Assembly: GCF_011044255.1 (NCBI RefSeq)
Contig: NZ_CP049107.1
Coordinates: 3,717,001 to 3,781,000, forward strand
DNA: 64,000 nucleotides
Source: Rhizorhabdus phycosphaerae
GTDB lineage: Bacteria > Pseudomonadota > Alphaproteobacteria > Sphingomonadales > Sphingomonadaceae
Reading direction: 5' to 3'
Made by a program: the position numbers and the translations under genes. Numbering within the stretch: position 1 is the stretch's first letter; every line of letters begins with the position of its first letter. Shown piece by piece: positions 1-64,000 of this stretch. The notes below the pieces were generated by a model that did not search any database, had not been told where the DNA came from, and worked only from the letters and a program-made list of their open reading frames with translations.

Positions 1-627
1 CGGCTGCAAAGCGACGGTCGCGCGGGTGACGATACCGAGCGATCCGGCACCGCCGATCCACAGCTGCTTGAGATCGAGCCCGCTATTGTCCTTCCACAGC
101 CCGCGCCCGAAACGGAGGATCGTGCCCTCCGGGTCCGACAGCACGACCTCCAGCCCCAGCAGATTGCGGCGCACGTCGCCATGGCGCAGCAGCCGCGCGC
201 CGCCGGTGTTCGCCGAGACCATCCCTCCTATCGAAGGATCCGCGCCGAGATCGATCGGGAAATAAAGACCGTGCTCGCCCGCTGCCGCGTTGAGGCTCGA
301 CAGCAGCACGCCCGCCTCGACCTCGGCGGTGCGGTTGACCGCGTCGATTACGGGCGCTGCGTTGAGACGCTCAAGGCTGAGCACGATCTGGCGGTCGGCG
401 AGGCCTGCGCCGACGAGGCCCGACCGGGCGCCCTGCGGCACCAGCCGGTGGCCGGATGCATGGGCCGCGCGGACGAGCGCCGAGACCTCCTCGGTCGAAG
501 AGGGCCGCACGACGGCGAGCGCGGCGCCGCCGCCCTGCCGTCCGTCAATGTCATAACGGGCCAGATCCTCGGGCGCGTCGAGCAGGTTGCGCTCGCCGAC
601 GATCGCGGCCAGGCCGTCGAGGGTCAT
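1..627 (-). CDS. FAD-linked oxidase, probable D-2-hydroxyglutarate dehydrogenase (3' end outside window)
   Basis: Only the N-terminal 209 residues are present; the frame is open to the left edge. The translation begins MTLDGLAAIVGERNLLDAPE and shows the PCMH-type FAD-binding fold of the GlcD/D-lactate dehydrogenase family: VVRPSSTEEVSALVRAAH, then LVPQGARSGLVGAG, then the flavin-contacting stretch DPSIGGMVSANTGGARLLRHG and later GGAGSLGIVTRATVAL. Members of this family are usually about 460-480 residues. The start codon overlaps the stop of the upstream HglS-type gene by 4 bases (ATGA), so the two are translationally coupled. HglS produces D-2-hydroxyglutarate, so oxidation of that compound to 2-oxoglutarate is the best inferred role. 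The family alone would also allow glycolate or D-lactate as substrate. Confidence 0.85.
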   Translation of the reverse strand, partial: MTLDGLAAIVGERNLLDAPEDLARYDIDGRQGGGAALAVVRPSSTEEVSALVRAAHASGHRLVPQGARSGLVGAGLADRQIVLSLERLNAAPVIDAVNRTAEVEAGVLLSSLNAAAGEHGLYFPIDLGADPSIGGMVSANTGGARLLRHGDVRRNLLGLEVVLSDPEGTILRFGRGLWKDNSGLDLKQLWIGGAGSLGIVTRATVALQP

Positions 628-1646
628 GCGACCTTGGTCATCTGGAAGATGCCGGTCGCATTGCCGCTGTCGAAGCTGAGGTCCAGCCGGCCCGTCTCCG
701 GATCGCTGTCGCGGGTAATGAATTCGTAGAAGGAGCCCGGCACCTGCTGCTCAATCTGGCCGTCATCGGTCCGGAAACTGCGGATGACGGGATCGGCGCG
801 ATAGGCAGTCTGGCGGACGCGGCCATTGGCGGAGACTTCGACGCGGTCCTTGATCGGCCGGCCCAGCGCACGCTGCCGGTCGGCGAGCGCTTCGACGTCG
901 GCGACACGGTCGGTCGCATGGTTGAAGGCGTTGCCCTCGGTCGCGATCCAGGCGGCCTCTGGCGAGGCGGCGCGCAGGGCGTGATAGTCGTCGAGCGTGG
1001 GAATGTCGTGATGGCGGCCGAAGGCGGCGAGCAGTTCGGGGAGACCCGCCGCCGCCACGGCGAAAGGTGCCTTCTGCGTGGCCGACAGCGTGTCGAGCAG
1101 CGTCCGGGCGGCGCTTCCAAGCGGATCGCGCGACTGGCCGAACACGCGCGCGGCGACGGTGCCGAAGTCTTCGTCAAAGCGATCGACGTGCAGCTCGCTC
1201 ACGAAATATTGCGGAACCGTCTCGGCATGGTCGAGGTGGCAATAGGCGCGGCCGGTCATGTTGAGGCGCGGGAGCGGATAGAGCCCCGCGACGGCGTAGC
1301 CGAGCGGCTCCAGGATGCGCGAGAAAGCCAGCTGCCCGGCCGGCAGCGCACCGGTGGGGCCATCGGCGAACAGTATCGTCCGGATTGCGCCATGGTCGAA
1401 GCAGACCTTGCCGCCTTCGGCGCGCCGATCCTCGACATAGGCCGCCCCGCTCGGCACCGCGTGCAGCAGGCCGTCGAACAGGCAGGCGCCGAGCGCCATC
1501 GCCACCTCTCCGCGGGTCACTTCCTCGCCATCACCGCTGCCGATCGTCGCGTCGATCTCGACGACTTCGAGCAGTCGACGTGTGGCGTCCGTGCCAAGCT
1601 GGGCTTCGATCAGGCGTTCGACGGCGCTCATATCCGGTTCCATCAT
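624..1646 (-). CDS. hglS: 2-oxoadipate dioxygenase/decarboxylase (DUF1338, HglS type)
   Basis: This 340-residue protein has the DUF1338/YdcJ signature. HglS of Pseudomonas putida is a non-haem iron enzyme of the VOC superfamily that converts 2-oxoadipate to D-2-hydroxyglutarate in D-lysine catabolism. The expected ligands are visible: His85 and Arg89 in FDHGAIRT, His243 in AFNHATDRV and Glu308 in GSFYEFITR. The spacing from the first His to the Arg (four residues) matches the characterised enzyme as I remember it. The stop overlaps the start of the FAD-linked dehydrogenase by 4 bases, which fits a two-step 2-oxoadipate to 2-oxoglutarate module. A LysR gene diverges from the same 84-bp intergenic region. 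A second Met at residue 6 is an alternative start. Confidence 0.88.
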   Translation of the reverse strand: MMEPDMSAVERLIEAQLGTDATRRLLEVVEIDATIGSGDGEEVTRGEVAMALGACLFDGLLHAVPSGAAYVEDRRAEGGKVCFDHGAIRTILFADGPTGALPAGQLAFSRILEPLGYAVAGLYPLPRLNMTGRAYCHLDHAETVPQYFVSELHVDRFDEDFGTVAARVFGQSRDPLGSAARTLLDTLSATQKAPFAVAAAGLPELLAAFGRHHDIPTLDDYHALRAASPEAAWIATEGNAFNHATDRVADVEALADRQRALGRPIKDRVEVSANGRVRQTAYRADPVIRSFRTDDGQIEQQVPGSFYEFITRDSDPETGRLDLSFDSGNATGIFQMTKVA

Positions 1647-1707
1647 GAAGTGAACTGACGATGCGCCTATTTACCGCCTTGAGCGCTTATCTCAAAATGG
1701 CATAGCT

Positions 1708-1721
1708 TCATCTATAGATGA
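1708..1721. promoter_or_regulatory. Perfect 14-bp palindrome between hglS and lysR
   Basis: TCATCTATAGATGA is a perfect palindrome lying 9 bases before the LysR start codon and overlapping its ribosome-binding region (GAGGA). It sits in the 84-bp gap shared with the divergent hglS operon. A site here could serve autorepression of the regulator and control of hglS. LysR proteins usually bind looser T-N11-A sites, so ownership is inferred from position only. Confidence 0.5.
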
Positions 1722-1730
1722 GGATTTGGA

Positions 1731-2639
1731 ATGTACGACAACCGCCGAAGGCTGCTTCCCCCGACCGGCGCGCTCGCGGCCTTCGTCGCGGCGGCTCGGC
1801 ATGAGAGCTTCTCGCGTGCGGGAGCGGAGGTCGGTCTGACGCAGAGCGCGGTCAGCCGGCAGATCGCGCAGCTTGAGGACTGGCTGCAGCTGCCGCTGTT
1901 CCGACGCAAGGGGCGTCGCGTCGAACTCACGCCGGAAGGGCGGGCCTATGCGGACAGCGTCGGCCCCGCGCTCGACCGCATCCGCGGCGCGACCGAGGCG
2001 GCGCTCAACCGGCGGTCGGATCGAGAGGTAGCGATCGCCACGCTGCCCAGCTTCGGGATGCGCTGGCTGGCCCCCCGACTGGCGGGCCTCACCGCGCGGC
2101 ACCCCGACATCATCGTCAATTTCGCAGCGCGCTCCTTCCCGTTCAGCTTTGCCGATGAGCCGTTCGACGCCGCGATCCATTTCGGCCTGCCCGACTGGCC
2201 AGGCGCGCGCCATGATCTGCTGTTTCGCGAGGAGGCGATCCTCGTCTGCTCGCCGGCCCAACTCGCCCGAAGCCCGATCGCCGCGCCCGAGGACGTGCTG
2301 CGCTGGCCGTTGCTGATCCAGTCGTCTCGCGCCTCGGCCTGGTCGCGGTGGCTGCGTGCGGCGGGGGTGTCGGCGGAGCCGCCGGCACCGAGCGGGTCGT
2401 TCGAACAGTTCCTGATGCTCGCGCAGGCGGCGGCGGCCGGGGCGGGGGCGGCGCTCATCCCCCGCTTCCTGATCGAGCCCGAGCTGGCGTCGGGCGTGCT
2501 GGTCTCGCCGCTCGACATCCCGCTCGCGGGGGAGGAGGCCTATTATCTCGTGACCCCGGCCGATGCGACCGAGAGCCGGGCGCTGCGCCACGTCCGCCAG
2601 TGGATATTGGAGGAGGCCGCAACCTCCTCCATCGGCTGA
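1731..2639 (+). CDS. LysR-family transcriptional regulator (GcvA-like)
   Basis: A 302-residue LysR regulator. The N-terminal winged helix-turn-helix spans roughly residues 9-68 (SFSRAGAEVGLTQSAVSRQI is the recognition region), followed by the periplasmic-binding-protein-like effector domain to the C-terminus. The start is an ATG preceded by GAGGA. It is divergent from the hglS/FAD-dehydrogenase pair across 84 bp, the classic arrangement for a LysR regulator and its target, so it probably senses a lysine-pathway intermediate. Its stop lies 3 bases from the stop of the convergent FAD oxidoreductase gene, leaving no room for a separate terminator. Confidence 0.92.
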   Translation: MYDNRRRLLPPTGALAAFVAAARHESFSRAGAEVGLTQSAVSRQIAQLEDWLQLPLFRRKGRRVELTPEGRAYADSVGPALDRIRGATEAALNRRSDREVAIATLPSFGMRWLAPRLAGLTARHPDIIVNFAARSFPFSFADEPFDAAIHFGLPDWPGARHDLLFREEAILVCSPAQLARSPIAAPEDVLRWPLLIQSSRASAWSRWLRAAGVSAEPPAPSGSFEQFLMLAQAAAAGAGAALIPRFLIEPELASGVLVSPLDIPLAGEEAYYLVTPADATESRALRHVRQWILEEAATSSIG

Positions 2640-2642
2640 TCC

Positions 2643-4253
2643 TCAGGCCCGGCCGCGCAGCTTCCCGTAGAGACCCGCGTCGGACAGGATCACCTGCGCC
2701 GCATTGTGACCGGGGGCACCCGTCACGCCGCCGCCCGGATGGGTGCCCGCGCCGCACATGTAGAGCCCCTTCAACGGCCCGCGATAGCCGCCATGGCCCA
2801 GCACCGGGCGCGCCGCCCACAGCTGGTCGAGCGACATATTGCCGTGCATGATGTCCCCGCCGATGAGCCCGAACTTACGTTCGAGGTCGAGCGGCGAGTG
2901 GATCTGCCGGCCGACGACCGAGGCCTTGAAGCCTGGCGCATAGGCCTCGACCGTGTCGATGATCAGGTCGGCAGCGGCCTCCCGCTCGTCGTCCCAGCTG
3001 CGCCCGTCTGGCAGCACGGGGGCGAATTGCTGGCAGAACAGGCTCGCGACATGCTGTCCGGGCGGGGCGAGGCTGTCGTCGACGATCGAGGGAATCAGCA
3101 TCTCGACGATCGGCTGCTTCGACATGCCGTGCAGCTTCGCGTCGAGGAAGGCGCGGTCCATATAGTCGAGCGTCGGCGCGATGATGATGCCCGATTCCAG
3201 ATGCTGGCCCGGTCCCGGCAGGCAGGTAAAGTTCGGCAGTTCCGACAGGGCGACGTTCATGCGGAAGGTTCCCGATCCCGCCTTGAACGAGCGGATGCGG
3301 CGCAGGAAATCGTCGGGCAGGTCGGTCGGGTCGATCAGCCGCTCGTAGAGCAGCTTCGGGCCGACATTACCGATCACGCGCCGGCCGAAGACTTCCTCGC
3401 CGCTTTCAAGGCGCACGCCGACCGCACGGTCGCCGTCGACCAGCACCTGCGCGACCGGCGCCTCCAGGCTGATCTCGACGCCGAGATCACGGCAGACCTT
3501 CGCCATGATCGAGGTGATCTTGCCCATCCCCCCGACGCTGTGGCCCCAGGCGCCCTTCTTGCCGTTCACCTCGCCGAAGACGTGGTGAAGCAGGACATAG
3601 GCCGAGCCCGGCGTGTCGGGGCTGGCATAGTTCCCGACGACCGCGTCGAAGCCGAAGGCAGCCTTGACCGCCTCGCTCTCGAACCAGCCGTCGAGGACGG
3701 TGCGCGCGCTTTTCGTGAACAGGTCCAGGACGTCGCGCTGGCGTTCGAGCGGCAGGCGCGCGAGCGGAAGGCCCTGACGCGCGCCGGCCATCAGCGCGTC
3801 GATGCCGTCGCCGACATTGGGCGGCGCGTGCATAGCGAGATCGCGCAACACGTCGGCGACGCCTTCGAGCGCGTCATAATAGGCCGGCAGCACCTCGGCA
3901 TCATGGGCGCTGAACTTGCGGAACTCGGCTTGGGTGCGCTCCAGCCCGCCGCCCAGCAGCAGATAGCCGCCATCGGGCTGCGGCAGGAAGTTGGACACCG
4001 GCCGCTCGATCACGCGATAGCCATGATCGGCGAGGCGCATGTCGGCGATCACCTTGGGGTTGAGCAGGCTGACCGTGTAGCTCGCCACCGAATTGCGGAA
4101 GCCGGGGTGGAACTCCTCGGTCACCGCCGCGCCGCCGACGACGTCGCGCCGTTCGAGCACGCGCACCTTGTGGCCGGCGCGGGCGAGGTAGAAGGCGCAG
4201 ACGAGGCCGTTATGGCCGCCGCCGATGATCACGGCATCATAATGGGTCGACAT
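2643..4253 (-). CDS. FAD-dependent oxidoreductase, phytoene desaturase/PYROXD2-like
   Basis: A 536-residue flavoprotein. The N-terminus carries the dinucleotide-binding fingerprint DAVIIGGGHNGLVCAFYLAR (residues 6-25), followed by an acidic-ended second strand (VRVLERRDVVGGAAVTEEF). The C-terminus has the CrtI-type motif GAGTHPGGGVTGAPGHNAA that closes the FAD pocket. The family includes carotenoid desaturases and PYROXD2, but most soil-bacterial members have no known substrate. The start was placed at MSTHYDAV because GGGGGAAAGCG precedes it; longer frames would run toward the upstream gene. It lies 31 bases downstream of the Rieske oxygenase gene on the same strand, so the two probably act on one compound. 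No carotenoid genes are nearby, so a carotenoid role is unlikely. Confidence 0.85.
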   Translation of the reverse strand: MSTHYDAVIIGGGHNGLVCAFYLARAGHKVRVLERRDVVGGAAVTEEFHPGFRNSVASYTVSLLNPKVIADMRLADHGYRVIERPVSNFLPQPDGGYLLLGGGLERTQAEFRKFSAHDAEVLPAYYDALEGVADVLRDLAMHAPPNVGDGIDALMAGARQGLPLARLPLERQRDVLDLFTKSARTVLDGWFESEAVKAAFGFDAVVGNYASPDTPGSAYVLLHHVFGEVNGKKGAWGHSVGGMGKITSIMAKVCRDLGVEISLEAPVAQVLVDGDRAVGVRLESGEEVFGRRVIGNVGPKLLYERLIDPTDLPDDFLRRIRSFKAGSGTFRMNVALSELPNFTCLPGPGQHLESGIIIAPTLDYMDRAFLDAKLHGMSKQPIVEMLIPSIVDDSLAPPGQHVASLFCQQFAPVLPDGRSWDDEREAAADLIIDTVEAYAPGFKASVVGRQIHSPLDLERKFGLIGGDIMHGNMSLDQLWAARPVLGHGGYRGPLKGLYMCGAGTHPGGGVTGAPGHNAAQVILSDAGLYGKLRGRA

Positions 4254-4284
4254 CGCTTTCCCCCTTGTCCTCGATCTCTGATTT

Positions 4285-5466
4285 CTAGCCCTGCGCGTGC
4301 GGGCGCCGGCTCCAGCCGGGTGCCGGTGCATGGTGCAGGCGGGCTTCGGGGATCAGGCCCCGCATCTTCCGGCAGAAATTGCGCAGCGCCACCTCGGTCT
4401 CCGACAGCGGCCCGACGGTGAAGCTCTTCGACGCCATCCCGTCCTGCACCCGCTTGATCAGCCAGGTGTCTTCGCTGTTCACCTGCCGGTTGATGCGCCA
4501 GTTGAGATAGCGGGCGGCCTTCATCTCGCGCCGGTCGTCGGGCACCGCATAGGCGATCTCGCGGATCAGCGTCTCGGTCGGGGAGACCGGCAGCCACTGC
4601 ATGAAGTCGACCTGGTCCGGATAAATGTCGAAGGCGAAGTTCGGCCACAGCTTGAAATAGGTCCACAGCCGCTTGCGGTCTTCGGGCAGGTGCGGAACGT
4701 CGGGCAGGATCGCCTGATAGGCGCGCTCCGAGGGGTTGTTCGACAGGCGGTCGCGGATGGGTGCTGCCATCTTGTCGACATGCTCCATCGCCTCGACCGT
4801 ATAGCCATTGCTCATCAGCCGGGTGAGCCCCGGATGGGCGACGACGATGTGCAGTCCGTCCGAATAATTGTCGCCGACATTCTTCCAGTTCACGTCGCGC
4901 GGGCGCAGCGTCACCCGGCCGAAGGCGCGCATGTCGGCGAAGCGATAGGGCTCCACCTCGGCCGCATAAGGCTGCATCATCTCGGCCACCGCAGGGCCGC
5001 CATCATCCTCCAGTCGCACGAAGATGAAGCTCTGCCAGATCTCGACCTGAACCGGCACCAGGCCGTGCGCCGCGCGGTCCATGCCGCCATAGGTCTGCGA
5101 CAGCGGCAGGCCGGTCAGCGCGCCTCTGAGATCGTAACTCCACGCATGATAGGGGCAGGTCAGCCGGCTTGCGCAGCCCGAGGGGCCGTCGACCAGCCGC
5201 GCGCCGCGATGGCGACAGACATTGGTGAAGGCACGGACCACCCGGTCGTCGCCGCGCACGACGATGACGCTCTCGCCGATATAGTCGAGCGTGTGATAGT
5301 CGCCGACCTGCGGAATGTCGCTTTCGTGGCAGACGATCTGCCAGGACGGGCGGAAGACGCGATCGACCTCTGCCTGGAAAAAGTCCGGATCGGAATAGGT
5401 CCAGGCCGGCAGGCTCCAGCCCGCATCGGGATCGGACATCATGTCGGAACGAGGCTGCGTGGCCAT
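4285..5466 (-). CDS. Rieske non-haem iron oxygenase, alpha subunit
   Basis: A 393-residue ring-hydroxylating or N-demethylating oxygenase alpha subunit. The Rieske [2Fe-2S] ligands are CRHRG and, downstream, CPYHAW. The mononuclear iron site is visible as VGDNYSDGLHIVVAH (Asp, His, His), inside the SRPBCC-type catalytic domain. No beta subunit, ferredoxin or reductase gene is adjacent, so electrons must come from a partner elsewhere. It resembles the GbcA/carnitine-oxygenase branch as much as aromatic dioxygenases. The start was set at MATQPRSD because CAGGAG lies 7 bases upstream. The promoter region holds a perfect TetR-like operator shared with the divergent amidohydrolase. Confidence 0.88.
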   Translation of the reverse strand: MATQPRSDMMSDPDAGWSLPAWTYSDPDFFQAEVDRVFRPSWQIVCHESDIPQVGDYHTLDYIGESVIVVRGDDRVVRAFTNVCRHRGARLVDGPSGCASRLTCPYHAWSYDLRGALTGLPLSQTYGGMDRAAHGLVPVQVEIWQSFIFVRLEDDGGPAVAEMMQPYAAEVEPYRFADMRAFGRVTLRPRDVNWKNVGDNYSDGLHIVVAHPGLTRLMSNGYTVEAMEHVDKMAAPIRDRLSNNPSERAYQAILPDVPHLPEDRKRLWTYFKLWPNFAFDIYPDQVDFMQWLPVSPTETLIREIAYAVPDDRREMKAARYLNWRINRQVNSEDTWLIKRVQDGMASKSFTVGPLSETEVALRNFCRKMRGLIPEARLHHAPAPGWSRRPHAQG

Positions 5467-5479
5467 GGCAACTCCTGCT

Positions 5480-5545
5480 TGTTTGACATCTGTATAATAA
5501 GCGGCAGGAAGTCGCAAGATGGGCTTGTTTGACGACTGTCAAACA
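5480..5545. promoter_or_regulatory. Operator region: perfect 8-4-8 inverted repeat plus degenerate second copy
   Basis: TGTTTGACGACTGTCAAACA at 5526-5545 is a perfect inverted repeat (8-bp arms, 4-bp spacer). At 5480-5499 the left arm recurs exactly (TGTTTGAC) with the right arm at 5 of 8 matches (GTATAATA). The copies start 46 bp apart and lie between the divergent Rieske and amidohydrolase genes. Size and symmetry suit a TetR-family dimer. No regulator gene is immediately adjacent; the nearest TetR gene in the window is at 13794-14459. Confidence 0.65.
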
Positions 5546-5599
5546 GTGGTGCAGGATCGCGTCAGGCTGACAGGTTGGGCCGTACCGAAGGGGGGCATC

Positions 5600-6892
5600 A
5601 TGGCGGGCATGCGGGGCGTGAGGATGGCGATCATCGGGCTGGCCGCCAGCCTCGCAATGGCCGGGCAGGCCTGGGCTGAGACCAGCTATGTCCGCGCCGG
5701 GCGACTGATCGACACCGGGGCGGGCAAGCTGCTGACCGACCGCCTGATCCGCATCGACGACGGCAAGGTGACTTCGGTCGCCCCCTATGCGCCGCCGCCC
5801 GCCGGGGCAGCGCTGGTCGACTGGTCGGCCTATACCGTGCTGCCCGGCCTGATCGACATGCACACCCATCTTGCCGACGTCGAACAGAGCGCCAACGTCG
5901 CCGAGCCCTTGCTCCATTCGGAGGCGGACATCGCGTTGCTCGGCGCCCGCCATGCGCGCGATACGCTGATGGCGGGCTTCACCACGGTACGCGACGTGGG
6001 CACCTTCCGCGCCTTCACCGACGTGGCGCTGCGCAATGCGATCGACGCGGGATCGGTCGAGGGGCCGCGCATGGCGGTGGCTGGGGCCTATATCACCGTA
6101 CCCGGCGGCGGTGGCGAAGTGACCGGCACCGCGCCCGACGTGGGCGTGCCGCCGTCAATGCGGATGGGCGTCGCCAGTGGTCCGGAGGAGGTGAAGGCGA
6201 AGACGCGGATGCTGTTCCAGCGCGGCGCCGACTTCATCAAGCTGATCGCGACCGGAGCGGTGCTCGCCGCCGGGACCGAGCCCGGCGCGCCCGAGATGAG
6301 CGAGGAGGAGATCCGCGCCGCCGTCGACGAGGCCGCGCGCAACCGCAGCTATGTCACCGCCCACGCCCATGGCGCGGAGGGGATCAAGATCGCCCTGCGC
6401 GCCGGGGTTCGCTCGATCGAGCATGCGTCGCTGATCGACGATGAGGGCATTGCGCTTGCCAAACAGAAAGGCGCCTGGCTGGTCATGGACATCTATAATG
6501 GCGACTATATTTCGGAAGTCGGCCGCCGCGACGGCTGGCCCGCCGACATCCTCCGCAAGAATGACGACACGACCGAGGCGCAGCGCCAGGGCTTCGCCAA
6601 GGCGGTCAAGGCGGGGGTGAAAATCGCCTTCGGCACCGACGCCGGCGTCTATCCGCACGGACTCAACGCCCGCCAGTTCCGCTACATGGTCCGCTACGGC
6701 ATGACCCCGATGCAGGCGATCCAGTCCGCCACGACCAGCGCCGCCGCGCTGATGGGCAAATCCGCCGATGTCGGCGAGGTTGCGCCCGGCCATTACGCCG
6801 ACCTGATCGCGGTCGCCGCCGACCCGCTGGCGGACATTGCTGCGCTAGAGCGGGTGGACCATGTGATGAAGGGGGGGAGGGTTGTAAGGTAG
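5600..6892 (+). CDS. Secreted metal-dependent amidohydrolase (Xaa-Pro dipeptidase-like)
   Basis: A 430-residue amidohydrolase-superfamily enzyme of the imidazolonepropionase/prolidase-like group (COG1228). A signal peptide ends at AGQAWAETS, so it is probably periplasmic. Metal ligands: MHTHL (HxH), the Lys of FIKLIATGA, VTAHAHG, SIEHAS and FGTDAG. Characterised Caulobacter relatives hydrolyse N-acyl or Xaa-Lys/Arg dipeptides, so an amide or peptide bond is the likely target. The start was set at MAGMRGV, preceded by GAAGGGGGG, because it gives a clean signal peptide; an upstream in-frame ATG would run through the operator. It is divergent from the Rieske gene. Two further paralogue-like amidohydrolases lie at 26.9-29.7 kb. 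Confidence 0.88.
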   Translation: MAGMRGVRMAIIGLAASLAMAGQAWAETSYVRAGRLIDTGAGKLLTDRLIRIDDGKVTSVAPYAPPPAGAALVDWSAYTVLPGLIDMHTHLADVEQSANVAEPLLHSEADIALLGARHARDTLMAGFTTVRDVGTFRAFTDVALRNAIDAGSVEGPRMAVAGAYITVPGGGGEVTGTAPDVGVPPSMRMGVASGPEEVKAKTRMLFQRGADFIKLIATGAVLAAGTEPGAPEMSEEEIRAAVDEAARNRSYVTAHAHGAEGIKIALRAGVRSIEHASLIDDEGIALAKQKGAWLVMDIYNGDYISEVGRRDGWPADILRKNDDTTEAQRQGFAKAVKAGVKIAFGTDAGVYPHGLNARQFRYMVRYGMTPMQAIQSATTSAAALMGKSADVGEVAPGHYADLIAVAADPLADIAALERVDHVMKGGRVVR

Positions 6893-6938
6893 GCGGCGTT
6901 TGTGATCGCCACTCTGGAAATGGGGGCTCGTGCCAACG

Positions 6939-7310
6939 TCAGAGACGGGCGCATGCTTGTGTCAGACGGTCAAGCTCGCTGAACAGGTCTTCGTCCATCT
7001 TGCTGAAATTGAAGCAGGTCTTGCCTTGTTTGCGCTTGGAAAGCCCCGGCGAGATATCTGCAGCGATCTCAGGGTGCGCATAGAGTGGCATCAGGTGAAA
7101 GGCCACGTAACTCTTCTTGATCGTGACCGTACCGAACCAGCCAGGTCCTTTCGTCTTGGGGTCGATATCCGGTGTCCGCAGTTCCAGCGATCCTGGTTCG
7201 TCCTTCGTCACCGTCATAGACGGCGCGGCATCGAGCATGATCGCGCGCAGCCCTGCATAGATCGCCTCGAAACCGTCAGCCAATTGCCGGCCTTCCCGTG
7301 TCTCTCCCAC
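6939..7310 (-). CDS. Small cytosolic protein, DUF1801/YdhG-like
   Basis: A 123-residue protein with no signal or membrane segment. The block AFHLMPLYAHPEIAADISPG, then a Lys-rich stretch and KTCFNFSKMDEDLF, resembles the core of DUF1801-type small proteins, whose function is unknown. It lies 101 bases downstream of the DUF4132 gene on the same strand and could be read through from it, but the gap also allows its own promoter. The family name is from memory of the pattern and is tentative. Confidence 0.65.
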   Translation of the reverse strand: MGETREGRQLADGFEAIYAGLRAIMLDAAPSMTVTKDEPGSLELRTPDIDPKTKGPGWFGTVTIKKSYVAFHLMPLYAHPEIAADISPGLSKRKQGKTCFNFSKMDEDLFSELDRLTQACARL

Positions 7311-7411
7311 TGACGCACGAGATTATTTCGGCTCTGCCCCGGATGAAAGTGCCATGTTCTGATCGATGTTGGTGTACATTACCCGTCAGCCAGACGGTAA
7401 GGATTGGGTGC

Positions 7412-9901
7412 TCACAACTGCGCCAGGATCGTCCGATCCGTAATCTTGCTCTCGTCGACCAGCAGGAAGGCCTTGCTGAGGATGATGGACACGAGGCTGT
7501 CGCCGGTGAAGGGGAGTTTGATCGTCTCGCTGTGCTTCCCCGGACGGCCCGGAACGATGCAGAGATAGCGTTTGCTCGGCAGGATCTGGATGTTGGCCGA
7601 TCCGAAGTGGACCGCGTAGCTGTGCCGCTGTCCCTGCACGATCAGAGCCTTGTCGGTCACCTCCAGCCGGTCGGCGATCGCCAGCTTCGGCACGATGGCG
7701 GCGATCAGCGTCCGTCGGGTCTCGGCGCTCTGACCGAGCTCGCCAAAGGCCCAGCTGCGCCAATAGTCGCCGAACCGGCCATCCGGTCCGCCGTCGGTCC
7801 AGGCCGGATCATTGGCCACGCTGGTGACGGAGACGAACAGGTCGACATCGCGCAGCATCTCCGAAAAGATGATCGGCGGCACCGTCTCCAGCGAAACCGC
7901 CCGGCCTTCATTGTCGAGGAAACGGATCCGGTCGGTCGTGAGATGCAGCGGCACATAGGCCGCGCTCCTCTGCCCGTCGTGAACGGGGTCGACATAATAT
8001 TCGATATGAATCCGATGATGCGGCACGGGGCGGGTGGGGATGCTGTCGCTGTCCCAGCCGCCAAGAAAATCGAACGACCACCCGCGGGCGTGGCACAGCG
8101 CGCGGAACTGATGCTGGCGCAATATATGCGCCGCGAAGCGGTTGGAATAGGTGTCGGTGCTGCGCTCGGCATCGGTCAGGACGTAGATTTCGCGATGCGC
8201 CTGCTTGATCGGCTGCGTCAGGTCGAGCGCGACGATGCGATCGCGCCAGGCCAGCACGTCTTCGGGATCGCTGTCGAGCGGGTGCCAGAGCCGCACCGTC
8301 CCGGCTGCAGGGATCGGAGTGACGCCACTGAGCGTCAGCAGGCAATCGCCTTGCGGCATGGCGTCGAACGCGCCATCCGGCCCTTCGAAACGCCAGATCA
8401 GTGCATGCGCCACCTGTCGCCGCAGCGGGTGATCGAGAAAGATCCGGCGCCACGTCGAGGCATCCCAGTGCCGATCCTCCAGCCAGGACTGTTCCAGCCG
8501 CAATGCCTGGGCGGCGCGGGCCGCTTCGATGTCCTTCGCGGCCTGCCGGATCGATGTCAGTTCTGCCTTATGGTCGCGCTGGACGGCAGCGGGCACTGTT
8601 TTCAGGGAGCGCTTGTCCTCGGTCTGCCAGCGGATCTCGACGTCTGCTGCGTCGACGACGATGCTCGCTGTGAACTCGCCCAGCCTGTGGGTCGACATTC
8701 CATCGCGCGCCAGCCCGAACGTAGGCAGCGCGCCCTCTTCGAGATCGGCCAGGCTGCGACCGAGCCGTCCGGCCATGGTCGTAAGGAGTTCGTCGAGCAG
8801 CTTGCTAGTCGAAGGGAGCTTGAGCCGGGTCCGCAGGCGAAACAGTTCGGCCGCCGCTGCGTCGACGTCCGCGCTTGCCGATAGCGCCCAGAGCGCCGCA
8901 TTGCCGAGCTTGACCGAACGTGCACCGACGTCTGGGACCTTGCGGAAGCAACGCTCGGCAAAGCGCCCTACGGCGCCGGTGAGACCGGGCTGGACCCATG
9001 CCGAGGCCAGCCAGACAAGTCCCTTGAGGATATCGAGGCTGAGGTCGACTTTGGCTGGATCGGGGGTTGTGGCTTCCATCCATGCGACCAGCTGCGCGGC
9101 GACCACGGCTTCGCCGATGGCGTCGACCAGTTGCTGTCCCCCCGCCACCCATTTCGAGGCGGGCCTGCTCTTGTCGCCCGCGCCGGCGGCATAAGCGAGC
9201 AGCGCCCGCCATGCGTCGCGATCGGTCGCGTCGAGCGTCGCAAGCCAGGGCGCGAGCGATTGTGCGAAGGGACCTGGCGGAAGTGCGCGCCGATTGCCCA
9301 GATCGGGCTCGAGCAGCGCCTTCACGCGCGCGAGGAGCTTCTTGTCGAATTCGCCGCTGGGCTGGTTGGCGAGGAGGGGCGTCAGCCGCCGCCGGAGCTT
9401 TTCGAGCGCGCCTCGCAGGGCGCCCTCGGGGGCTTGTCCGTCCAGCAACCGCTCTGCCGCACCGATCATGGAGAGTCCGGCCATGCCATATTGAAGATGG
9501 GGTTGCTCGGCCCAGGCCCTGATCGGACCGGCGAGCTGATCGCCGGTGAAGGGCAGCTTCTTCCGGAAGAGCTGCGACGCGATCGTTCTTCGCGTTTCCT
9601 CGATTGTTCCGCCGTCGAGGCCGCTATGGCGTTTGTGTATGACGGCGTTCAGCGCAACGGCGACCTGCATGGCCTCGGGGCCATTCTTCAGCCGCTCCCA
9701 AGGCCCGATGCCGCCGAGCCTTACCGCCCCGCCCCTGTAGCGCTGATCCCTGGCCACCTCAGCACAGATCGCCGTGATCACGCGGTGCACTTCGGGCGCT
9801 GAGGGGGGGATCGGCCCCGACGCGTGCTCTGCGATATTAGTGTCCGTTGCTCTTTCGCGGATTTTGAACAGCTCCGCAATGCGACCGATCAGTCCGGTCA
9901 T
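7412..9901 (-). CDS. DUF4132-domain protein (MolR/YehI-like)
   Basis: An 829-residue cytosolic protein. The N-terminal half (about 1-440) is alpha-helical and repeat-like, with no recognised catalytic motif. The DUF4132 core spans roughly 490-620: ALIWRFEGPDGAF at 500, RLWHPLDSD, IKQAHREIYVLTDAE, TYSNRFAAHILRQHQFRALC, then GW. A conserved C-terminal block follows at about 760-829 (AVHFGSANIQI, YLCIVPGR, LPFTGDS, SIILSKAFLL). DUF4132 occurs in E. coli MolR/YehI and in many soil bacteria, and its biochemical role is not established. The start codon overlaps the stop of the upstream Gly-Gly-tailed protein by 4 bases (ATGA), so the two are made together. There is no WGR domain in this copy. Confidence 0.8.
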   Translation of the reverse strand: MTGLIGRIAELFKIRERATDTNIAEHASGPIPPSAPEVHRVITAICAEVARDQRYRGGAVRLGGIGPWERLKNGPEAMQVAVALNAVIHKRHSGLDGGTIEETRRTIASQLFRKKLPFTGDQLAGPIRAWAEQPHLQYGMAGLSMIGAAERLLDGQAPEGALRGALEKLRRRLTPLLANQPSGEFDKKLLARVKALLEPDLGNRRALPPGPFAQSLAPWLATLDATDRDAWRALLAYAAGAGDKSRPASKWVAGGQQLVDAIGEAVVAAQLVAWMEATTPDPAKVDLSLDILKGLVWLASAWVQPGLTGAVGRFAERCFRKVPDVGARSVKLGNAALWALSASADVDAAAAELFRLRTRLKLPSTSKLLDELLTTMAGRLGRSLADLEEGALPTFGLARDGMSTHRLGEFTASIVVDAADVEIRWQTEDKRSLKTVPAAVQRDHKAELTSIRQAAKDIEAARAAQALRLEQSWLEDRHWDASTWRRIFLDHPLRRQVAHALIWRFEGPDGAFDAMPQGDCLLTLSGVTPIPAAGTVRLWHPLDSDPEDVLAWRDRIVALDLTQPIKQAHREIYVLTDAERSTDTYSNRFAAHILRQHQFRALCHARGWSFDFLGGWDSDSIPTRPVPHHRIHIEYYVDPVHDGQRSAAYVPLHLTTDRIRFLDNEGRAVSLETVPPIIFSEMLRDVDLFVSVTSVANDPAWTDGGPDGRFGDYWRSWAFGELGQSAETRRTLIAAIVPKLAIADRLEVTDKALIVQGQRHSYAVHFGSANIQILPSKRYLCIVPGRPGKHSETIKLPFTGDSLVSIILSKAFLLVDESKITDRTILAQL

Positions 9902-10335
9902 CCGCCGATCAGCGGGGTCAGATAAAGGAACACCGCCTCGCTCTCCGGCGTGACGACGATCGCCTCGTCGAGGTCGCAGACCTGGCGCTCGTCGACCAGC
10001 AGGACGAACTGGTTTCGTCCGAACGCATCGATCGCGCGCTTATATTCGATCGCCTCATCGAAGCGGTGGGCACGGAAGGAGCCGGCGTGAAAGGAGGCAA
10101 GCCCGCCTTCGGGCGTGTCGTCGCGCAGCGGGATCAGGAAGGATCGCGCGCGTGCATGATCGGCGGCGACCTTGATGCGCTTGCGATTGGCGACGCTTAC
10201 CTCGTCGGCCACGCGCCTGCGGATCAGTTCGCGCGCGGTAATGCGCTCCGTCGCGAGGCGCAGCTCGAGCGCGGGCCTGCGCTCCCCCGTTGCGGCGCCG
10301 AAGCACTCGTCGACGATCTTCAAAACTGGCGGCAT
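9898..10335 (-). CDS. Putative ubiquitin-like (beta-grasp) protein with C-terminal Gly-Gly, coupled to DUF4132
   Basis: A 145-residue protein ending VFLYLTPLIGG. The last 40 residues follow the MoaD/ThiS/ubiquitin-like pattern: hydrophobic strand (QFVLLVDER), turn with LDEAIVV, acidic ESEAV, strand and exposed di-glycine. The N-terminus fits the first hairpin and helix of a beta-grasp fold (LELRLATERITARELIRRRV), with an insertion of about 60 residues in between. MoaD and ThiS use such tails for adenylation by an E1-like enzyme and sulfur transfer; ubiquitin uses them for conjugation. No E1-like, JAB or E2-like gene is next to it. The ATG at 10335 was chosen because CGGGAG lies 8 bases upstream; the GTG at 10341 is too close to it. 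I judge the fold likely and the conjugation chemistry unproven. Confidence 0.7.
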   Translation of the reverse strand: MPPVLKIVDECFGAATGERRPALELRLATERITARELIRRRVADEVSVANRKRIKVAADHARARSFLIPLRDDTPEGGLASFHAGSFRAHRFDEAIEYKRAIDAFGRNQFVLLVDERQVCDLDEAIVVTPESEAVFLYLTPLIGG

Positions 10336-10449
10336 GGGCACGCTCCCGCTTGGTCCGCGAATAGTGTTACGGGAGCGGCGTAGGGTCCAGCGCGAATTGG
10401 TCAGGAGCAGGGCGCGTTCGGCATTGCAAATTCGAACGAGCCTATCCGC

Positions 10450-11439
10450 TCATGCCACCGCATCGAGCTCGGTTCGACTCGCGAAGCGGGTCCGGTAGTC
10501 GCCCGGCGAGAGGCCGACGACGCGGGCGAAGACGCGGCGGAAGGCGGCGGGGTCTTCATAGCCGACGCTCCACGCGATCTGGTCGACCGGTCGGCGGGTG
10601 AATTCCAGCAGCTCGCGCGCCTTGCCCACGCGCAGGTGCTGGACATATTCTATGGGCTTCATCCCCGTTGCGCTCTTGAACCGGCGCAGGAAGGTGCGTT
10701 CTTCCAGCCCCGCCTGCCGCATCATATCGGGCACGCTGACGAGCCGTCCCGCGCGCGACTGAAGCCAATGCTGCACCTTGAGGATTGCCTCGTCGCCATG
10801 CGTCAGCTGCGGCGAGAATACCGAATAGTTGCGTTGCTCGCGTCCGCCGGGATTGATGAGCATGAACTTGGCGGTCTCGAGCATGATCGATGGGCCGAGC
10901 AGCCGATCGACCAGGCGAAGGCCGAGGTCGGTCCACGCCATCAGCCCGCCCGCCGTGATCAGATCGCCATCGTCGATCACGATGCGACCCGGCTCGACGC
11001 GGATGTCGGGAAAGCGGCCCTGCATTTCCTGGGCGAAGAACCAGTGGGTCGTCGCCTCTCGCCCGGCGAGCAGCCCGGTGGCGGCGAGGATGAAGGCGCC
11101 TCCGCACGTCGAGGCGAGCACCGTTCCCCGGGCGTGGCGGTCGAGCAGCCAGCGGGCATAGGGCGCGGCTTCGTCCGCATCGGCGAGCGGGCCGAGCCGG
11201 CCGGGAACGATCAGGACATCGGGGTCGCCCGACATTCCCGGAGCGCTGTCATGCGCTCGCGTGAAGGTGCCGTCATCGCCCATGTGCCAATGGCTCGTCC
11301 GCAAGGGCGCGCGCGCCTGGGCCCGGGCATAAAAGGACGCGACCTCGAACATGTCTGTGATGCCGTGGACCATTGCCATCTGGCACCCCGGATAAAGCAC
11401 GAGGCCGATTTCGGGCCCGGTGCTGGCGTCACCATGCAT
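10450..11439 (-). CDS. GlxA-family AraC regulator with DJ-1/PfpI domain
   Basis: A 329-residue regulator. The N-terminal DJ-1/PfpI-like amidotransferase-fold domain (about 10-190) carries the Cys-containing elbow [15 protein letters not shown]. The C-terminal AraC domain has two helix-turn-helix motifs (about 220-320: [20 protein letters not shown] and [17 protein letters not shown]). The start was set at MHGDAS, preceded by GGAAAG. It is divergent from the hydrolase-SDR-membrane protein operon across 160 bp that contain a 9-bp inverted repeat, and probably controls that operon. GlxA-type regulators commonly sense small metabolites through the DJ-1-like domain. Confidence 0.9.
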
Positions 11440-11493
11440 TGGCGCTTTCCTTTCCCCGGGATCAGCCTTCCGTAGCGTCGCTTTGTCGGTTTC

Positions 11494-11522
11494 GGCTCGG
11501 CATTTGACGGAACTGCCGAGCC
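11494..11522. promoter_or_regulatory. 9-bp inverted repeat between glxA-type regulator and hydrolase
   Basis: GGCTCGGCA at 11494-11502 and TGCCGAGCC at 11514-11522 form perfect arms around the 11-bp spacer TTTGACGGAAC. The element is 54 bp upstream of the GlxA-type gene start and 77 bp upstream of the hydrolase start. The spacer fits about one helical turn, so an operator for a dimeric regulator is plausible. A transcript hairpin is the alternative. Confidence 0.5.
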
Positions 11523-11599
11523 CGTCCGCCGACGAGCAAGCGTACATCCTTTCCCATCAGGCCGAAAGACGGCCTCTCGAAGCGAAGGGAGTTACCACC

Positions 11600-12427
11600 A
11601 TGAGCACGATCACCACCCGCGATGGCACCCGTATCTTCTACAAGGACTGGGGTGACAAGGCCGCTCAGCCCATGATCTTTGCGCATGGCTGGCCGCTCAG
11701 CGCCGACGCATGGGATGCGCAGATGGTTTTCTTTGCGGAACAGGGCTTTCGCACCATCGCCCATGATCGCCGCAGCCATGGTCGGTCGGATCAGCCCTGG
11801 GCCAACAACACGATGGACCAATATGCCGACGATCTTGCAGAGCTGATCGAACAGCTCGACCTCACCAATGTCATCCTGGTCGGTCATTCGACGGGTGGCG
11901 GCGAAGTCACGCGCTATATTGGCCGGCATGGCACGGCGCGCGTCGCCAAGGTCGCGTTGCTGAGCGCGGTCACACCGCTGATGCTGAAGACCGAGGCAAA
12001 CCCCGGCGGGCTTCCGATCGACGCGTTCGACGACATCCGTCGCGGCACCCGCGCCGATCGCAGCCAGTTCTTCTACGATCTGACGGTCCCCTTCTATGGG
12101 TACAACCGGCCCGGCGCGACCGAGTCCGAAGGTGTTCGCCGGGAGTTCTGGCGCCAGGGCATGATGGGGGGCCTCAAGGGGCAGCTCGACTCGATCCGGG
12201 CCTTCTCCGAAAGCGCCTTCCACGCCGATCTTGCCCGCTTCGATGTGCCCACGCTCGTCCTGCACGGGGATGACGACCAGATCGTGCCTTTCGCCAATTC
12301 GGCGCCGGAAACGGTGAAGCTGGTCGAGGGGGCTGTGCTCAAGGTCTACGAGGGCTCCGGCCATGGCCTCGCCCAGATAGAGAGCGAGCGCGTCAACGCC
12401 GACCTTCTCGAATTCTTCCAAGCCTGA
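11600..12427 (+). CDS. Alpha/beta hydrolase, non-haem haloperoxidase type
   Basis: A 275-residue alpha/beta hydrolase of the chloroperoxidase/arylesterase group. The catalytic triad is intact: Ser97 in VGHSTGG, the acid in [12 protein letters not shown] (Asp226) and His255 in GSGHGL; the oxyanion stretch [12 protein letters not shown] is also typical. Such proteins are esterases in vivo, and perhydrolysis accounts for the peroxidase name. The start at MSTITTRDG is preceded by GAAGGGAG. It is the first gene of an operon with an SDR and a membrane protein, divergent from the GlxA-type regulator. Confidence 0.9.
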
Positions 12428-12493
12428 CGTGCCGAATTGCCGGTCATCGTGCCGGCCCGGCCGCCCTCTCACGCTGCCTCAAGGAGCATGACG

Positions 12494-13285
12494 ATGACCA
12501 AGCAGACCTTCCTCATCACCGGTGCCTCGGACGGCATCGGCGCCATCTATGCCGACCGCCTCGCGCGGCGTGGGCACGATCTCATCCTTGTCGCGCGCCG
12601 CGCCGACCGGTTGATCGAACTGGCTCGCAGGCTGGAGGCCGAGACCGGAGTCCGGGTCGAGCCGCTTGCCGCGGATCTCGCTGATCCGGCCGATCTCCTG
12701 CGCATCGAGGAGCGCCTGCGCGACGACGCAGCGATCACTGGCCTCATCAACAATGCCGGGATGGCCAATGAAGGCACGATCGTCGATGCAAAGGCCGACT
12801 ACCTCTCGACGATGATCGATCTGAATGTGCGGGCCGTGACCCGGCTCTCCGCAGCGATCGCGCCCCGACTGGCGGCGGCGGGCATGGGAACGATCATCAA
12901 TATGACGTCGGTTACCGCGCTGATGCCCGAGGCCTTTACATCGGTCTATCCGGCAACCAAAGCGTTCGTCCTGACCTTCACCGAGGCGCTGCGCGCCGAG
13001 CTGGCGCCGCAGGGTGTACGGGTCCAGGCGGTCCTGCCGGGCGTGACCCGTACACAGATCTGGAGCGAGGAAGCCATGGCAGGCCTGCCGGCCTCAATGG
13101 TGATGGAAGCCGACGACATGGTCGATGCCGCGCTCGCAGGGCTCGACATGGACGAGGGCGTTACCATTCCTTCGCTGCCCGACAGCGAGGCCTATCGAGC
13201 CTACATCACCGCGCGCGACGCGCTGCATCCCGAGCTTTCCCTGTCCACGCCGGCCGCCCGCTACGGCGTGCCCGCCCGCGCATAA
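12494..13285 (+). CDS. Short-chain dehydrogenase/reductase
   Basis: A 263-residue classical SDR. The cofactor motif is TGASDGIG at residues 9-16, followed by NNAG, the catalytic Ser in NMTSVTAL and the Tyr-Lys pair in SVYPATKAF. The basic residues after the second strand (VARRADR) suggest NADP(H). The frame has two close ATGs; the second (12494) has AAGGAG at proper spacing. It lies 66 bases after the hydrolase gene and 12 bases before the membrane-protein gene, in one operon. The substrate is unknown. Confidence 0.88.
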   Translation: MTKQTFLITGASDGIGAIYADRLARRGHDLILVARRADRLIELARRLEAETGVRVEPLAADLADPADLLRIEERLRDDAAITGLINNAGMANEGTIVDAKADYLSTMIDLNVRAVTRLSAAIAPRLAAAGMGTIINMTSVTALMPEAFTSVYPATKAFVLTFTEALRAELAPQGVRVQAVLPGVTRTQIWSEEAMAGLPASMVMEADDMVDAALAGLDMDEGVTIPSLPDSEAYRAYITARDALHPELSLSTPAARYGVPARA

Positions 13286-13297
13286 GGGAGACCTGCC

Positions 13298-13789
13298 ATG
13301 ATGTTCGGCCTCTCACTCGCTCAGTTCATCATTCTGCACGTGGCGATCAGCCTGATCGGGATCGGCACCGGGCTATGGGCGATGATCGCCTATGCCCGGG
13401 GCAGGGGCTTCCTCCCGGTCAGCGGCGGCTTTTTTCTGGTAACCACGGCAGCCACCACGATCACCGGCTTCCTCTTTCCATTTGCCGGCCTGACCCCGGC
13501 CGTCATCACGGGGCTGGTCTCGACCCTGGTGCTGGCAGTGGCGTTCGCCGCCCGCTACGTCGCGACGGGAAGCGGCCGCGCCGAGACTGCCTATGCGGTC
13601 AGCGCGACGGCGGCGCTCTATCTCAACATCTTCGTTCTCGTGGTGCAGATGTTCCAGAAGATCCCGGCCCTCAACGCGCTTGCGCCCACCGGCACCGAGC
13701 CGCCGTTCCTGGTCGCTCAACTGCTGGTGCTGGCGGCGCATGGGGTTCTGGGTTTCGTTGCATGGCGCCGGGTGAGGCGCGTCGATTGA
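13298..13789 (+). CDS. Small integral membrane protein of unknown function
   Basis: A 163-residue hydrophobic protein with about five predicted membrane helices (near residues 8-32, 40-62, 66-88, 100-122 and 138-157) and a basic C-terminus (RRVRRVD). No family was recognised. It closes the operon started by the haloperoxidase-type hydrolase and has GGGAGA ahead of its start. It ends 4 bases before the stop of the convergent TetR gene. Confidence 0.8.
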   Translation: MMFGLSLAQFIILHVAISLIGIGTGLWAMIAYARGRGFLPVSGGFFLVTTAATTITGFLFPFAGLTPAVITGLVSTLVLAVAFAARYVATGSGRAETAYAVSATAALYLNIFVLVVQMFQKIPALNALAPTGTEPPFLVAQLLVLAAHGVLGFVAWRRVRRVD

Positions 13790-13793
13790 GTGC

Positions 13794-14459
13794 TTATGCT
13801 GAGGCCGTTCCCTGCCCATCTTCCACCGGCGCCAGCCGGCGGAGCATGGTGCGGGCGAGGGTGAGGGCGCGCTCGCGCGTCAGGCGTTCCTGCGACAGGC
13901 TGTAGTCGAGCCACAGCCCGTCCATCGTCGCGGAGATCAGCGTCGCCATGTCGCGGGGCGGGACCGGCCCCTGCGGCAGGCGGGCGACGGCGCGGTCGAG
14001 GAGGGTCTGGAGACGTTCGTTATAGTGGCGGCTGACCTCGGCGAAGTCGGCATTGCTGCGGACCAGCGTCCAAAAGGCGATCCAGGCGCCCAATATGTCG
14101 GGGTTCGACCATTCCTCGCTGAAATGCACCTCGAACAGCCGGTCGATCGTCGTCCAGGGGTCGGGGTGTTCGGCCTCCACCTCCTCGGCGAAGCGGCCGA
14201 TGAAATTGTCGCACAGCTCCTGATAGGTCTCGAGCAGCAGGTTCTCGGGATTGCTGAAATAATGGCGGAGCAGGCCGTGCGAGACGCCGGCCTGGCGGCA
14301 GATTTCCCGCCCTGTGGCGCCACGCGGTCCGAGGGTTGCGAGGCAGCGGATCGTGACGGCGAGCAGGTCCTGGCGGCGGATGTCGGGAGCCTGGCGCGCG
14401 CGGCGGGCCGGTCCCTTCGCTGCGGTCGCCCCAGCGGTCTTTGCGTCCGAAGCTTTCAT
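13794..14459 (-). CDS. TetR-family transcriptional regulator (BetI-like)
   Basis: A 221-residue TetR regulator. After a disordered, basic, Ala-rich leader of about 25 residues, the helix-turn-helix covers about 28-75 (GATGREICRQAGVSHGLLRH, then YF). The remaining effector domain resembles the BetI C-terminal type (FAEVSRHYNERL, DGLWLDYSL). No betaine genes are nearby. Its neighbours give no clear target: an Lrp gene lies 62 bp upstream on the same strand and the membrane-protein gene converges. It is the only TetR gene in the window and so a candidate for the 8-4-8 operator at 5526-5545, but nothing links them directly. Confidence 0.9.
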   Translation of the reverse strand: MKASDAKTAGATAAKGPARRARQAPDIRRQDLLAVTIRCLATLGPRGATGREICRQAGVSHGLLRHYFSNPENLLLETYQELCDNFIGRFAEEVEAEHPDPWTTIDRLFEVHFSEEWSNPDILGAWIAFWTLVRSNADFAEVSRHYNERLQTLLDRAVARLPQGPVPPRDMATLISATMDGLWLDYSLSQERLTRERALTLARTMLRRLAPVEDGQGTASA

Positions 14460-14521
14460 CTACCTCTTCTCTAGGAGCCTCCGACCCAAAGCGGAAGGGG
14501 AGGCCCCGGCCCCATATATGC

Positions 14522-15004
14522 CTAGCGCACCGCCCCCTTGATGAGCGGAGCGGGGCGGTTGATGAAGGATTTGAGCGCGAAGCTGCTCTGGATATGCGCG
14601 ACGCCGGGGATGTTGGTCAGCACGTCCAGGAAGTCGCGATAATGGTCGAGGTCGCGCACCACGCAGCGCAGCAGATAGTCCGACCCGCCCGACATCAGGA
14701 AGCCGCTCATCACCTCCGCCAGCGAGGCGACCTCGGCCTCGAAGGCGTCGAGCGAGGCGCGCACCTGCTTTTCCAGCGTGATCGATACGAACACGCTCAT
14801 CGCCCCGGCCAGCTGCTTTTCGTCGAGCCGCGCGAAATAGCCGGTGATGTAGCCGGCCTCTTCCAGCTGCCGGACGCGCCGGATCGTCGGCGTCAGCGAC
14901 AGACCGATATCGTCGGCCAGGTCACGCCAGGTGATCCGGCCGTCCTGGCTTAGCGTCTGCAGGATTCGAATGTCATAGCCGTCGAGGTCCGCCATCGCGG
15001 TCAT
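14522..15004 (-). CDS. Lrp/AsnC-family transcriptional regulator
   Basis: A 160-residue Lrp/AsnC regulator. The N-terminal helix-turn-helix is at about residues 6-60 (LQTLSQDGRITWRDLADDIG, SLTPTIRRVRQLEEAGYI), followed by the RAM ligand-binding/oligomerisation domain (residues 75-150). It diverges from the indolepyruvate oxidoreductase gene across 135 bp. Lrp-type regulators paired with amino-acid catabolic genes typically respond to the amino acid itself, here probably an aromatic or branched-chain one. Confidence 0.92.
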   Translation of the reverse strand: MTAMADLDGYDIRILQTLSQDGRITWRDLADDIGLSLTPTIRRVRQLEEAGYITGYFARLDEKQLAGAMSVFVSITLEKQVRASLDAFEAEVASLAEVMSGFLMSGGSDYLLRCVVRDLDHYRDFLDVLTNIPGVAHIQSSFALKSFINRPAPLIKGAVR

Positions 15005-15018
15005 CTCCTCATGATTTA

Positions 15019-15039
15019 GAGGATATCACCATATATCTC
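15019..15039. promoter_or_regulatory. Imperfect AT-rich inverted repeat between lrp and indolepyruvate oxidoreductase
   Basis: GAGGATATCACCATATATCTC is a gapped inverted repeat in the only AT-rich part of this divergent region, 14 bp from the Lrp start. Lrp-type operators are degenerate AT-rich dyads, so this is the best candidate site. The symmetry is imperfect and the call rests mainly on position. Confidence 0.3.
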
Positions 15040-15139
15040 ATCGATCGTGGTTCAAGATACCAAGATGGGCCGATATAGCGGAAAATTTGGAAACCCTTCC
15101 CAAGGGCCTTCAGCTATCTTCGCGGGCAGGAGACCCGCG

Positions 15140-18100
15140 ATGAATCACAACCGTATCGTTAGCCTGGACGCCATCTATACCGCCGAGAGCGGTCCGACCT
15201 TCATGACCGGCATCCAAGCGCTCGTGCGGCTGCCGCTGATGCAGCGCCGGCTCGACCGCGCACGGGGCCTCAACACCGCCGGGCTCGTCTCGGGCTATCG
15301 CGGGTCGCCGGTCGGCGCTTACGACCAGCAGCTGTGGAAGGCGCAGAGCTATCTCGATGCGCATGATGTCGTTTTCCAGCCGGGGCTGAACGAGGATCTC
15401 GCGGCGACGGCGCTGTGGGGGGCGCAGATGCACAAGGCGTTCGGCCAGACGAAGGCCGATGGCGTCTTCGGCATCTGGTATGGCAAGGGCAATGGCGTCG
15501 ATCGGACCGGCGACGTGTTCCGCAACGCGAACATGCTCGGCACCTCGCCGCTGGGCGGCGTGCTGGCGATCGGCGGCGACGATCATGCGGCGCAATCCTC
15601 GATGTTCCCGCACCAGACCGACGGCATATTCCAGTCGGTGATGATGCCGGTCATCCAGCCGGCCAACGTCTCCGAAATCCTTACGCTGGGCCTCGCCGGC
15701 TTCGCCCTGTCGCGCTTCTCCGGCCTGTGGGTGGCGATGAAGACGATCGCCGAGGTGGTCGAGAGCGCTGCGAGCTTCGAGCTGCCCGACGCCCATCCGC
15801 TCTTTCACGCGCCGACCGACGTCGTGCCGGCCCATGGGCTCAACTGGGACCCGACGATCCAATGGCCCGCCCAGCGCGCCGAATATGAGCGGCGCATGAT
15901 CGAGGAGCGCCTGCCGGCCGCCGTCGCCTGGGCGACCGCGAACCGGATCGACCGGACGATCTTCGCCAGCAGCAAGGCGCGCCTGTGCGTCGTCACGGTC
16001 GGCAAGGCGCATCAGGACTTCATGCAGGCGCTCAGCAACCTGGGCATCGGCGAGGACGAGGCGGATGCGCTGGGCCTGTCGATCCACAAGGTGGCGATGA
16101 GCTGGCCGCTCGCCACCGCGCCGCTGCTCGATCTGGCCGGGAAGGCGGAGGAGATTTTCGTCGTCGAGGAAAAGGGCCCGACCGTCGAGAACCAGATCAA
16201 GGCCGCGCTGTTCAACCGGGCAGGTCCGCGCGCCCGCGTGACGGGCAAGACCGATGCCGAGGGCAAGCCGCTGCTTCCGGTCGTGATGGAGTTCGATCCG
16301 ATGATGGTCGCGCGCGCGCTGGTGTCGCGGATCGCGCAGGATCCGCTCGGGCTCGCCGCCCGCCTCGAGACGCTGCAGAGCCGCAAGGCTGGCGGCGAGG
16401 TCGTGCCCTTTCCGGCGCGCAAGCCCTTCTTCTGCTCGGGTTGCCCCCACAACAGCTCGACCCCCACGCCCGAGGGGTCGATTTCGGGCGGCGGGATCGG
16501 CTGCCATGTCATGGCCTTGTCGGTGCCCAAGCTGAAGACCTCGACCTTCAGCCAGATGGGCGGCGAGGGGATGCAATGGGTGGGCGCCGCGCCCTTTTCC
16601 GAGACGAAGCACATCTTCCAGAATCTTGGCGATGGCACCTATCAGCATAGCGGCCTGCTCGCGATCCGCGGCGCGGTTGCGTCTAAGGCGAACATCACCT
16701 TCAAGATACTCTACAACGACGCGGTTGCGATGACCGGCGGGCAGCCGGCCGAGGGCGTCATCGAGCCCGCGCGGATCGTCGCCCAGCTGAAAGCCGAGGG
16801 CGTCTCGCATGTTCGCCTCGTCAGCGACGATCCTGCCAAGTGGCGCGGGTTGGGGGACGTGATCGTCGGCCACCGCGACGAGATGGATGCGATCCAGCGC
16901 GAGCTGCGCGACATGCCGGGCGTGACGGCGATCGTCTATGAACAGACCTGCGCGGCCGAGAAGCGCCGCCGCCGCAAGCGCGGTGGCTTCCCCGATCCCG
17001 ATCGCCGCCTGTTCATCAACCCGCGCGTCTGCGAGGGCTGCGGTGACTGCTCGGTTCAGTCGAACTGCATCGCGGTGCAGCCGGTGCAGACGCCGCAGGG
17101 GACGAAGCGCCGGATCGACCAGTCGGCCTGCAACAAGGATTTCTCCTGCGTGAAGGGCTTCTGCCCCAGCTTCGTCGAGATCGACGGGCCGGTGCTGCGC
17201 CGCCCCGAGGCGGCAAGGATCGAGGCGATGGAGAAGGAGCGTTTTCCGGCACTTCCCGCGCCTGCAATCCCCGCGCTCGACGGCGTGTTCAACGTCTATG
17301 TCGCCGGAATCGGCGGGCTGGGCGTTCTCACCGTCGGCGCGCTGCTCGGCATGTCGGCGCATCTCGATGGGCTGTCCTCGACCGTGCTCGACTTCACCGG
17401 TCTCGCCCAGAAGAATGGCGCGGTGGTCAGTCAGGTGCGCATCGCGCGCGGCGATATCCATGCGGTCCGGATCGGGCAGGGCGATGCCGACCTCGTGCTC
17501 GGTACCGATGCCGTCGTGGCGAGCAGCCCCGACGCGCTCCGCAAATTCGCGGTTGGACGCGGCGCGATCGTCCTCAATGCCGACGAGACCCCGACCGCCG
17601 ACGTGGTGATGGACCGCGATGCCACGCTCCCCACCGCTGGCATGCTCGACCTGCTGATGAAGCGGGCGGGCGATCGCGGATTCCTGCTCAACGCGACGCG
17701 TATCGCCGAGGGGCTGTTCGGCAACAATGTCGCGGCGAACACGCTGATGGTGGGCTATGCCTGGCAGAAGGGGTTACTGCCGATCTCGGCCGAGGCTTTC
17801 GCGGCGGCGATCGAGTCCAATGGTGCTGCGGTCGGTCTCAACAAGCGCGCCTTCGCCTGGGGCCGCCTCGCGGCGGTCGACTTGGCGGCGGTGGAGCGCA
17901 TGGCCGGCCTCGCTGCGGAGCCGGCTCCGGTCGAGGATATCGACACCCTTATCGCCCGTCACAGCGCCGATCTCGTCTCCTATCAGGACGAGGCCTATGC
18001 CGCCCGCTATGCGGAGCTCGTCGATCGCGTGCGCGCGACCGTGGCACAGAGCGGGAATCCGGATGAGGCGCTGCTGCGCGCGGTGGCAGCCAATGCCTAT

Positions 18101-18592
18101 AAGCTGATGGCCTATAAGGACGAATATGAAGTCGCCCGGCTCTATTCGGAGCCGGCCTTCCGCGAGGCATTGTCGGCGCAGTTTGCCTCGACGCGGCGGC
18201 TGTCGGTGTATCTCGCTCCGCCGATGCTGTCGCGGACAGACCCTGCGACGGGCCGACCCGCCAAGCGCAAGTTCGGGCCTTGGATCTTCAAGGCCATGGC
18301 GCTGCTCGCCAAGGGCAAGCGCCTGCGCGGCAGCTGGGCCGATCCGTTCGGACGCACGGCGGAGCGTCGTGCCGAGCGGGCGCTGCGCGACGAATATCTC
18401 GCGACGGTCGAGATGCTCTGCGACCGGCTCGACCGCACAGCGCCCGACACCGCGCTGGCGCTCGCCGCATTGCCCGACATGGTGCGCGGCTATGGCCCGG
18501 TGAAGGAGGAAGCCATGGCGCGCTATGCCGAGGCTCGGGCGGCACTCATCGCACGGCTCGATGAGCGGCCATCCGAGCGGGTCGCCGCCTGA
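15140..18592 (+). CDS. Indolepyruvate ferredoxin oxidoreductase, fused subunits
   Basis: A 1150-residue protein joining the alpha-type pyrimidine/TPP-binding domains, a ferredoxin-like region and the gamma domain of 2-oxoacid:ferredoxin oxidoreductases. FCSGCPHNSSTPTPEGS lies near residue 431 and GGGIGCHV follows. The iron-sulfur Cys sets are VCEGCGDCSVQSNC near 631 and CNKDFSCVKGFCPSF near 663. The gamma domain begins at AGIGGLGVLTVGALLG near 720, and the C-terminal part is the tail common to long proteobacterial forms. It oxidatively decarboxylates aryl- or branched-chain 2-oxo acids to acyl-CoA, reducing ferredoxin. The start at MNHNRIV follows GCAGGAGAC. The branched-chain aminotransferase downstream could supply the oxo acids, and the divergent Lrp gene is the likely regulator. 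Confidence 0.92.
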   Translation: MNHNRIVSLDAIYTAESGPTFMTGIQALVRLPLMQRRLDRARGLNTAGLVSGYRGSPVGAYDQQLWKAQSYLDAHDVVFQPGLNEDLAATALWGAQMHKAFGQTKADGVFGIWYGKGNGVDRTGDVFRNANMLGTSPLGGVLAIGGDDHAAQSSMFPHQTDGIFQSVMMPVIQPANVSEILTLGLAGFALSRFSGLWVAMKTIAEVVESAASFELPDAHPLFHAPTDVVPAHGLNWDPTIQWPAQRAEYERRMIEERLPAAVAWATANRIDRTIFASSKARLCVVTVGKAHQDFMQALSNLGIGEDEADALGLSIHKVAMSWPLATAPLLDLAGKAEEIFVVEEKGPTVENQIKAALFNRAGPRARVTGKTDAEGKPLLPVVMEFDPMMVARALVSRIAQDPLGLAARLETLQSRKAGGEVVPFPARKPFFCSGCPHNSSTPTPEGSISGGGIGCHVMALSVPKLKTSTFSQMGGEGMQWVGAAPFSETKHIFQNLGDGTYQHSGLLAIRGAVASKANITFKILYNDAVAMTGGQPAEGVIEPARIVAQLKAEGVSHVRLVSDDPAKWRGLGDVIVGHRDEMDAIQRELRDMPGVTAIVYEQTCAAEKRRRRKRGGFPDPDRRLFINPRVCEGCGDCSVQSNCIAVQPVQTPQGTKRRIDQSACNKDFSCVKGFCPSFVEIDGPVLRRPEAARIEAMEKERFPALPAPAIPALDGVFNVYVAGIGGLGVLTVGALLGMSAHLDGLSSTVLDFTGLAQKNGAVVSQVRIARGDIHAVRIGQGDADLVLGTDAVVASSPDALRKFAVGRGAIVLNADETPTADVVMDRDATLPTAGMLDLLMKRAGDRGFLLNATRIAEGLFGNNVAANTLMVGYAWQKGLLPISAEAFAAAIESNGAAVGLNKRAFAWGRLAAVDLAAVERMAGLAAEPAPVEDIDTLIARHSADLVSYQDEAYAARYAELVDRVRATVAQSGNPDEALLRAVAANAYKLMAYKDEYEVARLYSEPAFREALSAQFASTRRLSVYLAPPMLSRTDPATGRPAKRKFGPWIFKAMALLAKGKRLRGSWADPFGRTAERRAERALRDEYLATVEMLCDRLDRTAPDTALALAALPDMVRGYGPVKEEAMARYAEARAALIARLDERPSERVAA

Positions 18593-18683
18593 CGGGCAAT
18601 CCGGCGGACGCACTGCGCAAAGCGCTTCCACCGCGCCCGATCAGGCTTTAAGGGCTTCGCCCAAATCCATCTTCAGGTGAACC

Positions 18684-19766
18684 ATGGCAGATTCTGTGCA
18701 GTTCCAGACGATCCCCAACCCCAACCAGCTTTCCGCCGAGGCGCGGGCGCAGCTGATCGCGGAGCCGGGCTTCGGCAAGGTCTTCACCGATCATATGGTC
18801 ACCATCGAATGGACCGAGGAAGCCGGCTGGCACGACGCCCGCGTCCGTGCCCGCGAGCCTTTCTCGATCGATCCGGCCAGCGCCGTGCTGCATTATGCGC
18901 AGGAGATCTTCGAGGGGATGAAGGCCTATCGCGGGAGCGACGGCGCGATCACCCTGTTCCGCCCGGAAGAAAATGCGCGCCGCTTCAACCAGTCGGCGCA
19001 CCGCATGGCGATGCCCGAGCTGCCCGCGGAGTTGTTCCTCGAGGCGATCGAGAGGCTGGTCGCGATCGACGCCGAGTGGATTCCGGCGGGCGAGGGCAGC
19101 CTCTATCTGCGCCCCTTCATGTTCGCCAACGACGTGTTCCTCGGCGTGCGCCCGGCCAAACGCTACGTCTTCTGCGTGATCGCCTCGCCGGTCGGCGCCT
19201 ATTTCAAGGGCGGCGCCAAGCCGATCAGCGTCTGGGTATCGGACAATTACAGCCGCGCTGCTGCCGGCGGCACGGGAGCGGCCAAGTGCGGCGGCAACTA
19301 TGCCGGTAGCCTGATCGCGCAGGCCGAGGCGATCGAACATGGCTGCGACCAAGTCGTCTTCCTCGACGCCGCCGAGCATCGCTGGGTCGAGGAACTGGGC
19401 GGCATGAACATCTTCTTCGTGTTCGACGACGGCACGGTGAAGACGCCGCCGCTCGGCACGATCCTGCCCGGCATCACCCGCGCCTCGGTGATCGCACTCG
19501 CCCGCGACAAAGGCATATCGGTCGAAGAGGCTCGCTATGGTTTCGACCAGTGGCAGGCCGATGCGCAGAGCGGCCGCCTGCGCGAGGTGTTCGTGTGCGG
19601 CACCGCGGCGACGATCGTCAGCGTCGGCCGGATCCTGCACAGTGGCGGCGAGTTCCTGATCGGCTCCGGCGACGCCGGGCCGATGACGCAGGACCTGCGC
19701 GACCGGCTGGTCGCCATCCAGCGCGGCGAGACCAACGACCAGTTCGGCTGGCGCCGCACGATCTGA
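18684..19766 (+). CDS. ilvE: Branched-chain amino acid aminotransferase
   Basis: A 360-residue fold-type IV PLP enzyme. The cofactor Lys is Lys201 in GTGAAKCGGNYAGSL; EIFEGMKAYRG and ELGGMNIFFVF are standard class markers. Length and motifs match the long BCAT form found in alphaproteobacteria and mitochondria. It interconverts Leu, Ile and Val with their 2-oxo acids. It lies 91 bp downstream of the indolepyruvate oxidoreductase on the same strand, which is compatible with a joint catabolic role, though the gap allows an independent biosynthetic promoter. It is followed by a strong bidirectional hairpin. Confidence 0.93.
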   Translation: MADSVQFQTIPNPNQLSAEARAQLIAEPGFGKVFTDHMVTIEWTEEAGWHDARVRAREPFSIDPASAVLHYAQEIFEGMKAYRGSDGAITLFRPEENARRFNQSAHRMAMPELPAELFLEAIERLVAIDAEWIPAGEGSLYLRPFMFANDVFLGVRPAKRYVFCVIASPVGAYFKGGAKPISVWVSDNYSRAAAGGTGAAKCGGNYAGSLIAQAEAIEHGCDQVVFLDAAEHRWVEELGGMNIFFVFDDGTVKTPPLGTILPGITRASVIALARDKGISVEEARYGFDQWQADAQSGRLREVFVCGTAATIVSVGRILHSGGEFLIGSGDAGPMTQDLRDRLVAIQRGETNDQFGWRRTI

Positions 19767-19773
19767 AGCGGAT

Positions 19774-19801
19774 ACCGGGCGGCGCTGGCGTGCCGCCCGG
19801 T
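19774..19801. terminator. Hairpin terminator between convergent ilvE and dabA
   Basis: ACCGGGCGGC at 19774-19783 pairs perfectly with GCCGCCCGGT at 19792-19801 around an 8-base loop. It fills the 42-bp gap between two convergent genes, so it can act on both strands. Only a short T-containing stretch (CCGTTTGTC) follows, so termination may be partly dependent on other factors. Confidence 0.7.
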
Positions 19802-19808
19802 CCGTTTG

Positions 19809-22385
19809 TCAGACGCTATAGTGCCCCTGCGCCCAGCCATTGGTGGCCGACGATAGCGGCATGATGCCGTCGCTCGACACCCAGCGATGCGCTGCCTTGT
19901 CGAGCGGGTCGATCACGATCAGCTTGACCCAGCCATTGCCGAACAGCCGGCTCAGGATCGGCGTCTCCATCACGATACGGTCGACCCGGTCGAGCGGGGC
20001 ATGGACGACCGTCAACAGCCGCTGCGGCACATGATAGGGCGTGCCGTCGTCGTTGAAGAGCGACTGGCGCGGAAGGCCGACGCAGAGGTCGCCGTCATTG
20101 CCCTGCAGCACCCCGAAGCCGCCGATGATGTTATGGGTCGACTTGTCTCCGGCCCCGTAGGCTGCATTGTCGATCGTCGAGAAGAGATATTGGCAGTTGA
20201 TCCACTGTGCGACGATCATCGGCGCGGTCAGGATCGTCTTAAGCGCCGAGCCGTCATTGTCCTGTCGCCAGTCATAGCTGTGCAGGAAGGCGCGCCCGTC
20301 GAGGTCGATATCGCGGCTGATCGAGCGTGGGCCGACGATGAAGGCGGCGTTGCGCGACAGGCCCCATTCGGGGCGCACCTCGCCCCAGTGCAGCGCAGCG
20401 GTGCGTTGGCCCTCGACCGTCCGGCCGAGGCGCGCCGCGCGCCAGCCGCAGGTTTCGTTGGCCGCATCCTCGACGTCCATGCGCAGCAACTCGAAATCCT
20501 CCTGGTGCGAAGCCGGGATGTTCCAGCTTTCGTAGAACAGGATTTCGTCGGTGCTGGTGTTGTGCTGGGCGGCAAGAAAATAACTGTCCTCGGGGATCAT
20601 TACCCCATCGGCGCGCAGGTGACTCCGCACCCGATCGTCGTTCAGGATCGCCGCCAGCGCGCGGGCGTTGGGGCCACCTGAGCGGCCCCCACAGGCGCCG
20701 CAGTCGAGCGAGCCGACGAACGCATTGTTGACCGCGCTGGCGCCGTGCCCGACCAGGAGCACGATGCGCCCGAGCGCCTCCGCCTTGAGGCCGGTGAGAG
20801 CGAACAGGTTGCGCGCATAATCGGCCTTGTTCACCAGCGTCATGCCATCGGTGGCCGCGTGATCATGATCGTGGTCGTGGCTCGCGGTGCATGCCCCCAT
20901 CAGCGGATCGAGCGCATCGCGGCCCGGCGGCACCAGCTTCTGCGCCAGCCTGGGCGCCCAATTGCGGATTGCCAGCATCGCTGCGGCCAGCGGTCCGGCG
21001 GCCTCGGCGGTCGCGAAGCTGGTGACGATGCCCTGCTTCGCCGATCCTGCAAGGCTGTTGAGGCTCGTCGCCCCGCGGATCCGCTCGATCATGCGATGCG
21101 CTTCCTCTTCTGCACCGGCAACCGGGCGGGTCTCGAGGTCATGCTGCGGTTCGAGGAGGACCGGCAGCTGCCGCTTGCGCCTGCTGTCGAGCGGCGAACG
21201 CAGCGCGATCGGCAGGCCGAAGAAGCCGGCATAGCCCAGCGTCTCATAATCGCCGCGCTGCTCGATCGCGCGCCGCAGCGGTTCCGAGCGAACGTCGATG
21301 CAGAAGATCATCTGCGCTGCCGGACGGGCCTTGCCGCCATCATGGCCACGGACGTGCTTGCGCAGGCCGGAAACGACCTGGCTCTCCAACTGCCGCTCGG
21401 CAGCGGTCATGAAGAGATAGGCCAGATCGGCGTAGGATAGCCCGGCAATATGCCGCACGATCGCCTTGGCCTCGCCCTCCAGACGGTCGAGCGTCAGGAA
21501 ATCGAGCGAGAAGTGGCGCGCGAGGTCGTCGCGCGCGTCGTTCGCGAAAGACGGCGGCGCCTTCGGCAGCGGATCCAGCCGGTCGATCAGGGTCCACAGG
21601 CCGAGCAGGTCGGTCAGCGTCGCCGGAGCGCCACGCGACACGTCCGGGTCTGCCTTCTCGCTGCGCCAGCGGATGTGGCCGGCCCAGCCCGGCAGGCGGG
21701 TCAGCATGGTGCGGAGCCAGTGCAGGCGCACCTCGGGCTGGTCGGGCTTGTCGAGCAGGGTCAGGCGGATCGCTTCGAGCGGATTGGACGGCATAGCGTC
21801 AACCAGCGTCTCGGCTTCATTGCCTGCCAGTGCCGCGAAGTCGGGATCGTCGAGGGCCATGTCGAGGATCGCGGCGTACAGGCCGCGTTCGCGCCCCGGC
21901 ATCGGCATCGCTGCGACGCCCTGGTCGAAGAAGACGGCACACCATTTGGCGAGAAACGCTTCGCCAGGGCCTGAGCTGCGCGGAGCCTCTGCATCCGGCT
22001 CGGCACGCTCCTCGATTTCCAGCAGCCGTGCCGACAGAAGGTCCAGCGCGGTGATGCCGGGCAGGACCTTGCGGAACGCCATGTCGGGGCCGCCGAGATG
22101 CTCGACCGCGATCTGCATAAGCAGGACGCGATCGACCTTGCCTTGCTCAAGCAGGCGGCGCCACTTGGCGAGCGCCATCCCTGCGCGCGCGCCGAACAAT
22201 TCTCCCGCCCGGCTGATGGCGTCCGCGAAGGGAAGGTCCTCGAAGCCGGCGAGCGGATTGACCGCGATCGGGCTTTCGAGCGGCCACAGCGGCGCCACGA
22301 CCTGGGAGGCGATCTGGACGAGGTCCTGTACATCCCCGGCGGAGAGGGTTTGCTGCTTGGGGCGTTCTTTCAGGAGAAGCGACAT
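19809..22385 (-). CDS. dabA: DabA, inorganic-carbon uptake subunit (DUF2309, carbonic-anhydrase-like)
   Basis: An 858-residue DUF2309 protein. DabA forms a membrane complex with DabB and uses a beta-carbonic-anhydrase-like zinc site to convert CO2 to bicarbonate vectorially. The four expected zinc-site residues are present: Cys362 and Asp364 in FCIDVRSEPLRR, His547 in LVGHGASAVNN and Cys562 in SLDCGACGG. The start at MSLLLKERPK was chosen because it begins just after dabB (28-bp gap); the longer frame would overlap dabB. A His/Asp-rich loop (HDHDHDH, residues 503-509) sits just before the second half of the active site. The operon order is dabB then dabA, with a divergent LysR gene. Confidence 0.93.
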   Translation of the reverse strand: MSLLLKERPKQQTLSAGDVQDLVQIASQVVAPLWPLESPIAVNPLAGFEDLPFADAISRAGELFGARAGMALAKWRRLLEQGKVDRVLLMQIAVEHLGGPDMAFRKVLPGITALDLLSARLLEIEERAEPDAEAPRSSGPGEAFLAKWCAVFFDQGVAAMPMPGRERGLYAAILDMALDDPDFAALAGNEAETLVDAMPSNPLEAIRLTLLDKPDQPEVRLHWLRTMLTRLPGWAGHIRWRSEKADPDVSRGAPATLTDLLGLWTLIDRLDPLPKAPPSFANDARDDLARHFSLDFLTLDRLEGEAKAIVRHIAGLSYADLAYLFMTAAERQLESQVVSGLRKHVRGHDGGKARPAAQMIFCIDVRSEPLRRAIEQRGDYETLGYAGFFGLPIALRSPLDSRRKRQLPVLLEPQHDLETRPVAGAEEEAHRMIERIRGATSLNSLAGSAKQGIVTSFATAEAAGPLAAAMLAIRNWAPRLAQKLVPPGRDALDPLMGACTASHDHDHDHAATDGMTLVNKADYARNLFALTGLKAEALGRIVLLVGHGASAVNNAFVGSLDCGACGGRSGGPNARALAAILNDDRVRSHLRADGVMIPEDSYFLAAQHNTSTDEILFYESWNIPASHQEDFELLRMDVEDAANETCGWRAARLGRTVEGQRTAALHWGEVRPEWGLSRNAAFIVGPRSISRDIDLDGRAFLHSYDWRQDNDGSALKTILTAPMIVAQWINCQYLFSTIDNAAYGAGDKSTHNIIGGFGVLQGNDGDLCVGLPRQSLFNDDGTPYHVPQRLLTVVHAPLDRVDRIVMETPILSRLFGNGWVKLIVIDPLDKAAHRWVSSDGIMPLSSATNGWAQGHYSV

Positions 22386-22413
22386 GGCGGTTTCCTTGAA
22401 GAGAGGAGGGGGT

Positions 22414-23778
22414 TCAGGCGCGGACAGCGCCAGCGTTGAGCAGGCGGACGTAGAGCCAGCGGGGCAGTTGCCGGGCGGCAGCCGAAGGCTTGAACTGCCA
22501 CAGCAGCGCCAGCGAGAAGAGCAGGGCCAGGGCAAGCTGGGCGCCGGCGGGCAGGATCGGCGGTGCACTGCGCTGGTAGAGGCTTTCGGCCGCGAACAGG
22601 CCGAGCATGTGGACCCCGATCAGGGTCGCCACCATCAACCCGCTGCCGACCATCTGCGCTGTGCGGCCGCTGCTCTGCGGAAGCGTCAGGAAGGTGAGGA
22701 TCGCGGTCATCAGGGCGAAGGCCATCGGTAGGAAGGCCGGCGCCTGCGGATCGACGATCCCGGCGGCGAACCCGGCGCCCAGCACGAGGACGCTGACCCC
22801 GAGGGCAGCGAGGACCGGCGGGCGGACCCGCTCGATCTGCGGTGCCCGGATCGTCATGCCGGTGCCGAGGAAAAGCCAGGCCTTGAACAGGCCATGAGCA
22901 ACGATGTGCCAGAGCGCGGCGGCATAGGCGCCGAGGCCGCAGGTCAGGATCATGAAGCTCATCTGCGAAACGGTCGAGCCAGCCAGAGCCCGCTTCACGT
23001 CGGGGCGCACGATCATGACCCCAATCCCGTAGAGCGCGCCGATCGCACCTATGCCGACCAGCGTCAGGCGGACCACCGGGGCCGCTTCAAGGAGCGGGGC
23101 GAAGCGCAGCAGCAGGAAGCCGCCGGCGTTGACCATCCCCGCGTGCATCAGCGCCGAAACGGGGGTGGGAGCGGTCATCGAAGCCAGCAGCCAGCGCGAG
23201 AGCGGCGGGATGGCGCAGCGGGCCAGGGCGGCAATGGCGAGCAGGGCCGCAGCGAGTTCGGCGGAGAAGCTGGGCATCTGTGAAACCCGAGCAACGATGT
23301 CGGCGATCGATGCGGTACCGAACCGCCAGCTCAGCAGGCCGAGGCCCAGGACCAGCGCGGCATCGGTCGTCATGAAGCTGTTGGCGGCAAGGCGCGCCGA
23401 CTGCCGGGCCGAGGACCAGCCCTGCACATGGCCGATCAGCCGGGCGAGGAAGAAGCCGCTGGCGACCCATCCTGCCGCGAAGACCAGAACATGATTGGTG
23501 GTCAGAAAGGAGGCCGTCGCCGTGAGCAGGCCGAGCATGTTACCAAAATAGCGCGGCGCTCCGGACGCTCGCATGTGGCGACGCGAATAGGTAACGATCG
23601 ACGCCGCTACGAGCAGCACCAGGCCCACCATCGCTGCCGTCAGGCCGTCGAGCGCAAACAGCGGGACAGCATGGTCGACCACCGTCATGACGGCAAAGAA
23701 GAATGCCGCAGCGACAATCAGGAGAGGCTGAGCGGGCGACTGTTTTTCGACCTGGGCCGAAGCAGGTGTGGAATGCAT
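22414..23778 (-). CDS. dabB: DabB, proton/ion-conducting subunit (NuoL/MrpA-like)
   Basis: A 454-residue polytopic membrane protein of the proton-conducting NuoL/MrpA/NdhF family, first gene of the dab operon. About 12-13 hydrophobic helices are visible. The conserved core segments include LMHAGMVNAGGFLLLRFAPL and the Lys/His-bearing helix of the antiporter family (WHIVAHGLFKAWLFLGTG). DabB is thought to couple ion flow to CO2 hydration by DabA. The start at MHSTPAS has AAAGGAG upstream. A LysR gene starts about 100 bp away on the other strand. Confidence 0.92.
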   Translation of the reverse strand: MHSTPASAQVEKQSPAQPLLIVAAAFFFAVMTVVDHAVPLFALDGLTAAMVGLVLLVAASIVTYSRRHMRASGAPRYFGNMLGLLTATASFLTTNHVLVFAAGWVASGFFLARLIGHVQGWSSARQSARLAANSFMTTDAALVLGLGLLSWRFGTASIADIVARVSQMPSFSAELAAALLAIAALARCAIPPLSRWLLASMTAPTPVSALMHAGMVNAGGFLLLRFAPLLEAAPVVRLTLVGIGAIGALYGIGVMIVRPDVKRALAGSTVSQMSFMILTCGLGAYAAALWHIVAHGLFKAWLFLGTGMTIRAPQIERVRPPVLAALGVSVLVLGAGFAAGIVDPQAPAFLPMAFALMTAILTFLTLPQSSGRTAQMVGSGLMVATLIGVHMLGLFAAESLYQRSAPPILPAGAQLALALLFSLALLWQFKPSAAARQLPRWLYVRLLNAGAVRA

Positions 23779-23848
23779 GGGATGATGCTCCTTTCGCGGC
23801 CGATATGAGTTCTGGACCTGCATTGGTAAAACGAGTTATTGAAATCCT

Positions 23849-23871
23849 ATTCATTGATTAAATGCATGAAT
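23849..23871. promoter_or_regulatory. LysR-type operator candidate (ATTCAT-N11-ATGAAT) upstream of dabBA
   Basis: ATTCAT at 23849-23854 and ATGAAT at 23866-23871 form perfect 6-bp arms with an 11-base spacer. This is the T-N11-A geometry of LysR-type sites, placed between the divergent dabB and lysR genes. It overlaps the ATG at 23862, which argues that translation of the regulator starts at 23880 instead. Confidence 0.6.
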
Positions 23872-23879
23872 GGGTGCCG

Positions 23880-24746
23880 ATGCTGAGGAATCTCGATCTC
23901 GACCTGCTTCGCTGCTTCGTCACAATCGCCGATGCAGGCAGCTTCACCCGCGCTGGGGAGCGGCTAGGGCGGACGCAATCGACCATCAGCCTGCAAGTGA
24001 AGCGGCTGGAGGACATGTTGGGGCGCAGCCTGATTCACCGCACGTCGCGTTCGCTGCAATTGACGTCGGAGGGCCAGCGGCTACTGGGCACGGCGCGCAA
24101 GCTGCTGCTCCTCAACGACAAGGCGGTCGCGGAAATTTTCGAGCCCGACATCGCGGGCGCCGTCCGGCTGGGAGTCCCCGAGGATTTCGCCACGGCGCAC
24201 CTGCCGACAGTGTTGGCACAGTTCACCGAAGCGCATCCGCTGGTCGAACTGGAAGTGACCTGCGATCTGACGCTCAACCTGCTCGAACGCTTTCACAGCG
24301 GGGCGTTCGACCTGGTGCTGGTCAAGCGCGAGCCGACACTCGCTACGACGGTGGGGGGTATGCGCGTATGGCGCGAGCCCCTCGTCTGGGTTGCGCGCGA
24401 CCGGAGTGCGGCGGACGGCAAGGAGACGCTGCCCTTGATCGTGTCCCCGCAACCCTGCGTGTATCGCAAGCGCGCGATCGACGCCTTGGAAGCGCTCGGG
24501 CGCCCCTGGCGAATAGCCTATACGTCCACCAGCCTTGCCGGCGCCCAGGCGGCGGTCCGGGCCGGACTGGGCGTGACGGTGTTGCCGCGCGAGATGGTGC
24601 CGGAAACCCTCCTGCCGGTGGGGCCGGAGGCGGGCCTGCCCGCGCTGGCGGACACCGAAATAGCCTTGCTGGAGGCTGCAGGCATCTCAGATACGGCGCA
24701 CAAACTGAGTCAGCATATCGTGGAAGCGCTCGAGCGAGGCGCCTGA
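23880..24746 (+). CDS. LysR-family regulator divergent from dabBA
   Basis: A 288-residue LysR regulator (294 if the ATG at 23862 is used). The helix-turn-helix is at about residues 10-65 (SFTRAGERLGRTQSTISLQV), followed by the effector-binding domain. The ATG at 23862 lacks a ribosome-binding site and lies inside the ATTCAT-N11-ATGAAT dyad; the ATG at 23880 is preceded by GGGTG. Position suggests control of the dab operon, perhaps in response to CO2 supply, as CbbR- and CcmR-like regulators do in autotrophs. The effector is unknown. Confidence 0.9.
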   Translation: MLRNLDLDLLRCFVTIADAGSFTRAGERLGRTQSTISLQVKRLEDMLGRSLIHRTSRSLQLTSEGQRLLGTARKLLLLNDKAVAEIFEPDIAGAVRLGVPEDFATAHLPTVLAQFTEAHPLVELEVTCDLTLNLLERFHSGAFDLVLVKREPTLATTVGGMRVWREPLVWVARDRSAADGKETLPLIVSPQPCVYRKRAIDALEALGRPWRIAYTSTSLAGAQAAVRAGLGVTVLPREMVPETLLPVGPEAGLPALADTEIALLEAAGISDTAHKLSQHIVEALERGA

Positions 24747-24850
24747 AGAGGGCTTTTACTCTCAACCATTCGGATTTCCGATGTTTGCCATGAGATCAAT
24801 TCATTTTGTCATGGTCTGCTTCGTGGCTAGCGGGCAGGGTGGAGGGATCC

Positions 24851-25681
24851 ATGGATATTGCGGGCCGGACGGCTGTCATCGTCACGATGCACGACAAGGA
24901 ATCCGTCATCGAAGCGGGGCTTGCCGGCTTGGGTCTGCGCTTCCTTCCGCCGCCTAAGATCGACACCGACGGCTTCGGCACGTTCAGCGGCGAAATCCCG
25001 AGGACCGGATCGCAGCGTGACGCGCTGCTGGCCAAGGCCGGTGCCGGATTGGACGCGGTGGCGGCCGCAGACTTTGCGCTTGCCAGCGAGGGCGCCTTCG
25101 GCCCGCACCCCGTTCATGGCTTCGTGCCGGGCGGTCGGGAACTGGTCGTTCTTCTCGACCGGTCGAGCGGTCGGCACGTTATCGGCGAGGATCTGACGCT
25201 AGACACCAATTTCGCCAGCTGCGACGCACGCTCCTTGAGCGAGGCGCAGGATTTCGCACAGCGCATCGGTTTTCCAGACCATGGACTGCTGCTGGCCCCA
25301 CCGGGGGGAGGCGGGCCCTTCCTCAAGAATGTTCGCGATGGCGCAGCGTTCGATTCGACGATTGCTGCGTTGCTGGCCGGGCATGGCGGCGTCCATCTTC
25401 GCACCGACATGCGAGCGCATCGAAACCCGACCCGCAGGGCCTCGATCGCGCGCGCCGTGACCGACCTCGCGCTTCGTCTCGACCAGCGCTGCCCCGATTG
25501 CGGGTTTCCGGACTGGCGCGGGGTCCTCCGCGCCGGTCGACGCTGTGGCTGGTGCGGCACGGAAACGCAGGACAGCGCGGATCGATTCTACCGGTGCCGG
25601 AGCTGTGGGCTCGAACGCGTCGAGCCGATCGATCCCGGCCGGATGGCCGATCCCGTGCACTGTCCGTCCTGCAACCCCTGA
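24851..25681 (+). CDS. DUF6671-like protein with C-terminal zinc-ribbon region
   Basis: A 276-residue cytosolic protein. The N-terminal part begins GRTAVIVTMHDKESVI. The middle carries the signature HLRTDMRAHRNPTRRASI (about residues 185-205), typical of the DUF6671 family as I recall it. The C-terminal 75 residues hold paired Cys motifs able to form two zinc ribbons: CPDCGFPDW, CGWCGTE, YRCRSCGLE and HCPSCNP. Function is unknown. The start at MDIAGRT follows GGAGGG; an in-frame upstream ATG lacks a site. It stands alone between the dab regulator and a diguanylate cyclase. Confidence 0.8.
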   Translation: MDIAGRTAVIVTMHDKESVIEAGLAGLGLRFLPPPKIDTDGFGTFSGEIPRTGSQRDALLAKAGAGLDAVAAADFALASEGAFGPHPVHGFVPGGRELVVLLDRSSGRHVIGEDLTLDTNFASCDARSLSEAQDFAQRIGFPDHGLLLAPPGGGGPFLKNVRDGAAFDSTIAALLAGHGGVHLRTDMRAHRNPTRRASIARAVTDLALRLDQRCPDCGFPDWRGVLRAGRRCGWCGTETQDSADRFYRCRSCGLERVEPIDPGRMADPVHCPSCNP

Positions 25682-25783
25682 ATTACGACCGGCGGCGCGC
25701 ATTGGGGGTCTATCGCCGGGCGCGGAATTCGCGCATGGATACAGCTTGTTAATGGCCCTGTGCGATGGCCGGCGCGGGTTCGC

Positions 25784-26914
25784 ATGATCATGTCCACGCT
25801 TCCAGACGTCGAAACGCTGCGCCTGTGCAGCATGCTCGCTTCCGCAGCGTTCGGGCTGGTCTTTACCATGCTCTGGTGGCGCGAGCGCAGCGCACTTCAT
25901 ATGCTCTGCTGGGCAGCAAGCTCCTTTCTCTATGCACTCACCATCATCGGGTTCGGCATCGTGGGGCGAGATGCCTTCGGGTTGACCAGCCTGCTGTTCG
26001 GTGGCCTCGCTTCGTCCAACATCCTGGGCGTCAGCGGCATGCGCAGCCTCGAAGGGCGCAGCCCGTTCCAGTGGTGGATGCTCCTGCCGATCGTGGCCGC
26101 GCCAAGCCTCCATGGCCTGCCGCGCCTCGCGATCGCGACCGGGCATCTGCCCCTGGACAGCGTGTTGCCCCAGATCGGCGACGCTATCGGCCTGTCCCTG
26201 TCGATGATCCTCGTCGGTTGTGCCTTCCTGTTCGGCCGGACAGCCTATCGCACCGCGGGGCACCGGATCGTCGGTTGCGCCCAGCTAGCCTATGTTCCCG
26301 CCTATGCGCTCTCAGTGGCGGGAGAGTTCGGGACATTGCGCGACGTCGAACTGCTCGCGCTGCTTGGCATGCTGTCCGATCAATTGCTGCTGGGCATTTT
26401 GAACATGGGGTTGCTTTCGATCCCGATCGAGCGCGCGCAGCGCGATCTTCGACAGGCGGCCCTGCGTGACACGCTCACCGGCGCCTGGAACAGGGCCGGG
26501 TTGCATGAACAGATGGGGCGGCTGATCGAGCCGGGCGCATCGGTGCTCGTGATCGACATCGACCATTTCAAGACGATCAACGACCGGCATGGTCATGCCG
26601 CAGGAGACGCCATCCTGGCCCTGATCGGCCGCGAAGCCGCGCTTTTCGCGTTGGAGGACGGCGGAGAGCTCGGTCGGCTGGGCGGAGACGAATTCGCGAT
26701 CCTGCTGCCCGCAAGCTGCGAGGATGCGCTGGGCTTTGCCGAAGGGCTGCGCGCACGGCTGGCGCGCAAGACGGCGATCGTTCACGACTGGAGCGTCAGC
26801 ATGGGCCTTGCGGCAGTTCAGCCGGGTGAGAGCGATTTCGACGCAGCGCTCCACCGCGCCGACATTTCGCTGTACCGTGCTAAGGCGCATGGGCGAGGGC
26901 GGGTGGCGGCCTGA
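25784..26914 (+). CDS. Membrane-anchored diguanylate cyclase (GGDEF)
   Basis: A 376-residue protein with about six N-terminal membrane helices (to about residue 205) and a GGDEF domain (about 220-376). The active-site motif is intact: GRLGGDEFAI, with GGDEF at about 300-304, preceded by VLVIDIDHFKTINDRHGHAAGD. It is therefore expected to make cyclic di-GMP from two GTP in response to a signal read by the membrane domain. No inhibitory RxxD site is obvious just upstream of GGDEF. The start is one of two close ATGs (25784 or 25790), with only a weak ribosome-binding site. No EAL domain is present. Confidence 0.9.
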   Translation: MIMSTLPDVETLRLCSMLASAAFGLVFTMLWWRERSALHMLCWAASSFLYALTIIGFGIVGRDAFGLTSLLFGGLASSNILGVSGMRSLEGRSPFQWWMLLPIVAAPSLHGLPRLAIATGHLPLDSVLPQIGDAIGLSLSMILVGCAFLFGRTAYRTAGHRIVGCAQLAYVPAYALSVAGEFGTLRDVELLALLGMLSDQLLLGILNMGLLSIPIERAQRDLRQAALRDTLTGAWNRAGLHEQMGRLIEPGASVLVIDIDHFKTINDRHGHAAGDAILALIGREAALFALEDGGELGRLGGDEFAILLPASCEDALGFAEGLRARLARKTAIVHDWSVSMGLAAVQPGESDFDAALHRADISLYRAKAHGRGRVAA

Positions 26915-26938
26915 ACCGCGGGCCCGCACTCTGGCGGC

Positions 26939-28282
26939 TCAGAAATCTCGACGCCGCTTTTGCGGACCGCCGGCCATGGGCAGCCTGTCCTCGTCGATCA
27001 GCGCACCGGCCTTGATCACCACGACGATCGCCTTGGCGTTGTTAATGTCGGCGGTAGGATCGGCGCTCAGTAGAACGGCATCGGCAACCTTTCCCGGAGC
27101 GATCGAGCCGAGTTCGTCCTCGCGGCCCAGATGGCGCGCGCTGTTGAGGGTCGCCATGCGGATGATCTCGCCCGGCTTCACACCGGCTGCCTGCATAAGC
27201 TCCATCTCCCGGTGCACTGCAGGGCCGACCGACTGGTCCGTGCCGATCGCGATCACCCCGCCTGCCGCGTCGATCTTGCGCAAATTCTCCTGCGCGATCG
27301 GGGTCATCAGCTTCATCCACCAGGTCCAGCTGCGCTCCTTCCATTCGGCGCGTGTCTTGGACTTGAGCTCGGCGATCTGCTGCTTGCTGTAGGAGGCGGC
27401 ATAAAGCGGCTGGTCGAGATATTCGGGATGCTCGACAAGCCGGCTATAGCCCTCCCCGATCGTGAGCGTGGTCGCCATCGGCGTCTTCTTGGCCCCCATC
27501 AGCTTGACGAAGCCGTCGCTGACCGGGCCCTGGATGACCGGGTGGGCCAGACTGTCGACGCCGGCATAGATCGCCTCGATCGCGCGCAGTTCGCTTGAGG
27601 TGTGCGCGGTCGTGCGGATGCCGCGCTCGTTATAATATTGGATGATGTTCTGCATCAGGTCGAGGGGCAGCAGCGAGATCATCGGCCGCGAGCCCCAGCC
27701 ATGTTCCTCCAGCGTGAGCTTGACGATGTCGGGCTTCTGCTCGGCGATATGCTTGTCGAGCGCCGGCTTCGCCTGCGGCCAGCTGTCGACCTCAACGCCC
27801 ATCGCAGAGCCGTGGCTGCCCGGATAGGTGACGAGATTGCCCGTGGCGAGAATGCGCGGGGAGAGGATCTTGCCGGCGCGCTCCTCGTCACGCAGGGTCA
27901 GGATGAAGCGCGCATCATTGCCCGCATCATAGATGGTGGTGACGCCCGAATAGAGGAAGCTCGCGAGCGCCTGGACGCCCTGGTCGTGCTTCTTCTCGGG
28001 GTTATAGGGACCGCCGAGATGGATGTGGACGTCCATCAGGCCCGGGATCATCCAGCGGCCGGTCGCATCGATGCGGCGACCTTTCAACTGCGATGCCGCG
28101 ACGGTCGGCGTGACTGCGACGAACCTGCCGTCGTCGATGGCCACGCTCATGTCGGGCTGGGCCGCCCCGCCCGTGCCGTCGACGAGCGTGACATGGTCGA
28201 AGATGATCGCCTCGGCGTGCGCGACCGCGCCGGCGACCAGCATCGAGCCTGCGAGCAGAAAGCCCCGGATAAGCGTTTTCAT
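26939..28282 (-). CDS. Secreted amidohydrolase, second gene of an amidohydrolase pair
   Basis: A 447-residue amidohydrolase with a signal peptide ending at VAHAEA. Metal-binding motifs: MDVHIHLGG (HxH), KLTLEEHGW, TTAHTSS, SLAHPVI and AIGTDQS. It belongs to the imidazolonepropionase/prolidase-like group and probably cleaves an amide or peptide bond in the periplasm. It begins 2 bases after the stop of the upstream amidohydrolase (TGAAAATG). A GTG 6 bases earlier would give a 4-base overlap; either way the two are coupled. Both are expected to be driven from the promoter carrying the 18-bp element at 29726. Confidence 0.87.
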   Translation of the reverse strand: MKTLIRGFLLAGSMLVAGAVAHAEAIIFDHVTLVDGTGGAAQPDMSVAIDDGRFVAVTPTVAASQLKGRRIDATGRWMIPGLMDVHIHLGGPYNPEKKHDQGVQALASFLYSGVTTIYDAGNDARFILTLRDEERAGKILSPRILATGNLVTYPGSHGSAMGVEVDSWPQAKPALDKHIAEQKPDIVKLTLEEHGWGSRPMISLLPLDLMQNIIQYYNERGIRTTAHTSSELRAIEAIYAGVDSLAHPVIQGPVSDGFVKLMGAKKTPMATTLTIGEGYSRLVEHPEYLDQPLYAASYSKQQIAELKSKTRAEWKERSWTWWMKLMTPIAQENLRKIDAAGGVIAIGTDQSVGPAVHREMELMQAAGVKPGEIIRMATLNSARHLGREDELGSIAPGKVADAVLLSADPTADINNAKAIVVVIKAGALIDEDRLPMAGGPQKRRRDF

Positions 28283-28284
28283 TT

Positions 28285-29670
28285 TCACAGCCCCGTCTCC
28301 CCGGCCTTGCCGTCCTTCTTGAAAATGATGCCGTCGCGCATGACGAAATCGACCGTCAGAACCGCGCGGATATCGGCCAGCGGGTCGCCCTCCAGCGCGA
28401 CGATGTCCGCCGCCAGGCCCGGGGCGATGCTGCCCCGGTCGGCCACGCCGCCGGCCTTGGCCGCGTTGACCGTCCCCGTCTTCAGCGCCTCCATCGGCGT
28501 CATGCCCGCCTCGACATATTCGAGCATCTCGTAGCCATTGGTGCCGTGGGGCGCGATGCCGTTATCGGTGCCCAGAGCGATCGGAACGCCCAGGCGGATC
28601 GCCGCGCGGACCATCTTCTTGGGCTGGTCGCCCAACTGGTAGAGTTTGGCCAGCGAATTGGAGGCAAGGTTCTTGAACGGCCCCTGACGAACCTTCTCCG
28701 GCGTATCGCCGACCCAGGTGATCGGCCAGACCGTCGGGATCAGCCAGGTGCCGTGCTGCTTCATCAGCTTCAGGCTTTCCTCGTCGGCCCACATCGCATG
28801 CTCGATGGAGTCATAGCCGGCGCGCACCGCGGCATCGATGCCGCTCTTGCCATGGGCGTGGGTGGTGACCTTGCGGCCCATCGCATGGCCCGCATCGACG
28901 ATCGCGCGCAGTTCCTCGTCGGTGAACTGCTGCCCGGTGCCCGCGTCGGACTCGTCCAGCACGCCGCCCGTGACGTGGACCTTGATGACGTCGGCGCCAT
29001 ATTTGATCGCGTTGCGGACCGCGCGGCGACAGTCGTCGGCGCCGTCGCACACGCCCGGCCGGATCTGCGCCTCCATCAGGTCGCGGCGGAGGCCATGGGC
29101 GTCCGCATGGCCGTTGGTCGGGCTGATTCCTTCGCCGGCGGCGATGATCTTGGGCCCGGGGACGATTCCGTCACGGATGGCGTCGCGAAGGGCGAACAGC
29201 GAGTCGCCCGGCGATCCCAGGTCGCGGACCGTGGTGAAGCCGGCCATCAGCGTGCGATAGCCATTGGCATAGGCGTTGATCGCGAAATATTCTGGGCCTT
29301 CCTTCAGCCGCGTCATCGGGTTGCGCGCCGATCCGCCCGAGCTGAGATGGACGTGCATGTCCATGAAGCCCGGCAGCACGAAGCGGTTCTTCAGGTCGAT
29401 CACGCGCGTATCGGCCGGCAGGCCCAGTGCGGCAGCATCGAGATAGCCGCTGCGGACCGCAAGGATCTTGCCGTCGCGCGTGACGATGGTCGCCTGTTCC
29501 ACGACTTTCTCGCCCGGCACGGCAAGCAGCTTTCCGGCATGGAGTATCGTCGGCAGCGCGGCGGGAGCGGTAGGATGCGGCGGGGTACCAGGAACGGGGG
29601 TCGTCTCGGCGAAGCCCGGCGCGGCGAGCGCCAGGGCCAGAGCGGCTGCACAGCCGATAAATATCTTCAT
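28285..29670 (-). CDS. Secreted amidohydrolase, first gene of an amidohydrolase pair
   Basis: A 461-residue amidohydrolase with a signal peptide (MKIFIGCAAALALALAAPGF, then AET). Metal ligands: MHVHLSSGG, the Lys of VIKVHVTGG, TTHAHGKSG, SIEHAMWAD and ALGTDNG. The Pro-rich linker after the signal is common in secreted members. Closest in style to the periplasmic amidohydrolase at 5600-6892, so the window holds three of this group. It has its own promoter region with the 18-bp operator-like element 55 bp upstream. Likely substrates are N-acylated amino acids or dipeptides, inferred from the family. Confidence 0.88.
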   Translation of the reverse strand: MKIFIGCAAALALALAAPGFAETTPVPGTPPHPTAPAALPTILHAGKLLAVPGEKVVEQATIVTRDGKILAVRSGYLDAAALGLPADTRVIDLKNRFVLPGFMDMHVHLSSGGSARNPMTRLKEGPEYFAINAYANGYRTLMAGFTTVRDLGSPGDSLFALRDAIRDGIVPGPKIIAAGEGISPTNGHADAHGLRRDLMEAQIRPGVCDGADDCRRAVRNAIKYGADVIKVHVTGGVLDESDAGTGQQFTDEELRAIVDAGHAMGRKVTTHAHGKSGIDAAVRAGYDSIEHAMWADEESLKLMKQHGTWLIPTVWPITWVGDTPEKVRQGPFKNLASNSLAKLYQLGDQPKKMVRAAIRLGVPIALGTDNGIAPHGTNGYEMLEYVEAGMTPMEALKTGTVNAAKAGGVADRGSIAPGLAADIVALEGDPLADIRAVLTVDFVMRDGIIFKKDGKAGETGL

Positions 29671-29725
29671 TCCATCCCCCTGTTCGGCGACAGCAAGGAG
29701 GCTAACGCGATATTCCCGATAATGA

Positions 29726-29743
29726 AATATGAAAATGCATATT
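29726..29743 (+). promoter_or_regulatory. 18-bp regulon element, copy 1 (amidohydrolase promoter)
   Basis: AATATGAAAATGCATATT is a perfect 6-6-6 inverted repeat, 55 bp upstream of the first amidohydrolase start. It shares the pattern ATATG-N-AAA-N-G-N-ATAT with copies at 30768-30785 and 36977-36994. The surrounding sequence is far more AT-rich than the coding DNA. Confidence 0.72.
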
Positions 29744-29778
29744 AAAATGGCGTGGAAGACTCTGCCTTTCGAGCCCGG

Positions 29779-30186
29779 TCAGTCGATCCATTCGAAGAAT
29801 TCGACCGTGTAGCCCTCGGGGTCGCGAACCTTGAACTCGATCGTCCGGCCGTCGCAGCCGATGTGCAGTCCGCGCCCGGTGCCGGGCAGCTGATGGGCGA
29901 AGAGCCGCTGATGCCATTCCTGCAAGGCGCTCGTCTGGATCGACAGGATCGCGCCTTTGTTCGTGCCGGCAATCGGCTGCTGGCTGCCGGCGCCATCGCC
30001 GACCAGCGCGAGATGGCTGCTGGCGTGGATGCGAAACAGGGCCAGGCCATCGAGCGTCATGACCTTCTCGAACCCGATCACCTCTTCGTACCAGGCGGTC
30101 GCCGCTGCGAGATCGGCATAGTAGAACATGGTCAGGACGCCATCGACCTTGGGGATGGATGGCAGAGCGTGTCCGGCATTCGACAT
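29779..30186 (-). CDS. VOC-fold (glyoxalase/dioxygenase superfamily) protein
   Basis: A 135-residue single-domain VOC protein. The start of the fold is TMFYYADLAAATAWYEEVIGF and the end is FKVRDPEGYTVEFFEW, whose last Glu is the usual metal-ligand position. The His of the first module is not evident at the usual place, so metal binding is uncertain. The start at MSNAGHALP is chosen over an upstream TTG because it gives a normal-length VOC domain. It lies 26 bases downstream of the MarR gene on the same strand, so it is probably co-transcribed with the regulator. Confidence 0.8.
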   Translation of the reverse strand: MSNAGHALPSIPKVDGVLTMFYYADLAAATAWYEEVIGFEKVMTLDGLALFRIHASSHLALVGDGAGSQQPIAGTNKGAILSIQTSALQEWHQRLFAHQLPGTGRGLHIGCDGRTIEFKVRDPEGYTVEFFEWID

Positions 30187-30212
30187 GCGATCATCTAGCG
30201 GCAAGATCGCGC

Positions 30213-30704
30213 TCAATCATAGAGGTCGATGTTGTTTTCGATGCGCCGAAGTGTTTCGCGAAACAGATCGAGCGTCTCCGCCGATATGCCCTCGAGCGCG
30301 ATTCGTTCATGGGCATAAGCGGAATGCCGGATCGAGGCGAAGGTCTCGGCGCCCTTGTCCGTCAGCGTGATGTCGATCATCCGCGAGTCTTCCGCCGACA
30401 CGCGCCGCTCGACCATTCCGTCCTTTTCCAGCTGGACGACGACTCGGCTGACGGTCGGCTGCTCCATCAAGGTCTGCTCCACGATTCCGCTGATGCTCAG
30501 CGTACCGCTCGAATGGAGCACGCTCATGATGCGCCACTGCGACAGGTTGATGCCCAGCGCGCGCATCCGGCCCTGCAGGCGGACGTTCAGCCGGTTCGTG
30601 ACCCGATAGAGCTGATAGGGCAGATAATCGTCCAGCCAGCGGTCCCCCTTTTCCAGATCCACGGGGCCAGCGGGCTTGCTCTCCTGATGCTTGTTGCTGC
30701 TCAT
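30213..30704 (-). CDS. MarR-family regulator, probable controller of the 27-37 kb regulon
   Basis: A 163-residue MarR regulator. The winged helix region covers about residues 55-115 (LSISGIVEQTLMEQPTVSRV, then LEKDGMVERRVSAEDSRM, the wing with the usual Asp-Ser-Arg). The start at MSSNKHQ lies 63 bp from the 18-bp element at 30768, in the region shared with the divergent NSS transporter gene. The same element precedes the amidohydrolase pair and the TonB receptor, so this protein is the best candidate to bind all three. The ligand is probably the imported substrate or a product. Confidence 0.88.
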   Translation of the reverse strand: MSSNKHQESKPAGPVDLEKGDRWLDDYLPYQLYRVTNRLNVRLQGRMRALGINLSQWRIMSVLHSSGTLSISGIVEQTLMEQPTVSRVVVQLEKDGMVERRVSAEDSRMIDITLTDKGAETFASIRHSAYAHERIALEGISAETLDLFRETLRRIENNIDLYD

Positions 30705-30767
30705 ATGCGATCGATCCCCAACATTCTTCGCATCTAGGGGGCTGCGGCGCGTGCACGCAACAAAATC

Positions 30768-30785
30768 TATATGCAAAAGGATATA
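30768..30785 (+). promoter_or_regulatory. 18-bp regulon element, copy 2 (marR/NSS transporter divergent promoter)
   Basis: TATATGCAAAAGGATATA matches the element at 29726 at 13 of 18 positions and lies 48 bp upstream of the transporter start. The wider region TCTATAT...ATATAGA (30766-30799) adds a second, longer dyad. The divergent marR gene starts 63 bp away, suiting joint control and autoregulation. Confidence 0.68.
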
Positions 30786-30833
30786 TTTTTGAATATAGAG
30801 ACTGCGGAAGCGCGAAAAGAGGACTTACGGGGC

Positions 30834-32213
30834 ATGGCAGAGGCAGAAGGCGATCGCGCAGGCGGAGAGGTGTGGACCTCCAAACTGGCCTTCGTGCTCG
30901 CCGCCGCAGCTGCCGCGATCGGCCTCGGCAGTCTCTGGCGGTTCCCCTATGTCGCCGGGGCAAATGGCGGTGGCGCCTTCGTGATCCTCTATATCGTCTT
31001 CGTATTGCTGATCTGTGTCCCCCTGATGATTGCCGAGATGGCGATGGGGCGGCGGGGCCATGGCAGCGTGATCGGTACGATGGAAAGGCTCGTGAAGGCC
31101 GAAGGCGCCTCGCCGGTCTGGCGCGTGATCGGCTGGCTGAGCCTTGCCATCCCCTTTTTCGGACTGAGCTATTATAGCGTCGTCGCCGGCTGGGGCGTGG
31201 ATTATGCCCGGCTCGCGATCGTGCAGGGTTTTGGCGGGCTCGACGCGGCGGGATCGCGCGGTGTGTTCGAAGCGGCGATCGGTTCGCCGGGGCGACAGGC
31301 CTTCCTCCAATTCGCCTTCATCGCGGCGGTCGCCGTCGTGGTGGCGCTTGGCGTCAGGCGCGGCATCGAGGTCGTGTCCAAGGTGAAGATGGTCGCGCTC
31401 TTCGTCGTCCTGATCGGCCTCGTGACGTATAACGCGCTTACGATCGGGCTGACGCCTGCCCTGCATTTCCTCTTCTATCCCGATTTCTCGGCGATGACCG
31501 GAACCGGCGTGCTGACCGCCCTGGGCCAGGCGCTGTTCTCGACCGCGATCGGCGTCGGCGTGTTGATGACCTATGCCGCCTATCTGCCGCGCGGCGTCTC
31601 GCTGCCGCAGTCGGCGATTATCGTTTCGGGCTCGGTGATCTTCATCGCAATGATGGCGGGGCTGGCAATTTTTCCTGCAGTGCTGTTCTACGGACTGGCG
31701 CCGACCGAGGGCCCCAATCTCATCTTCGTGACGCTTCCCGTTGCCTTCGGCGGCATGCCGGGCGGCCGTCTCGTTAGCATCGCTTTCTTCTGCCTGATCG
31801 CCCTCGGCGCGTTCACGACCGCCGTCGGCATGCTCGAGCCGGTCGTCGCGTGGCTGATGGAAAAGACCGGCTGGAAGCGGGCGCCCGTGTCGCTCGGCAC
31901 GGCGCTTGCGATATACGCCGTGGGCCTGCCGTCGCTGTTGTCGTTCAACCTGCTCAAGGATGTCCATCCACTCGATTTCCTGCCGCCCTTCGCCGGCAAG
32001 ACCTTCTTCGAGATACTCGACTTCGGCATCGCCGATCTGCTGCTGCCGCTCAATGCCCTGCTGATCGCGCTCTTCGCCGGCTGGGCGATCCGCCGGACGA
32101 TGACTCCGGAGGTGACCGATCTCAAATCGGGCGGTTTCCGGCTGTGGCACATGCTGCTGGCCTTCGTCTCGCCTGCTGCGATCATCGGTCTGATGATCCA
32201 TATTCTCGCCTGA
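30834..32213 (+). CDS. Sodium-dependent amino-acid transporter (NSS/SNF family)
   Basis: A 459-residue transporter of the neurotransmitter:sodium symporter family (LeuT/MhsT type). The hallmark helix 1 motif AAAIGLGSLWRFPYVAGANG is at about residues 26-45. About 11 membrane helices follow, which is the usual bacterial number. Substrates of bacterial members are hydrophobic or aromatic amino acids. An in-frame ATG at 30771 would lie inside the operator, so the start was placed at 30834. It is co-transcribed with the class V PLP enzyme (27-bp gap), suggesting the amino acid is metabolised by it. Confidence 0.92.
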   Translation: MAEAEGDRAGGEVWTSKLAFVLAAAAAAIGLGSLWRFPYVAGANGGGAFVILYIVFVLLICVPLMIAEMAMGRRGHGSVIGTMERLVKAEGASPVWRVIGWLSLAIPFFGLSYYSVVAGWGVDYARLAIVQGFGGLDAAGSRGVFEAAIGSPGRQAFLQFAFIAAVAVVVALGVRRGIEVVSKVKMVALFVVLIGLVTYNALTIGLTPALHFLFYPDFSAMTGTGVLTALGQALFSTAIGVGVLMTYAAYLPRGVSLPQSAIIVSGSVIFIAMMAGLAIFPAVLFYGLAPTEGPNLIFVTLPVAFGGMPGGRLVSIAFFCLIALGAFTTAVGMLEPVVAWLMEKTGWKRAPVSLGTALAIYAVGLPSLLSFNLLKDVHPLDFLPPFAGKTFFEILDFGIADLLLPLNALLIALFAGWAIRRTMTPEVTDLKSGGFRLWHMLLAFVSPAAIIGLMIHILA

Positions 32214-32240
32214 TCTCATCGTTTCTTCGGAGTTGCCCTC

Positions 32241-33401
32241 GTGTCTCTTCTCCCCGACCTGAAAGCCGTCCGGGCGCAGTTCGCCTCTCTGCCCGAACTC
32301 GCTTATTTCAGCAGCGGATCCTACGGCCTGCTCGCCGACAGCGTGCGCGAGGCCTTCAACCGCTATCTCGACGACCGGGTGGCGAAGGGTGCCGACTGGG
32401 GCGGCTGGGTCGACCGGCTCGAACTGGTCCGCGCGCAGATGGCGCGCGTCTTCGCGGTCGATGCCGACGAGATCGCGATTACCGGGTCGGCTTCGGCCGG
32501 GATCAACGCCATCGCCAGCGCATTCGATTTCTCGGGCGGGCGTAACCGGATCGTCCTGTCGAACTTCGAATTCCCGACGGGCGCGCAGATCTGGCACGCG
32601 CAGGAGCAGGCCGGCGCCGAGGTGGTGCATGTACCCGAAACCGGTCAGGGAATCGTCGATATCGAGGGTTTCCGCGCCGCCATCGACGAAAGCACAGCGA
32701 TCGTCGCTCTTTCGCACGTCTGCTACCGTCATGGTGGGCGTCTTCCCGACGAGGATATCCGGGAAATCTGTCGCATCGCCCATGCCGTCGGCGCGATCGT
32801 GCTGCTCGACTGTTATCAGTCGGTCGGGTCGCAGCCGATCGACGTGCGCGCATTGGGCGTCGATCTGGCGGTCGGGGGCATGCTCAAATATCTGCTGGGA
32901 ACCGCCGGCATCGGCTTTCTCTACGTCCGTCGCGAATTGATCGAGACGCTCTCGCCGCGCAACAGCGGCTGGTTCGCTCAGGTCGACCCGGGGGCGATGG
33001 ATATCTTCGCCAACCGGCCCAGCCCGACGGCGCGTCGCTTCGAGGGGGGGACGCCGCCGGTACCGAGCCTTTATGGCACGCAGGCCGGACTGGATATCGT
33101 CCTCGACATCGGGCTCGATGCGATAGGCGAACATGTGCGTACGATCACGCGCCACGCGATGAACCGTCTGGCGGCCGAGCAGATCGCAGTCTTCACGCCT
33201 GCGGACGATGATCGACGCGGCCCGTTGCTGGCCATCCCGTCGCGTGACGATGGGGCGCTGGTCGCCGCGCTGGCCGAGGACAAGGTGATCACCTCGTCGC
33301 GCGACGGCAAGATCCGCGCGGGCTTCCACTTCTACAATGACGAGGAAGACGTCGAGCGGCTGGTGTCCGCGCTGTCGAAGCGGCGCGCGCTGCTCGGCTG
33401 A
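32241..33401 (+). CDS. Class V aminotransferase-fold PLP enzyme
   Basis: A 386-residue fold-type I class V PLP protein (cysteine desulfurase/isopenicillin epimerase/kynureninase-like). Cofactor residues: Lys216 in DLAVGGMLKYLLG, Asp190 and Gln193 in VLLDCYQSVG, and SGSYG near residue 25 for the phosphate side. There is no conserved active-site Cys loop of a desulfurase, so a lyase, transaminase or epimerase acting on the imported amino acid is more likely. The start is GTG (32241) with GGAG upstream. It lies 27 bases after the NSS transporter gene and ends at a strong terminator. Confidence 0.85.
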   Translation: MSLLPDLKAVRAQFASLPELAYFSSGSYGLLADSVREAFNRYLDDRVAKGADWGGWVDRLELVRAQMARVFAVDADEIAITGSASAGINAIASAFDFSGGRNRIVLSNFEFPTGAQIWHAQEQAGAEVVHVPETGQGIVDIEGFRAAIDESTAIVALSHVCYRHGGRLPDEDIREICRIAHAVGAIVLLDCYQSVGSQPIDVRALGVDLAVGGMLKYLLGTAGIGFLYVRRELIETLSPRNSGWFAQVDPGAMDIFANRPSPTARRFEGGTPPVPSLYGTQAGLDIVLDIGLDAIGEHVRTITRHAMNRLAAEQIAVFTPADDDRRGPLLAIPSRDDGALVAALAEDKVITSSRDGKIRAGFHFYNDEEDVERLVSALSKRRALLG

Positions 33402-33424
33402 CGGCGGCGCTGCCGGCGCCTGGA

Positions 33425-33446
33425 GGGGGATCGCCGATCCCCCTTT
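33425..33446. terminator. Terminator between convergent PLP-enzyme and CDGSH-cupin genes
   Basis: GGGGGATC at 33425-33432 pairs perfectly with GATCCCCC at 33436-33443 around a 3-base loop, followed by TTT on the plus strand. It fills the 52-bp gap between two convergent genes. Confidence 0.8.
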
Positions 33447-33453
33447 CGCGATT

Positions 33454-34518
33454 TCAGTAGTTCACACCCGGATTGTCGCCCGGATGGATGATCCCGACGA
33501 CGTCCATGCCCTCGGGCGCGGTGCATTCCAGCGAATGGAGATGTTTGCGCGGAAAGAAGATCACGTCGCCGGCCTTTACGCGCGCGGCACGGGTCTCGTT
33601 CCAGATGATGCCGTGGCCCGACATGATGATCAGCGCCTCCTCATAGAGGTGGCGGTGCATTTCGGCGCGCGAGGGCGGAATATGCCCGATGAACTGCGCG
33701 GCCGTCGTCGAGCCGATGCGCTTGTCGACCAGCATCTGGAACCAGCGCGGGCCCATCGCTGTCCGGTTGGCTTCGTCGATCGCGACGATCCGGTCGGGCC
33801 ATGCATCGTCGAAATGGGCCGGAAGGTCTGAGGGCGTGTCGAGCTCTTCGACCGCAGGGCAGGCGGAGATATAGCCGATGACCTGCGTCTCCGCTGTCAG
33901 TCGGAAAGCCTCCCCACTGCGGACATATATGCCGCAGGGCGATTGAAGGGCGAAGGAGCGGTTGCCGATCTCGACCGTGCCCTGGCCTGTCGTGAACCAC
34001 AGGATGGCGTCGGTCCCGGCCGCCTGAAGTGCCGGTGAGGTTCCGTCGCGCAGCGACAGGTGAAATTGCGACTGATGCTCGGCGCCGGTCGATGGGGCGA
34101 CCAGCTTGCGCAGGCGGTAGCGTTCTTCTCCGGCATCGCCGGGCGAGATGACGAAGCAGCGTCCGTCGACCTTGGCGATGCCGTCGGCGTCCGGCGCGAC
34201 GATGTCGGGGCGTGGGACGTCCGCATCCTCACCGGCATCCTTATAGCCGCCGGGGAGGTTGCTGTGCGCACCGTCGCAAAAGGGTGGCGTGGCCGTATGC
34301 TTGCAGCCGCAGAACAACACTTCCTCGCCATCCCGCTGCGCGGTGTATCGCACGGGCTCCAGCCCGGTGCCTTCGTGCGAGCGCCCATCGCAATAGGGCT
34401 GTCGCTTCGACCGGCCGCAGGAACACCAGAGATAGGTCCGGCCGGCTGTGAGTTCCTTGTAATAGGGCTTCCGGCTCGCGATCAGCGGGCAGGTCGTTGC
34501 GCAATCATGCTCGGTCAT
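33454..34518 (-). CDS. Double-CDGSH iron-sulfur domain fused to cupin
   Basis: A 354-residue fusion. Residues 1-90 hold two CDGSH iron-sulfur motifs. The second is canonical (FCGCKHTATPPFCDGAH, with Cys70, Cys72, Cys81 and His85). The first reads WCSCGRSKRQPYCDGRSH, one residue longer between Gly and Ser-His than the textbook motif (Cys32, Cys34, Cys43, His48). The C-terminal half is a double cupin; the last one has both motifs (MHRHLYEEALIIMSGHG and GDVIFFPRKHLH), which suggests a metal-dependent oxygenase or isomerase. The CDGSH part may feed electrons to it. The start at MTEHDCATT was chosen over an Arg-rich upstream extension. It lies 49 bp downstream of the TonB receptor in the same direction, so it is in that operon. 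Confidence 0.85.
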   Translation of the reverse strand: MTEHDCATTCPLIASRKPYYKELTAGRTYLWCSCGRSKRQPYCDGRSHEGTGLEPVRYTAQRDGEEVLFCGCKHTATPPFCDGAHSNLPGGYKDAGEDADVPRPDIVAPDADGIAKVDGRCFVISPGDAGEERYRLRKLVAPSTGAEHQSQFHLSLRDGTSPALQAAGTDAILWFTTGQGTVEIGNRSFALQSPCGIYVRSGEAFRLTAETQVIGYISACPAVEELDTPSDLPAHFDDAWPDRIVAIDEANRTAMGPRWFQMLVDKRIGSTTAAQFIGHIPPSRAEMHRHLYEEALIIMSGHGIIWNETRAARVKAGDVIFFPRKHLHSLECTAPEGMDVVGIIHPGDNPGVNY

Positions 34519-34567
34519 GTCGTGTCTCGAAGGGGGAGAGGAGGAGCCTCCCCTCCCCGTGGTTCTA

Positions 34568-36928
34568 TCAGAAGGCCTTCGATATCTCGAAGCCGATCGT
34601 GCGCGGGCGATTGGTGATCTTCGTGGTGGGCACGAAGGCCGCCGCCGCCAGGAACACGTCGCCCTGCACATCGAAGACGTTGTTCAGGAACAGCGCGAAG
34701 CCGAGCCCATCGTCGCGATTGTCGGCGCCGACGCGCAGGTTGACGATGCTGAACGCATCCTGCTGGCGATAGGTGCTCGCCGTCGGACGAAGCTCGGTGC
34801 CCGACTTGCCCTTGTAGCTATATTCGCCGCGCAGCCAGCCATTCCAGCCGTCGACCGGCAGGTCCATGTTGTACTGGCCCGAGAAGGTCGCGGTGAGCGC
34901 CGGGATGCGCGGGATCTTGTCGCCCTTGCGGCCGGCCGCCGCGATGCTGTCGCTGATCTGGTCCTCGGTCAGCTCGCGCTTGGGCAGCCAGTTGAAGCCG
35001 GCCAGCAGTTCGAGCCCGTCCATGGGTCGTGTCTGCACCTCGACCTCGAGACCCTGGATACGCGCGGCGCCCGCATTGCCGATGAAGGCGAAGGAGTTGG
35101 TCGGATCGCGCCCGGAGACCTGGATGTTGTTCCAGTCGATCTGATAGACCGCCGCGTTGAACACGAGACGGCGGTTGAACCAGGTCGACTTGAAGCCGAG
35201 CTCGTAATTCCACAGCGAGTCGGACTCATAGCCATCGGGGATGACCACCGCTGCCGACTGGTTGGTGCCGCCGAGCCGGAAGCCCTTCGAGGCCAGTGCA
35301 TAGACCGACACGTCCTCGGCAGGCTTGAACGAGATCTGCGCCTTGGGGATATACTGATCCTCGGTGAAGCGCCGATTATAGGGCGCGGGCAGGGTGCTGC
35401 CGAAGGTCGGGAACTGGAAGAGCGTCGAGCCGAAGTCGGTCTGCTTGGCTTCGAACCAGCGAAGCCCGCCCATCAGCTCAAGGCTTTCGGTGATGTCGAA
35501 GGTCGCCTCGCCGAACACCGCCTTTTCCTTGATGCCGCGCGTGTTCACGCGGGCAAAGGCGCAGGGGTTGCAGCCGGCGATGCCGGCACCGACCGCAGTC
35601 GAGAAGCCCGTCGGGGGCGTGCTCGCGACGATGATGTCGCCATTGGCGTCGACCAGCGGCGAGAAACTGCGGAAGTTCGACTGGCGGTCGCGATAGAAGA
35701 CGCCGGCGACCCACTGGAACGGGCCGTCGCCGGTCGAGTTCAGGCGGGCCTCGAAAGTCTTCTGGTTGAGATCCTGCGTCTGGTCGGTCAGCTGCGGGAT
35801 CAGGTCGGGGCGCGTGCAGGGGCGGCCATTGGGGCAGGTCTCGCCGGCCGGACCGACGCCCAGCGACCAGACGAAATTGTCGCGGTAGAATTGCAGCTTG
35901 CGCTTGTAGATCGAGCCGGTGACGGTCAGCGAGGCGAAGCCGAGATCGCCGGTGCCGCTGAGCGAGTAGATCTGCTGGCGGTCGGGGCGCGGCGACTTGA
36001 CGTAGCTGCCCGAATTATACTGGCCGGTCTGGAAATAGGCGAAGCGCGGGACAAGGTCGTTCCAGCCGGGATCGCTGCTGTTGCCGCGCTCCCGGAAGCT
36101 GTCGAACGGGCTATATTCGCTGGCGCCCTTGGTGTTGCGCCGCTGGTACCAGGCCATGGCATCGATCTCGATGCCGGGCGCCGGTTCCCAGCGCAGGATG
36201 CCGCGAACGCCCGAGGTCGCATCGGAATTGATGTTCTTGAGCCCGAGCCGGACATTGTCGACATAGCCGGGCGTGCGATCATAATAGCCGACCACCCGGA
36301 TGCCGAGCGTGTTCTCGACGATCGGCATGTTGACCATGCCGTAGATGTTGGCGCCCTCGTCTCCGCCCGACACCATGTTCGCGCCCGCGCGGACGGAGCC
36401 TTCGACGGCGTTCAGCTTCGGCTTGTTGGTGATGAAGCGGACCGCACCGGTCTGCGAATTGGCGCCGAAGGTCGTGCTCTGCGGCCCCTTCAGCACCTCG
36501 ATCCGCGACATGTCATAGACCTGCAGGTCGCCGATCTGCGAGCCGCTGTCGCCGCTCGAGCTCTGGATACCGGGGACGGGCACTTCGTCATAATAGACCG
36601 CGACCTGCTCCTGGCCGGCCGACTGGATGCCGCGCAGCGTGTAGCGCTTCAGACCGGGGCCCTGGTCGGTGAAGGTCAGGCCCGGAACGGTATAGGCGAA
36701 GCTTTCGAAATTGGTGACGCCGCGGCGTTCGAGCTCGGCCGATCCGATCGCGGTGATCGAGGCGGGAATGTCCTGCAGCCGTTCCTCGCCGCGCTTGCGG
36801 GCCGTCACGACGATGTCGGAACTGAGCGTGTCCGCTGCCGCCGCGCTCTGCGCCGAGGCCGGTGCGGCAGTGGTCGCGATCGCGATCAGCGACGCGGTCG
36901 ATACAAAAATCCTGATCTTCCCGTTCAT
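34568..36928 (-). CDS. TonB-dependent outer-membrane receptor (regulon 27-37 kb)
   Basis: A 786-residue receptor. The signal peptide ends at APASAQS, followed by a TonB-box-like segment (SSDIVVTARKR), the plug (ERLQDIPASITAIGSAELER) and a 22-strand barrel ending in Phe (ISKAF). This is the sphingomonad/caulobacter type used for uptake of organic nutrients rather than only siderophores. The start at MNGKIRIF follows GAAGGGGG. The promoter holds the third 18-bp element 48 bp upstream, linking it to the amidohydrolases and the NSS transporter. The CDGSH-cupin gene is downstream in the same operon. Confidence 0.92.
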   Translation of the reverse strand: MNGKIRIFVSTASLIAIATTAAPASAQSAAAADTLSSDIVVTARKRGEERLQDIPASITAIGSAELERRGVTNFESFAYTVPGLTFTDQGPGLKRYTLRGIQSAGQEQVAVYYDEVPVPGIQSSSGDSGSQIGDLQVYDMSRIEVLKGPQSTTFGANSQTGAVRFITNKPKLNAVEGSVRAGANMVSGGDEGANIYGMVNMPIVENTLGIRVVGYYDRTPGYVDNVRLGLKNINSDATSGVRGILRWEPAPGIEIDAMAWYQRRNTKGASEYSPFDSFRERGNSSDPGWNDLVPRFAYFQTGQYNSGSYVKSPRPDRQQIYSLSGTGDLGFASLTVTGSIYKRKLQFYRDNFVWSLGVGPAGETCPNGRPCTRPDLIPQLTDQTQDLNQKTFEARLNSTGDGPFQWVAGVFYRDRQSNFRSFSPLVDANGDIIVASTPPTGFSTAVGAGIAGCNPCAFARVNTRGIKEKAVFGEATFDITESLELMGGLRWFEAKQTDFGSTLFQFPTFGSTLPAPYNRRFTEDQYIPKAQISFKPAEDVSVYALASKGFRLGGTNQSAAVVIPDGYESDSLWNYELGFKSTWFNRRLVFNAAVYQIDWNNIQVSGRDPTNSFAFIGNAGAARIQGLEVEVQTRPMDGLELLAGFNWLPKRELTEDQISDSIAAAGRKGDKIPRIPALTATFSGQYNMDLPVDGWNGWLRGEYSYKGKSGTELRPTASTYRQQDAFSIVNLRVGADNRDDGLGFALFLNNVFDVQGDVFLAAAAFVPTTKITNRPRTIGFEISKAF

Positions 36929-36976
36929 TCCAACCCCCTTCGTTGCAGGATAGTCGAGCCGTGCTCCCATCAAACT

Positions 36977-36994
36977 CATATTCGTTTTCATATA
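36977..36994 (-). promoter_or_regulatory. 18-bp regulon element, copy 3 (TonB receptor promoter)
   Basis: Read on the minus strand this is TATATGAAAACGAATATG, 14 of 18 identical to copy 1 and sharing the 13 positions invariant in all three. It lies 48 bp upstream of the TonB receptor start in the 264-bp gap shared with the malic enzyme gene. Confidence 0.7.
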
Positions 36995-37192
36995 TGTATG
37001 TTTGATTTAAGCTTGAAGCAAGAGGAATGCGGCGGCCGATTGCGGTGGCCGTTCGGCGCCATCGGACAAAGAAAAGTGGGGAAAATGCGCCGTTCGCGGT
37101 GCAGCGCGGGCCTCGCCGGTTGAAGAAAATGGCGCCGCTGCTACAGCCGCCACCATCCGCCAGCCCCCACACAGACTTGGAGTCGCCCCGCC

Positions 37193-39460
37193 GTGGAAGA
37201 GACGCTTCGCCGCGCAGCCCTCGACTATCACCGCTACCCGCAGCCCGGGAAGATGCGGATCGAGCCGACGAAGCGGATGGTCAACCAGAGGGACCTCGCG
37301 CTCGCTTATTCGCCGGGCGTCGCCGCGCCCTGCGAGGAAATCGCGGCCGATCCCGACAAGGCGCTCGATTATACCGCGCGCGGCAATCTGGTCGCCGTCA
37401 TCTCCAACGGCACCGCCGTGCTGGGCCTGGGGGCGATCGGCGCGCTCGCTTCGAAGCCAGTGATGGAAGGCAAGGCGGTCCTCTTCAAGAAATTTGCCGA
37501 CATCGATGTGTTCGACATCGAGGTCGACACCACCGATCCCGAGCGGTTCGTCGAGGCGGTGGCACTGCTCGAGCCGACCTTCGGCGGTATCAACCTCGAA
37601 GACATTCGCGCGCCCGAATGTTTCGAGATCGAAGCCGCGCTCAAGAAGCGGATGAACATTCCGGTCTTTCACGACGACCAGCATGGCACCGCGATCGTCG
37701 TCGCTGCGGCCGTCCGCAATGCGCTCGTCCTTCAGAATATCAGCCTGGCCGAAGCCAAGCTGGTGACGTCGGGAGCCGGGGCCGCGGCACTGGCCTGCGT
37801 CGACCTGCTGGTGTCGATGGGCCTGCCGGTCGAGAATGTCACGCTGACCGACAAGGACGGCGTCGTCCATGCGGGCCGCGAGGGCATGGGACCGAATATG
37901 GCGCGCTATGCGCGCCGGACGGATGCGCGGACGCTGCCAGAAGTGCTGCCTGGTGCGAACGTCTTCCTCGGCCTGTCGGCGCCGGGCGTCTTGAAGCCCG
38001 AATGGCTTCCGCTCCTGTCCGAACGCCCGCTAATCTTCGCACTGGCGAATCCGGAGCCGGAGATCCTGCCCGAAATCGCGCGCGCGGCGCGCCCCGACGC
38101 CATCGTCGCCACGGGGCGGTCGGACTATCCGAACCAGGTCAACAACGTCCTGTGTTTCCCCTATATCTTCCGAGGCGCGCTCGACGTCGGAGCGACGACG
38201 ATCAACGAGGAGATGAAGGTCGCGGCCGCGGAAGCGATTGCGGCGCTCGCCCGGTTGCCGGCGCATGAAAGCGTGGCGCAAGCCTATGGCGGCAGCAAGC
38301 TGAGCTTCGGGTCGGACTATATCATCCCGACGCCGTTCGATCCGCGCCTGATCGGTGAGATCGCACCCGCCGTCGCCCAGGCGGCGATCGCGTCGGGCGT
38401 GGCGCGCCGCCCAATCGACATCGAGACCTATCGTCGCTCGCTCCAGCAGCAGAGCGCACGGTCGGGCCAGATGATGATGCCCGTCTTCGAGGCAGCGCGC
38501 GGCACCCGAGCGCGCATGGCCTATGGCGAGGGCGAGGACGAGCGCGTCCTGCGCGCGGTCCAGGATGCGCTGGACGAGGGACTTGTTCAGCCGGTCATCG
38601 TCGCCAGGCGCCGTATTCTTGCCGAGAAGCTGCCGCAGCTCGGTCTGCGCTTCGAGCTCGATCGGGATGTCGAGGTCGTGGATCCGGAGACCGATCACGA
38701 CCGGTTGGGCGCGCTGGTCGAGGCCTATCGGGCGCTCGCGGCCCGGCGGGGCGTGCCGTCCGCGGAAATCGTCCGCCACGTCCACCGCCGCCCCACCGTT
38801 ACCGCTTCCATGTTGTTGCGTACCGGACAGGTCGACGCCGCGCTCGTCGGCGGCAATTCCGAATATTGGGGGCAGGTCGAGCATGTGCTGCGGACGATCG
38901 ATCGCTCGCCAGATGCCCAGCGCGTCTATGCGCTGTCGGGTCTGATCCTCGACGCCGGCGTTCTGTTCCTGACCGACACGCACATGGTGCCGGATCCGAC
39001 GCCCGCGCAGGTCGCCGAGATGACGATCCTGGCGGAGCGCGCAGTGCGGCGCTTCGGCATCGAGCCCAAGGTGGCGATGCTGTCGCACTCCAATTTCGGT
39101 GCGTCGCACAGCCCCAGTGCGCGCAAGATGCGTGAGGCGTTCAAGCTGGTCAAAGCGATGGCGCCCGACATGGCGGTCGATGGCGAGATGCATGCCGATG
39201 CGGCGCTCTCGCAGCCGCTGCGCGAACGCCTGATTCCGGATTCACGCTTCGAGGGATCGGCCAATCTGCTCGTCATGCCGAACCTCGATGCCGCCAACAT
39301 CACGCTGACGGCGCTCGCCGCGTCATCGCGCTCGCCCACGGTGGGCCCGATGCTGATGGGGCTCGCCCAGCCGATCCACGTCCTGACCCCAGGCGTAACC
39401 TCGCGGGGCATCTTGAACCTCACCGCCATCGCCGCTGCCGAGGTCGTGCAGCGGCGATAG
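37193..39460 (+). CDS. maeB: NADP-dependent malic enzyme with phosphotransacetylase-like tail
   Basis: A 755-residue MaeB-type malic enzyme, converting malate to pyruvate and CO2 with NADP. The malic domain (about 1-425) shows [36 protein letters not shown] and [20 protein letters not shown]. The C-terminal 325 residues are the phosphotransacetylase-like domain that usually confers allosteric control by acetyl-CoA rather than catalysis. The start is a GTG in the only frame giving the conserved N-terminus ([19 protein letters not shown]). It stands alone, divergent from the TonB receptor and convergent with the DapA-family gene. Confidence 0.95.
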
Positions 39461-39478
39461 GCGCAGGCGCTTCGCGGG

Positions 39479-40423
39479 TCAGGCAACCCGTTCGAGCGGA
39501 CGGGACAGCTTGCCCGCCTGGCGCAGCGTTTCCGCAATGGCGGCGAGCCCGTCGGCATCGACGTCGCGCAGCGGCAGGCGGACGCCGCCGAGCGGCTGGC
39601 CGAGCAGCCGGAAACCCGCCTTCAGCGCCGCCGGCCCGGAACCGAAGCGGCCCACCAGATCGGGCGTGTACCACTGGTCGAGGATCAGCCGGTCCTTGGC
39701 GCCACAGGCGCGCGCGGCATCGAGATCGCCACGCCACAGATGGTTGTAGAAGTCGGGCTGGTCGCGTCCGAGGATGCCGCCGGCCCCCATCGTCCCGTCG
39801 CCGTCATGCGCGTGGAGCAACGTCAGGCCATGTTCATCCATCGAGAAGCCGAACACGCGCACCGTATCGCGTAGCGCGAAGAAGGTCTTCACGAACTGAT
39901 CGAGGCGCCCGGTCGACTGCTTGATCGCGACGACACCGTCGAGCGCGGCGAGGCGCCCGAGCAGGTCGGGCGTCATGTCGATGCCCGTTCCGGGCGGCCA
40001 GTTATAGACGCAGATGGGCAGGACGTTGGCGTCCGACACCATCCGGTAGAAATCGACGATCTCGCTGTCGGATGGGCGGATATAGGGGGGTGGGGTCAGC
40101 AGGATGCCGTCGAAACCGCAGGCCTTGGCGTGGCGGGCCAGGTCGATGCTCTCGCCGGGCGTATAGCTGGTGCAACCCGCGATCAGCGGCAGGCGGCCCT
40201 TCATCTGGTCGCCGACGAGCCGGAACAGGTCGCGGCGCTCGGCAGGAGACAGGCTGGTCCATTCGCCCGTGGTGCCGCCGATAACGAGGCCGTGCATGCC
40301 TTCTGCCGCGAGCCACTCGAGATGGGAGCCGAGCCGTGCGGGGTCGAGGGCCCCGTCGTCTGCGAAGGGCGTCAGCATCGCCGGAATATAGCCGCGCCAG
40401 TCAACTCTCGAACGCTTGTCCAT
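39479..40423 (-). CDS. DapA-family class I aldolase/lyase
   Basis: A 314-residue N-acetylneuraminate lyase/dihydrodipicolinate synthase-family protein. Visible are GGTTGEWTSL (phosphate/carboxylate loop), Tyr140 in ICVYNWPPGTG and the Schiff-base Lys168 in VVAIKQSTGR. True DapA is about 290 residues with a different C-terminus; location beside an M14 peptidase, TonB receptor and hydantoinase genes points to a catabolic aldolase or dehydratase with an unknown oxo-acid substrate. The start at MDKRSRVDW follows AAGGACG. It is the last gene of the 39.5-50.9 kb minus-strand run, 106 bp after the M14 gene. Confidence 0.87.
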   Translation of the reverse strand: MDKRSRVDWRGYIPAMLTPFADDGALDPARLGSHLEWLAAEGMHGLVIGGTTGEWTSLSPAERRDLFRLVGDQMKGRLPLIAGCTSYTPGESIDLARHAKACGFDGILLTPPPYIRPSDSEIVDFYRMVSDANVLPICVYNWPPGTGIDMTPDLLGRLAALDGVVAIKQSTGRLDQFVKTFFALRDTVRVFGFSMDEHGLTLLHAHDGDGTMGAGGILGRDQPDFYNHLWRGDLDAARACGAKDRLILDQWYTPDLVGRFGSGPAALKAGFRLLGQPLGGVRLPLRDVDADGLAAIAETLRQAGKLSRPLERVA

Positions 40424-40529
40424 GGTCGTCCTTGTCTCTGCCCCCTGCCGTTCCGAAATGCGCCGGTCGATCCCCGGCTTCAATCGCGCGGCGCGATAAC
40501 ATCGTTGCGTCTTGCGGAAGGCTTGGCCG

Positions 40530-42698
40530 TCAGTCGGTAAGGACGACGCTCACGAAATCGATACGCCGGATCAGTTCCCCGCGCAGCTCTGCCCAGCCGC
40601 TGATCAGTTCCGTCTCCGCCTTGCCCCGGACCACGGCATGGGCCCGATGGCGCGTGTAGAGCCGGCTGCCGTCGGCCGAGGCGAAGCTGTCGATGAAGGG
40701 CAGTTCGATCCTGACGCTGTCGGTCAGCCGCCGCACGTCGCGGAATCGCGATGCCAGCCCCGCCAGCCCCTGCGCCCGCATCTCGCCGTTGACGATCAGT
40801 TCGGCGTCGCCCGTGAAGTAGCGCGCGAACGCAGCTTCGGTGAAGGCATCCGGCAGGCGATAGGCTTCGTTCCACCAGGCAAACATGCGGGTCAGCGGAT
40901 CATCGTTCTCCGCCGCATCGACAAAGCCGCTGTCCCGTCGCTCGATCCCGACCGGATAGAGCAGATGTCGAGCGTCCGCATAAGGAGAGCGCTCGTAGAA
41001 CCAGCGCAGCCGTGCCGTCGGATCGCCGGCAAAGCGCGGGTCTGCGGCTACCCGGCGCTCGAACTGCGCCTTGAGCTCCGGAGATCTGGCCAGCATCGCC
41101 TCGCCCATCGGCGCGACGACATAGGCTTCCAAATAGTCGGTCGCATCGATCATCCCGGCGATATGGCCCATGGCGAACACCGAATCCGGCGAGCTGGGCT
41201 CGAGCAGCAGCATGGCGAGCGTACCGAGCGGCTGGTCGAGCGGAATGCGTACCGATCCGGGCGCGAACGTCTCCTGGTGCGTCTCGCGGCTGATCGGACC
41301 GGCGACCAGACGAGGGCGGCGCTCGCTCATGCGGTCCACGGTGCATTGTTCGAAGCGCAGCATTTCGACCTCCACCCGATGCGGGGTCGTAAGGCGTGAC
41401 ATGCGGATCCCATGGCGCGTCAGGCAGTCGATCGCGGCGCGCTCCCCGGCGGGAATCCAGTAGGCAAGCGGCCGCGCCTCGGTGCTGGACGGCCGGGAAC
41501 CGAACAGCGGGACTTTGGCCGGCGGCAGCGCCCGACCGAGCCAGCGTACCTCGCGGGCCTCCGTAACCGGCGACAGATAATGCTCGCTTGCGATCGGGTG
41601 GAATTCGATGCTGCGCACCGGATCCTTGCGCGGCACCCAATTGGTGGTCACGCAGCGTGGGCGTCGTGCGCGATCCTCGTCACGCGCGCGCCGGAGATCG
41701 TGGGCGGCACCCGCCAGCAATGCCAGGCTCTGCGCGATCAGGACATAGGTGCCCAGCACCCGTTGCCGAACCGGCTTCAGCGAATGATTTTCGACGAGAA
41801 CCGTCGGGATATGCCGTGCATCGCCATAGCCATGCGAAAAGCGCGGCGGAAAGGCTGGCAGCGTCAACCCCAGCGACGGATCCCGATCGTCGACCGCCAG
41901 GACCAGAGGCCCGCCATGGTGACCCGCATCGGCCAGAGCCGCATTGACGGCGGGCCTGAATGCCGTTTCGAGCCAGACATTGGTTGCCGGCGACAGGCTG
42001 TAGGGCGCGTCCTGGAAGCCGAAGGTGATGTCATAGTGATAGTCGAGGCCGTCGGTGACGTGCAGGTCGATGTAGAGGTCGGGATCGATCCGTCCGAGCA
42101 GGCCGAGCAAGGCCTGCATCTCGGGTGAATCGGCCTTCACATAGTCGCGGTTGAGATTGAGGTTCTGGGCGTTGGTGCGCCAGCCCTGGTTCGATGGACC
42201 CCGCTGGTTCGGGCGGTTGAACGCTGAGGTGCGTTCGTGGCCGTCGGGGTTGAGGATCGGGATGAACAGCCAATCCGCGCCGTCGAGCAATGCGGTCCGA
42301 TCGCCCAGCGCGATGTCGCGCAGAAGCATGAGCCCCGCGTCCTTGCCGTCGATCTCGCCCGGATGGATACCGCACTGGACGAGCAGGCGCGGGCGGTGCC
42401 CGCCGCCCGGCGTCAGCGCGCGATCCGGATCGCGGCTGGCGATCACCAGCAGCAGATCGCGCCCTTCTACCGAGCGGCCGAGGCTCTCCAGCCGGACCAG
42501 CGGGCTCGCCTGGGCGAGACGGTCCAGCCAGTGGAGCGTCTCGGCATATCCAGGGGTGGTGTCGAACCCGCTTGCCTCGGCCGGAGTTATCCAGGGATCG
42601 CCCGCCGGTCGCACGAGGCCCTCGCTGGCCCCGGTCCACGGAAGGACGGGGGGCAGGGGCGCGCGCGCATCCTCCGGCCAGGCGATCCCGTTCGACAT
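40530..42698 (-). CDS. M14-family metallocarboxypeptidase with C-terminal NTF2-like domain
   Basis: A 722-residue cytosolic protein with no signal peptide. Zinc ligands of the M14 fold: His112 and Glu115 in CGIHPGEIDGKD and His213 in DLHVTDG; the catalytic Glu303 is in VLVENHSLK. NLNRDYVKAD matches the substrate-binding Asn-Arg pair. The extra middle region is typical of the long 600-residue bacterial M14 group. The last 127 residues (about 596-722) form what looks like a complete SnoaL/NTF2-like domain (DPLTRMFAWWNEAYRLPDAF, then DSVRIELPFIDSF and a final strand). The start (MSNGIAWPED) overlaps the stop of the TonB receptor gene by one base, so they are translated together. Confidence 0.85.
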   Translation of the reverse strand: MSNGIAWPEDARAPLPPVLPWTGASEGLVRPAGDPWITPAEASGFDTTPGYAETLHWLDRLAQASPLVRLESLGRSVEGRDLLLVIASRDPDRALTPGGGHRPRLLVQCGIHPGEIDGKDAGLMLLRDIALGDRTALLDGADWLFIPILNPDGHERTSAFNRPNQRGPSNQGWRTNAQNLNLNRDYVKADSPEMQALLGLLGRIDPDLYIDLHVTDGLDYHYDITFGFQDAPYSLSPATNVWLETAFRPAVNAALADAGHHGGPLVLAVDDRDPSLGLTLPAFPPRFSHGYGDARHIPTVLVENHSLKPVRQRVLGTYVLIAQSLALLAGAAHDLRRARDEDRARRPRCVTTNWVPRKDPVRSIEFHPIASEHYLSPVTEAREVRWLGRALPPAKVPLFGSRPSSTEARPLAYWIPAGERAAIDCLTRHGIRMSRLTTPHRVEVEMLRFEQCTVDRMSERRPRLVAGPISRETHQETFAPGSVRIPLDQPLGTLAMLLLEPSSPDSVFAMGHIAGMIDATDYLEAYVVAPMGEAMLARSPELKAQFERRVAADPRFAGDPTARLRWFYERSPYADARHLLYPVGIERRDSGFVDAAENDDPLTRMFAWWNEAYRLPDAFTEAAFARYFTGDAELIVNGEMRAQGLAGLASRFRDVRRLTDSVRIELPFIDSFASADGSRLYTRHRAHAVVRGKAETELISGWAELRGELIRRIDFVSVVLTD

Positions 42699-44785
42699 CA
42701 GAACTTGACCGTGGCCTCGACCCCGATCCGCCGCGGCTGGTTGGTGCTGCGAAGCGACCGGCCCGCGCCGAGGGCGTTGGCGCCGACGGCCGCCGGCGTA
42801 CGCTCGTTGGTCAGGTTCCGGGCATAGGCGGCGAGGCTGTAATTGCCGATCTCGACCCCGAGTCGCGCATTGATGAAGGTCTTGGGGGTCGAGCGGACCT
42901 GGTTCTCGATATCCCAATAGACGTCGCCGCGATGCTCGACATCGACGCGCGCGATCAGGTTGGTGCGATCGCCGATCGGCTGGTTCAGTTCGGCCGAGCC
43001 ACCGAGGGTCAGGCCGTAGACCTGTGGGGTGCGGTTGCCCCGGTACAGCGCGGTACCGTCGAAGTTGCGGATCGAGGTGTCGTTGTAGCCGAGCGATCCG
43101 CGCAGCGTGAACACGTCGGTCGGGCGACCGACCAGTTCGAGTTCCACGCCATTCACGCGGGTCTTGGGGATGTTGACGATGACCCGGAAAATCCCCTGGT
43201 TCGTGGCCCGCGAGAAGAAGAATTGCTGGTTTTCGAACGAGGTGTGGAACACCGCGCCATTGGCCACGAGCCGCCCGCCCAGGAAGCTGGCCTTGACGCC
43301 CGCTTCGTAATTTTCCGACACTTCGTTGTCGTAAATTCGCAGCGCGAGCGGCGAATTCGGATTGAAGCCGCCGGTACGGAAGCCGGTCGCATAGGTCAGA
43401 TAACCGAGTATGTCGGGCGTGAATTTGTAGCTGAGGTTGACCTTCGGCTGCCAGCGCTTGAACGTCTTGCGATCGATGGTGGGATTGGCGACCAGCGGAT
43501 TGCGCGCCGTCTGCTTGTCGCTGTCATAGCGCAGGCCGAGCGTGAGTTGCAGCGCATCGGTGACGTCATAGGATGCCTGGCCGAAGCCCGCCCAGGACTT
43601 CGACGAATATTGGTTGGGGTTGGTCGAGAAGAAGTCGAAGCCGCCGGCCGGCAGGATCGACCCGAACTGTGTGATGTCGGTGACCTTATAGTCCTGGTAG
43701 AAGAAGCCGACGACATATTGCAGCGGGCCGGCGCCGTTGCTCGCGAGGCGAAGCTCCTCGCTGTAAGAGCGGCTGTTGGTGACCCAGGTCTGGGCGAAAC
43801 TCGGCGTCGGGCTGAAATCGCCATCCGCGAACAGCGACTGCTCGGCCTTGTTGTAGGCGGTGATAGAGGTCGCCGTCACCGGGCCGAGGTCGACGTCGAT
43901 CTTGCCGGACAGCGAATAGAGATCGCGCTTGTCGATGCCGTCGATGTCGGTGGCAGGCTTGGCCGAGAAATCCTCGAAATTGCTGTTGTCGACCGCGACC
44001 AGCCACAGGGCGCCGTCGCGCCCGTGGGTGTAGCTGCCGTTCACGTCGATCGTGACGTCTTCCGACGGCAGGAACAGCAGCCGGCCGCGCAAGGTGGTGT
44101 CCTTGCGCTGGTCGACCGAATTGCCGGTGGTGGTGTTGGTGATCAGGCCGTCATCGTCGACGTGGAATACCGAGGCGCGCGCGAACAGCTTGTCCTTGAC
44201 GATGGGGCCGGAAAGGGTGGCCGTCGTCGTCCAGCCCGGGCCTTCGAAATAGCCGCCTGATACGCTGCCCTCGAACTCGTTGGTCGGACGCTTGGTGACG
44301 ATGTTGATCGCGCCTGCGATGGCGCCGCCGCCGTACAGCGTACCCTGCGGACCGCGAACCACCTCGACGCGATCGATGTCGATCAGGTTCTGGGCCAGAT
44401 ATTCCATGCCTGGCTGCTGCACGCCGTCGACGATTGTCGCGAAAGGCGCCTTGCCGCCCTGAACCGTGGTGAAACCGCGGATCGACACCGTCTGGATGCC
44501 GGGGCGAAGCTGATCGATGATCACCAGATTGGGGGTGAGCTTGCCGATGTCCTGAAGGTTCTGGATCCCGGCCCGTTCGATCGTCGTGCTGGTCACGACC
44601 GTGATCGCGTCGGGGACGGACTGCAGCGCTTCGGTCCGCTTGCGGGCCGTCACGAGGATTTCGCCGGGAAGCGCGTCGCCCGCATTCGTGTCGGCAGGCT
44701 TGGCCTGCGCATGGGCCGGAGCGAAGGTGACCAACATGGTCGTGGCAAGCAAGCTGGCACTCAAAGCGGTCGTCAACGTCTTCAT
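42698..44785 (-). CDS. TonB-dependent outer-membrane receptor (hydantoinase/M14 cluster)
   Basis: A 695-residue receptor. The signal peptide ends at APAHAQA. The TonB-box-like segment is LPGEILVTARKRTE, the plug includes SVPDAITVVTSTTIERAGIQ and the barrel ends VEATVKF with the C-terminal Phe needed for outer-membrane assembly. It overlaps the start of the M14 peptidase gene by one base, which ties uptake directly to peptide cleavage. It starts 130 bp downstream of the NCS1 permease gene, so it may have its own promoter. Its upstream region does not contain the 18-bp element of the neighbouring regulon. Confidence 0.92.
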   Translation of the reverse strand: MKTLTTALSASLLATTMLVTFAPAHAQAKPADTNAGDALPGEILVTARKRTEALQSVPDAITVVTSTTIERAGIQNLQDIGKLTPNLVIIDQLRPGIQTVSIRGFTTVQGGKAPFATIVDGVQQPGMEYLAQNLIDIDRVEVVRGPQGTLYGGGAIAGAINIVTKRPTNEFEGSVSGGYFEGPGWTTTATLSGPIVKDKLFARASVFHVDDDGLITNTTTGNSVDQRKDTTLRGRLLFLPSEDVTIDVNGSYTHGRDGALWLVAVDNSNFEDFSAKPATDIDGIDKRDLYSLSGKIDVDLGPVTATSITAYNKAEQSLFADGDFSPTPSFAQTWVTNSRSYSEELRLASNGAGPLQYVVGFFYQDYKVTDITQFGSILPAGGFDFFSTNPNQYSSKSWAGFGQASYDVTDALQLTLGLRYDSDKQTARNPLVANPTIDRKTFKRWQPKVNLSYKFTPDILGYLTYATGFRTGGFNPNSPLALRIYDNEVSENYEAGVKASFLGGRLVANGAVFHTSFENQQFFFSRATNQGIFRVIVNIPKTRVNGVELELVGRPTDVFTLRGSLGYNDTSIRNFDGTALYRGNRTPQVYGLTLGGSAELNQPIGDRTNLIARVDVEHRGDVYWDIENQVRSTPKTFINARLGVEIGNYSLAAYARNLTNERTPAAVGANALGAGRSLRSTNQPRRIGVEATVKF

Positions 44786-44914
44786 GGTCCCACCCCTTTT
44801 TGGCGATATTTAGCAGGTGCAACATGACCCAGGCACGGGAAGCATCAATTTCCGATTGTGACGGCTTCGTTGCTCTGCAAGCAAAGATGGGCGGACCGAA
44901 GCCGCAGCCTGCTT

Positions 44915-46231
44915 TCAGGCGGCGGCCGTCCTTCGCGCCAGCGAGCGATGGCCGAAAGTCGCAAGAGCGTAGAAGCCGGTCGCGGCGCCGAGCGCGTCGA
45001 GCGTCGAAACTCCGGTGAGAGCGAACAGGCCGAGCCCGCCGCCGGACGCCGGCAGGGTCGACCAGCCGATCAATGAGGCGAGCGCCCAGATGGCAAAGGG
45101 GAGCGGGCGGACGGCGCGCGTCTCGGGCTCCGCCGAAGGCGCATAGCGGTCGGGTCGCAGCACGAAGTCGACGGTGTAGAGCCCGGCGACGGGCGCGATC
45201 ACGATGCCGAGCATCACGAGAAAGGCGATGAAATGCCCAAAGATGCCCATCGCGGCAAAGGCGATGCCGACGGTCGCCGCGCCGGTCGCGAGAATCCACC
45301 GTGGGATGCCGGGCACGAGCGCCGAAAGGGACAGGGCGGACTCATAGAGATTCTTGTCGTTGCTCGACCAGGTGGCGAGGATGAGGATCGCCAGCGCCGG
45401 TGCCGCGAGCCCCGCCCGGGTCATGATCCCGATCAGGTCGCCGGTGCCGTAGATGACCGCCAGCGACGCCGACAGCAGGATGAGGAAGGGCAGGACGATG
45501 CCCAGCGCCACCACCGGTCCCAGCACCATGTCGCGGCGGGTGGCCAGGAAGCGCGAAACGTCGGGGGTGACCGCAATCCCGGTCATGTAGCCACCCGCGA
45601 TGATCGAGATGATGGTCCCGGCATCATAAGCGGGAAGGGACGGCGGGGCGGCGAGGCGCTCTGCCACGTCGAAGCGTCCGAAGGCCAGCCAAAGCGGGAC
45701 GGTGATCACCGCCAGCAGGAAGGGCACTGTGATGGTCGCCAGCTTGCCGAGCGCCTTGACGCCGATGATCCCGGTCGTGCTGACCAGCAGGCCGCTTGCG
45801 ACGATCACCACCGTCAGCGGGACGGATATGCCGAACTGGCTTGCCAGCAGGCCGACGACGGCTCGTGCCAGCATCTCGATCTGGATGCCGAACCAGCCGA
45901 GCAGCGTCAGGATGAGGACCGCCGCCAGCAGCTTTGCGCCGGCCACGCCGAAGGTGGTGCGCGTGAAGACGGACGTGGGCAGCCGGGCGGTCATGCCGAC
46001 ATAGCCCGTCGCCATCGACATCAGAGCGACGATCGAGGACGCGACGAGGACGGGCAGGGGGAGGTCGAGGAAGCGGCTGTGGCTGCCCAGATCGCCGCCC
46101 AGCGCGAACATGGGCACGCAGATGGCCGTCCCGATCTGGATGGCGGCGAAGAAGGTCCAGGGCCGGAAGTCGCTGCTGCCAACGCGCTGCGTCGCATTGC
46201 CTTCGAGCAAGCCATCGCCCGCGTCGTTCAT
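44915..46231 (-). CDS. NCS1-type permease (CodB/purine-cytosine permease family)
   Basis: A 438-residue inner-membrane protein with about 12 hydrophobic helices. The N-terminal region DFRPWTFFAAIQIGTAICVP and the helix GLLASQFGISVPLTVVIV fit the nucleobase:cation symporter-1 family, closest in style to CodB. Members carry cytosine, allantoin, hydantoins or thiamine precursors. Adjacent HyuA/HyuB genes make a hydantoin- or lactam-like substrate the natural guess. It follows the LysR gene by 19 bases on the same strand and is therefore in one operon with it. Confidence 0.88.
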   Translation of the reverse strand: MNDAGDGLLEGNATQRVGSSDFRPWTFFAAIQIGTAICVPMFALGGDLGSHSRFLDLPLPVLVASSIVALMSMATGYVGMTARLPTSVFTRTTFGVAGAKLLAAVLILTLLGWFGIQIEMLARAVVGLLASQFGISVPLTVVIVASGLLVSTTGIIGVKALGKLATITVPFLLAVITVPLWLAFGRFDVAERLAAPPSLPAYDAGTIISIIAGGYMTGIAVTPDVSRFLATRRDMVLGPVVALGIVLPFLILLSASLAVIYGTGDLIGIMTRAGLAAPALAILILATWSSNDKNLYESALSLSALVPGIPRWILATGAATVGIAFAAMGIFGHFIAFLVMLGIVIAPVAGLYTVDFVLRPDRYAPSAEPETRAVRPLPFAIWALASLIGWSTLPASGGGLGLFALTGVSTLDALGAATGFYALATFGHRSLARRTAAA

Positions 46232-46250
46232 AGGTTTTCCCCTTGTTTCG

Positions 46251-47192
46251 TCAGTCGCCGCCCTCTTGCGCCATTGCTCCCGCGTCGAGGGCCGTCCACC
46301 GCTTCAGCGCGCCCTCGATCATGGTCAGCAGGGCGAGGACGGACTTCGGCAATTGACGACCGCTGCGCGTGACCAGGCTGACGGTCGTGCGGGTCAGGGT
46401 CTGGTTTTCGACCGGTATGGCGACCAAAATGCCGTCGCTGACTTCGGCGCTGATCGGCAGCGTGGGCAGCAGTGTCGCGAATTTGCCGGTGGCGACGCTG
46501 GCCTTCATCAAGCCGATCGAGTCCGTCACCATGGCCGGCGTCAGGAGCAGGCCGGCTTCGGCTTCCGCCTCGGAAAGAAGCTGCCGGATCCGGAAGCGGT
46601 CGTTGAGCAGGCAGAGCGAATGTTCGGCCATTTCGGACATCGCCACGCTCGATCGCATGGCGAGCTTGTGGCGGGTGGAAACCACGCAATAGAGCGGCTG
46701 CGGCAAGGTGATGCGCGCCGTCAGGCGATCGTGCGGCTTGCCGTCGAAGACGAGACCGATATGCGCTTCGTCATCGGCCACCCGCTCGGCGATGCTGTTG
46801 GTGCCGCCGACCTGGACCGACAGCGTCAATGTCGGAAAGCGGGCGTTGAACAGAGCCAGTGTTTCGGACAGCGCCTGGGTCACGAACCCTTCGCCCACCG
46901 CGAGGTCGATCCGGCCGGTGCGCGAATCCTTCAGGTCGCGCAACTGCTCGACGAACTGCGACTGATGAACCGCGGTGTTGCGGTAATAATCGATCGCCAG
47001 CTTGCCCGCCTCGGTGAGCTTTACCGAGCGTCGACCATGCTCGATCAGGGGGATGCCCAGTTCCGCTTCCACTTGCGAGATCTGCCGGCTGATCGACGAT
47101 ACGGCGACGCCCAGATGCTCGCTCGCGCTGCGCATCGAGCCGCGCTTGTACGTCTCGTACAGATATTGGAGCTTGTGGCTGGGGATCGCCAT
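46251..47192 (-). CDS. LysR-family regulator within the hydantoinase cluster
   Basis: A 313-residue LysR regulator. The helix-turn-helix is at about residues 9-62 (SMRSASEHLGVAVSSISRQI), followed by the effector domain. Unusually it is not divergent but lies inside the run, 25 bp after hyuB and 19 bp before the permease gene, all on the minus strand. It therefore probably regulates the cluster that contains it, including the HyuA promoter at about 50.9 kb. Confidence 0.9.
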   Translation of the reverse strand: MAIPSHKLQYLYETYKRGSMRSASEHLGVAVSSISRQISQVEAELGIPLIEHGRRSVKLTEAGKLAIDYYRNTAVHQSQFVEQLRDLKDSRTGRIDLAVGEGFVTQALSETLALFNARFPTLTLSVQVGGTNSIAERVADDEAHIGLVFDGKPHDRLTARITLPQPLYCVVSTRHKLAMRSSVAMSEMAEHSLCLLNDRFRIRQLLSEAEAEAGLLLTPAMVTDSIGLMKASVATGKFATLLPTLPISAEVSDGILVAIPVENQTLTRTTVSLVTRSGRQLPKSVLALLTMIEGALKRWTALDAGAMAQEGGD

Positions 47193-47217
47193 CCCTGTCT
47201 CCCTGCGATCCGTGCCG

Positions 47218-48885
47218 TCAGTCGTTCAGGTCGACGGCGTAGATGCGGGCGGCGGCTTCCGCGGTGACATAGCCGTCGCGGACATCCTCCCGAACCTTAT
47301 CCGGCTCGCGTTCGGCGACCGGTCCATAGCCGGCGCCTCCGGCGCTCAGCACGCGGATACGGTCGCCGGTCTTCACCTTGGTGCGATAGGTGCCGACCCG
47401 TTTGGCTTTGTCGGTCTCGGGAAACAGCTCCACGCAATTGGCGTCCGGCCTTTCGCCGCCGAGCATGGCCCAAGGCTTCTCCTTGCTGCGCTTGGTGACC
47501 GACAGGAACTCGCCATCGGTGACGAAGCGGATGTCGCGCACCAGTCCGAGGCCACCGCGATGGCGTCCGGCGCCGCCGCTGTCGGGACGCAGCTCGCATC
47601 TTTCCATGAACATGCCGGTGCGCATTTCCAGCACTTCGATCGGCGTGTTGCGGACGAGGCTGCCCGAAATATGGTTGGTCGCGTTGATGCCGTCATGCTG
47701 GGCCGTGCCGCCCCAGCCGACGGGATCGTTGTTCGAAACCGCATAGATCTTGCCGGTCGTCGGTTCCTTGCCGATCATCATGAAGCCCATGATGTCGCCT
47801 CCGGAGCAGGCGGCTATCCGCTCGGGCATGCCCTGACCCAGCGCGCGATAGACCAGCTCCAGCGCCAGGTGCGACACCCATTGGGTGAAGGTCGCCACGG
47901 GATAGACGGCATGGAACAGATTGCCTTCCGGGGCGACGACCTTGAGCGGACGGAAGGTGCCGGCATTGTTGTGGCTGTTCGGCGTGGTGATCGATTTCAG
48001 CACGAATTTGCAGATCGTCTCGGTGAGCCCGATCGGCACGTTGATCGGCCCGAGCACGGCCGGCGAGGATTTCGAGAAGTCGCAGGTCAGGCCCTCGTCG
48101 TCGATGGTGACGCGGACATGCATGGGCACGGGATCGTCACTGATGCCGTCGTCGTCGATCAGGTCCTCGGCCTCCCAGCTGCCATGGGGCAGGGCTGCGA
48201 GGGCCTTGCGCGCGACCGCCTCGCCATGCGCCTTGATGCGGGCGACCGCTTCGGCGAAGGCATTGCCGCCGAACTTCGCATAGATGGCGTTGAGCCGCTT
48301 GATGCCGGTCTGGGTCGCGGCGATCTGCGCCTCGAGGTCGCCGATGACGATGTCGGGCATGCGCGAATTGAAGCGGATGAGTTCGAAGATCTCGCGCACG
48401 GGCTCGCCACCGCGATAGACCCGCGTGCCTGGGAAGATCATGCCTTCCTGGTGCATGTCGGTGGAATCGAGCACATAGCCCGGATCCTTCGCGCCGAGGT
48501 CGATCCAGTGGGCGCGGATGCAGGTGAAGGCGAAGGGCCGGTCGGCACCCGGCGCGAAGACGGGCGCGAACAATGTCGCATCCATCGCGTGGGCCGAGTT
48601 CCAATAGGGATAATTCATGACGAAGATGTCGCCGGGGGCGACATTGTCGCGGCCGACATAATCCATGCCCTTGACCAGCGCATGATCGTTCGCACCGAGG
48701 AAGAAGGCCAGGCCCGGGGCATCGGCGATCAGCTCGAGGTCCGCATCATAGAGCGAAATGCCGAAGTCCAGCACTTCGTAGATGACGGGGTTGAAGGCCG
48801 TGCGGATCAGCGTCCGCCGCATTTCCTCCGCCGCCGACACGAGGTGGCTGCGGATCACTTCCAGCGTGGCACCATCCAGACTCAT
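47218..48885 (-). CDS. hyuB: Hydantoinase B/oxoprolinase-family subunit
   Basis: A 555-residue HyuB-family protein (ATP-dependent N-methylhydantoinase, 5-oxoprolinase C-half, caprolactamase, acetophenone carboxylase beta). Conserved segments include EVIRSHLVSAAEEMRRTLIR, DHALVKGMDY, GDIFVMNYPYWNS and the Gly-rich DSGGAGRHRGGLGLVRDIRF. It forms an ATP-dependent ring-opening enzyme with HyuA, whose gene overlaps it by 4 bases (ATGA). The length is normal. The precise substrate (hydantoin, 5-oxoproline or a lactam) cannot be read from the sequence. Confidence 0.9.
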   Translation of the reverse strand: MSLDGATLEVIRSHLVSAAEEMRRTLIRTAFNPVIYEVLDFGISLYDADLELIADAPGLAFFLGANDHALVKGMDYVGRDNVAPGDIFVMNYPYWNSAHAMDATLFAPVFAPGADRPFAFTCIRAHWIDLGAKDPGYVLDSTDMHQEGMIFPGTRVYRGGEPVREIFELIRFNSRMPDIVIGDLEAQIAATQTGIKRLNAIYAKFGGNAFAEAVARIKAHGEAVARKALAALPHGSWEAEDLIDDDGISDDPVPMHVRVTIDDEGLTCDFSKSSPAVLGPINVPIGLTETICKFVLKSITTPNSHNNAGTFRPLKVVAPEGNLFHAVYPVATFTQWVSHLALELVYRALGQGMPERIAACSGGDIMGFMMIGKEPTTGKIYAVSNNDPVGWGGTAQHDGINATNHISGSLVRNTPIEVLEMRTGMFMERCELRPDSGGAGRHRGGLGLVRDIRFVTDGEFLSVTKRSKEKPWAMLGGERPDANCVELFPETDKAKRVGTYRTKVKTGDRIRVLSAGGAGYGPVAEREPDKVREDVRDGYVTAEAAARIYAVDLND

Positions 48886-50921
48886 TCTGCGCTCCGCGTG
48901 ATGATGAGGTTGCCATGGGCGTCGACCGTGACGCGCTGATCCGAATGGACGACCGTCGTGCAGGTCCCTTCCTCGATGATCGCGGGCCCTGCAAAACCAT
49001 GGCCGGGGGCGAGCCGGGCGCGATCATAGACGTCGAAGCTGCACAGGCCCCGCCGCGCGAAACAGAAGGCGTCGCGATGGCCGAGCAGCGCCGCCTCGAC
49101 CGGGCCGGTCGCAGGTTCGGGCTGGGCGATTTCGGGCTTGGGCAGGCGGCTATAGGCACGCACGCGCAGCGTCACGATCTGCACGGGGTCCTTCGGTGCG
49201 TGACCGTAGCGGTCCTTGTGGGTCTGCGCGAAGATGGCGCGGACCGCCTCTGCGTCGATCGGGCCGTCGGCAAGCGGGATAGCCAGGACATGCTCCTGTC
49301 CGACATAGCGACATTCGAGCAGGCGGATCACCTCCTGCGACTTGAGCGGCGCGCCCTGTGCGACCAGCGCCGACCGGGCTTCCTCCACGAGGCCCTCGAA
49401 CTGCGTTCCGACCAGATCCATCGCCTCGGCGTCGAGCAGGCGGATGTCGGTTTGCGCAGCATCGGTGACGAGGTCGGACATCAGCATGCCCCAGGCCGAG
49501 AAGACGGCCGGGGTCGCGGGAACGATCAATTCGAAATTCTCGACCTCGCGGGCGATCAGCGGTGCGATCATCGGCCCGGCACCACCGAAGGCGAGCATCG
49601 AGAAGTCGCGCGGATCCTTCCCCCGTTCGACCGTTATCTCGCGAATGGCACCGGCCGTCCGCGCGATCAGCACGTCGAACAGCCCGGCCGCCGCCGCCAG
49701 CACATCGGCACCCATGAGCGAGGCCACCTTGGCTTCCATTCCGGCGCGTGCGGCGTCGGCGTCGAGGCGCAGAGCGCCGCCCAGAAAGGCCTCGGGATCG
49801 AGAAAGCCCAGGATCAGGGCGGCATCGGTGGTGGTCGGCTCGACGCCGCCCCGGCCATAGGCGATCGGCCCGGGCGTGGCGCCCGCGCTGTGCGGGCCGA
49901 CCTGAAGCAGTCCTTCGGACACCCAGGCGATCGAGCCGCCACCGGCGCCGATGCAGCGTATGTCGAAGATCGGGATCTGGGCCGGCAATTGTTCGAGGCG
50001 CGCCTCGTGCATCACCAATGGCTCGAAATCCTCGATCACCGAGGTGTCGAGGCTGGTGCCCCCATAATCCAGCGTCAGCAGGCGGGTCTTGCCCAGCATC
50101 CGCGCGAGATAGGAGGCGCCGATCACGCCTCCAGCGGGGCCGGACAGCACCGTGTAGATCGGTGCGGCTTTTGCAGCTTCGGCGGACATCGCGCCACCGG
50201 CCGAGCGCATGATCAAAAAGCGGCCGCCAAAGCCGGCATCGCGCAGAGCCGAGTCCAGCCGATCGACATAATTGCCGAAGATCGGATTGATATAGGCATC
50301 GACGACGGCCGTCGCGGTCCGCTCATATTCCCGATATTCGCGCGTTATCCCGCTCGATGTGGAGACAGCCAGGTGGGGGAAGTGCTTGCGGATGACGTCC
50401 GCCGCCCGCGCTTCGTGCGCCGGGTTGCGGTAGCTGTGGAGGAAAGACACGGCAACCGACCGCACCCCGTCCCCAGCGAGCGCGCCCGCTGCTTCCACCA
50501 CGGCCGCCTCGTCCAGCGCCACGACCTCTTCGCCCTGCGCATTGAGGCGCCCGGGGACGCCGAGGCGATGCCGCCGGGGCACCAGGGGCGCCGGGCGCTG
50601 ATAGGCATAGTCGTACATCGAGTGCGCGGGAACGTCGCCGCGTCCGATCTCGAAGATGTCGCGAAAGCCCTCGTTGGTGATGATGCCCGTCTCGACACCG
50701 CGCCGCTCGATCACGGCATTGAGGCCGAGCGTCGTGCCGTGAATGAACAGGTCGGTGTTTGAGAGATCGGCGCCCAGGCGGCGCAACGCTTCCATCACGC
50801 CGCGCGCCGGTTCGTCGGGGGTGGTGGAGGCCTTGGCGATCCTGATGCCGCCCGTCTCCATGTCGAAAAGAATGGAATCGACGAACGTTCCGCCAATATC
50901 CACGGCAATACGATAGCGCAT
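48882..50921 (-). CDS. hyuA: Hydantoinase A/oxoprolinase-family subunit
   Basis: A 679-residue HyuA-family protein with the ASKHA ATP-binding fold: AVDIGGTFVDSILFD at residues 5-19, FIHGTTLGLNAVIERRG, SGPAGGVIGASYLA and LDYGGTSLDTSVI. It hydrolyses ATP to open a cyclic amide together with HyuB. The start was set at MRYRIAVDIGG, because the family begins within a few residues of the ATP motif; the longer frame has a non-conserved extension. It is the first gene of the 11-kb minus-strand run. The overlap with hyuB shows translational coupling. Confidence 0.92.
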   Translation of the reverse strand: MRYRIAVDIGGTFVDSILFDMETGGIRIAKASTTPDEPARGVMEALRRLGADLSNTDLFIHGTTLGLNAVIERRGVETGIITNEGFRDIFEIGRGDVPAHSMYDYAYQRPAPLVPRRHRLGVPGRLNAQGEEVVALDEAAVVEAAGALAGDGVRSVAVSFLHSYRNPAHEARAADVIRKHFPHLAVSTSSGITREYREYERTATAVVDAYINPIFGNYVDRLDSALRDAGFGGRFLIMRSAGGAMSAEAAKAAPIYTVLSGPAGGVIGASYLARMLGKTRLLTLDYGGTSLDTSVIEDFEPLVMHEARLEQLPAQIPIFDIRCIGAGGGSIAWVSEGLLQVGPHSAGATPGPIAYGRGGVEPTTTDAALILGFLDPEAFLGGALRLDADAARAGMEAKVASLMGADVLAAAAGLFDVLIARTAGAIREITVERGKDPRDFSMLAFGGAGPMIAPLIAREVENFELIVPATPAVFSAWGMLMSDLVTDAAQTDIRLLDAEAMDLVGTQFEGLVEEARSALVAQGAPLKSQEVIRLLECRYVGQEHVLAIPLADGPIDAEAVRAIFAQTHKDRYGHAPKDPVQIVTLRVRAYSRLPKPEIAQPEPATGPVEAALLGHRDAFCFARRGLCSFDVYDRARLAPGHGFAGPAIIEEGTCTTVVHSDQRVTVDAHGNLIITRSAE

Positions 50922-51202
50922 CTTGCCCCGATGTCTTGTTGTGGCCAACGCGCCGATGTGACCCGACAATGGGCGAAGGCACAAGCGCCGCCATGGCGAA
51001 GATCGTTGCAGCGATGGCAACAGCATCGGCCGTGGCCGCTGGCATAGGGGTTTTACAGAGAGGCAGGGCGAGATGGCGCGCGCTAGTGTCGAACGTCGAA
51101 GCAGCGTTGGACGCCGCGAAACGCGATGGTGGAACGCTACGGTAATATGTTATTCACCAGCCGCCTCTAGTCGGGGTGAGGATCAAGAAAGGGAACAGCC
51201 TC
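50922..51202. other. Intergenic region between hyuA and the lipoprotein gene
   Basis: This 281-bp stretch separates divergent transcription units. It must contain the hyuA promoter (minus) and the lipoprotein promoter (plus, the AT-rich part around 51140-51160, TAATATGTTATT). A 50-codon frame at 50993-51145 is open but lacks a credible ribosome-binding site. I see no clear operator. Confidence 0.5.
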
Positions 51203-51532
51203 ATGACCATCCGTACGATCAAGAAGGTCGCAACTTTTGCCTGCGTCGTAGCTGCCGCAGGTCTGGCTGGCTGCGCCTCCGTGCCGAAGCCCGGCAAGGT
51301 GGCCAGCGAGACCCCGCCGCGCCTCGTCGCCAAGGCAGACCAGACGCTCGCCTGGGACAACCCCTCGGCGTTCGGACCGGTGCCGGCAGCCGAAGCCGCG
51401 CGTGGCGCAGCTGTTTGCGGCAGCCTCGACACGGACAAGGCCAAGTTCAAGGCGACCGGCTATCATGCGGGCGCGCTGGATGCCTATGGCAATCCGTTCC
51501 CGGGTGGCGGCTTCTACTGCGTGAGCAAGTAA
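51203..51532 (+). CDS. Small lipoprotein of unknown function
   Basis: A 109-residue protein. A lipoprotein signal peptide ends with the lipobox LAGC, so the Cys (about residue 23) should be lipidated; the following SVPKP suggests outer-membrane sorting. The mature part is about 87 residues, ending GGGFYCVSK, with two further Cys residues (AAVCGSL and FYCV) that could form a disulfide. No family was recognised. The start at MTIRTIKK follows AAAGGGAA. It is a single-gene unit ending at a strong intrinsic terminator. Confidence 0.85.
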   Translation: MTIRTIKKVATFACVVAAAGLAGCASVPKPGKVASETPPRLVAKADQTLAWDNPSAFGPVPAAEAARGAAVCGSLDTDKAKFKATGYHAGALDAYGNPFPGGGFYCVSK

Positions 51533-51550
51533 GGCCAGCGCCTGACGCAA

Positions 51551-51588
51551 AAGGGGCCCGGCGCGCAAGCGGCCGGGCCCTTTTTCTA
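51551..51588 (+). terminator. Intrinsic terminator of the lipoprotein gene
   Basis: GGGCCCGGC at 51556-51564 pairs with GCCGGGCCC at 51574-51582 around a 9-base loop and is followed by TTTTT. An A-tract on the other side makes it potentially bidirectional, which would also protect the small minus-strand gene at 51632. Confidence 0.9.
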
Positions 51589-51631
51589 TCTGGTTTCGAA
51601 TATCACGCGGCGGTCGATACGCCCCCTCAGC

Positions 51632-51739
51632 CTAGCCCAGCAGCAGATAGACGCTCCCCGTCACGACGAGCGAAAGCGCACTGCACGTGCACAGCAGGCC
51701 GAAGCCGCATTGGCAGAAGCTGTGATGTATTCTCTCCAT
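51632..51739 (-). CDS. Small Cys-rich membrane peptide, 35 residues
   Basis: A short frame preceded by a strong ribosome-binding site (AAGGAG, 7 bases before ATG). The peptide begins MERIHHSFCQCGFGLLCTCS and ends SVYLLLG, so it has four Cys in two CxC pairs near the N-terminus and one hydrophobic helix. No family was recognised. It stands alone between the lipoprotein terminator and the MarR gene, with an independent upstream region of about 90 bp. The start signal and composition make it more likely a gene than chance. Confidence 0.5.
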   Translation of the reverse strand: MERIHHSFCQCGFGLLCTCSALSLVVTGSVYLLLG

Positions 51740-51831
51740 CGCACCTCTCCTTGAGGTCCCGCCCGTTTTCTTCTCGAACGGTGCAGGAGACAGGAAGTTA
51801 CAATAGCACGACGGGGCTTAACGAAAAATAT

Positions 51832-52263
51832 TCAATCTTCGTCGATGCAGCGCAGCAATTTGCGGATCGTCGCGTGAAAGACGGCCTGTTCTTCCGGCCC
51901 CAAGCCGAGCAATATTCGCTTCGACAGCGCCTGGCGGATCGGTTCGGTAACGGCGACGGCGGCTTCTCCTTCCGCCGTGATGCTGATCCGCTTCGCCCGG
52001 CGGTCGGCCGGATCGGGCGTCCGCAGGATCATGCCCTCCCGTTCCAGCCCGTCGAGTGCTTCGGTCACGGTGCGCGGGGCAATGCCGAAGCGTTCCGCGA
52101 TGTCGGTCGCGCGGACGGTGCCCCCTTCCTTCTGGATGAGGATCAACATCTTGGTCCGCGCGAGCGAAGCGCCGCGTTCGACCATCGAGCGGTCGAAACT
52201 GCGCTTGAGGCTGCCGTAGAGCCGCCCGAGATCGGTTAGGAGGTCTTCCTCATCGGATTTCAT
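51832..52263 (-). CDS. MarR-family regulator of the adjacent efflux operon
   Basis: A 143-residue MarR regulator. The winged helix is at about residues 40-95 (VRATDIAERFGIAPRTVTEA, then LEREGMILRTPDPADRRAKR). The start at MKSDEEDL is chosen because the alternative runs into the divergent operon's start. It is divergent from the EmrA-type gene across 80 bp that contain a GTTGC-N8-GCAAC dyad, so it probably represses the pump and is released by a pump substrate. Confidence 0.9.
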   Translation of the reverse strand: MKSDEEDLLTDLGRLYGSLKRSFDRSMVERGASLARTKMLILIQKEGGTVRATDIAERFGIAPRTVTEALDGLEREGMILRTPDPADRRAKRISITAEGEAAVAVTEPIRQALSKRILLGLGPEEQAVFHATIRKLLRCIDED

Positions 52264-52283
52264 GAGGGCCCTCAATAAATGGT

Positions 52284-52301
52284 GTTGCGCTGTTTTGCAA
52301 C
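52284..52301. promoter_or_regulatory. MarR-type operator candidate between marR and efflux operon
   Basis: GTTGC at 52284-52288 and GCAAC at 52297-52301 form a perfect dyad with an 8-base spacer, 20 bp from the MarR start and 42 bp from the EmrA-type start. Size and position fit a MarR dimer site controlling both directions. Confidence 0.6.
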
Positions 52302-52343
52302 TGCGAGCATAGGCGTGACGATCGATAGCATCCGAGTCCCAAG

Positions 52344-53507
52344 ATGAGCGAAACGACCGAAGCGCCACCCTCCGATTCGCCCGAGTCCGCCGACCCCGCG
52401 AAGGCCGCTCGTCGCAAGCTGATCCTCCGCCGCGTACTGCTGGTCGGGGGAGGTCTGTTCGTGCTCGTGGGTGTGATCTGGGGCGCGCGGCACTTCATCT
52501 ATGGCCGCTATCAGCAGTCCACCGACGACGCCTTCATCCAGTCCGATGCTATCACCGTGTCACCCAAGGTGTCGGGCTATGTGGACCGCGTCTTCGTGAC
52601 CGACAATCAGGATGTGAAGGCAGGGCAGCCGCTCGTCCAGATCGACCCGCGCGATTATAGCGCGCAGGCGGCGCAGGCGCGCGCCCAGATCGATGTCGCG
52701 CTGGCGAGCGCGGCAGGGGTCGACGCGCAGATCGAGGAGCAGTTCGCTGCGGTCGATCAGGCGCGGGCGCAGCTCCTATCCGCACGCGCGGAGGCTGAAC
52801 TGGCGACCCGGGAGGTCGTCCGCTACCGCCCGCTCGCGGCGAGCGGTGCCGAAACGCGCGAGCGCCTCGCCCAGCTTGAAGCGCAGGCGATCCAGGCGCG
52901 GGCCAAGGTCGACGCGGCCCAGGCATCGCTGACCGCATCCGAGCGGCGCGTGGCGACGTTGCGCGCACAGCGGCAGCAGGCCCGCGCGCAGGGTGAGGCC
53001 GCCCGGGCCCAGCTCTCGGCGGCGCGGACCGATGTCGAGGCGACGATCCTGCGGGCCCCGGTCGACGGCCGCATCGGCAACAGGGGCGTCCGCCAGGGCC
53101 AGTTCGTCCAGGCATCGACCAGGCTCATGTCGCTGGTCCCGGCCAAGAGCCTCTATGTGGTGGCCAATTTCAAGGAAACCCAGCTGGGCCTGATGCGGCC
53201 GGGGCAGCCGGTGACCGTCGAAGTCGATGCCCTCGATGGCGTCGAGCTCCACGGCGTGATCGAGAGCATCGCGCCCGGAACCGGCGCACAATTCTCCGTT
53301 CTGCCGCCGCAAAATGCGACGGGCAACTTCACCAAGATCGTCCAGCGCATCCCCGTGCGCATCGCGATCAATGCGGGCCCTGAGACGCGGGCGCTGCTCA
53401 TCCCCGGCATGTCGGTCGAGGCGACCGTCGACACGCGGTCGGCCAAAGCCGCGATCGACGCCATCCGTGACGAGCAGGAGCGCCGGAACGAGCGCGCCCG
53501 GCAATGA
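52344..53507 (+). CDS. EmrA/HlyD-type membrane fusion protein
   Basis: A 387-residue periplasmic adaptor. One N-terminal membrane helix (about residues 30-50) is followed by the lipoyl/barrel-sandwich half (TVSPKVSGYVDRVFVTDNQ, KAGQPLVQIDPRDY), a long Ala/Arg-rich alpha-helical hairpin (about 95-220) and the second lipoyl half (LRAPVDGRIGNRGVRQGQFV). It connects an inner-membrane transporter to an outer-membrane channel. It overlaps the following MFS gene by 4 bases. Confidence 0.92.
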   Translation: MSETTEAPPSDSPESADPAKAARRKLILRRVLLVGGGLFVLVGVIWGARHFIYGRYQQSTDDAFIQSDAITVSPKVSGYVDRVFVTDNQDVKAGQPLVQIDPRDYSAQAAQARAQIDVALASAAGVDAQIEEQFAAVDQARAQLLSARAEAELATREVVRYRPLAASGAETRERLAQLEAQAIQARAKVDAAQASLTASERRVATLRAQRQQARAQGEAARAQLSAARTDVEATILRAPVDGRIGNRGVRQGQFVQASTRLMSLVPAKSLYVVANFKETQLGLMRPGQPVTVEVDALDGVELHGVIESIAPGTGAQFSVLPPQNATGNFTKIVQRIPVRIAINAGPETRALLIPGMSVEATVDTRSAKAAIDAIRDEQERRNERARQ

Positions 53508-55060
53508 GCGCCGCCGTGGCGGGGAGTGCAGCGGCACCGCCTGAGCGCGCCGATGTGAGCGCCTGGCTGGCTGTTGCGGCCGGCAGCCTGGGTGCGCTGA
53601 TGGCGACGCTCGACATCTCGATCGTGAACTCGTCGCTGCCGACCATCCAGGGCGAGATCGGTGCGACCGGCACCGAAGGAACCTGGATCGCTACGGCCTA
53701 TCTGGTAGCCGAGATCATCATCATCCCGCTGTCCGCGTGGCTCGAACGCCTGTTCGGCTTGCGCACCTTCCTGCTGATCGCCGTCACCCTGTTCACGGCC
53801 TTTTCGATTGTCTGCGGGATCTCGACCAACCTGACGATGATGATCATCGGCCGGGTGGGGCAGGGGTTCACCGGTGGCGCGCTGGTGCCGACCGCAATGA
53901 CGATCATCGCCACGCGGCTGCCGCGCTCGCAGCAGCCGATCGGCAATGCGATGTTCGGCGTCACCGCGATCATCGGCCCGCTGCTCGGACCGCTGGTCGG
54001 TGGCTGGCTGACCGAGAATGTCAGCTGGCACTACGCCTTTTTCCTGAACATACCCGTCGGCATATTGCTGGTCGTCCTCCTGCTTACCACCATGGCTCAC
54101 CGGCCGCCCGATTGGGAGGAGCTGTGGGGCGCCGATTGGCGCGGCATCGTGGGGATGGCGCTGGGCCTCGGCGGCCTGACCATCGTCCTCGAAGAGGGCC
54201 AGCGCGAGCAATGGTTTCAGAGCAGCGCGATCGTCCAGATGAGCATCGTGACCGCCATTGGCTTCGGTCTGCTGCTGGCCGGCCAGATCTTTGCGAAGCG
54301 ACCCGTCATCAAATTGCGGCTGTTGCTCGACCGGCAGTTCGGCGCGGTGGCGCTGATGGGCCTCGTGATCGGGATGATGATTTACGGGACCTCCTACGTC
54401 ATTCCGCAATTCCTGTCCGCCATTGCCGGGTATAACGCGCTTCAGTCGGGCAAGATCGTCCTCCTGTCCGGCATTCCCAGCATGTTGCTGATGCCCTTCA
54501 CGCCGCTGCTGATGCGCTATCTCGACATCCGGATCGCGGTCGCAATGGGGCTCGCGATCATGGCGACGAGCTGCATGGTCGACACGGTCCTCACGTCGCA
54601 ATCGGTCGGACACGACTTCGTTGAGTCTCAGCTGTTGCGCGGCGTCGGCGTGATCATGGGCTTCCTGTTCCTGAATCAGGCCGCGATCGCCTCGGTGCCG
54701 GCGCGCGATGCCGGGGATGCGGCCGGTCTGTTCAATGCCGTCCGCAATCTCGGCGGGTCGCTGGCGCTGGCCGGGATCGCGACGATCCAGGACCAGCGCA
54801 ACTGGCTCCACAGCCGCCGCATCGAGGAATCGATGAGCGCCAATTCGGACACGGTCCAGAATTATGTCGCCAGCCTGTCGCAGACCTTTGGCGGGCAGGA
54901 GGCAGGGCTACGGACGCTCGCCGGCACGATCCAGCGCGAGGCACTGGTGATGACGTTCAACGACATATTCTGGATGCTCGGGGTCGGGATCATCGCCGTC
55001 ATCCCGCTCGTCCTTTTCCTGCGCCCTCTGCCCCAGGGCCAGCCCGTTGTGATGCATTGA
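53504..55060 (+). CDS. EmrB-type MFS drug transporter (DHA2 family, 14 helices)
   Basis: A 518-residue major-facilitator protein of the DHA2/EmrB/QacA family. Motif C-like and family landmarks include GALMATLDISIVNSSLPTIQ in helix 1, IGRVGQGFTGGALVPTAMTI and FGVTAIIGPLLGPLVGGWL (helix 5). About 14 helices are present. It exports hydrophobic toxic compounds in exchange for protons, with the EmrA-like adaptor (4-base overlap) and the outer-membrane factor 4 bases downstream. All three form one tripartite pump. Confidence 0.93.
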   Translation: MSAAVAGSAAAPPERADVSAWLAVAAGSLGALMATLDISIVNSSLPTIQGEIGATGTEGTWIATAYLVAEIIIIPLSAWLERLFGLRTFLLIAVTLFTAFSIVCGISTNLTMMIIGRVGQGFTGGALVPTAMTIIATRLPRSQQPIGNAMFGVTAIIGPLLGPLVGGWLTENVSWHYAFFLNIPVGILLVVLLLTTMAHRPPDWEELWGADWRGIVGMALGLGGLTIVLEEGQREQWFQSSAIVQMSIVTAIGFGLLLAGQIFAKRPVIKLRLLLDRQFGAVALMGLVIGMMIYGTSYVIPQFLSAIAGYNALQSGKIVLLSGIPSMLLMPFTPLLMRYLDIRIAVAMGLAIMATSCMVDTVLTSQSVGHDFVESQLLRGVGVIMGFLFLNQAAIASVPARDAGDAAGLFNAVRNLGGSLALAGIATIQDQRNWLHSRRIEESMSANSDTVQNYVASLSQTFGGQEAGLRTLAGTIQREALVMTFNDIFWMLGVGIIAVIPLVLFLRPLPQGQPVVMH

Positions 55061-55064
55061 GGTA

Positions 55065-56513
55065 ATGGCGATGCGTATCCTGCTGCTTCTCATCCCCCTC
55101 GCTTCGCTGGGGGCCTGCACGATGGGGCCTGATTATGCCGGGCCCGCATCGGCGCGCGCGCCACAGCCGTCGGCGAGCTTCGTGCGCGCCTCACCGGAGG
55201 CGCGCTCCGACGAGCCTGCGGTGGCAGCCTGGTGGACGGTGTTCGGCGATCCGGTTCTCGACGGGCTGCAGCAACGGGCGCTGGCGGCCAATCCCAATGT
55301 CGCGATCGCCCAGGCGAGCCTGCGCCAGGCCCGTTCCGCGCTCCGGCTGGAAAAAGCCAATTCGGCGCCAAATGCCAATCTTCAGGCGATCTACGCGCAT
55401 GCCAGCCTGCCGGGTGTGGACCTCGGAACCTCGGATGAGAGCAGCGGCGGCAGCGGCCAGGGTGGCAGCGGATCGGGCAGCGACGCACTGAACTTCTACA
55501 ATCTCGGTTTCGACGCCAGCTGGGAGGTCGATCTCTGGGGTGGCCGGCGGCGGAGCGTCGAGGCTGCGCGCGCGCAACTCGAGGCGGCAGAAGCGAGCGT
55601 GGCCGACGCGCAGGTCAGCCTCACGGCCGAAGTCGGACAGGCCTATGCCAATTTCCGCGACCGCCAGCAGCGTATCCGGCTGGCGCAGGAGGCGGTGGCG
55701 CGGCAGGGCGACCTCGTGGCCCTGGTGCGTCAGCGGCGCGAGCGAGGCGCCGCATCGGACCTCGACGTCGAGCAACAGGCCGACCAGCTCGAACAGCTCG
55801 AAGCGGCGTTGCTGCCATTGCAGGCCGAGCGCGACGCCTATCTCAACGCGCTGGCGGTGCTCGTCGGCGAGGTGCCGGGCAGCCTCGACCAGCTTCTTGC
55901 CACGCCTGCCGCCATCCCTCTCCCGCCGGCTGGAACGTCGATCGGCGATCCGGCCTCCTTGCTGCGGCGTCGGCCCGACGTCCGCGCCGCAGAACGGCAA
56001 TATGCGGCGGCAACCGCGAAGATCGGTGTCGCCGAAGCCGCACGCTTTCCCAGCGTCAGCTTCGCTGGCGTACTCGGGATAGGCGGGACCAAGCCCGGGG
56101 ACGTGGTCGACATCGACAAGCTCGCGACCATCGCCTTGCCACGCCTGTCCTGGAACATCCTCGATTTCGGCCGGAACGCGGCGCGGGTCGAACAGGCGAA
56201 GGGCGGGCAGGACGAGGCTGCGGCGCGCTATCGTGGCGTTGTGCTGAAAGCTCTGCAGGACAGCGAGGATGCGCTGTCCCGCTACGGCGCCCGGTTGCGG
56301 GCTTCGGCGAGCGTGCGGCGCTCGCTCGCGTCGGCTCGGCGCGTCGAAGCGCTGTCGCGCCAGCGCTTCGAAGCCGGGACCGGCACGAAGATCCAGTTGC
56401 TCCAGTCCGAGCGGACCCGCCTGTCCGCAGAACAGTCACTGTCGCAGGCCGATGCAGCGCTCGCGGCCGATTATGCCGGGCTCCAGAAGGCGCTGGGCCT
56501 CGGCTGGCGCTGA
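55065..56513 (+). CDS. Outer-membrane efflux factor, NodT/TolC-family lipoprotein
   Basis: A 482-residue outer-membrane factor. A lipoprotein signal ends at SLGACTMG (lipobox LGAC). The two internally repeated coiled-coil/beta modules are clear: WWTVFGDPVLDGLQQRALAA then VSLTAEVGQAYANFRDRQQR in the first half, and RRRPDVRAAERQYAAATAKI then WNILDFGRNAARVEQAK in the second. Between them is a Gly/Ser-rich insert (SSGGSGQGGSGSGSD). It completes the EmrA-EmrB pump and starts 4 bases after emrB. The ATG at 55071 is an alternative. Confidence 0.92.
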   Translation: MAMRILLLLIPLASLGACTMGPDYAGPASARAPQPSASFVRASPEARSDEPAVAAWWTVFGDPVLDGLQQRALAANPNVAIAQASLRQARSALRLEKANSAPNANLQAIYAHASLPGVDLGTSDESSGGSGQGGSGSGSDALNFYNLGFDASWEVDLWGGRRRSVEAARAQLEAAEASVADAQVSLTAEVGQAYANFRDRQQRIRLAQEAVARQGDLVALVRQRRERGAASDLDVEQQADQLEQLEAALLPLQAERDAYLNALAVLVGEVPGSLDQLLATPAAIPLPPAGTSIGDPASLLRRRPDVRAAERQYAAATAKIGVAEAARFPSVSFAGVLGIGGTKPGDVVDIDKLATIALPRLSWNILDFGRNAARVEQAKGGQDEAAARYRGVVLKALQDSEDALSRYGARLRASASVRRSLASARRVEALSRQRFEAGTGTKIQLLQSERTRLSAEQSLSQADAALAADYAGLQKALGLGWR

Positions 56514-56518
56514 ACCGT

Positions 56519-57304
56519 TCAGCCGTCGAGAAAGGCCCGCAGCGCGCGGGTGACGCCGGCGGCGTCGAGATCGGGCTGGAAATCGGCGCCCTCGACGATG
56601 GTCTGGGCGGCGTCCGGCCGGATCGCACAGGCGCGTTCGAACAGGGGCCACAAGACGTCGTCCCGTGAGCACATCACGTGCAGCGGAACCGTCGCCGTCG
56701 CCAGCAGCCCGGCCACGTCCTGGTTCCAGGCCGCCGAGAAGGCCATTGGCATGCTGCGGTGCGCGACGAGATGGTCGATCAATTCGCGCAGATGGAGGTC
56801 CATGTTCGCACCGGCCCCGATCGAGCGGAGATAATCCCAGGCCCCTTGAAGAAAGCCACCGCTGGCTTCCACCGCGAAAGGCTGGACGAACGTCTTTCGG
56901 TATTCGATCTTTTCCTGTTCGGTCGCGACGACCGGCCCGATGATCGTGAGTGACCGCACCCGTTCGGGAATGGCGGAGGCCATTTCCAGCGCGATGCACC
57001 CGCCCGTGTGGTGGCCGCACAGGTGGAGCGCATCGACGCGGAGGTCGTCGAGCGCCTCGATCAGGCGATCGGCCATGTAGCGAATGTCGGGAATTGCCTC
57101 GGGTTGATAGGAGCCTCCGAAGCCGGGGGAGTCGAACGAGAGGCAATGATAGCCGTCGGCGAGTCCTTCCATCACCTGTTCGAACATCGCGCCCGAAGAG
57201 GCGGTCTGATGATAGAAGGCCACGACCGGCTGATCGGCAGTACCGCTTTCGCGCAGGTGGATCTGACCCTCGCTGCACTGTGCGTAACGTCGGCTGATCG
57301 TCAT
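56519..57304 (-). CDS. Alpha/beta-hydrolase-fold protein with non-canonical active site
   Basis: A 261-residue alpha/beta-hydrolase-fold protein. At the nucleophile elbow the sequence is LCGHHTGGCIALE, with His99 where Ser is normally found. The acid is plausible (CSRDDVLWP), but the C-terminal region VEGADFQPDLD has no His at the usual catalytic position. The fold is otherwise complete (FDSPGFGGSY, SLTIIGPVV). A GHHTG elbow occurs in a recognisable subgroup of this superfamily as I recall, so this is not a sequencing error. Classical ester hydrolysis is unlikely; a lyase-like or non-enzymatic role is possible. It is convergent with the efflux operon (5-bp gap). Confidence 0.82.
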   Translation of the reverse strand: MTISRRYAQCSEGQIHLRESGTADQPVVAFYHQTASSGAMFEQVMEGLADGYHCLSFDSPGFGGSYQPEAIPDIRYMADRLIEALDDLRVDALHLCGHHTGGCIALEMASAIPERVRSLTIIGPVVATEQEKIEYRKTFVQPFAVEASGGFLQGAWDYLRSIGAGANMDLHLRELIDHLVAHRSMPMAFSAAWNQDVAGLLATATVPLHVMCSRDDVLWPLFERACAIRPDAAQTIVEGADFQPDLDAAGVTRALRAFLDG

Positions 57305-57467
57305 CTGGTCCTCCCTCGGCTGATGGTCGATCCTGTCAGCTGCTATCGCGGCTGGCGACTATGAGATGCGGCAGGGTCGTGAAGCGCGTCATGCCGAGAG
57401 AGATGTTGCGGCCTTCGGTGGCGATCATTCCCGCCCTGCGAAAAGCATGAGGGATCGCTCGTCGCCG

Positions 57468-57492
57468 TGAACTTGGACGAGGGCCGTCCGTT
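57468..57492 (+). promoter_or_regulatory. EcfG-type general-stress promoter candidate
   Basis: TGAAC-N16-CGTT resembles the alphaproteobacterial EcfG sigma-factor consensus GGAAC-N16/17-CGTT, differing only in the first base. It lies 42 bp upstream of the DUF3008 gene start. DUF3008 proteins are plausible members of the general stress response. Confidence 0.5.
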
Positions 57493-57534
57493 GTTCCCAA
57501 TGCCTGTTCGGGCACAGCTTGTGGAGACCATGTC

Positions 57535-57717
57535 ATGCCTGCAAAATCAGCCGCGCAACAAAAGGCCGCGGGCGCCGCGCTTTCGGCGAAACGGGGCGAT
57601 ACGCCCAAGACCAAGCTGAAGGGCGCCTCGAAATCGATGGAAGAGTCGATGAGCGAAAAGGAACTCGAGAAAATGGCCTCGACCACGCGTAAGGGGAAAG
57701 CCGAGCACAAGGGCTGA
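57535..57717 (+). CDS. DUF3008 small basic protein
   Basis: A 60-residue highly charged protein matching DUF3008 along its whole length: MPAKSAAQQKAAGAALSAKR at the N-terminus, then LKGASKSMEESMSEKELEKM and a KGKAEHKG tail. It is predicted to be disordered or helical, soluble and without signal. Such proteins are widespread in alphaproteobacteria, have no known biochemical function and often appear with stress genes. It carries an EcfG-like promoter. The start ATG has GGAGA upstream. Confidence 0.92.
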   Translation: MPAKSAAQQKAAGAALSAKRGDTPKTKLKGASKSMEESMSEKELEKMASTTRKGKAEHKG

Positions 57718-57738
57718 GGGCTGCGGTGGGCTGAGGCG

Positions 57739-59019
57739 ATGGGGCATTATGCGATCGTGGCGCCTCCTCTGGCGGGGCATGTCAATCCGCTGGTTGCGCT
57801 GGGGGAGACGCTGATCGATCGCGGCCACCGGGTCAGTTTCCTGCTGCGGGAAGACGCAGCATCCCTGCTCGGTGAAGCGCGTATCGCGCCGGTGATACTG
57901 AAGGACGCTGCGCCGGGTGATCATGACCGGCTGTTGCGGTCCTTCGGAAGGCCACACCAGTTACTGGCGACGCAACGAACGATAGCGGCCGTCGCGGCGT
58001 GGGCGGAACAGCTTTGCCGGCAGGCACCGGCCCTTCTGCGGCAGATCGGCGCCACGATGGTGATCGCCGACCAGATGGAAGTGGCCGGCCCCTTGGTCGC
58101 GCAGATTGCGGGGTTGCCCTGCGTGGTGGTTGCGACCGCCCTGCCGACCGATCGGGAGCCGGGTATCCCGCCAATCTATCTCGGATGGAATTATCATGCC
58201 GGGCCGTTCGGCCCATGGCGCAATCGCGGCGGATATCGCGTGGTGGACTGGCTGATGCGACCCGTGGCCGAAGTTCTGCGCCGCCACGCCGATGCCCATG
58301 GGATAGATGTCGCCGATGCGGCCGGCGATCGATGCACGACGCTTTACCAGGCGGTCTCGTCGATCGACTTCCCTCGTCGCCGCCCATCGTCGACGATGCA
58401 CCATGTCGGCCCGCTGCGCAGGGACGTGCCCGCCGAGCCGCCCGCCCGCCACGAGGGACAGGCGCCGCTGATCTTCTGTTCCTTCGGCAGCCTTCAGGGA
58501 AATCGACCGGACCTGTTCGCCCGCATCGCCGAGGCGTGCAGCACGCACGGAGCCCATCTGGTGATCGCCCATGGTGGCCTCCTGTCGGAGGAGGCGGAAA
58601 AAGCGCTGAGCGGAATGGCCGAGGTTCATGCCTTCGTGCCGCAACGCCGGATACTCGAGCAGGCGGCCGTGGCGATCACCCATGGTGGCTTCAACACAGT
58701 GCTCGACGCGCTCAGTTTCGGCGTGCCCCTGCTCGCTTTGCCCATGGCGTTCGAGCAGCACGCCACCGCCGCGCGCATTCGTTATCGTGGCGTGGGGATC
58801 ACGCTGCCGCCGACCGCCTCGACCGCGCGCCTTGCAATGGCGATTGGCGGCTTGCTCACGGAAGACCGCTATCGACAGGCGGCGGCGGTTGTGCAGCGCG
58901 AGATCGGTTCTGCCGGAGGCGTTGCCCGCGCAGCCGATATCATCGAGCGCGAGGAAGTCCGTTGCCGGATCGATCGAGCCGCTGGCGAACGGACCCCATG
59001 TGCGGAGCGCAGGGCATGA
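57739..59019 (+). CDS. UDP-glycosyltransferase-like protein (MGT/CrtX type)
   Basis: A 426-residue GT-B fold glycosyltransferase. The N-terminal acceptor domain starts YAIVAPPLAGHVNPLVALGE. The C-terminal donor site shows HAFVPQRRILEQAAVAITHG then GFNTVLDALSFGVPLLALPM and FEQHATAAR, the pattern of the macrolide/zeaxanthin glucosyltransferase group. The acceptor could be a carotenoid, as in many sphingomonads, or another lipophilic compound; no carotenoid genes are adjacent. It begins 21 bp after the DUF3008 gene and may be partly co-transcribed with it. Confidence 0.85.
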   Translation: MGHYAIVAPPLAGHVNPLVALGETLIDRGHRVSFLLREDAASLLGEARIAPVILKDAAPGDHDRLLRSFGRPHQLLATQRTIAAVAAWAEQLCRQAPALLRQIGATMVIADQMEVAGPLVAQIAGLPCVVVATALPTDREPGIPPIYLGWNYHAGPFGPWRNRGGYRVVDWLMRPVAEVLRRHADAHGIDVADAAGDRCTTLYQAVSSIDFPRRRPSSTMHHVGPLRRDVPAEPPARHEGQAPLIFCSFGSLQGNRPDLFARIAEACSTHGAHLVIAHGGLLSEEAEKALSGMAEVHAFVPQRRILEQAAVAITHGGFNTVLDALSFGVPLLALPMAFEQHATAARIRYRGVGITLPPTASTARLAMAIGGLLTEDRYRQAAAVVQREIGSAGGVARAADIIEREEVRCRIDRAAGERTPCAERRA

Positions 59020-59075
59020 CGTCGTTGCTCCATCGGTCCTGTCAGGCTTCTCTCCGATCACGGTGACGGGAAAAG

Positions 59076-59104
59076 GGGCGGGCGAGGATTATCCCCGCCC
59101 GCCC
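59076..59104. terminator. Strong GC hairpin after the glycosyltransferase gene
   Basis: GGGCGGGCG at 59076-59084 pairs with CGCCCGCCC at 59096-59104. There is no T-run downstream on the plus strand, but the minus strand reads CTTTT after the stem, so as an intrinsic terminator it suits minus-strand transcription better. On the plus strand it may stabilise the 3' end or work with Rho. Confidence 0.5.
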
Positions 59105-59338
59105 AGGACCCGCAGGCTGGGAGGAACAATGGCAGCTGCGAGGAGAGGGGCGGCGTCGGGCTATTGCCCCGACAGCCGGATGAGCAGGGGTCTCGCTTGA
59201 TCAGGAAATGACGAGGCGCTGTCTCCGATCGGAATTGGACATATGGATCACGGGCGATCTCGATGTGGTTGGACGACCGCTGTTATCCGCCTCGTCGCGT
59301 TTGAACTCCACGGGTCCGCGCTGCTTTCGGTATAGTAA

Positions 59339-59422
59339 AAATCATATGCCGCTGCGCTGCCGGTAGGGCTGCGCAAGCTCGATCCGGCTCGGCGGCCTCA
59401 AACATATGCAAATCATATGCCG
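59339..59422 (+). promoter_or_regulatory. Direct repeats AAATCATATGCCG upstream of kdp
   Basis: AAATCATATGCCG occurs at 59339-59351 and again at 59410-59422, 71 bp apart (about seven helical turns). A further CATATG at 59403 is 11 bp before the one at 59414. Face-of-helix spacing upstream of a stress-induced operon suggests regulator binding, with KdpE the obvious candidate. The site does not resemble the E. coli KdpE sequence. Confidence 0.5.
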
Positions 59423-59504
59423 GGGCCTCTGCCCGCGTCTCGAATTCCTATGGCGCGTGGGCCTAATGAGTCGATCCTGGCTTCAACCCTTTCAGGAGAC
59501 GGCG

Positions 59505-59588
59505 ATGGAAGATCTGCCGTGGATCGCCCTGTTACTCACCTTGCTCGCGGCGACGCTGGCGCATGTCCGGCTTTGCGACAAGGCATGA
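59505..59588 (+). CDS. 27-residue membrane peptide preceding kdpF
   Basis: The peptide begins MEDLPWIALLLTLLAATLAH and ends VRLCDKA: one hydrophobic helix with a short basic Cys-containing tail. CAGGAG lies 7 bases before the ATG. It ends 10 bases before kdpF, in a tightly spaced series. It has no recognised family name, but its position, ribosome-binding site and helix make it a likely extra small subunit or regulator of the Kdp pump. Confidence 0.6.
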   Translation: MEDLPWIALLLTLLAATLAHVRLCDKA

Positions 59589-59598
59589 GGAGCGCGGC

Positions 59599-59688
59599 AT
59601 GACTATCGACCTCTGGCTCGCCGCGATCACTGCGGGCGGGCTTCTCGCCTATCTGGTGGCCGTGCTCGTCCGGCCCGAACGCTTCTGA
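59599..59688 (+). CDS. kdpF: KdpF, small stabilising subunit of the Kdp potassium pump
   Basis: A 29-residue single-helix peptide (MTIDLWLAAITAGGLLAYLV, ending VRPERF). The C-terminal L-V-x-P-E-x-F tail is the KdpF hallmark. KdpF lies at the KdpA-KdpB interface and stabilises the complex. GAGGAG precedes the ATG, and kdpA follows after 12 bases. Confidence 0.9.
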   Translation: MTIDLWLAAITAGGLLAYLVAVLVRPERF

Positions 59689-59700
59689 TCGGAGAGCAGC

Positions 59701-61404
59701 ATGACTCCCCAGGGCTGGACCCTCATCTTTCTCTTCATCGCCGTGCTGATCGCGCTGACCAAGCCGATCGGACTGTGGCTGTTCGCGCTCTATGAAGGCC
59801 GCCGCACGCCCCTTCACGCCGTGCTTGGCCCCGTCGAGCGCGGCTTCTATGCGCTGGCGGGAATCGATCCGTCGGTCGAGCAGAGCTGGCGCCGCTATGC
59901 GGTCCACATGCTGATCTTCAATCTGGCGCTGCTCGTCTTCACCTATGCGGTTTTGCGCCTTCAGGGCGTGCTGCCCCTGAACCCGCTGGGCTATCCGGCG
60001 CTCAGCGGTCACCTCGCCTTCAACACGGCGGTCAGCTTCACCACCAACACCAACTGGCAAAGCTATGGCGGGGAATCCACCCTGTCGAACTTCAGCCAGA
60101 TGGTCGGCCTGACCATTCACAACTTCCTCTCGGCAGCGACCGGTATCGCGCTCGCCTTCGCCTTCTTTCGCGGCTTCGCCCGGCGGGAGGCGAAGAGCAT
60201 AGGCAATTTCTGGGCCGACGTCACCCGCGTGACGCTGTACCTGCTGCTGCCCATCTCCTTTTTCTACGCGCTCTTCCTCGTGGCCAGCGGCGTGCCGCAG
60301 ACGCTCGCGGGTTCGGTCGACATCGTGACGCTCGAAGGCGCCAAACAGACCCTCGCGCTCGGGCCGGTCGCCTCGCAGGAAGCGATCAAGATGCTTGGTA
60401 CCAATGGCGGCGGCTTCTTCAACGCCAACTCGGCGCATCCTTTCGAGAACCCGACCGCGCTGACCAATCTGGTGCAGATGCTCTCGATCTTCCTGATCGG
60501 TTTCGGGCTGACCTGGACCTTCGCCAAGGCGGTCGGCAACACGCGCCAGGGCTGGGCGATATTGACCGCGATGATCCTGCTGTTCCTTGCCGGAGTGACG
60601 GTGGTCTACTGGCAGGAGGCGGCGGGCAATCCGATTCTGCACGCGATGGGCGTTCCGGGCGGCAATATGGAGGGCAAGGAGGTCCGTTTCGGCACGGCCG
60701 CCTCGGCGCTCTTCTCGGTCGTGACGACCGCCGCCTCCTGCGGTGCGGTCAATGCGATGCATGACAGCTTCACCCCCCTGGGCGGGCTGATCCCTCTGCT
60801 CAACATCCAGCTGGGCGAGGTCGTCATCGGTGGCGTCGGCGCGGGCATCTATGGCTTCCTGCTGTTCGCGATCCTGGCCGTGTTCGTCGCCGGGCTCATG
60901 GTCGGCCGCACGCCCGAATATGTCGGCAAGAAGATCGAGGGCCGCGAGGTCAAGCTGGCGGTGCTGGCGATCGCGGTGTTGCCGCTGATCATCCTCGGCT
61001 TCACGGCGATAAGCTCGGTGCTTCCGCAGGGTCTGGCAGGCCCGCTCAACAAGGGACCGCATGGCTTTTCCGAGATACTCTACGCCTTCACCAGCGCAGT
61101 CGGGAACAACGGTTCGGCCTTTGCCGGTCTGACCGCCAACACGCCTTATTACGATGCCATGCTGGGCATCGCCATGTGGGTCGGCCGCTTCTTCGTGATC
61201 GTCCCGATGCTGGCGATCGCCGGTTCGCTGGCGGCCAAGAAATACACGCCTGAAACCGCCGGTTCCTTTCCGACGACGGGCCCGCTGTGGATTGGGCTGC
61301 TCGTCGGCATCGTGCTGATCGTCGGCGGCCTGACCTTCCTGCCGAGCCTCGCGCTCGGGCCCATCGCCGATCATCTCGCGATGATCCACGGCCAACTTTT
61401 CTGA
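59701..61404 (+). CDS. kdpA: KdpA, potassium-binding and channel-like subunit
   Basis: A 567-residue membrane protein, normal length. The selectivity-filter loops of the four-fold SKT fold are visible: [45 protein letters not shown] and [12 protein letters not shown]. KdpA selects and binds potassium for high-affinity uptake under potassium limitation. It is third in a kdp operon and is followed by kdpB after 11 bases. Confidence 0.97.
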
Positions 61405-61415
61405 TCGGACCTCCG

Positions 61416-63437
61416 ATGAGCAAATCCGCAACCAAATCAATGTTCACGCCGGAACTTCTCGGCCCGGCGGTGGGCGATTCCTTTCGCAAGCTGGATCCGC
61501 GCGCGCTGATCCGCAATCCGGTCATGTTCACGACGGCGGTCGTGGCGCTGCTGCTCACCGTCCTGCTGGCGGTCGGCGATGACGGGCTGGCGCTGGGCTT
61601 CAAGCTCCAGCTGGTCGTCTGGCTATGGCTCACGGTGCTGTTCGGCACCTTTGCCGAGGCGCTGGCCGAGGGGCGGGGAAAGGCGCAGGCGGCCTCGCTG
61701 CGCGCCACCAAGGCCGAGCTGACGGCCATCCGGGAGGATGGCAGTCGGGTCGCGGCCAGCCAGCTTCGCGCCGGGGACATCGTTCTCGTGACCACGGGCG
61801 AACTGATCCCCGCCGATGGCGAGGTGATTTCCGGCGTGGCATCGGTCAACGAGGCGGCGATCACCGGTGAAAGCGCGCCGGTGATCCGCGAGGCGGGCGG
61901 CGACCGTTCCGCCGTCACCGCCGGCACGCGCGTGATCTCGGACGAGATCAGGGTCCGCGTCACCGCCGAGCCGGGGCAGGGCTTTCTCGATCGCATGATC
62001 GCGCTCGTCGAGGGCGCGGAGCGCCAGAAGACGCCGAACGAGATTGCGCTGACGATCCTGCTGGTCGGCCTCACGATCATCTTCCTGATCGCCGTCGCGA
62101 CCATCCCCGCCTTTGCGCGCTATGCCGGGGGCAGCATTCCCGTCGCCATTCTCGCGGCCCTGCTGATCACGCTCATTCCCACGACCATCGCCGCGCTGCT
62201 CTCCGCGATAGGCATTGCGGGCATGGACCGGCTCGTCCGTTTCAACGTCCTTGCCAAATCGGGCCGTGCGGTCGAGGCAGCGGGCGACGTCGACACGTTG
62301 CTGCTCGACAAGACCGGTACGATCACCGTCGGCGACCGGCAGGCGACCGAGTTCAAGCCCGTTACCGGGGTCAGCGTCGGCGAACTGGCCGAAGCGGCGC
62401 TGCTGGCGAGCCTTGCCGACGAAACCCCGGAAGGGCGCTCGATCGTCGTCCTGGCGCGCGAGGCCTTCGGCGTGAAGACGGCGGCACTGCCGGCCGATGC
62501 CGAGGTCATCCCGTTCACCGCTCAGACGCGCATTTCGGGCATCAGGACGGGCGGATCGACGATCCAGAAGGGTGCCGTGGATTCGGTACTCAGGGCCAAT
62601 CCCGGTGCGGGCGAAACGCCAGAGGCCCAGCAGCTTCGGCGCGCCACGGACGAGATCGCCCGCGCGGGTGGCACCCCGCTCGCCGTGGCGCGCGACGGCC
62701 GGCTGCTGGGCGCGATCTTCCTGAAGGACATCGTCAAGGCCGGCATACGCGAGCGCTTCGGCGAACTGCGCCAGATGGGCATCCGCACGGTCATGATCAC
62801 CGGCGACAACCCGCTGACCGCTGCCGCGATCGCGGCGGAAGCCGGTGTCGACGATTTCCTTGCCCAGGCGACGCCGGAGGACAAGCTCGAGCTGATCCGG
62901 AAGGAGCAGGCTGGCGGCAAGCTCGTCGCGATGTGCGGTGACGGCACCAATGATGCGCCGGCGCTGGCGCAGGCCGATGTCGGCGTGGCGATGAACACGG
63001 GCACGCAGGCCGCGCGCGAGGCCGGGAACATGGTCGATCTCGACAGCGATCCGACCAAGCTGATCGAGGTGGTAGGGCTGGGCAAGCAGTTGCTGATGAC
63101 CCGGGGCGCACTGACGACCTTTTCGGTCGCCAATGACGTCGCCAAATATTTCGCCATCATCCCGGCGATGTTCGTGGTGCTCTATCCCGGTCTGGGCGTG
63201 CTCAACGTCATGGGCCTGGCCACCCCCCAGTCTGCGATCCTGTCGGCGATCATCTTCAACGCGCTGATCATCCCGCTGCTGGTCCCGCTGGCCCTCAGGG
63301 GCGTGACCTACCGCCCGATGGGCGCTGGCCCCCTGCTGGCACGCAACCTGGCTATCTATGGCCTCGGCGGACTGGTCGCGCCGTTCATCGGCATCAAGCT
63401 GATCGACATCGCCGTCAACGGCCTCGGCCTCGCTTAG
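61416..63437 (+). CDS. kdpB: KdpB, P-type ATPase subunit
   Basis: A 673-residue P-type ATPase. The phosphorylation site is Asp298 in [13 protein letters not shown]. Other catalytic segments: the actuator TGES in [10 protein letters not shown], the hinge [20 protein letters not shown] and [14 protein letters not shown]. It hydrolyses ATP to drive potassium through KdpA. The start at MSKSATKS was chosen because it begins just after kdpA; the longer frame overlaps kdpA. A 12-base gap precedes kdpC. Confidence 0.97.
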
Positions 63438-63449
63438 GAGCATCCTCCC

Positions 63450-64000
63450 ATGGGCAATGATCTTTCGTCCTCGCTGCGTCCCGCGATCGTCCTGACGATC
63501 CTGTTCGCGATCCTTCTCTGCGCCGCCTATCCGCTGGCCGTGCTTGGCCTGGGCCAAGCGCTGTTCCCCACACAGGCCAATGGCAGCCTGATCATGGAAA
63601 AGGGCCGGGTGCTTGGCTCCACCGTCGTCGGGCAGGCTTTCACCAGCGACCGCTATTTCCAGTCGCGCCCTTCGGCGGCCGGCAAGGGCTATGACGGCCT
63701 GGCCTCGTCAGGCTCGAATTATGGCCCGACCAGCCAGGCTCTCGTCGACCGCGTGAAGGGGGATATCGAGAAGGCGCGTGCCTCCGGAGTCAGCGGTGCG
63801 ATCCCGGCGGATCTGGTCACAGCCTCGGGCTCGGGCCTCGATCCCGACCTTTCACCGGCAGCGGCCCTGGCGCAGGCGCCGCGCGTCGCTACCGAGCGTG
63901 GCCTCCCGCTTGCACGGGTAAGGGCGCTGGTCGAACAGTCGATTGAACAGCCGCTCCTCGGCTTTCTCGGCGAGCCGCGCGTGAACATTCTCGCGCTCAA
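63450..64000 (+). CDS. kdpC: KdpC subunit (3' end outside window)
   Basis: 183 complete codons are present before the edge; full KdpC is about 190-200 residues, so only the extreme C-terminus is missing. One N-terminal membrane helix (SLRPAIVLTILFAILLCAAY) is followed by the periplasmic domain with SDRYFQSRPSAAG, SSGSNYGPTSQAL and the C-terminal EQPLLGFLGEPRVN. KdpC assembles the complex and helps potassium binding. kdpD and kdpE are expected just beyond the window. Confidence 0.95.
   Translation, partial: MGNDLSSSLRPAIVLTILFAILLCAAYPLAVLGLGQALFPTQANGSLIMEKGRVLGSTVVGQAFTSDRYFQSRPSAAGKGYDGLASSGSNYGPTSQALVDRVKGDIEKARASGVSGAIPADLVTASGSGLDPDLSPAAALAQAPRVATERGLPLARVRALVEQSIEQPLLGFLGEPRVNILAL

Follow-up and report, generated by a model that had tools for sequence, protein, structure and literature searches.

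A small predicted beta-grasp protein with a conserved Gly-Gly end is genetically linked to DUF4132-DUF7737 proteins

Introduction

MoaD, a small carrier with a free Gly-Gly end that is made with a larger partner, MoaE, is among the closest described likenesses of the protein considered here. Urm1, SAMP and TtuB depend on an E1 that also serves sulfur transfer, and bacterial cGAS operons reportedly hold ubiquitin-like proteins together with E1, E2 and JAB in small conserved gene groups. Prokaryotic ubiquitin-like proteins likewise lie in small conserved gene groups in the accessible parts of Iyer 2006 (PMC1779556), where the operons have E1, E2 and JAB; the words MolR, YehI and WGR are absent from PMC1779556. 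For DUF4132, the literature passages available to us give no mechanism. A DUF4132 gene forms half of the pair DRA0165-DRA0166 of Deinococcus radiodurans, which is DNA-damage-induced according to the portions of PMC8533742 and PMC9650054 at hand. Here, we describe a pair of the same kind in Rhizorhabdus phycosphaerae, within a window of 64,000 nucleotides (the whole stretch of DNA that was analysed; contig NZ_CP049107.1, positions 3,717,001 to 3,781,000).

Results

A short gene overlaps a DUF4132 gene

An ATG-started frame at 9898–10335 (−) of the window encodes 145 residues ending LTPLIGG, the terminal Gly-Gly codons lying at 9901–9906 (−); a GTG two codons upstream would give 147 residues. 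Its TGA stop (9900–9898) shares bases with the ATG (9901–9899) of an 829-residue frame at 7412–9901 (−), as an ATGA at 9898–9901 (−). Both the 145-residue product and the overlap with a DUF4132 gene had been noted in a sequence-only reading of this DNA and were reproduced here, the longer product matching Pfam PF13569 at E 1e-43. Among 63 pairs listed, the two genes overlap in 14, lie within 30 bp in 41 and are further apart in 8, some of which are second copies; start codons were picked for their closeness to the small gene's end, a choice that biases the gaps towards short values.

Predicted fold and family of the small protein

The AlphaFold2 model of the small protein (m46d2be02a676, mean pLDDT 82) predicts a beta-grasp fold of the MoaD/ubiquitin type. 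Its top match among solved structures is human MoaD (MOCS2A, 5mpo_B; Z 9.4 over 80 residues), ubiquitin, ISG15 and SAMP1 are among the next, and the 50 structure matches listed, judged by title, are all of the ubiquitin/MoaD type or contain such a domain. Foldseek alone returned no match to the model at E ≤ 0.001; its own list places staphylococcal superantigen-like proteins behind MoaD, interspersed with ubiquitin-like entries. The beta-grasp assignment of the sequence-only reading is thus supported by the predicted model, while its confinement to the last 40 residues is not, as one domain spans the whole protein. Unlike MoaD, this domain carries an insert of about 45 residues (about 50–93) between helix 1 and strand 3.

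The expected relation to the MoaD and ThiS families did not extend to profile matches: unlike MoaD and ThiS, the window protein has no match to Pfam ThiS (PF02597) at E ≤ 10, and 5 of the 67 aligned family members match it weakly, with a best E of 0.0067. When profiles were compared with 15 MoaD-type proteins, the last 37 residues aligned in register, with Gly-Gly on Gly-Gly, at E 0.0011 and a probability of only 20%. No convincing curated-family match was found in the libraries searched (Pfam, PADLOC and PHROGs included), and a single-sequence scan of genome contigs with the small protein found no relatives. Because the libraries searched hold no profile for this family, annotation misses its members.

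Linkage to DUF4132 across genomes

A genome scan with the DUF4132 alignment A2, chosen because alignment A1 has no segment of sufficient conservation to scan with, yielded 315 loci, and among the best 80, retained as nearest to the window's DUF4132 type, 67 carry a relative of the small gene on the same locus. These linked loci span about a dozen phyla, and gene order is flipped in five of the 67 with linkage kept. Since the scan kept loci nearest to the window's type, 67/80 is not an unbiased rate, and genome samples were used for that instead. Of 199 Planctomycetota genomes sampled, 11 have the small gene; 10 of these also have DUF4132, and in each of the ten the two genes share a contig. 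The samples contain their own centres by construction; without its centre (G871) the Planctomycetota count is 9/10 (p 4.4e-9), and without its centre (G000) that of the Pseudomonadota sample is 2/2 (p 5.7e-4). A recurring linkage to DUF4132, which the sequence-only reading had made a point of its partnership, is therefore observed. The pair stands beyond chance, as relatives across phyla retain both the linkage and the tail.

Thirteen genomes lack the small gene at the locus; it is present elsewhere in 11 of them, six of which carry it beside a DUF4132 gene on a different contig, and was not found in the genomes of loci L102 and L117. Conversely, a small gene without any DUF4132 match in the genome was met in a single case (G939, locus L200), and no DUF4132 gene lies beside the small gene in L155 and L149. 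On a DUF4132 tree, paired and unpaired rows are not gathered into clades (18 changes, against a shuffled mean of 19.5), and most unpaired rows are contig-end cuts, second copies in genomes that have the pair, or long-branched divergent proteins. Long branches leave deep placement in this tree unsure, and L007_7858_9384 was labelled as paired by hand, the small gene preceding the first half of a broken gene. Alignment A3 omits L053 (5′ end cut), L007, L018, L039 and L129, and the duplicates L006, L019 and L038.

Neighbouring genes and the Gly-Gly end

Unlike the operons of Iyer 2006, the pair has no E1, E2 or JAB seen to recur beside it in the neighbours of 81 loci, in an E1 search or among 120 nearest-neighbour ORFs. 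Outside Streptomyces synteny no neighbour family occurs in more than 5 of the 81 loci, whereas DUF4132 does recur. ThiF, JAB and UBC are not among the 25 most frequent of the 195 families matched by the 120 ORFs, and so have at most three members each. This set comprises 120 of 121 ORFs (window ORF 6906–7310 (+) was omitted) and leaves out 12 loci, ten from Streptomyces or near it and two near-duplicates; the ORFs, like those taken around the 81 loci, were chosen mechanically, spurious ones included, and BLAST clusters miss diverged small genes. The lone E1 found near the family is a MoeB-rhodanese gene that overlaps the small gene in L155, which could be chance, and apart from it the proposed absence of an adjacent E1 holds. 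Nor was linkage to MoaE, ThiG, ThiF or MoeB seen; the partner is DUF4132, with an E1 domain nearby in L155 only. R. phycosphaerae has its own MoaD, a ThiS fused to a longer protein and one strong ThiF match, all unlinked to the pair.

A two-gene module without an activating enzyme seen to recur in its neighbourhood is what would be seen if the small protein docked non-covalently on the DUF4132 protein as a regulatory or structural subunit, its tail being a pocket ligand that is never activated, and gene overlap suits such a stoichiometric complex. We hold this to be possible, if doubtful, as a purely structural tail does not need an exact Gly-Gly end, yet of the 100 distinct C-terminal 60-mers collected from the family, 98 close with Gly-Gly directly before the stop codon, in agreement with the expectation of a conserved tail. 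By comparison, 651 other ORFs that do not overlap and encode 100 residues or more were picked mechanically, spurious ones included, from the window and loci L049–L128, and 3 of them end in Gly-Gly. The motif F-x-x-L-x-x-L-x-G-G is almost fixed among the 100 C-termini, with P at −5 in 78. The exceptions to the Gly-Gly end are a GS in the member from Sandarakinorhabdus cyanobacteriorum and a run-on to GSIW in a paralogue at L144. Judged from these sequences, Gly-Gly placed exactly at the stop is a need of a putative E1-activated carrier and goes beyond what a plain structural subunit would need.

A free Gly-Gly end would also serve a protein modifier, whose tail is activated by a general E1 and joined to target lysines, and for which the DUF4132-DUF7737 protein would be the ligase, the selector of targets or a cleaving enzyme. 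The presence of ubiquitin, ISG15 and SAMP1 among the fold matches and the E1 of L155 are consistent with this, but no linkage to E2, JAB or E1 recurs, and the Deinococcus pull-downs, as given in the available parts of PMC9650054, report binding partners, not adducts. We consider this explanation unlikely.

The Deinococcus pair

SEP068184/DR_A0165 belongs to the same family as the window protein (profile match at E 2e-17), with a Gly-Gly end and an adjacent DUF4132 gene in both; it ends ALAGG, 2 bp before the DUF4132 gene. In the sections of PMC9650054 that were available, the authors note its resemblance to MPT synthase and report it only in Deinococcus and without an RDRM site; the family is in fact widespread and not restricted to Deinococcus, and an RDRM site is present upstream of the pair. 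Upstream of the small gene at other loci, LexA-type boxes and RDRM-like sites are not enriched; known boxes thus give no support for a damage role beyond Deinococcus.

The same sections of PMC9650054 report that deletion of DRA0165 raises peroxide survival with expression of DR_A0164 and DR_A0166 unchanged, and that the small protein binds Trx1 in a pull-down. Its discoverers accordingly propose a thioredoxin-binding negative regulator that lowers antioxidant capacity, and trxC lies just upstream of the pair in D. radiodurans. However, no thioredoxin gene is annotated beside the pair of D. ficus, and with no neighbour family in more than 5 of the 81 loci outside Streptomyces synteny, whereas DUF4132 does recur, thioredoxin binding is unlikely as the ancestral role; as an account of the family we find it very improbable. 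Co-immunoprecipitation of DR_A0165 left 157 proteins shared by all four tagged sets; two of these sets were C-terminally tagged and hence had the tail blocked (PMC9650054, in the part seen). DRA0166 is not named among the 157 in the main text that was accessible, supplementary lists excluded, which weighs against the two-protein module favoured below. The main text mentions DR_A0166 only twice, for gene position and expression, and the words glycine, operon and ubiquitin are absent from it.

The DUF4132-DUF7737 protein

The 829-residue protein (7412–9901 (−); model mecda85a1f1fb, mean pLDDT 86.6) exceeds the curated cut-offs of 27 bits for both DUF4132 (149.8) and DUF7737 (110.2; PF24879, E 5.8e-32). 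The latter domain had gone unnamed in the sequence-only reading. Residues 34–385 (8747–9802 (−)) are modelled as nearly all helical, a putative HEAT/armadillo-like solenoid whose fold matches are mostly armadillo/HEAT proteins at Z 7–10, which is weak for helical repeats. This N-terminus dominated the fold search of the full model, and the C-terminal half was barely probed. By sequence, no solved DUF4132 structure was found; the five weak matches (best E 0.02) are all unrelated small proteins. DUF4132 spans residues 431–608 (8078–8611 (−)) and DUF7737 residues 726–829 (7415–7726 (−)), and the residues invariant in alignment A4 include R553, E571 and Q598, all polar and within DUF4132, together with R684, R729, Y762, D801 and D822. 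From this conservation, a polar pocket in the DUF4132/DUF7737 half is a guess, the fold of that half being undetermined.

Among DUF4132 proteins, DUF7737 tracks with the presence of the small partner. It follows DUF4132 in 54 of the 55 rows of A4, the alignment of paired proteins that also served for the DUF4132 model, and the remaining row is in the wrong frame. A4 includes one wrong-frame row, L105:2861-5239, with an end unlike all others; that it is the row lacking both DUF4132 and DUF7737 is inferred from counts only, without row names. In contrast, nine unpaired long DUF4132 proteins from 8 genomes share the DUF4132 domain, several with HEAT-repeat matches, but none has DUF7737 and none has a small gene on its locus (the whole genome was searched for the small gene in 6 of the 8, with G477 and G497 left out). 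Escherichia coli MolR and YehI are presumably such long DUF4132 proteins without DUF7737. In two cases a DUF7737 protein has no small gene next to it: that of L130, with another pair elsewhere on the replicon, and that of L131, on a plasmid without a small gene.

The old name MolR hints at molybdate; such a role is unsupported, with moeA and moeB unchanged in the accessible part of PMC8533742. PADLOC gave no convincing match for the window or Deinococcus pair (best Csm2, E 0.028, on a DUF4132 helix) and found no known anti-phage defence system. In PHROGs, DUF4132 matches one family of unknown function; phage records gave no match.

Discussion

The reading we favour, by analogy with MoaD and MoaE and with a confidence that is evenly balanced, is that the two genes encode a dedicated two-protein module in which a beta-grasp carrier inserts its Gly-Gly tail into a DUF4132-DUF7737 enzyme; the binding and the chemistry are inferred. 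The small protein would be a carrier of the MoaD/ThiS/ubiquitin type with its free C-terminal Gly-Gly as the working end. Its globular face may dock on the larger protein, for which DUF7737 is the candidate site, so that the tail would reach the putative polar pocket of the DUF4132/DUF7737 half, much as the MoaD tail does in MoaE. The tail would probably first be adenylated by a general E1 of the MoeB/ThiF type encoded elsewhere, and then become a thiocarboxylate, which we slightly favour, or an activated form that is passed on to an amine. Unlike MoaD, the partner of this carrier is not MoaE, and the genome has a separate MoaD. Docking site, tail insertion and activation are likewise inferences, and whether the module conjugates, carries sulfur or merely docks, and whether it physically binds DUF4132 at all, remains untested inference. 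The module may serve oxidative or DNA-damage stress, at least in Deinococcus; a stress role elsewhere is inferred.

More tentatively still, and on the unlikely side in our judgement, DUF4132-DUF7737 proteins would be a new class of enzyme that uses the activated Gly-Gly of its own carrier for sulfur transfer or joining to a target, controls the responses of a dozen bacterial phyla to oxidative stress and DNA damage, and relies only on a shared house-keeping E1. Through this linkage, two separate Deinococcus findings, the damage induction of a DUF4132 protein and the lowering of peroxide resistance by a peptide, fall within one operon and one testable mechanism, and the conserved Gly-Gly partner offers a concrete biochemical handle on DUF4132, a protein without a settled function.

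Conserved tail and predicted fold of the small protein

Both open reading frames of the pair, the small gene (9898-10335, minus strand) and the DUF4132 gene (7412-9901, minus strand), as well as the Gly-Gly tail of the 145-residue small protein and the ATGA overlap, are present in the window as the sequence-only reading had stated. The small gene occurs once in the 4.33 Mb genome; its product in the window has no Pfam match, and searches of NCBIfam, PADLOC and PHROG gave no match of weight. About 100 bp downstream of the pair, on the same strand, lies a 123-residue ORF (6939-7310, minus strand) without a Pfam match, which was not seen recurring in neighbour clusters (the clusters excluded the window).

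The tail is conserved in homologues. Family members contributed 100 distinct C-terminal 60-mers, of which 98 finish with GG, one with GS and one with IW, and the penultimate residue is G in 99; L occupies position -4 in 98 and -7 in 97, F position -10 in 97, and P position -5 in 78. The background frequency of a GG end is 3 in 651 other ORFs of the window and of loci L049-L128. A second family member of genome G874 (L144:185-640) extends beyond the glycine to GSIW, with no DUF4132 in the short stretch examined.

AlphaFold2, given 67 sequences as input, produced a model with a mean pLDDT of 82 and a pTM of 0.71 (72-75 for the remaining four models), in which two strands and a long helix precede the insert, followed by another helix and four strands; the insert and tail are the less sure regions. 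The top Foldseek match of this model is human MoaD (E 0.022, probability 0.98), and nothing was found at E 0.001. Re-alignment gave a Z of 9.4 with human MoaD over 80 residues at 3.5 Å, and about 8 with ubiquitin. A Z near 8 can reflect a common arrangement; the listed fold matches are nonetheless of one kind by title, and with MoaD at their head the model supports the beta-grasp fold that had been inferred. At the level of profiles the proposed kinship to MoaD and ThiS is weak: the C-terminal ends fall in register with those of MoaD, but at a probability of only 20%, and the ThiS profile is touched by 5 of the 67 family members (best E 0.0067). A sequence search found no solved chain related to the family.

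Linkage of the small gene to DUF4132

Direct search with the small protein gave matches in 5 of 147 genomes of the order. Besides the R. phycosphaerae genome, G121 and G091 hold true relatives, each adjoining a DUF4132 gene; that of G091 is divided between two frames (L007:6129-7985 and 7930-9384), either an assembly error or a broken gene. Those in G114 and G134 are 23% identical, sit in longer frames and were not recovered by the family profile. DUF4132 occurs in four of the 147 genomes, three of which have the small gene; the fourth, G025, encodes a long DUF4132 protein and lacks it. In the class sample (DUF4132 in 6 of 385 genomes), G313 and G422 were added, the upstream gene of each ending LQGG or LVGG. 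A profile built from the five then-known members detected two further relatives in the phylum sample, G532 (E 2e-22) and G701 (E 2e-20), both beside DUF4132; since neither had entered the profile, this constitutes a real test.

A wider scan of a genome collection with six DUF4132 sequences returned 315 relatives, and among the best 80 the small gene was on the locus in 67. It precedes DUF4132 in 62 of these and follows it in the other five (L066, L071, L073, L082 and L100, planctomycetes without exception). L090:2112-7289 holds a tandem pair of DUF4132 genes that share a single small gene. Paired hosts span Pseudomonadota, Planctomycetota, Actinomycetota, Cyanobacteriota, Melainabacteria, Chloroflexota, Acidobacteriota, Verrucomicrobiota, Bacteroidota, Armatimonadota, Myxococcota, SAR324 and Deinococcota, although individual assignments may be wrong because many hosts are metagenome bins. 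Eleven of the 13 loci without the small gene come from genomes carrying it elsewhere, and none was found anywhere in the genomes of L117 and L102. In G869, G871, G872, G874, G875 and G877 it adjoins a DUF4132 gene on another contig; in G870 (L155) and G876 (L149) no DUF4132 was seen adjoining it.

Co-occurrence was also counted in genome samples, with p-values that ignore relatedness. In 398 Pseudomonadota genomes, all 3 with the small gene fall within the 11 with DUF4132 (Fisher p 1.6e-5; 2 of 2, p 5.7e-4, with R. phycosphaerae left out). In 199 Planctomycetota genomes the small gene occurs in 11, DUF4132 in 23 and both in 10 (p 5.5e-10; 9 of 10, p 4.4e-9, without the centre, G871), in every case no more than about 2.5 kb apart on one contig. 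The exception, G939 (L200 / L232), has a family member ending IQVAGG and no DUF4132 match in its genome, and comes closest to being an orphan. The linkage to DUF4132 is a recurring one (67 of the best 80 loci; 10 of 11 in Planctomycetota). Conversely, 8 of 11 Pseudomonadota and 13 of 23 Planctomycetota genomes with DUF4132 lack the small gene, so DUF4132 in general can do without it.

DUF7737 accompanies pairing in the proteins scanned

The 829-residue partner matches DUF4132 and, at its C-terminus, DUF7737 in Pfam; its model (pLDDT 86.6, pTM 0.68) predicts an N-terminal helical repeat and a mixed C-terminal half. DUF7737 is found in 54 of 55 rows of an alignment of paired DUF4132 proteins, and the paired proteins from G701, L071 and D. 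radiodurans have it too; it is absent from all nine unpaired long DUF4132 proteins scanned (L020, L021, L022, L040, L041, L043, L044, L047 and L048), most over only about the C-terminal 700 residues. L042, L045, L046 and two of the three L041 proteins were left out, and the small gene was sought genome-wide in six of the eight genomes concerned and at the locus only in G477 and G497. Two DUF7737 proteins lack an adjacent small gene: that of L130, on whose replicon another DUF4132 gene is paired with a small gene elsewhere, and that of L131, an Acetobacter plasmid, where only the plasmid was considered.

Neighbours and activating enzymes

Streptomyces synteny aside, neighbour families recur at 5 of the 81 loci at most. 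The reported absence of an adjacent E1 holds save in one place, a Melainabacteria bin in which a MoeB/ThiF-rhodanese E1 (L155:3755-4891, plus strand) overlaps the convergent small gene (4888-5328, minus strand); it is the sole E1 neighbour found, and the DUF4132 gene of that genome is on another contig. Far from the pair, the R. phycosphaerae genome encodes one strong ThiF match, a MoaD ending FPPVTGG, whose neighbour we take by eye to be MoaE, and a 355-residue protein starting with a ThiS domain, likewise read by eye as a ThiS-ThiG fusion.

The Deinococcus pair

In D. radiodurans (NZ_OV024759.1), the family profile found (E 2e-17) a 134-residue hypothetical protein ending TALAGG, encoded 2 bp upstream of the gene for a 1626-residue DUF5724-DUF4132-DUF7737 protein; D. 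ficus has the same arrangement. We equate this pair with DRA0165-DRA0166, although the record has other locus tags, because the papers put DUF4132 in DRA0166 and Trx1 at DRA0164, with the small gene between. Two YeeE/YedE genes and trxC lie upstream (L156:208-1737), possibly a sulfur-related neighbourhood; in D. ficus they are not annotated beside the pair.

According to the accessible portions of PMC8533742, an RDRM site is listed at -83, DdrO depletion causes strong induction, and mitomycin C raises DRA0166 in an IrrE-dependent manner. The available text of PMC9650054 reports that gamma rays and peroxide induce DRA0165, that its deletion increases peroxide survival with DR_A0164 and DR_A0166 expression unchanged, that Trx1 is among its binding partners, and that DRA0165 is similar to MPT synthase in predicted structure; there the protein is claimed to be Deinococcus-only and without an RDRM. 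The 20-base site printed in PMC8533742 has an exact copy at L156:1783-1802; the two papers thus disagree, and the sequence favours PMC8533742. Among 157 proteins co-precipitated with DRA0165, the main text of PMC9650054 does not name DRA0166, which counts against reading the two as carrier and enzyme; proteins were required in all four sets, two of which were tagged at the tail, with the full partner lists given only in supplements.

A proposed carrier-enzyme pair

The literature searched (subscription papers and preprints mostly outside its scope) yielded no description of the pair, no mention of beta-grasp together with MolR, and none of DUF7737 or DUF5724; three papers in it mention DUF4132. 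By word check only, MolR, YehI and WGR are missing from the two beta-grasp papers examined, and MolR and WGR from a conflict-system survey.

Sulfur transfer, conjugation and pure docking cannot be separated. We favour a mechanism in which a general E1 would activate the tail beforehand and the tail would then insert into the DUF4132-DUF7737 half of the partner, the step from tail to chemistry being inference. The independently conserved free Gly-Gly, the MoaD-like fold and the one faithful large partner point to the small gene and DUF4132-DUF7737 as a carrier-enzyme pair.
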